Below are positions 1 to 33,967 of a stretch of 33,967 bases of DNA, piece by piece. This stretch comes from Bernardetia sp. (GTDB lineage: Bacteria; Bacteroidota; Bacteroidia; Cytophagales; Bernardetiaceae), in NCBI RefSeq assembly GCF_020630935.1, contig NZ_JAHDIG010000004.1, positions 89,395 through 123,361 of the forward strand, read 5' to 3'. Within the stretch, counting starts at the first letter, position 1, and every line of letters begins with the position of its first letter. Position numbers and translations under genes: made by a program. The notes beneath the pieces are model-generated. The model was not told the DNA's origin. It saw only the letters and a list, made by a program, of their open reading frames with translations, and did not search any database.

Positions 1-1
1 T

Positions 2-1306
2 TTATTTAGCTAAAAACGCTTTCAAATCATCTATTTTAGAAGAAAGAGGTACAATCTGTTTTTCTTTATCTAAAACCTCTTTTAAAAAGGTAGGAGTTTC
101 TATTTCTACATAAGGAAGCACCTGTTTGACTACTTCTTGATATTTAGCTGGATGCGCTGTGGCTAAGAAAATACCTACCTCACTTTCTGGTGTAAGATAA
201 TTTTTGAGAGCAGCATAGCCTACTGTAGAATGTGGGTCGGCAAGATAATCATATCCTTCATAGAGGTCTTTAATCGTGTTTTGTATGCGCCTATCAGTAA
301 GTCTATATCCTGCAATATCTGCTGAAAAACGAGTATAAGAATGATTATAAAGACTCAAAAGGCGTTTGAAGTTTACAGGGTTACCAGTATCCATCGAACT
401 AGAAACCGTACGAACAGCAGGACGAGGTTCGAAACTTCCATTGAGTAAATATTGAGGCACAACATCGTTGATATTAGTAGCAGCAATAAAACGACTGATG
501 CGTAAGCCCATTTTCTTTGCAATAATTCCAGCCGTTAGGTTACCAAAATTACCACTTGGTACAGAAAAAATAGCTGTTCGCTGTTCTCCCTTTAGCTGTG
601 CTACTGCCCAAAAGTAATAAAATATTTGAGGTAAAATACGAAGGAAGTTATACGAGTTGGCTGTCGTAATTCGAAGTTTTTGATTTAGTTCTTTGTCCAT
701 TAGAGCCTCCTTTACCAATCTTTGACAATCTTCGAATGTACCATCAATTTCTAAGGCTGTAATATTTTCTCCCCATGTATTGAGTTGTTTTTCTTGTAAA
801 ACACTCAATTTATTTTTTGGATACAGAATACAAACTCTTATTCCTTTTCTCTTATAAAATGCACTTGCTGCTGCACTTCCAGTATCGCCAGTAGTGGCTA
901 CCAAGATAGTTGTTTCTTTATTTTCTTTCTCTTTTTCTGAAAAGTAGGTGATTAGCTCAGCTATAAAACGCATTCCTACATCTTTAAACGAGTGGGTGTT
1001 GCCATGAAAAAGTTCTAGTGCATATACGTCTTTTTCATAGATTTCGACCAATGGAATATCAAAATCAAATGTATTTTGAATTATCTTTTCTATGTCTTTT
1101 TTAGGAATTTCATCTTCCAACAAATACTTACAAATCTTCAAACAAATTTCTGGAAAAGAAAATGTATGAAGGTTGGTCAGAAAATCTTTTGGCAAACGAT
1201 TTATTTTTGTTGGTATCAGAAGTTCGCCATTTGAGCTAAAGGTCTGAAATAGAGCTTCACGTAGTGAATCAACTGAAGTGTTTCCGTTCGTACTAGAATA
1301 ATTCAT
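2..1306 (-). CDS. thrC: Threonine synthase
   Basis: A PLP enzyme that converts O-phosphohomoserine to threonine, the last step of threonine synthesis in the cytoplasm. The 434-residue protein has the family N-terminus (a YSST-type start, then an EALFQ helix), the PLP-lysine motif HGNTHSFKD around residues 101-109 (K108 is the expected Schiff-base lysine), an ATTGDTGSAAA phosphate/PLP loop, and a SVPSGNFGN loop. Length is normal for the bacterial type. The gene is complete; its stop codon is the second to fourth base of the window. In many Bacteroidota thrC follows thrA and thrB, but the gene upstream here (113 nt away, same strand) is an unrelated secreted protein, so the usual thrABC order is broken on this side. 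Downstream neighbours are outside the window. Confidence 0.96.
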   Translation of the reverse strand: MNYSSTNGNTSVDSLREALFQTFSSNGELLIPTKINRLPKDFLTNLHTFSFPEICLKICKYLLEDEIPKKDIEKIIQNTFDFDIPLVEIYEKDVYALELFHGNTHSFKDVGMRFIAELITYFSEKEKENKETTILVATTGDTGSAAASAFYKRKGIRVCILYPKNKLSVLQEKQLNTWGENITALEIDGTFEDCQRLVKEALMDKELNQKLRITTANSYNFLRILPQIFYYFWAVAQLKGEQRTAIFSVPSGNFGNLTAGIIAKKMGLRISRFIAATNINDVVPQYLLNGSFEPRPAVRTVSSSMDTGNPVNFKRLLSLYNHSYTRFSADIAGYRLTDRRIQNTIKDLYEGYDYLADPHSTVGYAALKNYLTPESEVGIFLATAHPAKYQEVVKQVLPYVEIETPTFLKEVLDKEKQIVPLSSKIDDLKAFLAK

Positions 1307-1419
1307 TAAAAATGATAAAGAATAAGATAGAAGTTAATATTCTGATAAAAATAAAAAATCATTTTGCTAAAACCTATAAGTCGATAGATAATTTTGTAGT
1401 GGATAGTGAGCCGTTACTT

Positions 1420-2163
1420 TTATTCTGCCTCTTTTTGAAACTCTTTGCTAAGTAAATCAATAGGTCTTTTTCCATTTATTTCTGTTTTGAAATCTACTTT
1501 TTGTTCTTTCAAAAACAAAATGTAATTGCGAATGTCATGTATTTCTTTTTGAGTAAACTCCTCAGTAAACTGTTTTTCTAACTTACAAAGCTCTATCAAA
1601 TAATTTTCTCTTTCTTCAGTAATATTTATTATTGACTCCTCCACCTTCAATCCTTTGCCTATAAGCTCTTTTACTATCGGTTGCATCTCAACATACCACT
1701 CACTAACCACATCAAAATAACAATTTAGTCTGCCTAATAAAGTAGGGCGAATACGTACATAATCATTTTTGACTAATTGAGCATAAGCAGCAACTAAACA
1801 TTTTTTCTTTTTTGAGCTAAAAACACAGCTCAATTCGTCTATGTAAATATCCACTATTTCCTCAGAATATTCTTCTGTATAACCTATAATCGCTTTGTTC
1901 TTTGTTAGTAACTCTACTGTTTTTAGGCTACAATCATCAATAGCTTGTTCTAAATATGTTTTTTCTGTTTTGCTGTAATATGTAAGAACATAATTTTTGA
2001 ACTCCATATCTTGATTCATTAACTTTTTTAACTTCTTCGCATTATCTTGTTTTATGAGTTTATAAACCAATTTCTCATTCTCATCTAATTGTGCAAAAAG
2101 GGATAGAGAGGTAGCAAAAAACAACACTATTGAGAGAAATGTTGTGTAGTAATTTATTTTCAT
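1420..2163 (-). CDS. Secreted hypothetical protein, possibly degenerate ankyrin-like
   Basis: Family not recognised. The 247-residue protein starts with a clear Sec signal peptide (hydrophobic residues about 8-22, likely cut after SLFA before QLDE), so it should be exported. The mature part is helical and rich in Lys and Glu. Residues about 30-90 contain pieces such as LEQAIDDCSLKTVELLTKN that resemble one or two worn ankyrin repeats; this is only an impression. It has a paired-Lys patch (SSKKKKC) in the middle. It is divergent from the rluA-like gene at 2304, with 140 nt between the starts, and lies upstream of thrC without an obvious terminator between them. Confidence 0.7.
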   Translation of the reverse strand: MKINYYTTFLSIVLFFATSLSLFAQLDENEKLVYKLIKQDNAKKLKKLMNQDMEFKNYVLTYYSKTEKTYLEQAIDDCSLKTVELLTKNKAIIGYTEEYSEEIVDIYIDELSCVFSSKKKKCLVAAYAQLVKNDYVRIRPTLLGRLNCYFDVVSEWYVEMQPIVKELIGKGLKVEESIINITEERENYLIELCKLEKQFTEEFTQKEIHDIRNYILFLKEQKVDFKTEINGKRPIDLLSKEFQKEAE

Positions 2164-2261
2164 TTTTTTTAAAGTTTGTTTCTAAGCCATTCAATCTCTC
2201 ATCTTGTTCAAATATTGTGCTTAGAAACTTCTCAAACTTCATTTCTTTCCTAAGAAATACG

Positions 2262-2269
2262 TAATTTTG
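2262..2269 (+). promoter_or_regulatory. Candidate Bacteroidota -7 box (TAATTTTG)
   Basis: TAATTTTG matches the Bacteroidota sigma-A -7 consensus TAnnTTTG and ends 34 nt before the ATG of the pseudouridine synthase. A clear -33 TTTG was not found at the expected spacing, so this rests on the -7 box and its position alone. Confidence 0.4.
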
Positions 2270-2303
2270 TAGTCTTTGTACTTTTTATTTTACAGCATAC
2301 AAT

Positions 2304-3026
2304 ATGAAGCGATATACACTCTCTGACCTTGTTCTTTTTGAAAATGACGATTACTTAATTGTAGATAAACCTCCTTTTCTGTCATCTTTAGATGAGCGTT
2401 TGGGCAATGCAATGAACCTTTTGCAAATTGTCAGAAATGAAATTCCAGAAGCAAAACTAGGACACCGTTTGGACAAAGAAACCAGTGGAGCTGTGGCTGT
2501 TGCCAAACATTTTGAAGCCTATCGCCATTTGTCTATTCAGTTTCAAGAACGCCAAGTAGAGAAAGTGTATCATGCTGTTGCGAGTGGAGTACACGATTTT
2601 CAAGAAGAAGCCGTTGAAGTGCCTTTATACAAAACCAAAACGGGACTTTCTCAAATTAGCTACAAACAAGGAAAACATTCACTTACATTTTTTACTACAT
2701 TAGAGGCCTTTCGCCATTACACACTTTTAGAATGTCGTCCGATTACAGGACGATTACACCAAATTCGTGTGCATGCACAAACATTGGGAGCTTCTTTGGT
2801 GGCAGATAAAGCCTACGGAGGGAAAGATTTATTTCTTTCAGAGATAAAACGCAAAAAATTTAACCTTAAAAAATGGGAAGAAGAACTTCCACTAATGCAA
2901 CGTGTAGCACTTCACGCCAAAGAACTTGCCTTTAAGGGAATGAATGGAGAAGAAATAAAAGCTGTAACAGAATATCCAAAAGATTTTAGAGCTTTATTGA
3001 GACAACTAGGAAAGTTTGATATCTAA
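2304..3026 (+). CDS. RluA-family RNA pseudouridine synthase
   Basis: Isomerises specific uridines in rRNA or tRNA to pseudouridine. The 240-residue protein is the catalytic domain alone, with no N-terminal S4 domain. It has the RluA signature HRLDKETSG (residues 54-62, catalytic Asp57) and the later GRLHQIRVH motif (149-157). The opening segment ENDDYLIVDKP is the usual first strand of the fold. The target site cannot be read from sequence; short S4-less members include RluA, TruC and RluE-like enzymes. Short upstream spacing and the TAATTTTG box suggest its own promoter. A hairpin with a T-run about 115 nt after the stop would end the transcript. Confidence 0.93.
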   Translation: MKRYTLSDLVLFENDDYLIVDKPPFLSSLDERLGNAMNLLQIVRNEIPEAKLGHRLDKETSGAVAVAKHFEAYRHLSIQFQERQVEKVYHAVASGVHDFQEEAVEVPLYKTKTGLSQISYKQGKHSLTFFTTLEAFRHYTLLECRPITGRLHQIRVHAQTLGASLVADKAYGGKDLFLSEIKRKKFNLKKWEEELPLMQRVALHAKELAFKGMNGEEIKAVTEYPKDFRALLRQLGKFDI

Positions 3027-3139
3027 ACAAAGTTTTCACAATGAAAAAAGGTCTATTTCATTTTGAAAATTTTTTAGGATATTATCATGAAGAGAAAAAA
3101 TACAAAAAATTCTTTTCATAGAAAAAAACACGCTTAAAT

Positions 3140-3158
3140 CGCTTAAAAAAGCGTTTTT
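3140..3158 (+). terminator. Intrinsic terminator after the pseudouridine synthase gene
   Basis: CGCTT (3140-3144), loop AAAA, AAGCG (3149-3153), followed directly by TTTTT. It is a short but clean hairpin plus T-run on the plus strand, 114 nt past the stop codon. Confidence 0.55.
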
Positions 3159-3229
3159 ACAAAAAAAAGAAAAAATTATTGTAAAAATACTTCAAAAAAA
3201 ATTTGGCTTGGCAAATAGATTGAAACTAT

Positions 3230-3557
3230 ATTAAGTAAATCTGTAAAACGATACAGATAGTTAAAAGACATTGATTCACCAAGATTACTGTTTGCAGATA
3301 GCAAAACTTTTATCAGTATCTTATTTTTTGTGAATGTTTGTTGTTCGTTTCACTACAAATGAATAGCAAATTAAAATTTTAGAAAACAAAAGAGAAAGTT
3401 GTTAGTTCGTGTTCTGAACACAATAACTGTACAGAGAAATTTTTGGCAGCTAACCATTTTTATATTTCTCTTTGAAGATTTTCTAAAGGCTTAAGTAGTA
3501 AGTAAAGTAAGTAAGTGGACAAAAAATACCTTTCCTGTTTGGGAAAGGTTTTTTTAT
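3230..3557 (+). ncRNA. Putative structured non-coding RNA (unassigned family)
   Basis: This gap has no credible reading frame but looks like an RNA gene. It lies after one plus-strand terminator (3140-3158) and ends in another (3528-3555), so a separate plus-strand transcript is implied. Two perfect 9-bp helices nest: TTTAGAAAA (3378-3386) with TTTTCTAAA (3479-3487), and AAAGAGAAA (3389-3397) with TTTCTCTTT (3465-3473), separated by a small asymmetric internal loop. Inside them GTTAGTT (3401-3407) can pair with AGCTAAC (3448-3454, one G-U), and GTGTT/AACAC (3409-3413/3417-3421) form a hairpin. Further 5', ATCTGT/ACAGAT (3239-3244/3253-3258) form another stem. The long rod with internal loops recalls 6S RNA, but no conserved primary sequence was recognised. 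tmRNA, RNase P and SRP signatures are absent. The 5' end is a guess. Confidence 0.42.
3528..3555. terminator. Bidirectional intrinsic terminator
   Basis: ACCTTTCC (3528-3535) pairs with GGAAAGGT (3542-3549), flanked by AAAAAA on the left and TTTTTTT on the right, so it can end transcripts from both sides: the proposed RNA on the plus strand and the old-yellow-enzyme gene on the minus strand, whose stop codon is 32 nt away. Confidence 0.85.
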
Positions 3558-3587
3558 GTGTTTTGCTGGATAATTAGAATCAAAAAA

Positions 3588-4676
3588 TTATGCCTCTTGC
3601 TTTTCTTCTTCTAAGGTAGGGTAATCTGTATAACCTTCTGCCCCAGATGTATAGAAAGTATCTGGGTTGGGCTCATTGATAGTAGCATTTTGCTTCATAC
3701 GCTCTACCAAATCTGGATTAGCAATAAATGAACGTCCGAAAGCTACTAAATGTCCTAATCCATCTTTCAAATCCTTTTCTGCTCGCTCTTTATCGTAGCC
3801 TCCACTAATAATAATTGTTCCACCAAAAGCATCTCTAATTTTTTCTTTCATAGAACGAGGAACTTCTGGCGCACCCATAGGTGAGTGGTCGACGATATGA
3901 ATATAAGCAAGACCGAGTTTGCCTAGTTCTTTTGCCAAATTCTCATAAAAATCTTCAATTCCTTCAAAAGAACCAGTATCATTAAAAACTCCAAAAGGAG
4001 AAATACGAATCCCTGTTTTTTCTGCTCCAATTTCAGCAATAGTAGCTTTTGCTGTCTCCAAAACAAATTTTGCTCTCGCTTCATCGTTTCCATTATAGCT
4101 ATTCTGTAAGCCATTGACCACAGGGTTTAGAAACTGCTCCATCAAATATCCGTTGGCAGCGTGTAGTTCTACACCATCAAAGCCAGCTTTGATAGCATTT
4201 TTTGCACTATCTACATACTCTTGAATCGTACTTTTAATTTCGTCTTCTGTCATTAGTTTTGCTGGAGGATAGGCTTTTAACCCTTCTTGGTCAGTGTACA
4301 TTTGACCACTAACAGGATTTTCTGTTGTACCTAAAACCTTAGCATCTTTAGCCATATTCAAAGGGTGCGAAACTCTTCCTGTGTGCATAAGCTGCATAAA
4401 AATCTTAGCCCCTCCTTTGTGTACTTCTTCGGCTACCTTTGCCCAACCTTTTGTTTGCTCATCTGAAAAAGCCCCTGGAATACGTGGATAGCCTAAACCG
4501 TTTGGCGACGGACTTGTTCCCTCTGTAATGATAAGACCAGCTCCAGAACGCTGTGCATAATATTTTGCCATTAAATCGTTTGGAATATTATCTATGGCTC
4601 TTGAACGAGTAAGAGGTGCCATTACGACACGATTTTGAAGCGTTGTATTTCCTAGTTTGAAAGAATCAAAAAGCAT
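3588..4676 (-). CDS. Old yellow enzyme family FMN ene-reductase (NADH:flavin oxidoreductase)
   Basis: An FMN-dependent reductase of activated C=C bonds (enones, nitro compounds, possibly quinones), related to NemA, XenB and OPR; cytoplasmic. An open frame reaches back to 4817, but that would overlap the end of the next gene and add 47 residues foreign to the family. The ATG at 4676 gives MLFDSFKLGN, the standard start, and 362 residues, the standard length. Visible motifs: PLTRSR (21-26), QLMHTGR (95-101), GFDGVELHAANGYLMEQFLNP region with substrate-binding His172 and Asn175, ISGGYDKE, and the phosphate-binding VAFGRSFIANPDL. A 16-bp palindrome about 50 nt upstream suggests control by a dimeric repressor. 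It is probably a single-gene transcript ending at the 3528-3555 terminator. Confidence 0.94.
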   Translation of the reverse strand: MLFDSFKLGNTTLQNRVVMAPLTRSRAIDNIPNDLMAKYYAQRSGAGLIITEGTSPSPNGLGYPRIPGAFSDEQTKGWAKVAEEVHKGGAKIFMQLMHTGRVSHPLNMAKDAKVLGTTENPVSGQMYTDQEGLKAYPPAKLMTEDEIKSTIQEYVDSAKNAIKAGFDGVELHAANGYLMEQFLNPVVNGLQNSYNGNDEARAKFVLETAKATIAEIGAEKTGIRISPFGVFNDTGSFEGIEDFYENLAKELGKLGLAYIHIVDHSPMGAPEVPRSMKEKIRDAFGGTIIISGGYDKERAEKDLKDGLGHLVAFGRSFIANPDLVERMKQNATINEPNPDTFYTSGAEGYTDYPTLEEEKQEA

Positions 4677-4723
4677 AATGTCTTTGTAGTTTATAAGAAT
4701 GAAAAATAGTGAAATAAAAAATA

Positions 4724-4739
4724 TGGAACGATTGTTCCA
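4724..4739. promoter_or_regulatory. Operator-like palindrome upstream of the ene-reductase
   Basis: TGGAAC-GATT-GTTCCA is a perfect inverted repeat with 6-bp arms, in the 109-nt gap between the ene-reductase start and the upstream gene. NemA/OYE-type genes are often controlled by TetR or HxlR repressors that bind such sites. No regulator gene lies nearby, so the cognate protein is unknown. Confidence 0.4.
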
Positions 4740-4785
4740 GTTCACTAACGCACTATGCTTTTGAAAAGTTATGTTAAAATTTGTT

Positions 4786-5547
4786 CTAGCTCTTATAAAC
4801 GTGCTGAACAATTTCACCTTCTTTGTAGAAAAGTGTCCCTACAAATTCAGCATTTTGAGGAACTTCTTGTCCTGTAGGAATAGTCAAGATTTTGATTTTT
4901 TCTGTTTTGGAAATATCTCCCCAGACTTCTACCCACATATAGGCGATTTTTTTTATGATTCCGACAGAGACAATGTTGTGTTTTGGAGGAAGGCTAATTT
5001 TTTGTACAGCTTCCATTTTGAGTTCGAATTTCCAGATAGTTTTCATTCCTTTTGTGATATAGTTTTTTAATTCTTTTGAATACCATTTTTCCCAGTAGGC
5101 TTTTTGTTCAGCTAATGTAGTTACGTTTTCTATGGTAGAATCTTCTAAAACATTGAAAATATAATCAGACCTATTTATTTTTTCTCCTTTGTTTAGTCTG
5201 GCATTCATTTCTAATTTTGATATTCCCTGCCCTGCACTCATATCTGTTTGCATTCCAGAAGCTGCACAGTTTCGGTCTGCTCCTCTTACCACGATTAGCC
5301 TGTCTGTTTTTTCTAAATACTCTCTGATTTCATCTAGTGCTGAACACAGATAAGAATATTCTTTAGTTTCTATTATTTTTCCATCTTTCTCATAGAAAAA
5401 TAGCTTGAACGAATAGTATTTTTCTAGGTCTTGTTTCATACCTAGTGTATGCCGAATGACTTCTTTAGTTTTGGTGTTATACACTCTAACTAGCATTTCA
5501 TTGATTCCACTATCTATGATTTCTTTGAATTTTTGGATGGGGTTCAT
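4786..5547 (-). CDS. Two-domain hypothetical protein with C-terminal DUF7352-like domain
   Basis: The 253-residue protein appears to have two parts. Residues 1-165 match nothing I recognise; they include a distinctive RGADRNCAASGMQTDMSAG segment (88-106) that looks like a conserved functional loop, and a Trp-rich YWEKWYSKELK helix (151-161). Residues 168-253, starting MKTIWKFEL and running through a PTG turn to a GTLFYKEGEIVQHVY end, resemble the small DUF7352 domain, usually a stand-alone protein of about 90 residues in phages and bacteria (from memory, not searched). No signal peptide or membrane segment, so cytoplasmic. It is the last gene of a three-gene minus-strand run, 25 nt after the barstar-like gene. 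A role in immunity or defence is suggested only by this position. Confidence 0.72.
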   Translation of the reverse strand: MNPIQKFKEIIDSGINEMLVRVYNTKTKEVIRHTLGMKQDLEKYYSFKLFFYEKDGKIIETKEYSYLCSALDEIREYLEKTDRLIVVRGADRNCAASGMQTDMSAGQGISKLEMNARLNKGEKINRSDYIFNVLEDSTIENVTTLAEQKAYWEKWYSKELKNYITKGMKTIWKFELKMEAVQKISLPPKHNIVSVGIIKKIAYMWVEVWGDISKTEKIKILTIPTGQEVPQNAEFVGTLFYKEGEIVQHVYKS

Positions 5548-5572
5548 AAAATTTTATTTTTGATAAAGTCAA

Positions 5573-5902
5573 TTAAGAATGACTTACATATTCTACTATA
5601 AAATTATTTTCTTCCCTTTGCCAGTGTTCTTCTAAGTATTTGATTAGAGAAAATAACTCATCGTAATCATCCCTACTTTTTTCCACTTTATTCATATTCT
5701 TGAGAATGAGTTTGTAGTTTTTCTGTTCTATCCATTCCAAACCTGTTAGAAAATCATTCAGAGCATCAAGATTAGGAACAATTGAGTAAATAGAAAAAGC
5801 AATGCTAAACTCTTCTATCAAACCTTGTTTGCCTTTACACTTAGAAGTATTTATTTCCGTAATGAAATATTCTTTGTCTTCTATTTTTTCTATGTATTGC
5901 AT
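5573..5902 (-). CDS. Barstar-family protein (putative ribonuclease inhibitor/immunity protein)
   Basis: The frame is open back to 5989, but that part overlaps the upstream gene; the ATG at 5902 gives a 109-residue protein starting MQYIEKIEDKEY, only 2 nt after the upstream stop, consistent with translational coupling. Residues about 20-60 carry the barstar-like pattern: CKGKQGLIEEF helix, then PNLDALNDFLTGLEWI, equivalent to the NLDALxDxL helix of barstar relatives, then a strand KLILKNMNKV. Barstar binds and blocks the RNase barnase; related proteins serve as immunity factors for secreted nucleases or as antitoxins. No barnase-like gene is in the window, so the partner is unknown. The usual Tyr-Phe-Gly-Asn loop before the helix is altered (SIYSIVPNLDAL), so partner specificity may differ. 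Acidic overall, cytoplasmic. Confidence 0.75.
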   Translation of the reverse strand: MQYIEKIEDKEYFITEINTSKCKGKQGLIEEFSIAFSIYSIVPNLDALNDFLTGLEWIEQKNYKLILKNMNKVEKSRDDYDELFSLIKYLEEHWQREENNFIVEYVSHS

Positions 5903-5904
5903 TT

Positions 5905-6837
5905 TTACTCCACTTCCTCCGATTTTTCTTCTATATCCTTTATAGCAGCATCTATAAATGCCTGTCCAAAAGAAGTAAAACCAATACACCTATGTACAAT
6001 CCTTATATTACCAACAACTCTAGGGTCATTAATTTCTAGCTCCTTTTCAAATCGATTTATTACATCTTTGTATAGTTCATTAGTTAAATAATCGTATCTT
6101 TCTTTGTGTACTTCTTGCCATTCGTCTGCAAACGATATTATACCTAATCGTTCTAAGTTTTCTAAATATAAATCAATATTTTTAGGAAAATATAGTTTAA
6201 TATCTTCACTAAGTTCAATTCCAGTTAAGTTGTAAGCTAACTTTACAGGACTTAGAGACCTTTTACTACTAAGATATTTAATATCATTACGTAACTCGTC
6301 TGTAGTTTTTACTCTTCCCTCAACTTTTTTAGGAGGAGGTTCTGAGAAAACATCAGCTTCATAAAGCACGTCTATAAAAGGTATTTTGTTATCTTTTCTG
6401 TACTTGAAAAGTAGAATAGCTTCATCTACTGATAAGTTATCTATTATGCTGACAAATGAAGGATGTACAGTCCCAACATTATTTTTAGATGATGCCTTAG
6501 TCAATAAATTGATGAAAGCATTAGACAAATTTTCATCACCTGTAGAAGTAAGTTTGTCAAAAATAGGTAGCCCTATTTGTTCAGGAACTTTCTGCAAATC
6601 ATCTTCAGGGATTTTATCTAATTTTTCCTTGTACTTTTTTAAATTATTTTCTAAATAAAGTTTAGAACGAGCATTTGCGAGTTTAATTGGAAGCAGAATT
6701 AAATTTCCTGCATCAATTATATTAGCTAAAACTTCTCCCACTTTTTTCAAAGGAGGGCTAAATAAATCATCATATAATTTGTCTGTGGGAATTTTATCCA
6801 TTACAGCTTTTACTGCTTTTGATACTTCTTCATCCAT
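5905..6837 (-). CDS. DUF4393 / Abi-alpha family protein
   Basis: The 310-residue protein has the layout of the DUF4393 (Abi-alpha) family: an N-terminal helical part with FSPPLKKVGEVLANII (about 26-41), a Lys-rich helix ending in KIPEDDLQKVPEQIGLPIFDKLTST, a GDENLSNAFINLLTKASSK helix, and the hallmark VHPSFVSIIDNLSVDEAILL (about 124-143). In lactococci, Abi-alpha is linked to abortive infection of phage, but for most members the function is untested. No signal peptide; the short stretch ANIIDAGNLILLPIKLANA is moderately hydrophobic and could touch a membrane. It heads a cassette with the barstar-like gene (2 nt gap) and the DUF7352-like gene. Its start is 34 nt after the stop of the DUF4175 gene, so read-through from that gene is possible. 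Confidence 0.8.
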   Translation of the reverse strand: MDEEVSKAVKAVMDKIPTDKLYDDLFSPPLKKVGEVLANIIDAGNLILLPIKLANARSKLYLENNLKKYKEKLDKIPEDDLQKVPEQIGLPIFDKLTSTGDENLSNAFINLLTKASSKNNVGTVHPSFVSIIDNLSVDEAILLFKYRKDNKIPFIDVLYEADVFSEPPPKKVEGRVKTTDELRNDIKYLSSKRSLSPVKLAYNLTGIELSEDIKLYFPKNIDLYLENLERLGIISFADEWQEVHKERYDYLTNELYKDVINRFEKELEINDPRVVGNIRIVHRCIGFTSFGQAFIDAAIKDIEEKSEEVE

Positions 6838-6871
6838 AGTATTTATTTTTAGCGATTAACATTTACCAAGC

Positions 6872-9800
6872 TTACTCCTCCAACTTCTTAAAATACTCAT
6901 TGACCTGCTGCTTGTAGTACGGACTAAGTGCAGGAGGAATTGTCTTTAAGAGTTCGATTTGTTGTTCCTTTTGCTTGAAATACTCCTCAAACTGTGGGGG
7001 AACTCTTCGTTGCTTGGCTTTGGCTTGCTCAGCTTCTCGTTTTTCGTCTAAGTCTCGTTCTCTTTCAGCTTTTTCAGATTGCAAAAGACGTGTCATAATC
7101 TGCTTTTGGCGTTCGATGAGTTCTTGAGTAAGGCGTTTGTTTACCAAATCTTCTTCAGTTTTTTCCATGTCTTTTATCATCTTAGACATATTTCCACCGT
7201 TGCCACCTGTTCCTCCGTCTTGGTTTCCATCTTGTCCGTTTTCGCCTTCCATTCCGTTCTGTCCTTCTTTTCCTGCTTTTTTGCCGTCTTTACCTTCTTT
7301 TCCGTCCTTGCCTTTTCCCTGTTGCATTGCTTTTTGTAAAGCACGGCGCAAGGCTTCTTGTTGGGCTGCAATTTTGGCAAGACCTTCTGAAAGCTGTCTG
7401 CCTGACTTTCCACTCTTTTTAAGGTTTTCAATCTGCTGATTGATAGACTGCTGCATCTCACTAAGCGACGGACTTCCACTCTGATTGCTCGGTTTTGGTT
7501 GCCCCATTCCCATAGACGACATCGATTGTTGCATTTGCTCCAAAACATCATTGAGCATTAGAGCCAAATTATTGATAGAAGTCATTACCGACTGCTGACG
7601 ACTTGCTAAAAGACGAGGATTTTTACGGCTTTTTACTTCCTCCGTAACCTGTTCCATATAATCGTTCATATCAGTAAGTTCACGCATTACAAAACTCTCA
7701 ATCTGAAAAACACGCTTGGCAAGCGCACGCAAACTGTCCTCCACAATTTGAGCATCATCTTTTAACTTTAATTGGTCTTGACTAAGCGTTATATATTTTG
7801 GGTCTCGCTGGTCAATTTCATTAAAACCATTCATAATTTCTTCCTGCTCAAAGGATAGTTTCAAGAGGTTTTCCAAAAGCTGGCGCAAATCATCGTAATC
7901 TTCTTGTGCTTGCTGCATTTCGGCAGAAGAAGTCATTTGTTGCATTTGTTGTGCCATTTGCTCCATTTTTTCACCTGCGTTTTGCTGCGACTGTGAAGCC
8001 TTCTTTTTTTCATTATTTTGAAGTTGCTCACTACTTTGTTCTTGCTGTTCGCTTACTTCTTCTTCCTTCTTTTTAGTGTCTTCCAAATCCTTCGGAGTTT
8101 TTAGTTCTTCATTCATCTTGTCAAGCTCCTCCATTTGCTCCTTCATTTCTTCAAATTTTTCATTCAAATCCTCTTGCTTTTCTTTGAGTTCTTCATTTTT
8201 GGCAGCATCTTTTTCTGCATCCTTTTCAGCCTGTTTTTTAGATTGCTTTTCTTCTTTTTCTTGCTGTTCTTTGGTTTCTTCTGCAAGGTCTTTTTGCTCT
8301 TCTGCAAGGTCTTCCAACTGCTCGGCGATGTCTTTCATTTTCTTATCAACTTCTAGCCTTTTAAACATTTCTAGTGTTCGGTCAAGCTCTTTTTCAAGAT
8401 TCATTTCTTTGTTTTGGAGCTTTTCCAAGACTTCTTTTATCTCTTCGCTATTAGTTTGCTCTTGCAAAAGTTCTTGAAGTTTGTCGTAGAGTTCTTTGGT
8501 TTTTTCATCCATAAGTTCGTCCATCAACTCTTGTAGTTTTTTAGATTTTTCTGCAATACGTTCATCTTGCTCTGTAAACTTTTCCTGCTGCTCGTTGAGC
8601 TGTTTGTTTTGCTCTTGCATTTTACGAATGTCTTCTTCCAGTTGCTTTTTATCTTCCAAAAGTTTTTCCAATTCTTTTTGCTGTTGCCACGTCAGTTTTT
8701 TCTTGCCTTTTAAATCTTCTGCAAGGTCTTTGATTTTCTTGTTTAAATCTTTAGCATCTTCTAGCGTTTTATCAATTTGTGATTCTGCATTTTTACTACT
8801 TTCAGAAACTGATTCACGCATTTCAGACTCTTTCGGAATTTTGAAACTATAACTTCCCGTTTTGCTACTCTTTCTACCACGAACAGCATCGTTGTCCCAA
8901 ACTTGCACAAAATATTCTAGTTCGTCTCCAGCTTTTAAGTTGAGAGGAGCTAATTCTACTTGATGAAAATATTGCTGATTGATAGCATTTGGATTGAAAT
9001 TGAGAGGCAAAGATTTGTATTCAGATACACTTTTTCCAGAACGAACACGATAATTAAAACGTAAATTGGTAATGCCATAATCGTCTGAAATATTTCCTCC
9101 CAACATCAAATAATCGTACATCACAGAATCTTGAAACTGATTGAGCGACACTTTTGGAAATTCGTCTTGAATGACTGTCAGCAGATAACTAATTTTTTCT
9201 TTGTTTTTGCTGTATTTATTTTCCAATTCAATTTCAAATGCTTCGGATTTCAAAGCTGTAGTTTGAAGTAAAAATCCATCTTCTTCTTTTTTTGCTGTTT
9301 TTACATTGATAGAATCATCTGAAATAATCGAAACAAAATTCAGTTTTTCGGTTTCTTGTGTCTGAAAACGCCATTCAATTTGTGTTCCTGCTGGAACGAT
9401 AAGATTACCTGTATTTTCTAATCGTTCATCTTTTTTACCTGTATAGTTAGGATAGTTGAGATATGCTACAAAATTTCGAAGCTGTGGACGCTCACGCACT
9501 ACAATCTCATACATATTTGAAGTATAGCCTTCTGCTTCCAACATAAACTCAAACGGACGTTGAATATTGGTAAACTGATAAGAATAACTATTGACAGAAT
9601 TCTTGTCTAGCTTTATTTTTCGTCCATTTTCTGTAATCAAAAAGACTTCATTTGGAAAAGCACTGCCACTAAGTTTTACATCAAAAATCAAATCTTCTCC
9701 TTTGAAGGCAATAAGCTGCTTTGCATCTAGCGAAAACTGAAAAGGTGCTTTTGGTGCATAATCTTGCTCATAATTGACTAAACGAACAGCACTTGCTTTA

Positions 9801-10333
9801 TAAAAATCCAAATCCCACATCAAAAAGGCAGCAATCAAGACAATAGGAATAAATAAAAATCTCAAATAACGACGGTTTTGCTCATACTTTATGGCATCAG
9901 CAAAGGAAATAGGCGCAAACTGTGAGGCTTTCTGTTCGATACTGGCTTGATATAAATCCGAACTTTGCTTTTCAGAGTTTAAAGAATGTAATTGCAAAAC
10001 ATTTAAAAGTCTGTCCTGTACTTGTGGAAAATAACGTCCAATTTGCTTAGCAGCTTCGTTATGAGGAAGCTGTTTGTCCATCGTAAAAAGCTGATATATC
10101 GGAATAGCTACCCAATAAACAAGCGAAAAAATACTGACCGAAACAAAGCTATAAAACAGAACAGTTCGGAGCGTAGAATTAAAATTTCCGAAGTATTCTA
10201 AAATACTCACAATAGCAAAAGCACCTAAAAATGCTGAAATAGCAAGCAGTGTTCCTTTGAGGAGCAAATTTTTATAATATTTTCTTTTATAGGACTGGAT
10301 ATTGGCATACAACGCCTCTATGGATGTTTTCAT
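6872..10333 (-). CDS. Giant DUF4175 family membrane-anchored coiled-coil protein
   Basis: The 1153-residue protein has transmembrane helices at about 24-45, 58-80 and 157-175. Residues about 200-505 form a beta-rich periplasmic-looking part, including KAGDELEYFVQVWDNDAVRGRK, typical of DUF4175. Residues about 515-830 are a very long Gln/Glu/Lys coiled coil, then Met/Gln-rich helices. A collagen-like Gly/Lys/Asp stretch lies at about 1005-1047, and the C-terminal tail has PPQFEEYFKQKEQQIELLKTIPP. The function is unknown. Orthologues occur widely in Bacteroidota, often close to MoxR/BatA-type genes, which are absent here. Long plus-strand open frames opposite the coiled coil come from its biased codons (GAA, AAA, CAA) and are not genes. 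The start at 10333 fits the family N-terminus. Confidence 0.9.
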   Translation of the reverse strand: MKTSIEALYANIQSYKRKYYKNLLLKGTLLAISAFLGAFAIVSILEYFGNFNSTLRTVLFYSFVSVSIFSLVYWVAIPIYQLFTMDKQLPHNEAAKQIGRYFPQVQDRLLNVLQLHSLNSEKQSSDLYQASIEQKASQFAPISFADAIKYEQNRRYLRFLFIPIVLIAAFLMWDLDFYKASAVRLVNYEQDYAPKAPFQFSLDAKQLIAFKGEDLIFDVKLSGSAFPNEVFLITENGRKIKLDKNSVNSYSYQFTNIQRPFEFMLEAEGYTSNMYEIVVRERPQLRNFVAYLNYPNYTGKKDERLENTGNLIVPAGTQIEWRFQTQETEKLNFVSIISDDSINVKTAKKEEDGFLLQTTALKSEAFEIELENKYSKNKEKISYLLTVIQDEFPKVSLNQFQDSVMYDYLMLGGNISDDYGITNLRFNYRVRSGKSVSEYKSLPLNFNPNAINQQYFHQVELAPLNLKAGDELEYFVQVWDNDAVRGRKSSKTGSYSFKIPKESEMRESVSESSKNAESQIDKTLEDAKDLNKKIKDLAEDLKGKKKLTWQQQKELEKLLEDKKQLEEDIRKMQEQNKQLNEQQEKFTEQDERIAEKSKKLQELMDELMDEKTKELYDKLQELLQEQTNSEEIKEVLEKLQNKEMNLEKELDRTLEMFKRLEVDKKMKDIAEQLEDLAEEQKDLAEETKEQQEKEEKQSKKQAEKDAEKDAAKNEELKEKQEDLNEKFEEMKEQMEELDKMNEELKTPKDLEDTKKKEEEVSEQQEQSSEQLQNNEKKKASQSQQNAGEKMEQMAQQMQQMTSSAEMQQAQEDYDDLRQLLENLLKLSFEQEEIMNGFNEIDQRDPKYITLSQDQLKLKDDAQIVEDSLRALAKRVFQIESFVMRELTDMNDYMEQVTEEVKSRKNPRLLASRQQSVMTSINNLALMLNDVLEQMQQSMSSMGMGQPKPSNQSGSPSLSEMQQSINQQIENLKKSGKSGRQLSEGLAKIAAQQEALRRALQKAMQQGKGKDGKEGKDGKKAGKEGQNGMEGENGQDGNQDGGTGGNGGNMSKMIKDMEKTEEDLVNKRLTQELIERQKQIMTRLLQSEKAERERDLDEKREAEQAKAKQRRVPPQFEEYFKQKEQQIELLKTIPPALSPYYKQQVNEYFKKLEE

Positions 10334-10411
10334 TTTTTATATGTGTTAGTCGTCGATATGAACATAGACAACAGTTTCGTCTTATATTTCTAGTAATGAT
10401 AAATTTACTTC

Positions 10412-10804
10412 TTATTCTATTCGTGTTAGAACTTGATAAAACTTGACATTGATACCTTCTACTTCTGCTAAAAACTTATAACCATTTTTATACAATTCGA
10501 CAATTTCTACACTAAGTTTTCTGTCTTTATAAAAATCCATGACTTTTTTATCTCCTTCAAGAACAGTCAAAACATACTTACAGTCAGATTCCCAATCAAC
10601 TTTGTATTTTGAAACTTTCCCTGTTTCCAAATCTGTCTCTATTTGAAGACTATCATTTCTAATTATCAGATATTCCTTATTATATTTTTTATCAGATAAC
10701 TTAAACTTTCCCACTTTGAACGACTGACAAGTAGTTTGTTTAGGGCAGGAAACAGAAAATAAAGTTGTAGAAAGAACTAGAAGTATCAAAGCAAACTTTC
10801 TCAT
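10412..10804 (-). CDS. Small exported hypothetical protein or lipoprotein
   Basis: Not recognised. An open frame extends to 10873, but the ATG at 10804 gives MRKFALILLVLSTTLFSVSC, a normal signal peptide followed by Cys20 in a weak lipobox (SVS-C). The 130-residue product would be a lipid-anchored or periplasmic beta-rich domain; segments such as FKVGKFKLSDKKYNKEYLIIRND and DWESDCKYVLTVLEGD look like a small lipocalin-like or DUF-type barrel in which a Cys pair (the second in CKYVL) may form a disulfide. It lies 78 nt upstream of the DUF4175 gene on the same strand, so the two may be cotranscribed. Confidence 0.65.
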   Translation of the reverse strand: MRKFALILLVLSTTLFSVSCPKQTTCQSFKVGKFKLSDKKYNKEYLIIRNDSLQIETDLETGKVSKYKVDWESDCKYVLTVLEGDKKVMDFYKDRKLSVEIVELYKNGYKFLAEVEGINVKFYQVLTRIE

Positions 10805-11031
10805 TAAGTAAACTGAATTAATTATATTATACAAGTAGATATATAAAAGTCTATACAATATAACTAATTTCAAAACAGATTGAAAAAAGATAGCATTTTA
10901 AAAACGTTAAAGTTTATTTTTTGCATCAAAACCTAACTATACTTTATAAATAGAACGCTAAAAACCCTAATTCATTATGAAATCATTACACATCAATATT
11001 TTGATTATTATAATCCAAAATTATTTTTGAT

Positions 11032-11039
11032 TAGCTTTG
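11032..11039 (+). promoter_or_regulatory. Candidate Bacteroidota -7 box (TAGCTTTG)
   Basis: TAGCTTTG fits TAnnTTTG and ends 33 nt before the start of the M48 peptidase gene. No matching -33 element was seen at standard spacing. Confidence 0.4.
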
Positions 11040-11072
11040 TAGTTTCTTTTTATTTCACATTTATTTTCTCTA

Positions 11073-13247
11073 ATGAAAAAAATAGTACTTACTTATACTG
11101 TTTTGTTGTTGGGTGTTTTATTAAATATTTCTACACTTTATGGACAACAAGATTATTTCCATCAACCTTTACAATCAGAAGGCAAAATTCCACCTGCTTT
11201 TCTCAATACAGCAAAGGAAAATTATGCTATCAACTCGCAGAATCGTACAGAATCTGAACTAGATGATTTTAATGTACTTAGTGGTTATGCCATTAATCAG
11301 CTTCTTTGGAGTGGAAAAGTTATTTTTGGCGACACAGTTACTCGTTATCTAAATCGTGTTGTGGATTTGATTTTAAAAGATGACCCTACACTGCGTCAAA
11401 AAATTCAGATTTATACTGTAAAATCTCCTGTTGTTAATGCCTTTACTACTTCTGATGGGTTTATTTTTGTTAATCTTGGTTTGATTGCAAGTTGTGAGAA
11501 TGAGGCGCAGCTTGCTTATATTTTAAGTCACGAAATTTCTCATTATGTCAAACAACACAGTATTAAACGCTATACTTTTAGAAAGGAGGAAGAAAGAAAC
11601 GCAAAACAATTTACTTGGAATAATTCGAAGAGAGAAAAAATAGATTATACAAAGCGTTTGAATGTGAGTAATTATTCAAAATCACAAGAAATAGAAGCAG
11701 ATGACTATGGATTAGAATTATTTCAAAAAACACAATATAGTCAGACTCCAGCTATTAGTGGTTTTGAAATGCTTAGAAGGTCAGATTCTTTAGAGAATAC
11801 CTTTGCTTTTGAAGAAGAACATTTTACTAATAGTTATTTTACAGATATAGAAGATACTTTATTTAATAAAAGTATAAAGAAAGCCTATAAAATAGGAGAA
11901 GTATATGAATCTGATGATATTGAAGATGAAGACGATGAGGAAGAATTTTCTACTCACCCTAATATTGAGGAACGTATAACAAATATTTCTTCAAAAATTA
12001 ATAAGGCAAGCGAAGAAAATCTGTATTTGGTAACAACACAAGAAGAATTTAAAAATCTTCAAAAAATAGCACAATATGAAGTACTTCAAACTCTGCTTCG
12101 TTATGACAGATATGTAGATGCAATTCATCAGATTTCACTACTAACAAAAAAATATGGAAAGAGTCCTTCATTAGAAACAGCAATGGCAAAAGCAACTTAT
12201 GGTATTGCTAAATATGGAAATGTACAAGAAAAAGTAATTATGGACTATGATTATTTTGCTATTGATTGGAAAAATAAAGACTGGTATGCTGCTTTGGGTA
12301 GATTAGATAGAGAAGACCGAACTATTTTTGCACTCACTCATTTGTTTTCTAACCTAGATAAAAATTTAGATACCCTTTATGCAAAAAAAGCTATTACAGA
12401 CCTTCTGACAGATATTCATATCTATCACGAGGACTTACTTTCAGAAGATACAACACTCAACCCCAATGCACTTGAAAAAATATGGGTAAATGAAATAAAA
12501 AACCATAATTCTTATCCTACATTTTTGAAAAAAGCGAAAGAGGCGTATAAAGAATACAAGGATTGGGAAGATTTTAAAGAAAATGATGATAACCTTTTTA
12601 GTTATAAAAGAAGGGTTGCAAAAGCTCGTTATCACGGTTTTACACTAGGGATAGATAATATTATGATGACAGATGTTCGTTACATAAAATTACAAACTAG
12701 AAAGAAAAAACTAGCACCTCTGACAAAGATTATTGACAAGGAAGAATATGCTGTTGAATCTGTTGAAAAAATTTCTAATAAACTAAATCTTAACACGACT
12801 ATTCTTGACCCTAAAGGGTTGGAAAAGAAAGAAATCACACTTGACATTTTTAATGACTTAGCAACTATTAATGATTGGTATGCTGCACAGCCAGAAACAG
12901 ATGAAATGTATTCTTTTGTTCCTATCAATCATACACAGATTGAAGAGTTAGCAGACCGAAACGGAACAAGGCACTTGGTCAGAATGGCTATGATAGATTT
13001 AAAAGGAGTTGACCCTTCAAGTGCAGTGGGTTTTACTGAACTATTTTTGAGTATTCCTACAATATATTTCTTACCTTATTCAACATACAGGATTTTACAT
13101 TGGAGAGAGTCTATTATTATAACAGAGATTTATGATATAGATAAAGCTAGACCTTTAGTGATATATAACACACAAGGTACTTTATTAGATAAAACTACTA
13201 TGAAACAAAATATTTTCTTTCAACTTTCTCAAATAAAATCAAGATAA
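11073..13247 (+). CDS. Secreted M48 family zinc metallopeptidase
   Basis: The 724-residue protein has a signal peptide (residues 1-24, cut near LYG-Q) and the M48 zinc motif HEISH (153-157), preceded by the helix NEAQLAYILS, with the third ligand in SQEIEADDYG (Glu208). The family's HPNIEERI segment follows an acidic run (DDIEDEDDEEE). These are the traits of BepA/LoiP-like periplasmic peptidases, which handle misfolded outer-membrane proteins. The C-terminal 400 residues replace the usual TPR tail with a long region I do not recognise; it holds a FLKKAKEAYKEYKDWEDF helix. The gene is followed 8 nt later by an outer-membrane-like protein on the same strand, suggesting a functional pair. The plus-strand run ends at the 13963-13988 terminator. 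Confidence 0.9.
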   Translation: MKKIVLTYTVLLLGVLLNISTLYGQQDYFHQPLQSEGKIPPAFLNTAKENYAINSQNRTESELDDFNVLSGYAINQLLWSGKVIFGDTVTRYLNRVVDLILKDDPTLRQKIQIYTVKSPVVNAFTTSDGFIFVNLGLIASCENEAQLAYILSHEISHYVKQHSIKRYTFRKEEERNAKQFTWNNSKREKIDYTKRLNVSNYSKSQEIEADDYGLELFQKTQYSQTPAISGFEMLRRSDSLENTFAFEEEHFTNSYFTDIEDTLFNKSIKKAYKIGEVYESDDIEDEDDEEEFSTHPNIEERITNISSKINKASEENLYLVTTQEEFKNLQKIAQYEVLQTLLRYDRYVDAIHQISLLTKKYGKSPSLETAMAKATYGIAKYGNVQEKVIMDYDYFAIDWKNKDWYAALGRLDREDRTIFALTHLFSNLDKNLDTLYAKKAITDLLTDIHIYHEDLLSEDTTLNPNALEKIWVNEIKNHNSYPTFLKKAKEAYKEYKDWEDFKENDDNLFSYKRRVAKARYHGFTLGIDNIMMTDVRYIKLQTRKKKLAPLTKIIDKEEYAVESVEKISNKLNLNTTILDPKGLEKKEITLDIFNDLATINDWYAAQPETDEMYSFVPINHTQIEELADRNGTRHLVRMAMIDLKGVDPSSAVGFTELFLSIPTIYFLPYSTYRILHWRESIIITEIYDIDKARPLVIYNTQGTLLDKTTMKQNIFFQLSQIKSR

Positions 13248-13255
13248 AACTATAT

Positions 13256-13939
13256 ATGAAATCATTATTGAAAATACGATTAGCAATTCTTCTAGGACTT
13301 ATATGGATTGCTGCCGATGGTTTTGCTCAAACAAACCAAAATGTCGGATATATGGGAAAGCGATTTATTTTTAATGCCTACACTAACACCAATATACTTC
13401 CTTTTTCAGAATCTCATATTCCATACAATAAAAATGGCTTTCTCAAGGGAATATATGCAGCTCTAAACTTAGAGGGTGAATACATTTTAAATCGTCAGTT
13501 TAGTATTACACTTGGAACAATGCGACAACGATTAGGTGTAAATTATACTGATTTTGATGAAATGCCAAATGCTGATATTCAAAAAGTAAAAGTCAGAACA
13601 GTAGGAATAGGTATCAAAAACTATTTGCGTAGTGAGGGAGGACTTGCTCCTTTAGGGTTCTACCAACACCTTCGTTATCATTACGCATTTGGAAACAGAC
13701 AAGGCTTTATGCTACAAGATGAAGATTATATAGAAGTAGATAGTAAATTTACCTTTTCCGACCATATTATTGGATATGGAGCAGGTAAAAACTTTGGTTT
13801 TGGCAAACTTCCTCTTTTCTCTTTAGGGGCAGAAGTAATGATTCCTGTATCTATCTGGGAAACTATTATGCCTATTGATGACGGTTTGGCAATATTGATG
13901 TTCAATGTACGATTAGGAATCGTACTTCCAGTATTATAA
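13256..13939 (+). CDS. Outer-membrane-like hypothetical protein (beta-barrel)
   Basis: The 227-residue protein has a signal peptide (hydrophobic 8-22, likely cut at GFA-Q) and then alternating strands with Gly and aromatic residues (YGAGKNFGFGKLPLFSLGAEV, LMFNVRLGIVLPVL), the pattern of a small outer-membrane barrel. No specific family is recognised. Its start is 8 nt after the M48 peptidase stop, so the two are almost surely cotranscribed; it could be a substrate or partner of that peptidase. Confidence 0.75.
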   Translation: MKSLLKIRLAILLGLIWIAADGFAQTNQNVGYMGKRFIFNAYTNTNILPFSESHIPYNKNGFLKGIYAALNLEGEYILNRQFSITLGTMRQRLGVNYTDFDEMPNADIQKVKVRTVGIGIKNYLRSEGGLAPLGFYQHLRYHYAFGNRQGFMLQDEDYIEVDSKFTFSDHIIGYGAGKNFGFGKLPLFSLGAEVMIPVSIWETIMPIDDGLAILMFNVRLGIVLPVL

Positions 13940-13962
13940 TCTCAAAATAACACATAAAAAAA

Positions 13963-13988
13963 CCGAATGAATACACAATTTCATTCGG
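13963..13988. terminator. Bidirectional terminator between convergent genes
   Basis: CCGAATGAA (13963-13971) pairs perfectly with TTCATTCGG (13980-13988), with an 8-nt loop, A-run on the left (13956-13962) and T-run on the right (13990-13995). It lies between the convergent M48/barrel transcript and the RemB-like transcript. Confidence 0.9.
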
Positions 13989-14001
13989 CTTTTTTATTAG
14001 T

Positions 14002-15768
14002 CTAAAACTCATACAAACGCTGTCCGATATTGAGTCTTAATCCTAGTGAAAAAACTGTCGAACTCAAATCTCTAGTGGAAATAGCAGAGGTTTTGTTTCT
14101 TTGAATAACATCAGCGTCTATAAAAAGATTGTGGTAAAGCTGATAAGTAGCTGTAAAACGACCAAATAGAATGTTTGTCTCTACACCTTGTCCAATAGTA
14201 TTTCCATATTCGTTGGTGTCATCTACATCTACATTCGGAATCAGAAGATTGCTACCCCAGTTACTGCCATCTGAATCTTCCCCAACATCAGCATAAATAA
14301 ACTTGCCTGTAAGATTTAATCTTGGAGTGGGTTGATAACGCAAAATACCTAAAAACTCTATAAAATTAGCACCCAAAGGATGTGCAAGAGGTTGTCTGTA
14401 ATGCACAAAATTAGAAAGCTGCTCATCTGATGAGTGAGTATAAGTGTAAGGACGAACAATATTTGTTTCTAGCTGTAAATCTAAATTCTTGATTTTGGCA
14501 ACATCAATATAATTCAAACCTAGCTGAATACCATATTTATTTCCCCACCAACCATTATTATCTATCAGTTCTCCAATTTTTAATTCATCTAAAACAAACT
14601 GTCCATAGACTTGAAATCCCTTTGCAGGAAGCCATTTAAAATCTGCTCCTAAAAGTGCGTTATCCACACTTCCGATACCCTGTTCAACGGCACGATAAAA
14701 AATAAATGGGTTGAGGTAGGTCAAATCAAAAGTATCATTTTGTCCTTGGTCTTTTCTTCCGTAAGCAATACTTTCAAAAACACCTAAGTTAAATTTCTTA
14801 GATAAGTCAATACTTAAATGATGGTAAATAACATATTTTTTAGGATACAGTGTATTTGCTCGCTGTACATCAGCCACCATTTGTGTATAAAGATTGGTAT
14901 AGTTTATTTTCCAAAACTTAGTTTGTAGTTTCAAAAATAAGTGAGGAGGTGCAAAATCAGACAAGACAAGTGAGCGATAGCCATTACCAATAAAGTTTTT
15001 GTCTTGTCCAAATTGTACATCAACCACCTTAGCAACATTAAAAGTAATATAGCCAGTCGCTCTCAAAAAATCTACACCATTTTCTTTAAAAGGTTTAGCA
15101 AAGGCTTCATTTGGTACTACAAAATTCTCTAACGAACGGTCTGGACTTAAAGAATCAATCATATTCTGCACATAGCGAGGAAAAATAGCTTGTGTTTCGG
15201 TTACAGACACATAAAAACCAATCCTGCGAGCTACCACGCCATGAACTTCTGCCCCTCTGGTATTCAAAGTGAGTAAGTCATCTCTTGTGTTGTCTTGCCC
15301 TACTCCTAAATGCAAAATTGGATTGACACGAATGACATAATCTAATGCTCCCTTTTCCAATTTCATATCGTAATTATCATTCAAAAAAGAAAGAAAATCT
15401 GGTTTTCGCTTATAGAAATATTTTAAAACTCCTTTCTGTTTTGCGCTGTCTTTTTTTGTAAACTCATAATTATCATTTAAAAGATAATCAATATTGAATT
15501 TATCTGATTTTGAGTAGTTTTTCGTACTATCCAAAGCTAAAGAATCTGTAAATAGAGCAATATTGGAGCGAGAAAGGGGAAGTGTAGAACTATGAAAAGG
15601 CTTAAAAAACTTTCCTCGTTTTATCTCATAACGCTTTAAAAGATGGTAATAATCTGTTTGATAAGTTACAAAACTAGAAGTGTTGGTTTGAGAAAAGCTA
15701 GAATGGACAAAGAAGAACAAAAAAGCCATCAATACAACTTTTGTATAGACGAATGTATAATATTTCAT
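14002..15768 (-). CDS. RemB/Wzi-like outer-membrane beta-barrel protein
   Basis: The 588-residue protein has a signal peptide (residues 1-27, cut at SFS-Q) and a long run of amphipathic strands ending in an aromatic residue (YEF), as in outer-membrane barrels. The segments DYVIRVNPILHLGVGQD, NTRGAEVHGVVARRIGFYVSVTETQAIFPRYVQ, and VVDVQFGQDKNFIGNGYRSLVLSDFAPP resemble RemB of Flavobacterium (gliding motility) and the capsule-attachment Wzi group. This is from memory of the family, without a search. Its start codon overlaps the CapA stop by four bases (ATGA), so it is translationally coupled to CapA. The pairing suggests a polysaccharide or polymer surface function. The transcript ends at the 13963-13988 terminator. 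Confidence 0.72.
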   Translation of the reverse strand: MKYYTFVYTKVVLMAFLFFFVHSSFSQTNTSSFVTYQTDYYHLLKRYEIKRGKFFKPFHSSTLPLSRSNIALFTDSLALDSTKNYSKSDKFNIDYLLNDNYEFTKKDSAKQKGVLKYFYKRKPDFLSFLNDNYDMKLEKGALDYVIRVNPILHLGVGQDNTRDDLLTLNTRGAEVHGVVARRIGFYVSVTETQAIFPRYVQNMIDSLSPDRSLENFVVPNEAFAKPFKENGVDFLRATGYITFNVAKVVDVQFGQDKNFIGNGYRSLVLSDFAPPHLFLKLQTKFWKINYTNLYTQMVADVQRANTLYPKKYVIYHHLSIDLSKKFNLGVFESIAYGRKDQGQNDTFDLTYLNPFIFYRAVEQGIGSVDNALLGADFKWLPAKGFQVYGQFVLDELKIGELIDNNGWWGNKYGIQLGLNYIDVAKIKNLDLQLETNIVRPYTYTHSSDEQLSNFVHYRQPLAHPLGANFIEFLGILRYQPTPRLNLTGKFIYADVGEDSDGSNWGSNLLIPNVDVDDTNEYGNTIGQGVETNILFGRFTATYQLYHNLFIDADVIQRNKTSAISTRDLSSTVFSLGLRLNIGQRLYEF

Positions 15769-16868
15769 TTTTTTCGTATCAAAAAGGTAGAAGAACTAGA
15801 AAGAGTATCTTTCACTTCTTCAAAAATAACTCCTTTTGATAGGCTTTTCAAATGTTTTGTAAAAATGCTTTCTTCAATAGAATCTTTATCTGAAAAAAAT
15901 TGAGGAACAGCACTTTCTATTTTCAATGGATAAACTTGAATTTTATTTACTCCCTCACTTTGAATTTCAAATTCAATTAAAATACATCTATCTGTAAAGT
16001 TTTCAGTTTGGTCAAAGACAAAGTTTCCTAAGCTATAAAAAACAGGCTTGTTATTGACAAACTCAATGCTTTGTGTTACGTGTGGGTGGTGTCCGATAAT
16101 GGCATCTGCACCTGCTTTTGTGAGAAGATGTGCTTCTTTTCGCTGTTCTGTTGTAGGTAAAAATGTATATTCTGTTCCCCAATGCAGAGAAGCAATAACA
16201 ATAGTTTGAGGCTCTTTTTTCTTTAATTTTTTAATTTCTTCTATCAACTCTTTTATTTCCAGCTGACAAACAGATGGCTTATTATCCATTATAAACCAGT
16301 TTTCTAAAGGAACTCTAACCACAGAAAAAACAGCAATTTTAGTATCATTTTTTTCTATAAAAACAGGTTCACAACTTTTCTTGTATGTTTCTCCGTAGCC
16401 TATTCCTATAATTCCATTTTTTTTGAGAGAATTAAATGTAGAAGAGAGCCCTTTTCGGTGGTGGTCGTTGGTGTGGTTGTTGGCTAGAAATAGATGTGTA
16501 AAACCTGCCTTTTTTAGTGAGTCAGCATAAGAAGTAGGCACACGAAAACTAAAACGCTTTGGAATAGGCGAACTCTCATCGGTAAGTGGACACTCCAAAT
16601 TAGCTAGAATAAAATTATTTTCAGATTTATACTCCTCAAAAATAGGCTGCAAACTATCGAAAAGTGAAATCAAACCTTGCTTATCTATCTCAACTCTAAC
16701 ACCTCTATCTAGCAAAATATCTCCTCCAAAAAGTAATTTTATAGGCTTTTCATTTACAACATTCTTTTCTTCATTATCATTACTTTGACAAGCAAAGAAA
16801 AAGATGAAGATAAACGAAAAAGCATAAATTTGTAGGGATAAGGCAAGCCTTATCCGTCTTCTATTCAT
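15765..16868 (-). CDS. CapA-family lipoprotein (calcineurin-like fold)
   Basis: The 367-residue protein is a lipoprotein: hydrophobic segment then FFA-C (Cys27). The CapA domain motifs are present: LLFGGDILLDRG (metal-site GGD at 48-50), NLECPLT (90-96), ANNHTNDH (129-136), HWG (229-231), GHHPHV (259-264) and SLGNFVFDQ (279-287). CapA/PgsA proteins act in poly-gamma-glutamate capsule export or in related polymer processing; which polymer here is unknown. No capB/capC ligase genes are adjacent, so polyglutamate synthesis is not shown. It follows DUF3098 by 2 nt and overlaps the RemB/Wzi-like gene. Notably, codons 5-13 of its signal peptide lie inside a palindromic repeat found again at 29649. 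Confidence 0.9.
   Translation of the reverse strand: MNRRRIRLALSLQIYAFSFIFIFFFACQSNDNEEKNVVNEKPIKLLFGGDILLDRGVRVEIDKQGLISLFDSLQPIFEEYKSENNFILANLECPLTDESSPIPKRFSFRVPTSYADSLKKAGFTHLFLANNHTNDHHRKGLSSTFNSLKKNGIIGIGYGETYKKSCEPVFIEKNDTKIAVFSVVRVPLENWFIMDNKPSVCQLEIKELIEEIKKLKKKEPQTIVIASLHWGTEYTFLPTTEQRKEAHLLTKAGADAIIGHHPHVTQSIEFVNNKPVFYSLGNFVFDQTENFTDRCILIEFEIQSEGVNKIQVYPLKIESAVPQFFSDKDSIEESIFTKHLKSLSKGVIFEEVKDTLSSSSTFLIRKK
16829..16855. repeat. Dispersed palindromic repeat (GATAAGG type), copy 1, inside the CapA gene
   Basis: TTTGTAG, then GGATAAGGC (16836-16844), AA, GCCTTATCC (16847-16855): a perfect 9-bp palindrome with a shared 5' flank. Copy 2 at 29649-29674 matches in the flank and arms. It encodes part of the CapA signal peptide on the minus strand. 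Confidence 0.75.
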
Positions 16869-16870
16869 AG

Positions 16871-17131
16871 TTATTTTTTCTTTTTATAAAGAATAGCAAA
16901 AATTTCAAACATAAAGCCTAAAAAGGTAACAATAGGACCAAGTGTGAGACCTAAGAAGCCAAAACCATGTTGAGCATCTTCCATCGCCATAATGGTAAAA
17001 CCTAAAGTAATTATTACTACTCCTCCAATCATCATAATATAATTGATTTTTTCGAAGGCAAAAGGTAAGTTTTGAGAATTATCTACTTTTTTAAAGTCTT
17101 GTTTTGTCAAATCTGGTTTTTTATATTCCAT
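16871..17131 (-). CDS. DUF3098 small inner-membrane protein
   Basis: 86 residues with two transmembrane helices (about 31-50 and 60-81) and the DUF3098 pattern: LPFAFEKINYIMMIGG, then GLTLGPIVTFLGFMFEIFAILYKKKK. The function is unknown; in many Bacteroidota it lies between ftsX and uppP, an envelope-growth context. Here the partner genes differ: it is the first gene of an operon with CapA (2 nt gap) and the RemB/Wzi-like barrel, and folD lies upstream (54 nt). A TAATTTTG box 31 nt before its start could drive the operon. Confidence 0.87.
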   Translation of the reverse strand: MEYKKPDLTKQDFKKVDNSQNLPFAFEKINYIMMIGGVVIITLGFTIMAMEDAQHGFGFLGLTLGPIVTFLGFMFEIFAILYKKKK

Positions 17132-17162
17132 TTTTATATATGAGTTTAGATTTTAGAATATG

Positions 17163-17170
17163 CAAAATTA
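17163..17170 (-). promoter_or_regulatory. Candidate -7 box (TAATTTTG on minus strand) for the DUF3098-CapA operon
   Basis: CAAAATTA on the plus strand reads TAATTTTG on the minus strand, a match to TAnnTTTG, 31 nt before the DUF3098 start and between it and the folD stop. Confidence 0.4.
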
Positions 17171-17185
17171 CACGAACTTAACTAG

Positions 17186-18082
17186 CTACTGATTATTGGA
17201 AACTGCTAATTGCTTTCTTTTAGCTGCTTCTAGCGTGTTAAATAAAAGAGCTGTTACTGTCATTGGTCCTACTCCACCTGGTACTGGCGTAATGAATGAA
17301 CATTTTGGAGCAACTTCATCAAATTTTACATCTCCTTTAAGTGCAAACCCTGATTTTTTGCTTGCATCAGGTACTCGTGTTGTTCCTACATCAATAACGA
17401 TTGCACCTTCAGAAACCATATCTGCCGTTACAAATTCTGGCTTTCCGATAGCAGCAATGATAATATCTGCTTGCTTAGAAATTTCTTTTAAGTTTTTAGT
17501 TCTACTATGCGTAAGGGTAACCGTACAATTTCCTACTTTTTCATTACGAGCCAATAAAATACTCATTGGAGAACCTACAATATTGCTTCTTCCAATCACA
17601 ACAGCATGTTTTCCAGAAGTTTCTATGTTATACTGCTCTAAAAGTTTGACAATTCCGAAAGGTGTAGCAGGCAAATAACACGGCAAACCCAAGACCATTT
17701 TACCAATATTAGAAGGATGAAAACCATCAACATCTTTTTCTGGAGAAATAGCTAAGGTAATTTTATCAGCATCGATATGATTTGGCAAAGGAAGTTGAAC
17801 AATGAAGCCATCAATGTCATCATTTTGGTTAAAATCTTCTACCACTTGTAATAATTCTTCTTCTGTAATTGTAGCAGGAAGATTTTTGAGTGTAGAAGCA
17901 AAACCAATTTGTTCGCACGACTTGACTTTATTGGCTACATACGTTTGGCTTGCACCATCTTCACCCACCAAAATAGCTGCCAAGTGAGGCGTTTTAAAAC
18001 CTTTTTCTTTACGTGTGGCTACTTCTTTGGCTAAGTTATTTTTGAGAAGTTCGGCTGTATTTTTTCCGTCTATTAACTGCAT
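17186..18082 (-). CDS. folD: Bifunctional methylenetetrahydrofolate dehydrogenase / methenyltetrahydrofolate cyclohydrolase
   Basis: Interconverts 5,10-methylene-, 5,10-methenyl- and 10-formyl-tetrahydrofolate for purine and formyl-methionine synthesis, in the cytoplasm. The 298-residue protein has the catalytic YVANK motif (Tyr48, Lys52), DGFIVQLPLP, DVDGFHP, the nucleotide-binding GRSNIVGSP and the C-terminal TPVPGGVGPMT; length is normal. The start MQLIDGK is standard. A TACCTTTG box is 46 nt upstream. It lies between a small lipoprotein gene and the DUF3098-CapA operon. Confidence 0.97.
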   Translation of the reverse strand: MQLIDGKNTAELLKNNLAKEVATRKEKGFKTPHLAAILVGEDGASQTYVANKVKSCEQIGFASTLKNLPATITEEELLQVVEDFNQNDDIDGFIVQLPLPNHIDADKITLAISPEKDVDGFHPSNIGKMVLGLPCYLPATPFGIVKLLEQYNIETSGKHAVVIGRSNIVGSPMSILLARNEKVGNCTVTLTHSRTKNLKEISKQADIIIAAIGKPEFVTADMVSEGAIVIDVGTTRVPDASKKSGFALKGDVKFDEVAPKCSFITPVPGGVGPMTVTALLFNTLEAAKRKQLAVSNNQ

Positions 18083-18128
18083 GTATTTTTGTAGAAATTC
18101 TTAGGTAGGAAATACGTTTAGATACAGA

Positions 18129-18136
18129 CAAAGGTA
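18129..18136 (-). promoter_or_regulatory. Candidate -7 box (TACCTTTG on minus strand) for folD
   Basis: CAAAGGTA on the plus strand is TACCTTTG on the minus strand, fitting TAnnTTTG, 46 nt before the folD ATG. The -33 element is not clear. Confidence 0.4.
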
Positions 18137-18205
18137 ATTAATTCAAACTCAATTAAGAAACAAGGAGTTTTGATTTAATTTTTTTTCTAGTTTAGAAGAT
18201 GACGT

Positions 18206-18709
18206 TTAAAATTGAATTTCGTAGAACTCCAGTCCTCTTTCATTTGTCTTTTTCGTTATTTCAATATTAGGCTCTACAAAATCAATTTTTGTTATTTTAT
18301 AAGAAGAGCAACAAGAAGTTATATTATCTTTTGATTTTTTTGTTGTTAATGCAAAAGTACCTATGTACACGTCTTTAAGCCAAAGTTTGAACCCCTCTGC
18401 TTTATTTGCGTAATCTATATATTCTTCGTCCTCTATACCTATAAATAAATATGGTGGTTCATTATTCCAAGAATAAGGTGTTACAGTCATAGTATTTATA
18501 ATATTATCAAAATCATCTGTTAAATAGGCTCTGTTTTCGAATGAATCACTTATTCCATATTTGATAATAGCGTTTTCTCCTGTTTCTTTATCAACCAACT
18601 TAAAATATAAACCTTCCATACTAGGTAAACAATAATCCCCACAAGCAGAGCAACCTGTACACAAAAAAAGAATTAGCAAATTAAAAAGCATTCGATACGA
18701 CATAATCAA
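18206..18709 (-). CDS. Small Cys-rich lipoprotein, function unknown
   Basis: The 167-residue product begins with a hydrophobic segment then LCTGC (Cys20), a plausible though atypical lipobox, and more cysteines follow close by (CSACGDYC). The start is uncertain: ATGs at codons 1, 3 and 7 would all give a signal peptide. The mature part is mixed beta, with FKLVDKETGENAIIKYG, SWNNEPPYLFIG, LKDVYIGTFALTTKK and a late CCSSYK pair. No family recognised. It is the first gene left of the replication origin region and reads away from it. Confidence 0.62.
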   Translation of the reverse strand: MIMSYRMLFNLLILFLCTGCSACGDYCLPSMEGLYFKLVDKETGENAIIKYGISDSFENRAYLTDDFDNIINTMTVTPYSWNNEPPYLFIGIEDEEYIDYANKAEGFKLWLKDVYIGTFALTTKKSKDNITSCCSSYKITKIDFVEPNIEITKKTNERGLEFYEIQF

Positions 18710-18883
18710 AATGAGTTTAGAATTTCATAACATTTGAATACCATCGAAACGATAGAACAAAACAAACTGCTGCATTCAAAATCAATTTCAAAAATTTTTT
18801 TTTTTTCTCCATTTCAAAACTTTTCCACACACTAAATAATAAGAAATTCATTTTTTAAAAAACCCCTATTACTACTATTATGG

Positions 18884-19530
18884 TGTTGATAAGTGGATAA
18901 GTCTAGTTATCAACACGTTATCCACAGAAAAAATGACTTTATCCACAATTTTTTATCTACTTATTAACTATGTAAATTATTGATAGTCAAGACTTTAAAT
19001 GCTTTATCCACACTATCAACATTTGATAAGCAGTTATTATCAACATTGTGGATAAGTTGTTAATAACCAAAAAGTTAGTGTTGGTAACGTTATCAACACC
19101 TGTTAGTAACTATTTCTTAACATCACTTACTCACATCTAGCACACAAGTTATACACAGCTATTCACACAAATTGTGAATAAGTGTGGAAAAGGTGGATAA
19201 CTCCTCATTTTGTGTATAAAATCTGTGGAAAAGTATAAAGTTATCCACATAAAATTGTGGATATGTGGATAAGTCTGCCAATTAGATTAGATTTCTAAAA
19301 ATCAAACTTAAAAAATTAGAATCTAAATTTAAAATTGTGGGTAACTTTTGTTAAAATGTGGATAAGTAGTATAAAAAAGTGAATAAGTGTGGATAAGATT
19401 TGGATTTCTCGTGTGAATAACGTGTTACATCAAGATTTCGACTGTATAAACATCTGAAAAACCAAGAAAAACCTTAGCAAATGTGGATAACTTCTTTCAA
19501 ATTGTGGATAACTTTAAAAAATGTGTATAA
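18884..19530. other. Probable chromosomal replication origin (oriC), DnaA-box cluster
   Basis: The 962-nt gap 18710-19671 has no gene. It holds ten perfect DnaA boxes. Plus orientation (TTATCCACA): 18918, 18939, 19004, 19241. Minus orientation (TGTGGATAA): 19047, 19264, 19357, 19388, 19482, 19503. Thirteen or more one-mismatch boxes start at 18884, 18892, 18907, 19037, 19090, 19149, 19173, 19192, 19211, 19256, 19336, 19412 and 19522. Very AT-rich tracts suitable for unwinding flank or divide them: a run of 12 T at 18795-18806, and 19281-19335 with repeated TTAGA/TCTAA motifs. DnaA binding at such arrays starts replication. dnaA is not adjacent, which is common in Bacteroidota. The alternatives (plasmid origin, DnaA-titration site) are less likely among housekeeping genes. 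Confidence 0.87.
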
Positions 19531-19552
19531 AATTTGGCTTTTGAAGTAAAAA

Positions 19553-19590
19553 ACAAATAAAAAACCATCTCTTCTTACGAAAAGATGGTT
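19553..19590 (-). terminator. Intrinsic terminator of the glutamate dehydrogenase gene
   Basis: On the minus strand AACCATCT, a 12-nt loop, AGATGGTT (plus coordinates 19563-19570 and 19583-19590), followed by TTTTTATTTG. It is about 80 nt past the dehydrogenase stop and would shield the origin region from its transcription. Confidence 0.8.
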
Positions 19591-19671
19591 ATTGATAACT
19601 TTTACAAAAAATAATTTTAAACTTTGACTTACAAAGTAAAATTTATTTTCCTTATGTATAATACTGATAAA

Positions 19672-21108
19672 TCAAGGGAAGATACCAGATTCCATATAAG
19701 CAATAGCAATCTTATCAATAGAGGTAATAAAAGCTGCATTACGCAAACTCTTGACATCTTTATAATTCTTAAAGGTTTCTCTCACTTGGTGATATGAAGT
19801 AATCATAGTTTCTTCTAAAGCAGAGTTTACCAAATCACGCTCATCTGCACCACGCATAATCATTCTGCGAAGGTCGTCGCCTACTCCTTTTCCTGTTGCA
19901 GCTTCGATAGCTTGTACGATACGAGTGTTTTCCATTTGGTCGTAACGCTTAGTAATCTTACCAAACGAAACACGAGAAAGATTTTTGAGCCATTCTAAGT
20001 AAGAAACTGTAACACCCCCAGCATTGAGATAAAAGTCTGGAAGAATCATTTTACCTTTTTCCAACAAAATAGCTTCAGCTTCTCTAGTAATAGGACCATT
20101 TGCACCCTCTCCGATTACTTTTGCTTTAATTCTTGGTGCATTTTCTTCTGTAATTTGGTTTTCTAAAGCAGCAGGAATAAGAACATCACATTCAAATTCC
20201 ATGAGTTGATTGCTTGGCTTTACTTCTTGAGCTTTTGGATAGCCCATTAGTGAGCCTGTTTCTTTACGATGACGGAATAAATCTTCTACATCAAAACCAT
20301 CTTTGTTATATACACCACCTTCGTATTCAGCAATTCCTACAACGATTGCACCCTCTTTTTGTGCATACAGTGCAGCGTGGTATCCCACGTTACCAAACCC
20401 TTGTACAATAACCGTCTTTCCTGCCAGCCCAGGAGTAAGTCCTAATTCCTTCATATCTTCAGCAATACTCATTGCTTCACGAATACCGAAGATAACACCT
20501 AGTCCGGTTGCTTCAGTACGTCCACGGATTCCGTGCATTGAAAGAGGCTTACCTGTAACACAACCTAGTGCATTGATTCCTGGACGAAGAAGTGAATACG
20601 TATCAGCAATCCAAGCCATTTCTCTTGCGCCTGTTCCATAGTCAGGAGCAGGAACATCAATAGAAGGACCTATCATTTCTTTTTTTACAAGTTCTGTTGT
20701 ATAACGACGTGTAATTGTTTCTAACTGGCGAGCTGTATATTTTTTAGGATTGATTTTTACACCTCCTTTAGCTCCACCAAAAGGAACATTTACGAGCGCA
20801 CACTTAAAAGACATAAGTGTTGCAAGTGCTTTTACTTCATCTGCATTTACAGCTTCAGCAAAACGAATACCTCCTTTTACGGGAAGTTTGTGGTGAGAGT
20901 GCTGAACTCTCCACGCTTTGATTACTTGGTAATCGTCGTTGTCTAGGCGAAGAGGAAAACTCATTTCATAGACACTATTAGGAACGATAATTTGTTCTAG
21001 TAGCCCTTTGGGGTGCTTGGTAAGTGCTGCTGCATTGTTGAGCGAGCCAAGTACATCTTTGTAGAATTTAGCACCTTGGTCTAAATGTTCTTTATCATTG
21101 TTTGCCAT
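19672..21108 (-). CDS. gdhA: Glutamate dehydrogenase (Glu/Leu/Phe/Val dehydrogenase family)
   Basis: Reversibly deaminates glutamate to 2-oxoglutarate and ammonia with NAD(P). The 478-residue cytoplasmic protein has LPVKGGIRF (substrate-binding Lys78), the catalytic-lysine loop PFGGAKGGVKINP (Lys114), DVPAPDYGTGAREMAWIADTY (catalytic Asp156) and a Rossmann motif VIVQGFGNVGYHAA near 230. It looks more like the animal GLUD1-type hexameric enzyme than like the E. coli NADP enzyme; the gene symbol is therefore generic. Cofactor use cannot be decided by eye. A strong terminator follows. It lies immediately right of the replication origin and reads toward it. Confidence 0.96.
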   Translation of the reverse strand: MANNDKEHLDQGAKFYKDVLGSLNNAAALTKHPKGLLEQIIVPNSVYEMSFPLRLDNDDYQVIKAWRVQHSHHKLPVKGGIRFAEAVNADEVKALATLMSFKCALVNVPFGGAKGGVKINPKKYTARQLETITRRYTTELVKKEMIGPSIDVPAPDYGTGAREMAWIADTYSLLRPGINALGCVTGKPLSMHGIRGRTEATGLGVIFGIREAMSIAEDMKELGLTPGLAGKTVIVQGFGNVGYHAALYAQKEGAIVVGIAEYEGGVYNKDGFDVEDLFRHRKETGSLMGYPKAQEVKPSNQLMEFECDVLIPAALENQITEENAPRIKAKVIGEGANGPITREAEAILLEKGKMILPDFYLNAGGVTVSYLEWLKNLSRVSFGKITKRYDQMENTRIVQAIEAATGKGVGDDLRRMIMRGADERDLVNSALEETMITSYHQVRETFKNYKDVKSLRNAAFITSIDKIAIAYMESGIFP

Positions 21109-21254
21109 AGCAAATATGTGGGTTAGGTGTGTTTTAAATGTTTATTTTGTATTTGGGCTTAAAGTTAATTCATTTTTCTAAGCTAAAAAATACAAATCTT
21201 ATTCTTTATAAACAATTTATTTTCAATAAAGCTAATCTAGTTGCTCTCAACAAT

Positions 21255-21827
21255 TTAATCATTTGTTTCTTTACACGGACAAACGTATTTATATACTTTT
21301 TCATTTACAATAAGTGTTGTTCCTGCTTCAAGATTATAAGTATATTCATTCAACTTATTCCATGTTTTGAGTTGCGATTCAGAAACGCCATATCTTCTTG
21401 CAATTTTATAGACAGAAAGTCTTTTATCTAACTTAAGGTAGTTGTATTTTTTGACAGGATTTGAAATAAAACCTTTATAATATTGTTCTTTTAGAGCTAC
21501 TTTAAGATATTCCCCTTCATAAAGTTTTTCTCGTTTAAGACTTTCCAAACTTGAATACGTATAATTGTTCCACTTTGTAAAGCAAGGAGCGCACAGCTGA
21601 TACATATTTAAAATAGATTCGATAGTTTCTCCTTCGGCTACCATGTGATAGATATATTCGTCTTCTTTTGGAGTTTCAAAAACACCTTGATGCGTAATGG
21701 TACGAACCGTCTGAACGACAGGACGTACTAATAGACTATCTTCATAATAGTTTCCATAGATGTCATGTTGTGCTTGTGAAGAGTAGGTAACAAGCATAAA
21801 TATCAAAATTGATAAATAAGTTTTCAT
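21255..21827 (-). CDS. Exported LysM-domain protein
   Basis: An upstream open frame to 21896 exists, but the ATG at 21827 gives MKTYLSILIFMLVTYSSQAQ, a clean signal peptide; the earlier one would put a second hydrophobic segment in front. The 190-residue product has a LysM-like repeat at about 60-112 (YHMVAEGETIESILNMY ... LYEGEYLKV) and a better one at about 132-176 (RLSVYKIARRYGVSESQLKTWNKLN ... LEAGTTLIV). LysM domains bind peptidoglycan. The Cys pairs CAPC (79-82) and CPC (183-185) are unusual for a periplasmic LysM protein and may form disulfides. Divergent from the small lipoprotein gene at 22005. Confidence 0.85.
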   Translation of the reverse strand: MKTYLSILIFMLVTYSSQAQHDIYGNYYEDSLLVRPVVQTVRTITHQGVFETPKEDEYIYHMVAEGETIESILNMYQLCAPCFTKWNNYTYSSLESLKREKLYEGEYLKVALKEQYYKGFISNPVKKYNYLKLDKRLSVYKIARRYGVSESQLKTWNKLNEYTYNLEAGTTLIVNEKVYKYVCPCKETND

Positions 21828-21967
21828 AATCAGTAGTATAAATTTGGTGTAAAATAATTTTAAACACAGTAGAAAAATAACGTAATTTTTTGCCAATGAA
21901 AAATATAAGAGAGTTTTATTTACAGATGTGAAAAATAGTTTTATTCCATACTAGAGTAGAAAATAGT

Positions 21968-21975
21968 TAGTTTTG
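21968..21975 (+). promoter_or_regulatory. Candidate Bacteroidota -7 box (TAGTTTTG)
   Basis: TAGTTTTG fits TAnnTTTG and ends 29 nt before the start of the small lipoprotein gene. The -33 element is not evident. Confidence 0.4.
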
Positions 21976-22004
21976 TAACTATAAACCTTTAATCTAAAAT
22001 ATCT

Positions 22005-22418
22005 ATGAAAAATATATCTCTATTCTTGTTTTTGGTATTTAGTATTTTGTCCTCTTGTCAAAACAGTCTAGAAAAGAACAATGAAGAATTTGCTGAGAAA
22101 TTTGAAGGCGATTGGCAACTTAAAAAACTGACAGGAGAGCGTGGAGTAGCAGACTCTGTTATAGAAAAATTTCCGATTACACTAAGTGTAGAAGATACTG
22201 CCTTTCTTTTAAAACAAGCCACACAGTACGGACAAACTACTTATCGAAACTGGGTTTTTGATGGTTCAACCCTATTTTTACCTTATTCTAATGAAGAGTT
22301 TCAAGAAGATACTTTGACTTTCAAATTGTTAAAATTGAATGAGAAAGAGCTTACTTTAGAGCGACACAATAAAGATTTAGAAGGGCTTGATACGCTTTAC
22401 TTTGAGAAGTATTATTAG
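22005..22418 (+). CDS. Small lipocalin-like lipoprotein
   Basis: The 137-residue protein has a lipoprotein signal (ILSSC, Cys18). The mature domain starts with a GDWQLKKLTG strand, has evenly spaced short strands (FPITLSVED, YRNWVFDGSTLFLPY, TLTFKLLKLNEKELTLERHN) and ends YFEKYY. This is the pattern of the many lipocalin-like small lipoproteins of Bacteroidota (WQL...G start, KLNEKELTLE strand). The ligand is unknown. It is a single gene, ending before a 13-bp hairpin. Confidence 0.8.
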   Translation: MKNISLFLFLVFSILSSCQNSLEKNNEEFAEKFEGDWQLKKLTGERGVADSVIEKFPITLSVEDTAFLLKQATQYGQTTYRNWVFDGSTLFLPYSNEEFQEDTLTFKLLKLNEKELTLERHNKDLEGLDTLYFEKYY

Positions 22419-22452
22419 TTAGTGTGCAAAAAAAATAAAGTTAGCCTCCATT

Positions 22453-22483
22453 AACTGTGTTCTGTAGCATACAGAACACAGTT
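22453..22483. repeat. Perfect 13-bp hairpin (TGTTCTGT-type palindrome), possible terminator
   Basis: AACTGTGTTCTGT (22453-22465), loop AGCAT, ACAGAACACAGTT (22471-22483), perfectly complementary. It lies between convergent genes, so it may end both transcripts, though the T-run is short (TTTT then CCCC). Its core TGTTCTGT/ACAGAACA recurs at 29612-29632. Confidence 0.7.
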
Positions 22484-22516
22484 TTCCCCATTCTTAAACA
22501 AATTCTAAGAATTGCG

Positions 22517-24724
22517 TTATCTTGAAACAACAACTTTCTGATAACTGTCTCCTTTTTCTGTACTGAAAACTAAAATATAAAGTCCATTAGCAAAGTTTGA
22601 AATATCGATACTTTCTTGGGTAGTTGAAATTTGTTTTTGTAACAACACTTGTCCTGTTGTATTGTAGAATGTGATATTTCCTTTATCTCTGACTTGAATG
22701 TTTAGAGTCTGTTGAGCAGGATTAGGATAGATTTTTAAAAATATTTCTTCTTTGTCTCCATTTTCATGACTAGAAATAATTTCTCCATCTGGAGAAAGCC
22801 ACTGCAAACCTCCTCCAACCGTTCCAACTACGATTTGAGAACCAAAAGCAGCAGGAAAAACAGTATTTCCAAAATATAAAGTAGAGTTTTGATGGTTTAA
22901 AAGGTTGGATGGAAAATCTGTTGGTAGATTCTGATTGGAAAGCGAAAGGGGAATTAGCTCAAAACTATCTTCTTGGTTTTTAAAGTCTTTTACTAAAAAA
23001 AGTCCTTCTTCTGGATTGGAAAGCAGCAAATCTGATGAAATTTGTCCATTTTCATTTCTTTCATAAAGTGCAAAACTGCCTCGTGTAAAGTTCTGATTAC
23101 CAAAATTATCGTTGTCTAAAACAAGACTACCATTTTCTTGTCTTAAAAATGATTTTAGTCCTCCTCGGTTTTGTAAAATGAGTATATCCTTTTTATCGTC
23201 ATTATTTAAATCTGTCAAGAGAATTTCATCATTAATTCCCAAGTTTATTCCCTCTAAGGCTATTTCTTGAATATTATCTAATGAAAAACTAGCTGTCTCA
23301 TTGCCTTTATTTTCTATCCAAAAAACACTTGCCTTTCTCTCATTACTATCAAAAGCTGTAAAGAGTAGGTCATCTTTATTATCATTATTAAAATCTGAAA
23401 TAATGGGTTTCAAAAACTGAAAGGCAAAGATAGAAGATGTAGCAAAATTGAGGAAATCATCATTTCGATATTCAAAGCTAGGATTTTGATTGCTTCCAAT
23501 GTTTTCTAAGAAATGTAAGCGAGCTTTATATGTATTTGAAAATAAACGTCCACGCTCGCCCAAAATCATATCCAAATCGCCATCTCCGTCAGCATCTATA
23601 AATGCAGGACGAGGGTTTTCTCCAATATCAAAAAAACTATCTTGTAAAAAATTCTTTTGTATAAATTCAAAACTTGGGTTTGCTTCTGTTCCTGTGTTCT
23701 GATAAAGCCAAGCCGAATTTTCATAATCTATCAAGTTGCCGTCATTAGAATATAAGTTAGGAGCTGCAATAAGGTCTCTTATTCCATCAAAATTTACGTC
23801 TTCATAAAAAATAGCAGCAAAAGTGGGAATATCTATCGGTCGTTGTGCAGGAAAACGAATTTTTGGATTTCTTAAAATGGCATCTGTGTTTGTTGCTTCA
23901 TTGTAAAGAGCTGTTACATAGTTACAAGCTACATCGCCTACAAGTAAATCAAGTGTTGGGTTGTTGTCCAAATTCAAAATTAAAAGCGACGAACCAGCGT
24001 GTTCTTCTCTTTCCGTTCGGCAGCTATTTGCTCCAAAAATATAACTCTCACAGACACACTCCTCAAAATCGCCCCACTGTATGGTTGCTTTTTCAAAAAT
24101 AAGGCTATCAGAATTAGAAAAACTTTCTTGACTTAAATTCTTGTGCCACTCAACTGTTGTTCCGATAGCAGGACGAAAATTTAAAATATCCATATCTCCA
24201 TCTTCATCCAAATCTATGATAGCAGGAATATCTGTAACATCAATGCCTAAGTTTAATGGGTTTCCTGAAATTCCTGTACTAGAAAGTAAGTCTTTTGCCA
24301 CTTCAAAAGTCAAGTTCCCAGTTTCGTTTTTTGTATTTCGATATACCTTCACACCAAAGGGCGTAGAGGTAAAAATATCTTTTTCTCCATCTGCATCATA
24401 ATCACGAAGTAATACCCAGTTTTTCATTTTTGGAAAAAGCTGTGTGTATTCTGGAGCAAAAATCCATTCTTTTTCTCCACTCATATTTGTTTTTTGAAGA
24501 AAAATAAGAACTTGATTCGTGGTTCTATCGAAAATAAAAAGGTCTTCTAGCTCATCGTTATCAGCTTTTATTTTGGAAAATTGTGGAGAGTTAAACCCTC
24601 CTGTGAGGGAAAGTTTTTTTCCATCTTTTGTAATTTCAATGTTTGTATCAAAACTAACAGGAAAATTCTGACTAAAAAGAATAAAGGGAAAAATTGAAAG
24701 GATAAAAACAAAAAGGTTTTTCAT
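22517..24724 (-). CDS. VCBS/FG-GAP repeat protein with T9SS type A sorting domain
   Basis: The ATG at 24724 gives MKNLFVFILSIFPFILFSQ, a clean signal peptide; an open frame goes 14 codons further upstream but spoils it. The 735-residue protein carries at least six calcium-binding FG-GAP/VCBS-like loops of the type DxDxDGxxD or DxNxDxxxD (DYDADGEKD, DLDEDGDMD, DVNFDGIRD, DADGDGDLD, DFNNDNKDD, DLNNDDKKD), as in predicted beta-propellers. The last about 75 residues are a T9SS type A domain: KIYPNPAQQTLNIQV, TTGQVLLQKQI, FANGLYILVFSTEKGDSYQKVVV. It should be exported by Sec, then by T9SS to the cell surface or medium. Role unknown, probably adhesion or a repeat scaffold. Ends beside the 22453 hairpin. 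Confidence 0.93.
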   Translation of the reverse strand: MKNLFVFILSIFPFILFSQNFPVSFDTNIEITKDGKKLSLTGGFNSPQFSKIKADNDELEDLFIFDRTTNQVLIFLQKTNMSGEKEWIFAPEYTQLFPKMKNWVLLRDYDADGEKDIFTSTPFGVKVYRNTKNETGNLTFEVAKDLLSSTGISGNPLNLGIDVTDIPAIIDLDEDGDMDILNFRPAIGTTVEWHKNLSQESFSNSDSLIFEKATIQWGDFEECVCESYIFGANSCRTEREEHAGSSLLILNLDNNPTLDLLVGDVACNYVTALYNEATNTDAILRNPKIRFPAQRPIDIPTFAAIFYEDVNFDGIRDLIAAPNLYSNDGNLIDYENSAWLYQNTGTEANPSFEFIQKNFLQDSFFDIGENPRPAFIDADGDGDLDMILGERGRLFSNTYKARLHFLENIGSNQNPSFEYRNDDFLNFATSSIFAFQFLKPIISDFNNDNKDDLLFTAFDSNERKASVFWIENKGNETASFSLDNIQEIALEGINLGINDEILLTDLNNDDKKDILILQNRGGLKSFLRQENGSLVLDNDNFGNQNFTRGSFALYERNENGQISSDLLLSNPEEGLFLVKDFKNQEDSFELIPLSLSNQNLPTDFPSNLLNHQNSTLYFGNTVFPAAFGSQIVVGTVGGGLQWLSPDGEIISSHENGDKEEIFLKIYPNPAQQTLNIQVRDKGNITFYNTTGQVLLQKQISTTQESIDISNFANGLYILVFSTEKGDSYQKVVVSR

Positions 24725-24918
24725 AGCTATTTTTTTGGGTTGATTTGGATAAAGATAAAACAACATTACTAATTTTTATTTGAAATATACTTTTTTGAGA
24801 AAGCTATTCGTTGAAATGAATTATTTTGCAATCACCTTAAAACAATCAATGAAGTAATCTTTTATTTCTCTTTTACGTATCTGTTCTTATTTTCTACCTT
24901 CTATTTAATACACGTTTA

Positions 24919-26052
24919 ATGAAACAGTTTTTTACTCTACTTTCCTTTGTTTGTTTTTTCTCTATCACTCACACAACTACTGGACAGAGTTTTATAAAAA
25001 GATATATTGCTAATCTAATAAATGATACTACTGATGCTTCCAAACCTCGTTTTATTGCTTATCCTACCTTAGCATACAGCCCAGAAACTAATTTAGAAAT
25101 AGGGCTTAGCTCGCTTTACATCTATTATGCAAAGCGAGACACAACCAACCGTTTGAGTGAACTTAGTGCATTTACATTTTTTACATTAGAAAATCAGTAC
25201 GGAATTTGGCTAGAAAATGCTATTTATACTCATCAAGACAAGGTTTTCATTTTAGGAAAAATACGATTACAGAGCTTTCCACTTTTGTATTATGGCATCG
25301 GCTCAAATACTCCAGAAGAACACCAAGCGATTGTAGATGCTAATCAGATTTGGGTACGTCAGCGTGTACTTCGTAAGGTTAAAAAGAATTTTTTTATAGG
25401 ACCAGAATTTGACTTCACACGTCTTTCAAAGGTAGATTTTATGGAAAATGAAGAATTTGAACCGATTGATCTTCCTTTGGGGCATGAAGGTTCTACTAAT
25501 TTTGGTATTGGAGCAGGTATTGTCTATGACAATCGTCATAATGTTTTGAATGTTAGAGATGGATTTTTCTCTGAACTAGGCTTTTTACACTACAATGATG
25601 GCTTAAATAATTTTGAGTTTAATAGCATTGTTTCTGATACTCGTTTGTTTCGTCCAGTAGGGCAACACAATGTTTGGGCAACACAAATTTTAGGACAATT
25701 CAACCTAGGCAATGTTCCTTTCAATCAGCTTGCACTTCTAGGAGGAGAAACTATGATGAGAGGCTATTATACAGGAAGATTTAGAGACAAAAATCAGATT
25801 GCAGCGCAGACAGAGTTTCGTTTTCTTCCACTTCCTTTAGGATTTAGTAAGCGTATTGGAGCAACTCTTTTTGGTTCGGTAGCAACTGTTTTTCCCAACA
25901 CAAGAGAAATTGACATGAAAAATTTGGTTTGGGCTGGTGGTGCAGGGCTTCGTTTTTTGCTTTTTCCTAAAAAAGATATTTACACTCGTATAGATTACTC
26001 TTTCACTCGTGAAGGTAGAGGTTTTTATATCCTTATTGGAGAAGCATTTTAA
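24919..26052 (+). CDS. BamA/TamA-family outer-membrane barrel (surface antigen, no POTRA)
   Basis: The 377-residue protein has a signal peptide (cut near TTG-Q), no POTRA domains, and strands typical of the 16-strand Omp85 barrel: FIAYPTLAYSPETNLEIGLSS, FPLLYYGIGSN, GIGAGIVYDNRHNVLNVRDGFFSELGFL, LALLGGETMMRGYYTGRFRDKNQIAAQTEFRF, RIDYSFTREGRGFYILIGEAF. The MRGYYTGRFRD motif is the conserved Omp85 lid-lock loop (VRGF/Y type). Likely localised to the outer membrane; substrate unknown. It is divergent from the VCBS gene and convergent with the cytochrome gene; a weak hairpin (26061-26092) follows. Confidence 0.9.
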   Translation: MKQFFTLLSFVCFFSITHTTTGQSFIKRYIANLINDTTDASKPRFIAYPTLAYSPETNLEIGLSSLYIYYAKRDTTNRLSELSAFTFFTLENQYGIWLENAIYTHQDKVFILGKIRLQSFPLLYYGIGSNTPEEHQAIVDANQIWVRQRVLRKVKKNFFIGPEFDFTRLSKVDFMENEEFEPIDLPLGHEGSTNFGIGAGIVYDNRHNVLNVRDGFFSELGFLHYNDGLNNFEFNSIVSDTRLFRPVGQHNVWATQILGQFNLGNVPFNQLALLGGETMMRGYYTGRFRDKNQIAAQTEFRFLPLPLGFSKRIGATLFGSVATVFPNTREIDMKNLVWAGGAGLRFLLFPKKDIYTRIDYSFTREGRGFYILIGEAF

Positions 26053-26060
26053 GAAAAAAA

Positions 26061-26092
26061 GAACGCTTTCTAATTTTAGTAAGAAAGCATTC
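26061..26092. terminator. Weak bidirectional hairpin
   Basis: GAACGCTTTCT (26061-26071) with AGAAAGCATTC (26082-26092), one mismatch, between two convergent genes. A-run on the left (26054-26060); the right side lacks an immediate T-run. Confidence 0.5.
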
Positions 26093-26104
26093 TGAAAGGT
26101 TATT

Positions 26105-28249
26105 TTATTTTTCTAGGAAGTCTGAATATGAGTAATTCCTAGATTCCTTTTCAATATAATATAAAACTGAACTTATATCTCCATCACTTAGATGGTCATA
26201 ATTAGGCATATATTGTCCATATTCTTCATAAAGGTACTGTTCATACTCATTTCCTCCATCAATTACTTTCTGTGGATATTTAATAAAGTTTATAATTGCA
26301 ATACGATACATCCATCGGCTTTCTGCACCATTTAGAGCAGGTCCTACTATTTTTTTATGAATAGCATGACACTGTTTACACTCATTTTCAAAAATCTGTT
26401 TTCCTTTTACTAAATCCATTTCATAACAGCACTCTGCATAATCATCTAAAACAGGTCTTTTTTCGTAGTGTTTTTCTAATGCATTTTCAAACTGTTTGGC
26501 TGACAGATCTTTACGGATAACTATAGAGCTTCTAGTATTTAGTGTTATATTCAAACTACTTTTAATAGTGTCTTTTACAAGTTCTCCCTTTGCAGCAAAC
26601 CTTGATTGAGTTACTTTCTGCTCATATTTTTTGATTCTGCTTGCTACTTCCTTATCTGTTGTTTCACTCACTTTTATAGTTTCTTTAATTTTTTTCTTTA
26701 CTACCAAATTTAGCTCGCCTGTATAGAGTTGTTTATTTCTTTGAGTAACAGCTTTTAAAACAATTTCTCGTCCTTCTGGTAGATAAATAATTTCTTGACT
26801 TTCTCCTTGTTTTCCATAAAAATCTCCTTTTTCATTTCTACTCAAATCAATGATAACTTTATCTGTTGGAAAAATCAAAAATACTCTTCCTGCGTCCTTT
26901 AGAGCTAAATCCTTGATTTTGACATCAAAGGTAACTGGAATCTGATTTGGTAGTTTTAAAAGCATATCAATATTTACCCAACCAAACTTATTCAAATCAA
27001 AAGAATAATTCAGACGTTCTGCAAAGCGTCTTTCATTTTCCATTTTTTCAGTTATGTCAGTTTGTAACTCTTGTCTTTTTTCTTCCCACTTATCATAGTT
27101 TTTTCTAAACTTCTCCCAAGCCTTTTCTTTGTTTCTGAAAAGTTTGTCGATGTATTTTTGCAAGGCTCGGTTTACTTTGTCTTGTGGTTTTACTTTCGTT
27201 GCTTTTTCTTTTGCAAATTCTTCAAAAACGTAGGCTCTACATTTTTTGTTTTTAGTGAGATATTCGGCTGCTGCTTTGTCAGCTTCCCATAAATTTTTAT
27301 CTAAGTTTTTGAGATAAATAGCCATCAAATCATTTCCACAGCATTCATTCATTGCCTTTACTCGTTTTTCAAACTCGTATGTAGAAACGAATGTTCCTTG
27401 AAATTTTTTATCTGAAAGTCCTTCTAAAATATATTTTGAAATACCACAAATTCTGCCTTCTCCATTTTTTGGTAAAGCTGCTATTGAATCTGATAATGCT
27501 ATCGAATCTTGCATAATAAAATCATTTTGTACCAAATGAAAAATATTCTCAGAGATATCAGGTTTCTTATTAACTAAAACAACTCTATACTCACGACTCA
27601 GCTCCTCAATTTTTGACTTTGTAGCTTTATCCACAGGAATATAAATAGTTGCTTGCTCGTTGTTACTTATTTCATTTTTTGGAAAAAAATTAAGCTTCTC
27701 TAATGGAATTTCTGTGAGCCAGTTTTCTAGTTCTTTTTCTTTTTTCCATCTCACAGGAGTATTTTCACTAGATTGTACTCCTTTGTAAATAGCCATATTA
27801 CCATCTTTTTTGAGTGTTGGTATTTCAGCATGAATGGGTTTTGAAATGTTTATTTTTCCTTTTTTATCTGTTTTGGCAGTCAGCTCAATCATTCCACCAC
27901 TTTGCAAAACTTGTCCGTCTGTGGTTTGGGTAGTAAGTTTGTGTTCTAACATTTCAGAGAGTGAAAGAGCCTCTTTAAGTTTAAGGGTAAGATTTCCTTT
28001 CAATATCTTTTCATTCTCATCTGTAAATGTTCCTGCTTCAATGGCGAGAAGTGTTCCTGATTTTCCAAAAATAACAGTATCTTTCTCTGTATTAATGATA
28101 AACTCCTGTGGAGGTGGAGCATCAAAAAGATGTGGAAACTGAAAAGCGAGTTCTTCAGCCGACATAGACGCTAATTTATCTTTCTGAGAATCACAAGAAC
28201 AAAATAGTAATGATAAGAGAAGCGAAAGGACAGGAAATAATATTTTCAT
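26105..28249 (-). CDS. Large lipoprotein with C-terminal cytochrome-c domain
   Basis: 714 residues with a lipoprotein signal (LLFCSC, Cys19). The C-terminal about 100 residues are a c-type cytochrome domain: one heme site CKQCH (624-628), AIHKKIVGPALNG after it, and a distal Met in QYMPNY (about 681). The N-terminal 520 residues are not recognised; they hold a beta-rich start (EFIINTEKDTVIFGKSGTLLAIEAGTF, GGMIELTAKTDKKGKI, like a bacterial Ig or surface domain) and a central charged coiled-coil with Lys/Glu/Arg helices around residues 370-405. The role is probably electron transfer at the outer face of a membrane. The next gene upstream, same strand, is an MbnP-like lipoprotein. Confidence 0.85.
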   Translation of the reverse strand: MKILFPVLSLLLSLLFCSCDSQKDKLASMSAEELAFQFPHLFDAPPPQEFIINTEKDTVIFGKSGTLLAIEAGTFTDENEKILKGNLTLKLKEALSLSEMLEHKLTTQTTDGQVLQSGGMIELTAKTDKKGKINISKPIHAEIPTLKKDGNMAIYKGVQSSENTPVRWKKEKELENWLTEIPLEKLNFFPKNEISNNEQATIYIPVDKATKSKIEELSREYRVVLVNKKPDISENIFHLVQNDFIMQDSIALSDSIAALPKNGEGRICGISKYILEGLSDKKFQGTFVSTYEFEKRVKAMNECCGNDLMAIYLKNLDKNLWEADKAAAEYLTKNKKCRAYVFEEFAKEKATKVKPQDKVNRALQKYIDKLFRNKEKAWEKFRKNYDKWEEKRQELQTDITEKMENERRFAERLNYSFDLNKFGWVNIDMLLKLPNQIPVTFDVKIKDLALKDAGRVFLIFPTDKVIIDLSRNEKGDFYGKQGESQEIIYLPEGREIVLKAVTQRNKQLYTGELNLVVKKKIKETIKVSETTDKEVASRIKKYEQKVTQSRFAAKGELVKDTIKSSLNITLNTRSSIVIRKDLSAKQFENALEKHYEKRPVLDDYAECCYEMDLVKGKQIFENECKQCHAIHKKIVGPALNGAESRWMYRIAIINFIKYPQKVIDGGNEYEQYLYEEYGQYMPNYDHLSDGDISSVLYYIEKESRNYSYSDFLEK

Positions 28250-28351
28250 GGAAATATATTTTTGAGTAAAAGGTAAAATCTACTACATAAAATACTATTC
28301 TTGAATAAAAGTAACAGATTGAATATTAGGTAAATATTCTAACAAACAATT

Positions 28352-29101
28352 TTACTCTATTTTTTCTAAGGTAATAAACCCTGTTTCATAATTTTCAACC
28401 AATAGATCAGACCCTCCCATTACATTATTGGTCTCTTCAAAGTCTATTGAGTTGGGGGAAGAAAAGAAGTCATCTAAATCTACTCGCAATACAATTTTTT
28501 TATTATCTGTACTGAATGTTCCTTTGCTAGTGGCATTTTCAAAACTGACAGAAGTAGTTCTGTAACTTCGATTCAAACCAACATGAAAAACAAGAGGAAT
28601 AGAAGTATTTGGATTAGCTACATCATTAAAATATTTTCCTTCCATCACAACAAATTTATAGCCCGTATTCCAATCCCACGCCATACTGTTATTAATGTCT
28701 AAGTCTCCAGTATTGTCTAAAGAGGTATTTTTTATAGAATCTACACCAATGGCAAAATTCATGTTTAAATATTCTCCTTTTTTTACTTCAATTTCTTTTT
28801 GAAAAATATTTGTTTGTCTATCTGCCGAAAAAAGTAAATAGGAATCTTCAACCTTAAAAACTTCATTTGTAGAAGCTGACTCAAATTCGAAATTACTAAG
28901 ATAAAATTTAAAATTTTCTAGTAAATATCTCTGATTCAAACTGTTCTGATATTCTTGAAGAAGCTGTAATGGTTTGTCTTTTACGAAAAGTTCTACCTCT
29001 AAAGTAATTTTTTCTGTCTCATCTTTTTTATCTGATTCAGAATTTTTACAAGAAGAAATAAAAAAAATAAGTATAAACCCAAAAATATATAATCTGTTCA
29101 T
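28352..29101 (-). CDS. MbnP-family lipoprotein
   Basis: 249 residues with a lipoprotein signal (FFISSC, Cys18). The sequence has the MbnP family features: FKFYLSNFEF, IGVDSIKNTSLDNTGDLDINNSMAWDWNTGYKFVVMEGKYF, and the GLN / HVG segment (VFHVGLNRSYRTTSV). MbnP relatives are copper-related beta-sandwich proteins, frequently paired with a MbnH di-heme peroxidase; here the cytochrome-c lipoprotein (103 nt downstream) may be an analogous partner, but it is not a typical MbnH. The family assignment is from memory. Confidence 0.8.
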   Translation of the reverse strand: MNRLYIFGFILIFFISSCKNSESDKKDETEKITLEVELFVKDKPLQLLQEYQNSLNQRYLLENFKFYLSNFEFESASTNEVFKVEDSYLLFSADRQTNIFQKEIEVKKGEYLNMNFAIGVDSIKNTSLDNTGDLDINNSMAWDWNTGYKFVVMEGKYFNDVANPNTSIPLVFHVGLNRSYRTTSVSFENATSKGTFSTDNKKIVLRVDLDDFFSSPNSIDFEETNNVMGGSDLLVENYETGFITLEKIE

Positions 29102-29118
29102 AGTGGTATAATTGTAAA

Positions 29119-29595
29119 CTAGCTTTTAGCTGCTCTGTATTTTTCTAAACTCTTACGAGCCGTCTCTCTAATTTTCCCTTGTATGATAGGAGTCCAACCT
29201 AAAAGTTTTCCAGACATTCCTAATGCCATTCCAGACCATTTCCATAAGTCAAAATCGTCTGTGTGTCGTGAAATTTTTCCATTTTCAAATTCGAAAACAG
29301 CCTTTATTTTATTATGAACAGTATTGCCTGTTTTACTAAATGAATAAATAGCTTCCCATTTGGCAGAACCTAAATTTTCGTTTGCTTCTACTTCTGAAAA
29401 GGTAACACTCAAGTCTTTGGCATTACTCAAAAGCATTCGCCACATGTCTTTGGCTTCTTCACCCTTTAAATTTTTAAACACAGGGTCGTTAAAAACGACA
29501 TTATCAGCATAGCAAGCTACCATTTTTTCTGCTTCTTGGTTTTGAAAGGCAGTATAAAATTCAGCAATCAGTTGTTCTTTTTCTTGTGGAGTCAT
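29119..29595 (-). CDS. NTF2/SnoaL-like protein
   Basis: A 158-residue cytoplasmic protein with the cone-shaped NTF2/SnoaL-like start: FYTAFQNQEAEKMVACYADNVVFNDPVFKNLKGEEAKDMWRMLL, then strands FSEVEANENLGSAKWEAIYSFS and NKIKAVFEFENGKISRHTDDFDLWKW. Members can be isomerases, hydrolases or binding proteins; the pocket residues do not identify a substrate. The stop of its coding sequence is 17 nt before the MbnP-like start, so both may be cotranscribed with the cytochrome gene. Confidence 0.85.
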   Translation of the reverse strand: MTPQEKEQLIAEFYTAFQNQEAEKMVACYADNVVFNDPVFKNLKGEEAKDMWRMLLSNAKDLSVTFSEVEANENLGSAKWEAIYSFSKTGNTVHNKIKAVFEFENGKISRHTDDFDLWKWSGMALGMSGKLLGWTPIIQGKIRETARKSLEKYRAAKS

Positions 29596-29611
29596 AATTA
29601 TGAGTAGGTAA

Positions 29612-29632
29612 TGTTCTGTGAGGCACAGAACA
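29612..29632. repeat. TGTTCTGTG palindrome, second site
   Basis: TGTTCTGTG (29612-29620), loop AGG, CACAGAACA (29624-29632): a perfect 9-bp hairpin. The core TGTTCTGT/ACAGAACA is shared with the 13-bp hairpin at 22453-22483. Confidence 0.7.
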
Positions 29633-29648
29633 GGGATTTGTAAAGAGT

Positions 29649-29674
29649 TTTGTAGTGATAAGGAATGCCTTATC
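29649..29674. repeat. Dispersed palindromic repeat (GATAAGG type), copy 2
   Basis: TTTGTAG (29649-29655), then GATAAGG (29657-29663), AATG, CCTTATC (29668-29674). It has the same flank and arm sequence as copy 1 at 16829-16855 (about 23 of 27 positions). It lies in the gap between the barrel stop and the NTF2-like start. Confidence 0.75.
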
Positions 29675-29696
29675 TAAATAAAGTTGTAATATAAAT

Positions 29697-30437
29697 TTAG
29701 AAGGCAAAAAGCGTAACGCCAATAGTTATGGGAGTTCCTCCATTGCAGTTGCAATCTAGTTTGTTTTGTTGGAATAAGGAATTAAATCCATAGTATCCAA
29801 ATAAATAAAAACTTCCATAGCCTATACGAGCCAATGCGCCATAACGCAGCTGGGAGACAAAAAAGTTGTTTTTGGTTTTGTCTATATAACTCGCTCCATT
29901 TTCTTTATAACGTATTTTTGTAGCTGCCGAAACAGGCAAACCTACTTTTCCACCAAGAGCAAAGCGAAGCCCTTTTTTCGTAGGGTTGGGAATATAATGA
30001 AGCTCTAAGGGAATATCTATGTATGTTACTGAGAATTTGCTTTTTCGAACTTCATCGTATTCTAGCTCATAGAACTGTATTTTTTCTTCTCCCAAAATAT
30101 TATCTGCTCTGAAAAGGCTTATCTCATCTTTGAACATATAATTATCCACAGCCAAAGAAACACCAGGTAAAAATTTAAAGTTTTTACTCAAATCTACATT
30201 TCCTAAATATGATAAATTTACTGACCACGACCCCAAAAGTTTTAAATCCATTGGAGTTGGTGCATTTTGTAGTGTATTGATTCCCAAATCAAAAATAAAA
30301 TACCCTGGTATAATTTCATCACGAGTATGGATAATATTTTTATCCTTATCTATTTTCATATCTTGAGCAAAAACCGAAACAGAAAAATAGCTTGAAACTA
30401 AAAACAAAAAAATAAGATAGATAGAAAAATGTTTCAT
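29697..30437 (-). CDS. Outer-membrane beta-barrel protein (PorT/OmpW-like size class)
   Basis: The ATG at 30437 gives a clean signal peptide (KHFSIYLIFLFLVSSYFS, cut at FA-Q) and 246 residues; an upstream in-frame ATG at 30479 adds 14 non-family residues. The mature protein has alternating strands with Gly and aromatic residues (LLGSWSVNLSYLGNVDL, YIDIPLELHYIPN, LRFALGGKVGLPVSAATKIRY, YGALARIGYGSFYLFGYYGF) and ends in a terminal Phe (ITIGVTLFAF), the outer-membrane barrel signature. The pattern VTYIDIPLELHY is seen in PorT-like proteins of Bacteroidota. A CNCNGG motif sits near the C-terminus. Confidence 0.82.
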   Translation of the reverse strand: MKHFSIYLIFLFLVSSYFSVSVFAQDMKIDKDKNIIHTRDEIIPGYFIFDLGINTLQNAPTPMDLKLLGSWSVNLSYLGNVDLSKNFKFLPGVSLAVDNYMFKDEISLFRADNILGEEKIQFYELEYDEVRKSKFSVTYIDIPLELHYIPNPTKKGLRFALGGKVGLPVSAATKIRYKENGASYIDKTKNNFFVSQLRYGALARIGYGSFYLFGYYGFNSLFQQNKLDCNCNGGTPITIGVTLFAF

Positions 30438-30533
30438 TTTGGTAGATAGAAATATGGAGTTGGAAAAATGATGATACAAGATAAAAAATTATTATGTATC
30501 TAACTGAAAGTGTAAAGGATAGTTTTAGAATGC

Positions 30534-30573
30534 AAAAATCCTAAGAGTAGATAGAAAAACTCTTAGGATTTTT
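30534..30573 (-). terminator. Strong intrinsic terminator
   Basis: ATCCTAAGAGT (30538-30548) with ACTCTTAGGAT (30559-30569), an 11-bp perfect stem, flanked by A-run and T-run on both sides. It ends the MscS gene on the minus strand (22 nt past the stop) and could also act in the other direction. Confidence 0.92.
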
Positions 30574-30595
30574 TAAATTAGTATTTCAGAAAAAA

Positions 30596-31429
30596 TTAGC
30601 TATTACTATCGCTTTTCATCCAAACTGTACGCTGTGGGAATGGAATTTCGATACCAGCTTCATCCATTTTATATTTAAGTTCTTCAATAAGCTGATTAAA
30701 AACTGTCCAATAGTCTGGCGTTTTTGCCCACGAACGAACAGCAATATTTACAGAACTGTCTCCTAGGCTAGTTACAATTACCACAGGGTCAGAAGGAGCA
30801 TCACCTTCTTTTAAGACAAGAGGATGAGCATTGGCTGCCTTCATCATAATATTTTTTGCTGTCTTGATATCGTCTCCATAGCTAATTCCGATGGTAATAT
30901 CTACTCTACGAATAGGCTCTCTTGAATAGTTAGTAATGGGACTGTTAGAAAGCTCTCCGTTAGGGATAATAATAAGTTTGTTGTCTGTAGTGTTGAGTAG
31001 CGTATGAAAAATCTGTATAGATTTTACTGTTCCACTCATTCCTTTGGCTTCAATAAATTCTCCAATACGAAAAGGTTTTAAGAGAATTATCAGTACACCA
31101 CCAGCAAAATTGGAAAGACTACCCTGCAAAGCAAGACCTATTGCCAAACCAGCAGCACCAATAATAGCAGCAAATGAAGTGGTATCAATACCCACAATAG
31201 AAGCAACTACTATGAATAACAAGACTTTTAAGAGAACACCAATAATGCTAGACAAAAAATTGGAAAGAGCAGGGTCTGGTATAGCTTTTTTGAGTCCTTT
31301 TTTGATGAGACTATTGATAAAGCTAACAATTACCCACCCTACTACAAGAGCAATAATAGCATAAAGAACTTGGAGTCCATAAGTAACAATAAGTTTTTCA
31401 ATATTTACTTTTTCTATATTAAAATTCAT
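30596..31429 (-). CDS. Small-conductance mechanosensitive channel (MscS family)
   Basis: 277 residues with the MscS layout: three transmembrane helices (about 13-38, 60-83, 87-114), the third being the Ala/Gly-rich pore helix GLAIGLALQGSLSNFAGG, then the beta domain with LLKPFRIGEFIEAKG (117-130), IIIPNGELSN, and PIRRVDITIGISYGDD, and the C-terminal alpha/beta part EIPFPQRTVW. It opens on membrane tension to release solutes on hypo-osmotic shock; inner membrane. Single gene with a strong terminator and no obvious regulatory site. Confidence 0.95.
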   Translation of the reverse strand: MNFNIEKVNIEKLIVTYGLQVLYAIIALVVGWVIVSFINSLIKKGLKKAIPDPALSNFLSSIIGVLLKVLLFIVVASIVGIDTTSFAAIIGAAGLAIGLALQGSLSNFAGGVLIILLKPFRIGEFIEAKGMSGTVKSIQIFHTLLNTTDNKLIIIPNGELSNSPITNYSREPIRRVDITIGISYGDDIKTAKNIMMKAANAHPLVLKEGDAPSDPVVIVTSLGDSSVNIAVRSWAKTPDYWTVFNQLIEELKYKMDEAGIEIPFPQRTVWMKSDSNS

Positions 31430-31799
31430 AAGTGTTTAGTTTGATAGAAATAAAAAAATAAAACTATTAAGCAGGTTTGAGAGTTGAAAAAGTTAAAGAA
31501 AACAATTCAAACGTTCTATTCCAAATAAAATTGTATTCTTTATTTTCCTCAATAAGGCTTTTTGAAAATATACATTGAACTTTCTTCTTATATTTATTGG
31601 TTAGTAATTTGTACGATACCTCATAATTTTCAAATCGTAATAATTTGACGTATTTTAGCATAGATAGAAAGATACAAATACTGAATCATCACTTTTTTAA
31701 CTTAATTTTAAACACACAATTTAACTTACAAAAGATTAGAAATTTTGAAACGAAAAAATAAATTACTAGAGAATGAGTTTCTAATCATAAGAATAGTAT
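31430..31799. other. 370-nt intergenic region between divergent MscS and rnr genes
   Basis: No convincing gene. One minus-strand frame of 64 codons (31467-31661, ending FSTLKPA) has a protein-like Lys/Glu/Ile mix but no recognisable motif, no signal peptide and no good start context; it is left as doubtful. The stretch is very AT-rich and should hold the two divergent promoters; no clear TAnnTTTG box was found. Confidence 0.4.
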
Positions 31800-33967
31800 A
31801 TGACAAAGAAAAAATCAAAAAACGAGAAAAATCCTCGTCTTAGCCGTGAAGAAGTCCAAAAACTAGCTACTGGACTCATAGAAACATTAGCACAAAGTAA
31901 ATCTGAAAGTTTTACACTTCGCCAACTCTACAAAAAAATAGGCTTAGATACACAAGATGAGAAAGAAAACTTCAGAGAAATTGTAGGGACAGCATCTGAA
32001 AATACAAAGAAAGAATCTGAAAACAAATCGGCTAACAAAGATAAAAGAGAAAGTAAAACAAACAAAAATACTTCGGAATCGGATAAGAAAAATACAGACC
32101 TGCCAAAAAGAAAAGATGTAGTAGGAGATGGTACTCATCCAAATAAATCTAAAAATGCAGATTTTAAGTTAGATACAAAATCAAAAACTACCCTTGAAAA
32201 AGGAGAGTATATTGGCGTTGTGGACGGAGGAATGAGAGATTATTCTTATGTAATCTGTGAAGAGCTAGAAGAAGATGCTTGGGTAGGGCAACACAAAATA
32301 AAAAGTGCCATTACTGGAGATACTGTAAAAATTAAGCTGACAGGAAAACAAAAAGGAAAAAATCCAGAAGGAGAAGTAATTGAAGTAGTTGAGCGTGGGC
32401 GTACAGAGTTTGTTGGTAATGTTCAGCTGTTCAACCGTTTTGCTTTCGTGATTGTAGAATCTAAGAAAATGAAAATGGATATTTTTGTTCCCTTAGATAA
32501 TCTCAATGGAGCTACCAATAATGATAAAGTAGTTGTCAAGATTACCGAATGGACAGAAGACAAAGACAAAAATCCAGTAGGAGAAGTAATCGAAGTGTTG
32601 GGGAAAGCTGGAGAAAATGAGGCAGAAATTCACGCCATTATGGTAGAATTTGGTTTGCCAATGGAATTTGACGAAAAACTGATAAAAAAAGCAGAAGATG
32701 TTCCAGATGACCTTACCAAAGAAGAGTTCAAAAAGCGTAAAGATTTCCGTCCTACACTTACTTTTACGATTGACCCTCACGATGCAAAAGATTTTGATGA
32801 TGCCATTTCACTTAGTTATTTGCCAAATGGAAACTATGAAATAGGTGTGCATATTGCTGATGTTACACATTATATTCGCCCAAATACTTTATTAGAAAAA
32901 GAAGCTCAAAAACGTGCTACTTCGGTTTATTTGGTGGACAGAGTTGTGCCGATGCTTCCAGAACGAATTTCAAATAATCTGTGTTCTTTGCGTCCACAAG
33001 AGGAAAAACTAGCATTTTCGGCTGTCTTTGAGCTAGATAAAAATGGAAGTGTACACAAAAGATGGTATGGCAAAACGGTAATCTATTCTGACCGTCGTTT
33101 TACGTACGAAGAAGCACAAGAGCGCATCGAAACAAAAGAAGGAGATTATGCAGATGAAATAAATATTCTGAATGATATTGCAAAAAAATTACAGGCTAAA
33201 AGATTCAGACATGGAGCGATTAGTTTCGAAACACAAGAAGTAAAGTTCAAGCTAGACGAAAATGGAAAGCCTTTGGGGGTTATTCCAAAAATTAGAAAAG
33301 ATGCTCACAAATTGGTAGAGGAATATATGCTTTTGGCAAATAAAAGTGTAGCTGAATTTGTATATAACTATAAGGGAGGCAAAGAAAAAAATACAATGAT
33401 TTATCGTGTTCACGACGACCCAGACCCAGAAAAACTTGCTAATTTGAAGGCAATGGCAAAAACCTTTGGTTATGACATTAATACAGACCCAGAGCATTTT
33501 GCAGAGTCGTTGGCAAAGCTAGTAAAAGCAACAGAAGGTAAGCCAGAATATGAAACATTGCAGTCTTTGGCAATTCGTTCGATGGCAAAGGCAGTATATA
33601 CAACTAAAGCTACTGGACATTATGGACTTTCATTTGACCATTATTCTCACTTTACATCGCCTATTCGTCGTTATCCAGATATGATGGCACACCGTCTGTT
33701 GGAAAAGTATCTTAAAAAGAATGTAAAATCTATAAATCCAGCCAAGTATGAAAGCCTAGCAAGACATTCATCAGATATGGAGAAACGTGCTTCTGATGCT
33801 GAGCGTGCTTCTATTCGCTTCAAACAAGCTGAGTTTATGGCAGACCATATCGGAGAAGTATTTGAAGGAATGGTTTCGGGTGTAACCGAATGGGGGCTTT
33901 ATGTCGAAATTACTTCAACAGCCTGTGAAGGAATGATTCGCCTTTCAGATTTGAAGGGAGATTATTT
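31800..33967 (+). CDS. rnr: Ribonuclease R (3' end cut by window end)
   Basis: A processive 3'-5' exoribonuclease that degrades structured RNA and takes part in RNA quality control. The frame is open from ATG 31800 to the window end, 722 codons. Order: a short N-terminal helical part (about 15-60), a Lys/Glu/Ser/Asn-rich low-complexity linker (about 62-133), cold-shock domains (YIGVVDGGMRDYSYVI..., then FVGNVQLFNRFAFVIVESKKMKMDIFVP), the RNB catalytic domain with TIDPHDAKDFDDAIS (metal Asp325, 331, 333, 334), VHIADVTHYI, DRVVPMLPERISNNLCSLRP, HYGLSFDHYSHFTSPIRRYPD, and the start of the S1 domain (GEVFEGMVSGVTEWGLYVEI). The linker is longer and the start shorter than in E. coli. Minus-strand frames inside it are not genes. 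Confidence 0.97.
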   Translation, partial: MTKKKSKNEKNPRLSREEVQKLATGLIETLAQSKSESFTLRQLYKKIGLDTQDEKENFREIVGTASENTKKESENKSANKDKRESKTNKNTSESDKKNTDLPKRKDVVGDGTHPNKSKNADFKLDTKSKTTLEKGEYIGVVDGGMRDYSYVICEELEEDAWVGQHKIKSAITGDTVKIKLTGKQKGKNPEGEVIEVVERGRTEFVGNVQLFNRFAFVIVESKKMKMDIFVPLDNLNGATNNDKVVVKITEWTEDKDKNPVGEVIEVLGKAGENEAEIHAIMVEFGLPMEFDEKLIKKAEDVPDDLTKEEFKKRKDFRPTLTFTIDPHDAKDFDDAISLSYLPNGNYEIGVHIADVTHYIRPNTLLEKEAQKRATSVYLVDRVVPMLPERISNNLCSLRPQEEKLAFSAVFELDKNGSVHKRWYGKTVIYSDRRFTYEEAQERIETKEGDYADEINILNDIAKKLQAKRFRHGAISFETQEVKFKLDENGKPLGVIPKIRKDAHKLVEEYMLLANKSVAEFVYNYKGGKEKNTMIYRVHDDPDPEKLANLKAMAKTFGYDINTDPEHFAESLAKLVKATEGKPEYETLQSLAIRSMAKAVYTTKATGHYGLSFDHYSHFTSPIRRYPDMMAHRLLEKYLKKNVKSINPAKYESLARHSSDMEKRASDAERASIRFKQAEFMADHIGEVFEGMVSGVTEWGLYVEITSTACEGMIRLSDLKGDY

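Follow-up and report, generated by a model that had tools for sequence, protein, structure and literature searches.

According to the Ori-Finder paper (PMC2275245), only 342 of 568 chromosomes have an oriC that adjoins dnaA and also lies close to the skew switch. Named cases of an oriC apart from dnaA are Escherichia coli (PMC8287927) and Synechococcus lividus PCC 6715 (PMC6323995). The separation of the two is already well documented; less ordinary at the locus described here are the near-terminal dnaA gene and an adjoining block of trio-like triplets. In the DnaA-trio model, as set out in PMC8287927 (further sources are PMC10721633 and PMC6669920), the trios are placed on the 5' tail leaving the DnaA boxes; a looser rule for the BUS, given in PMC8287927, asks for three or more 3'-NAN-5' triplets no farther than 16 bp from a box. 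Among the titles and abstract openings covered, no published oriC of Bernardetia and no near-terminus dnaA was recognised; DoriC may already contain this origin for a congener.

The window, that is, the whole stretch of 33,967 nucleotides that was analysed (G000:C4:89395-123361), comes from a draft genome (G000) of 4,748,171 bases in 153 contigs. Positions 18821-19530 of the window are very probably the DnaA-dependent chromosomal oriC of this marine Bernardetia-like bacterium of the Bernardetiaceae (Cytophagales). The computed support consists of the box cluster, its uniqueness and conservation, the GC skew, the distance to dnaA in three relatives and the normal domains of DnaA; from these we infer DnaA binding, an opening site and bidirectional firing at the cluster. 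The parts of the locus are as follows (positions in the window).

18821-19530, no strand: predicted oriC with 26 DnaA boxes (at most one mismatch, 10 perfect), from a box search and an alignment with six congeners.
18821-18829, plus strand: left-most DnaA box, TTTTCCACA here and perfect in G001; none of the 7 genomes has more than one mismatch in it.
18830-18862, no strand: AT-rich stretch, candidate DNA-unwinding element (29 of 33 bases A or T).
18863-18866, plus strand: CCCC just before the trio run, as read on this strand.
18866-18880, minus strand: candidate DnaA-trio run 3'-GAT-AAT-GAT-GAT-AAT-5'; the run has five triplets in six of the 7 genomes and four in G001.
18883-18916, no strand: inverted repeat with 15-nt arms (87% complementary) and a 4-nt loop, spanning boxes 18884-18892 (minus), 18892-18900 (minus) and 18907-18915 (plus).
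18918-18947, plus strand: two perfect boxes, 18918 and 18939, at a distance of 21 bp; across all 7 genomes each has 0 or 1 mismatch.
19004-19055, no strand: perfect boxes 19004 (plus) and 19047 (minus), the latter perfect in 7 of 7 genomes.
19241-19272, no strand: facing perfect boxes 19241 (plus) and 19264 (minus); 19241 has 2 mismatches in G004.
19357-19396, minus strand: perfect boxes 19357 and 19388, the latter not retained in the six relatives.
19482-19511, minus strand: two boxes, 19482 and 19503, at a distance of 21 bp, both of them perfect in all 7 genomes.
19563-19590, minus strand: predicted terminator-like hairpin at the gdhA 3' end and right border of the origin; its 8-nt arms and the T run that follows on the minus strand were read by eye from the sequence and the alignment.
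19672-21108, minus strand: gdhA, glutamate dehydrogenase (identity confirmed with Pfam and NCBIfam); in all seven Bernardetia genomes the 3' end of the gene points towards the cluster.

The interval between the open reading frame at 18206-18709 (minus) and gdhA (minus) contains no open reading frame of 100 or more residues over 962 bp (18710-19671). A preliminary description had spoken of gene-free DNA between a lipoprotein gene and gdhA; the open interval and gdhA were borne out, and the frame called a lipoprotein gave no match in Pfam or NCBIfam. That frame does not anchor the locus, because only 4 of 400 columns are invariant among the 7 genomes. The Pfam scan covered 26 of the 34 open reading frames of at least 100 residues in the window (10 of them also with NCBIfam), and the other 8 overlap scanned ones. 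None of the 26 matched DnaA, DnaN or MnmG, in agreement with the earlier remark that no dnaA, dnaN or gidA/mnmG gene is near; RNA families and tRNAs were absent from the window. Elsewhere in the window (5573-6837, minus strand) a barstar-like frame (PF01337) lies beside and overlaps an abortive-infection alpha gene (PF14337).

The number of DnaA boxes was assessed by searching for TTATCCACA with at most one mismatch. Positions 18884-19530 contain 25 such boxes, of which 10 are perfect and 15 have one mismatch (the preliminary description gave ten and at least thirteen), and one additional one-mismatch box lies outside this interval at 18821-18829. The whole window has 13 perfect boxes, compared with a mean of 0.26 and a maximum of 2 in 100 dinucleotide shuffles of the whole window, and 39 boxes with at most one mismatch, compared with a mean of 9.55 and a maximum of 17. 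DnaA boxes at the cluster are thus far above chance. Boxes are not common as such, since the genome contains 58 perfect ones, which is fewer than the 84 matches to the reversed control. Ten of these 58 are packed into 594 bp at the cluster, and no second dense cluster was found among all 58. Pairs of perfect boxes with 5–35 bp between them occur three times in the genome, all at the cluster (reversed pattern: 0). In G001, a congener assembled as a single contig of 4.92 Mb, 12 of 81 perfect boxes fall within 688 bp beside gdhA; a second dense cluster is absent among all 81, the next densest place having 2 boxes about 130 bp apart. Overall, there is one dense cluster in G000 and one in G001, and one paired-box locus in each of G000–G006. 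Isolated perfect boxes were also noted at window positions 14660, 27627 and 30142 and at C4:126898; these four within 20 kb of the cluster are more than would be predicted from the genome-wide mean of roughly one per 100 kb. The clusters of G001–G004 and G006 together have a single isolated perfect box within about 10 kb.

The dnaA gene of the same genome is on a separate contig (C43), flanked by an amidase gene and, on the opposite side, by threonyl-tRNA-synthetase-type and S41 peptidase genes. Its distance from the cluster, expressed as a fraction of the contig, is 0.42 in G001, 0.48 in G002 and 0.44 in G003, three congeners that are not independent of each other. In these three, dnaA seems to sit in the terminus half, near the antipode of the cluster. 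The numbering of G001 begins at dnaA (match 330-2126), and, provided that the contig closes into a circle, the box nearest to the gene is a single one at 4,911,277, at a distance of about 8 kb; if the contig is not closed, the nearest box is at 80,927, about 79 kb off. An equal cluster beside dnaA, which the preliminary description had named as evidence against its reading, is absent in G000 and G001. The DnaA protein itself has normal AAA+ and DNA-binding domains (domains III and IV). The best match among structural chains was 8btg (E 1.5e-96), which we take to be the B. subtilis BUS complex; 1j1v, presumably E. coli DnaA domain IV bound to a DnaA box, matched with an E of 2.4e-14. About 170 residues separate the matches to domain I and domain III, and by eye this linker (own dnaA at L001:1489-3336, minus strand) looks rich in Q and N. 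DnaA of the genus is long, with open frames of 619–645 residues in 7 genomes compared with 471–584 in 40 other genomes of the order.

Because our own genome is a draft in 153 contigs, samples of GC skew were taken from the three congeners that carry the cluster on one long contig. We took 60 stretches from G001 (20 kb each; 2 partly masked), 42 from G003 and 22 from G002 (1 partly masked), a few of them chosen at the cluster or at dnaA. Since raw skew is tightly correlated with gene strand (r 0.81 in G001), the strand effect was regressed out. The contrast was defined as right arm minus left arm, with the origin at the cluster and the terminus opposite. The strand-corrected contrast was +0.029 for the G001 cluster, and 0 of 10,000 permutations, which treat stretches as independent and ignore the correlation between neighbours, were as large. 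For G003 it was +0.016 (p 0.0065 at that position) and for G002 +0.015 (p about 0.008, 0.0077, at that position); the raw skew at the G002 cluster was not significant (p 0.31). With the origin set at dnaA the corrected contrast took the wrong sign in all three genomes (−0.025 in G001, −0.011 in G002 and −0.014 in G003). When any position was allowed as origin, p was 0/1000 for G001, 0.042 for G003 and 0.10 for G002, and on a 20-kb grid 12 of 246, 19 of 265 and 0 of 267 positions, respectively, scored better than the cluster.

The test resolves to about 100 kb or worse. The cumulative minimum of G001 falls on the sample centred on 2.142 Mb, with the cluster at 2.059 Mb and samples 82 kb apart. 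The corrected minimum of G003 (3.15 Mb) is the next sample to the cluster (3.017 Mb), and the best corrected position in that genome is 2.50–2.60 Mb; the corrected minimum of G002 (1.70 Mb) misses the cluster at 2.118 Mb. On our own contig the corrected skew, obtained with the strand coefficient of G001, is −0.012 to the left (108 kb) and +0.009 to the right (25 kb) of the cluster, which is an agreement in sign only. Gene strand bias gave no origin signal pointing to the cluster in G001. Overall, the sampled, strand-corrected skew is consistent with an origin at the cluster, strongly and with a clear minimum in G001, more weakly and coarsely in G002 and G003. The skew check proposed in the preliminary description thus came out coarsely in favour of the cluster in three congeners, G002 not being significant over all positions, and the proposal of an origin away from dnaA gains support from the boxes, their conservation and this sampled skew.

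In principle, the cluster could be a DnaA-titration or DnaA-regulating locus that does not fire, with the true oriC elsewhere; datA and DARS of E. coli are such loci. We consider this improbable. Such a locus could also carry many boxes, no replication gene was found among the 26 scanned proteins of the window, and the limited resolution of the skew would accommodate it. However, neither G000 nor G001 has another dense cluster, the skew favours a nearby origin in three genomes, and the conserved AT-rich and trio-bearing block that adjoins the boxes would be unexpected for a pure titration site.

The very probable assignment as oriC is also in keeping with the conservation of the locus, which is intergenic and retained between relatives. 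The cluster adjoins the 3' end of gdhA in all seven Bernardetia genomes (G000–G006), and perfect-box pairs with 5–35 bp between them are found at one gdhA-linked locus in each of the seven (reversed pattern: none). GdhA is 92–97% identical to its counterparts in the six other genomes of the genus. Across 18809-19530, 173 of 232 box bases are invariant in all seven genomes, compared with 242 of 490 non-box bases (Fisher p 9e-11). Boxes 19047, 19482 and 19503 are perfect throughout, and boxes 19211 and 19388 are not retained in the six relatives. Two other members of the family have like clusters. The 13 perfect boxes of G008, within about 1.2 kb, are flanked by a short-chain dehydrogenase frame, which the left boxes overlap when it is listed from a GTG start, and by a frame with a weak RecF/RecN/SMC match under the Pfam cut-off. 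Those of G009 number 25, also within about 1.2 kb, and lie between Uma2-family and carbon-nitrogen-hydrolase genes. The neighbours in G008 and G009 differ, and therefore the boxes stay together while their neighbours change between genera. Paired boxes were absent from G007 and G010 of the same family. Some boxes of the G009 cluster (G009:C87 14911-16074) form two equally spaced sets, 14911/14965/14997 and 15123/15177/15209, which suggests a duplicated unit.

This conservation bears on two further explanations, both of which we regard as very remote. DnaA boxes are present in some plasmid origins (PMC6323995), and the cluster could be the origin not of the chromosome but of a plasmid or another mobile element integrated in it; against this stand the lack of a rep, integrase or partition family among the 26 scanned window proteins, the same gdhA-side site in 7 of 7 genomes and the fit to a chromosome-wide skew. 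A transcription-control region, with DnaA as regulator of gdhA or of the frame upstream, would suit the position between two genes, but the cluster lies downstream of gdhA, the frame on the other side is hardly conserved (4 of 400 columns), like clusters in G008 and G009 have different neighbours, and 25 boxes would exceed any promoter need.

The left edge of the putative oriC, positions 18809-18883, is its most conserved part, with 56 of 75 columns invariant in the 7 genomes. It contains the left-most box, the AT-rich stretch, the CCCC and CTATTACTACTATTA, which amounts to five 3'-[GA]AT-5' triplets on the minus strand. The letters of the run vary among relatives, for example CTACTATTACTATTA and TTACTATTACTATTA, and runs of this kind are rare: in a background of 2.4 million strand-bases of G001, 16 runs reached at least four triplets and 2 reached at least five. 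The AT content of 18830-18862 is high, but the region as a whole is AT-rich (0.64–0.88 in 50-bp steps). Boxes 18884 and 18892 are co-oriented and lie 3 bp from the trio-like run, a register that is kept in the genus. The loose BUS rule describes this arrangement, although 33 of 496 background boxes also reach five triplets. Read from the near box pair the triplets are 3'-[TC]AT-5', which fits the loose rule only. Trios of the consensus 3'-GAT-5' type are present, but not on the 5' tail leaving a nearby box, the box on that side being 36 bp off. The block resembles DnaA-trios, with a polarity that does not fit the published model.

A plausible course of initiation can be drawn from these elements. 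DnaA, encoded on the far side of the chromosome, would bind the approximately 26 boxes and probably spread from the left-hand ones into the AT-rich and trio-bearing stretch 18830-18883. The strands would be opened there, whichever way the trios are read, the helicase would be loaded and the forks would leave the cluster in both directions. More tentatively, and with doubt prevailing, the initiator gene may lie near the replication terminus and hence be copied last, in combination with a trio block whose polarity is reversed relative to the B. subtilis model. If this were true, the supply of DnaA would rise at the end of a round of replication, and the link between initiator gene dose and initiation would be reversed; this is speculation.

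The analysis provides a precise and testable predicted oriC for Bernardetia. It also implies that a genome map beginning at dnaA, as that of G001 does, starts near the wrong end, and that taking dnaA as the origin would mislead coverage-based estimates of growth rate, arguments on gene dose and studies of inversion symmetry in these bacteria. Setting dnaA to position zero is the convention used in PMC9584773. The preliminary description held that searches relying on dnaA, dnaN or gidA/mnmG would miss the site; this applies to searches by marker genes only and not to Ori-Finder, which uses boxes and skew as well.

Close box pairs were also sought in the draft contigs of 148 genomes of the order. 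At least one pair was present in 63 of the 148 genomes (56 of 126 of good quality; 34 of 80 genera), and the reversed control gave 5 matches in 4 genomes. The dnaA gene was sought in 50 of the 63 genomes with pairs, G000–G006 and G019 among them; in G125 no match exceeded the cut-off. Of the places listed, a box pair less than 100 kb from dnaA occurs in G074 only, at about 5 kb; at the others dnaA is either on a different contig or more than 0.5 Mb distant on the same one. The dnaA match of G074 (G074:C18:57742-59129) is in two pieces, the longer with an internal stop codon. Clusters of boxes apart from dnaA may be a common feature of the order; the survey is suggestive only, and a single box pair is no proof of an origin.

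Two members of another family, G048 and G062, have a like cluster 5–6 kb from two parS-like sites each (G048:C2:913963-920174 and G062:C1:256501-262041), at 0.88 Mb and 1.79 Mb from dnaA, respectively. The sites close to the cluster are 2 of 3 in G048 and 2 of 7 in G062, where a third is 28 kb off. This proximity lends some independent support to the view that such clusters mark origins in this order; the parS pattern as such (at most 2 mismatches, 10 genomes) gave 22 forward matches compared with 31 in the reversed control and is not above it. Near the Bernardetia clusters no parS-like site with at most 2 mismatches was found. A search allowing up to 4 mismatches placed one 3-mismatch site 5.7 kb from our own cluster, and seven other regions examined had none with at most 3. 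A dif-like pattern (at most 3 mismatches, 4 genomes) gave 28 matches compared with 21 in the control, all with 3 mismatches and none outstanding. No SSU rRNA was found in the 5 genomes searched for the direction of rRNA operons.

The predicted oriC of Bernardetia can thus be set beside three kinds of system. Other Cytophagales clusters (G048, G062, G073, G075, G100 and others) likewise have several close TTATCCACA pairs in one place, with dnaA either at a great distance on the same contig (G048, G062) or located on a different one; those of G048 and G062 have parS-like sites at 5–6 kb, whereas the Bernardetia clusters are without such sites at up to 2 mismatches. The likeness to the B. subtilis BUS lies in the tandem boxes (18884 and 18892), the short spacer and the five trio-like triplets. 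It differs in that the strand carrying the exact 3'-[GA]AT-5' trios has its 3' side facing away from the box pair, and that a gap of 36 bp separates the trios from box 18821-18829 on the expected side. With E. coli and S. lividus the locus shares an intergenic cluster of DnaA boxes away from dnaA. Unlike that type, its fixed neighbour is gdhA and not gidA/mnmG or dnaN, and its dnaA lies close to the antipode (0.42–0.48 of the contig in three genomes).
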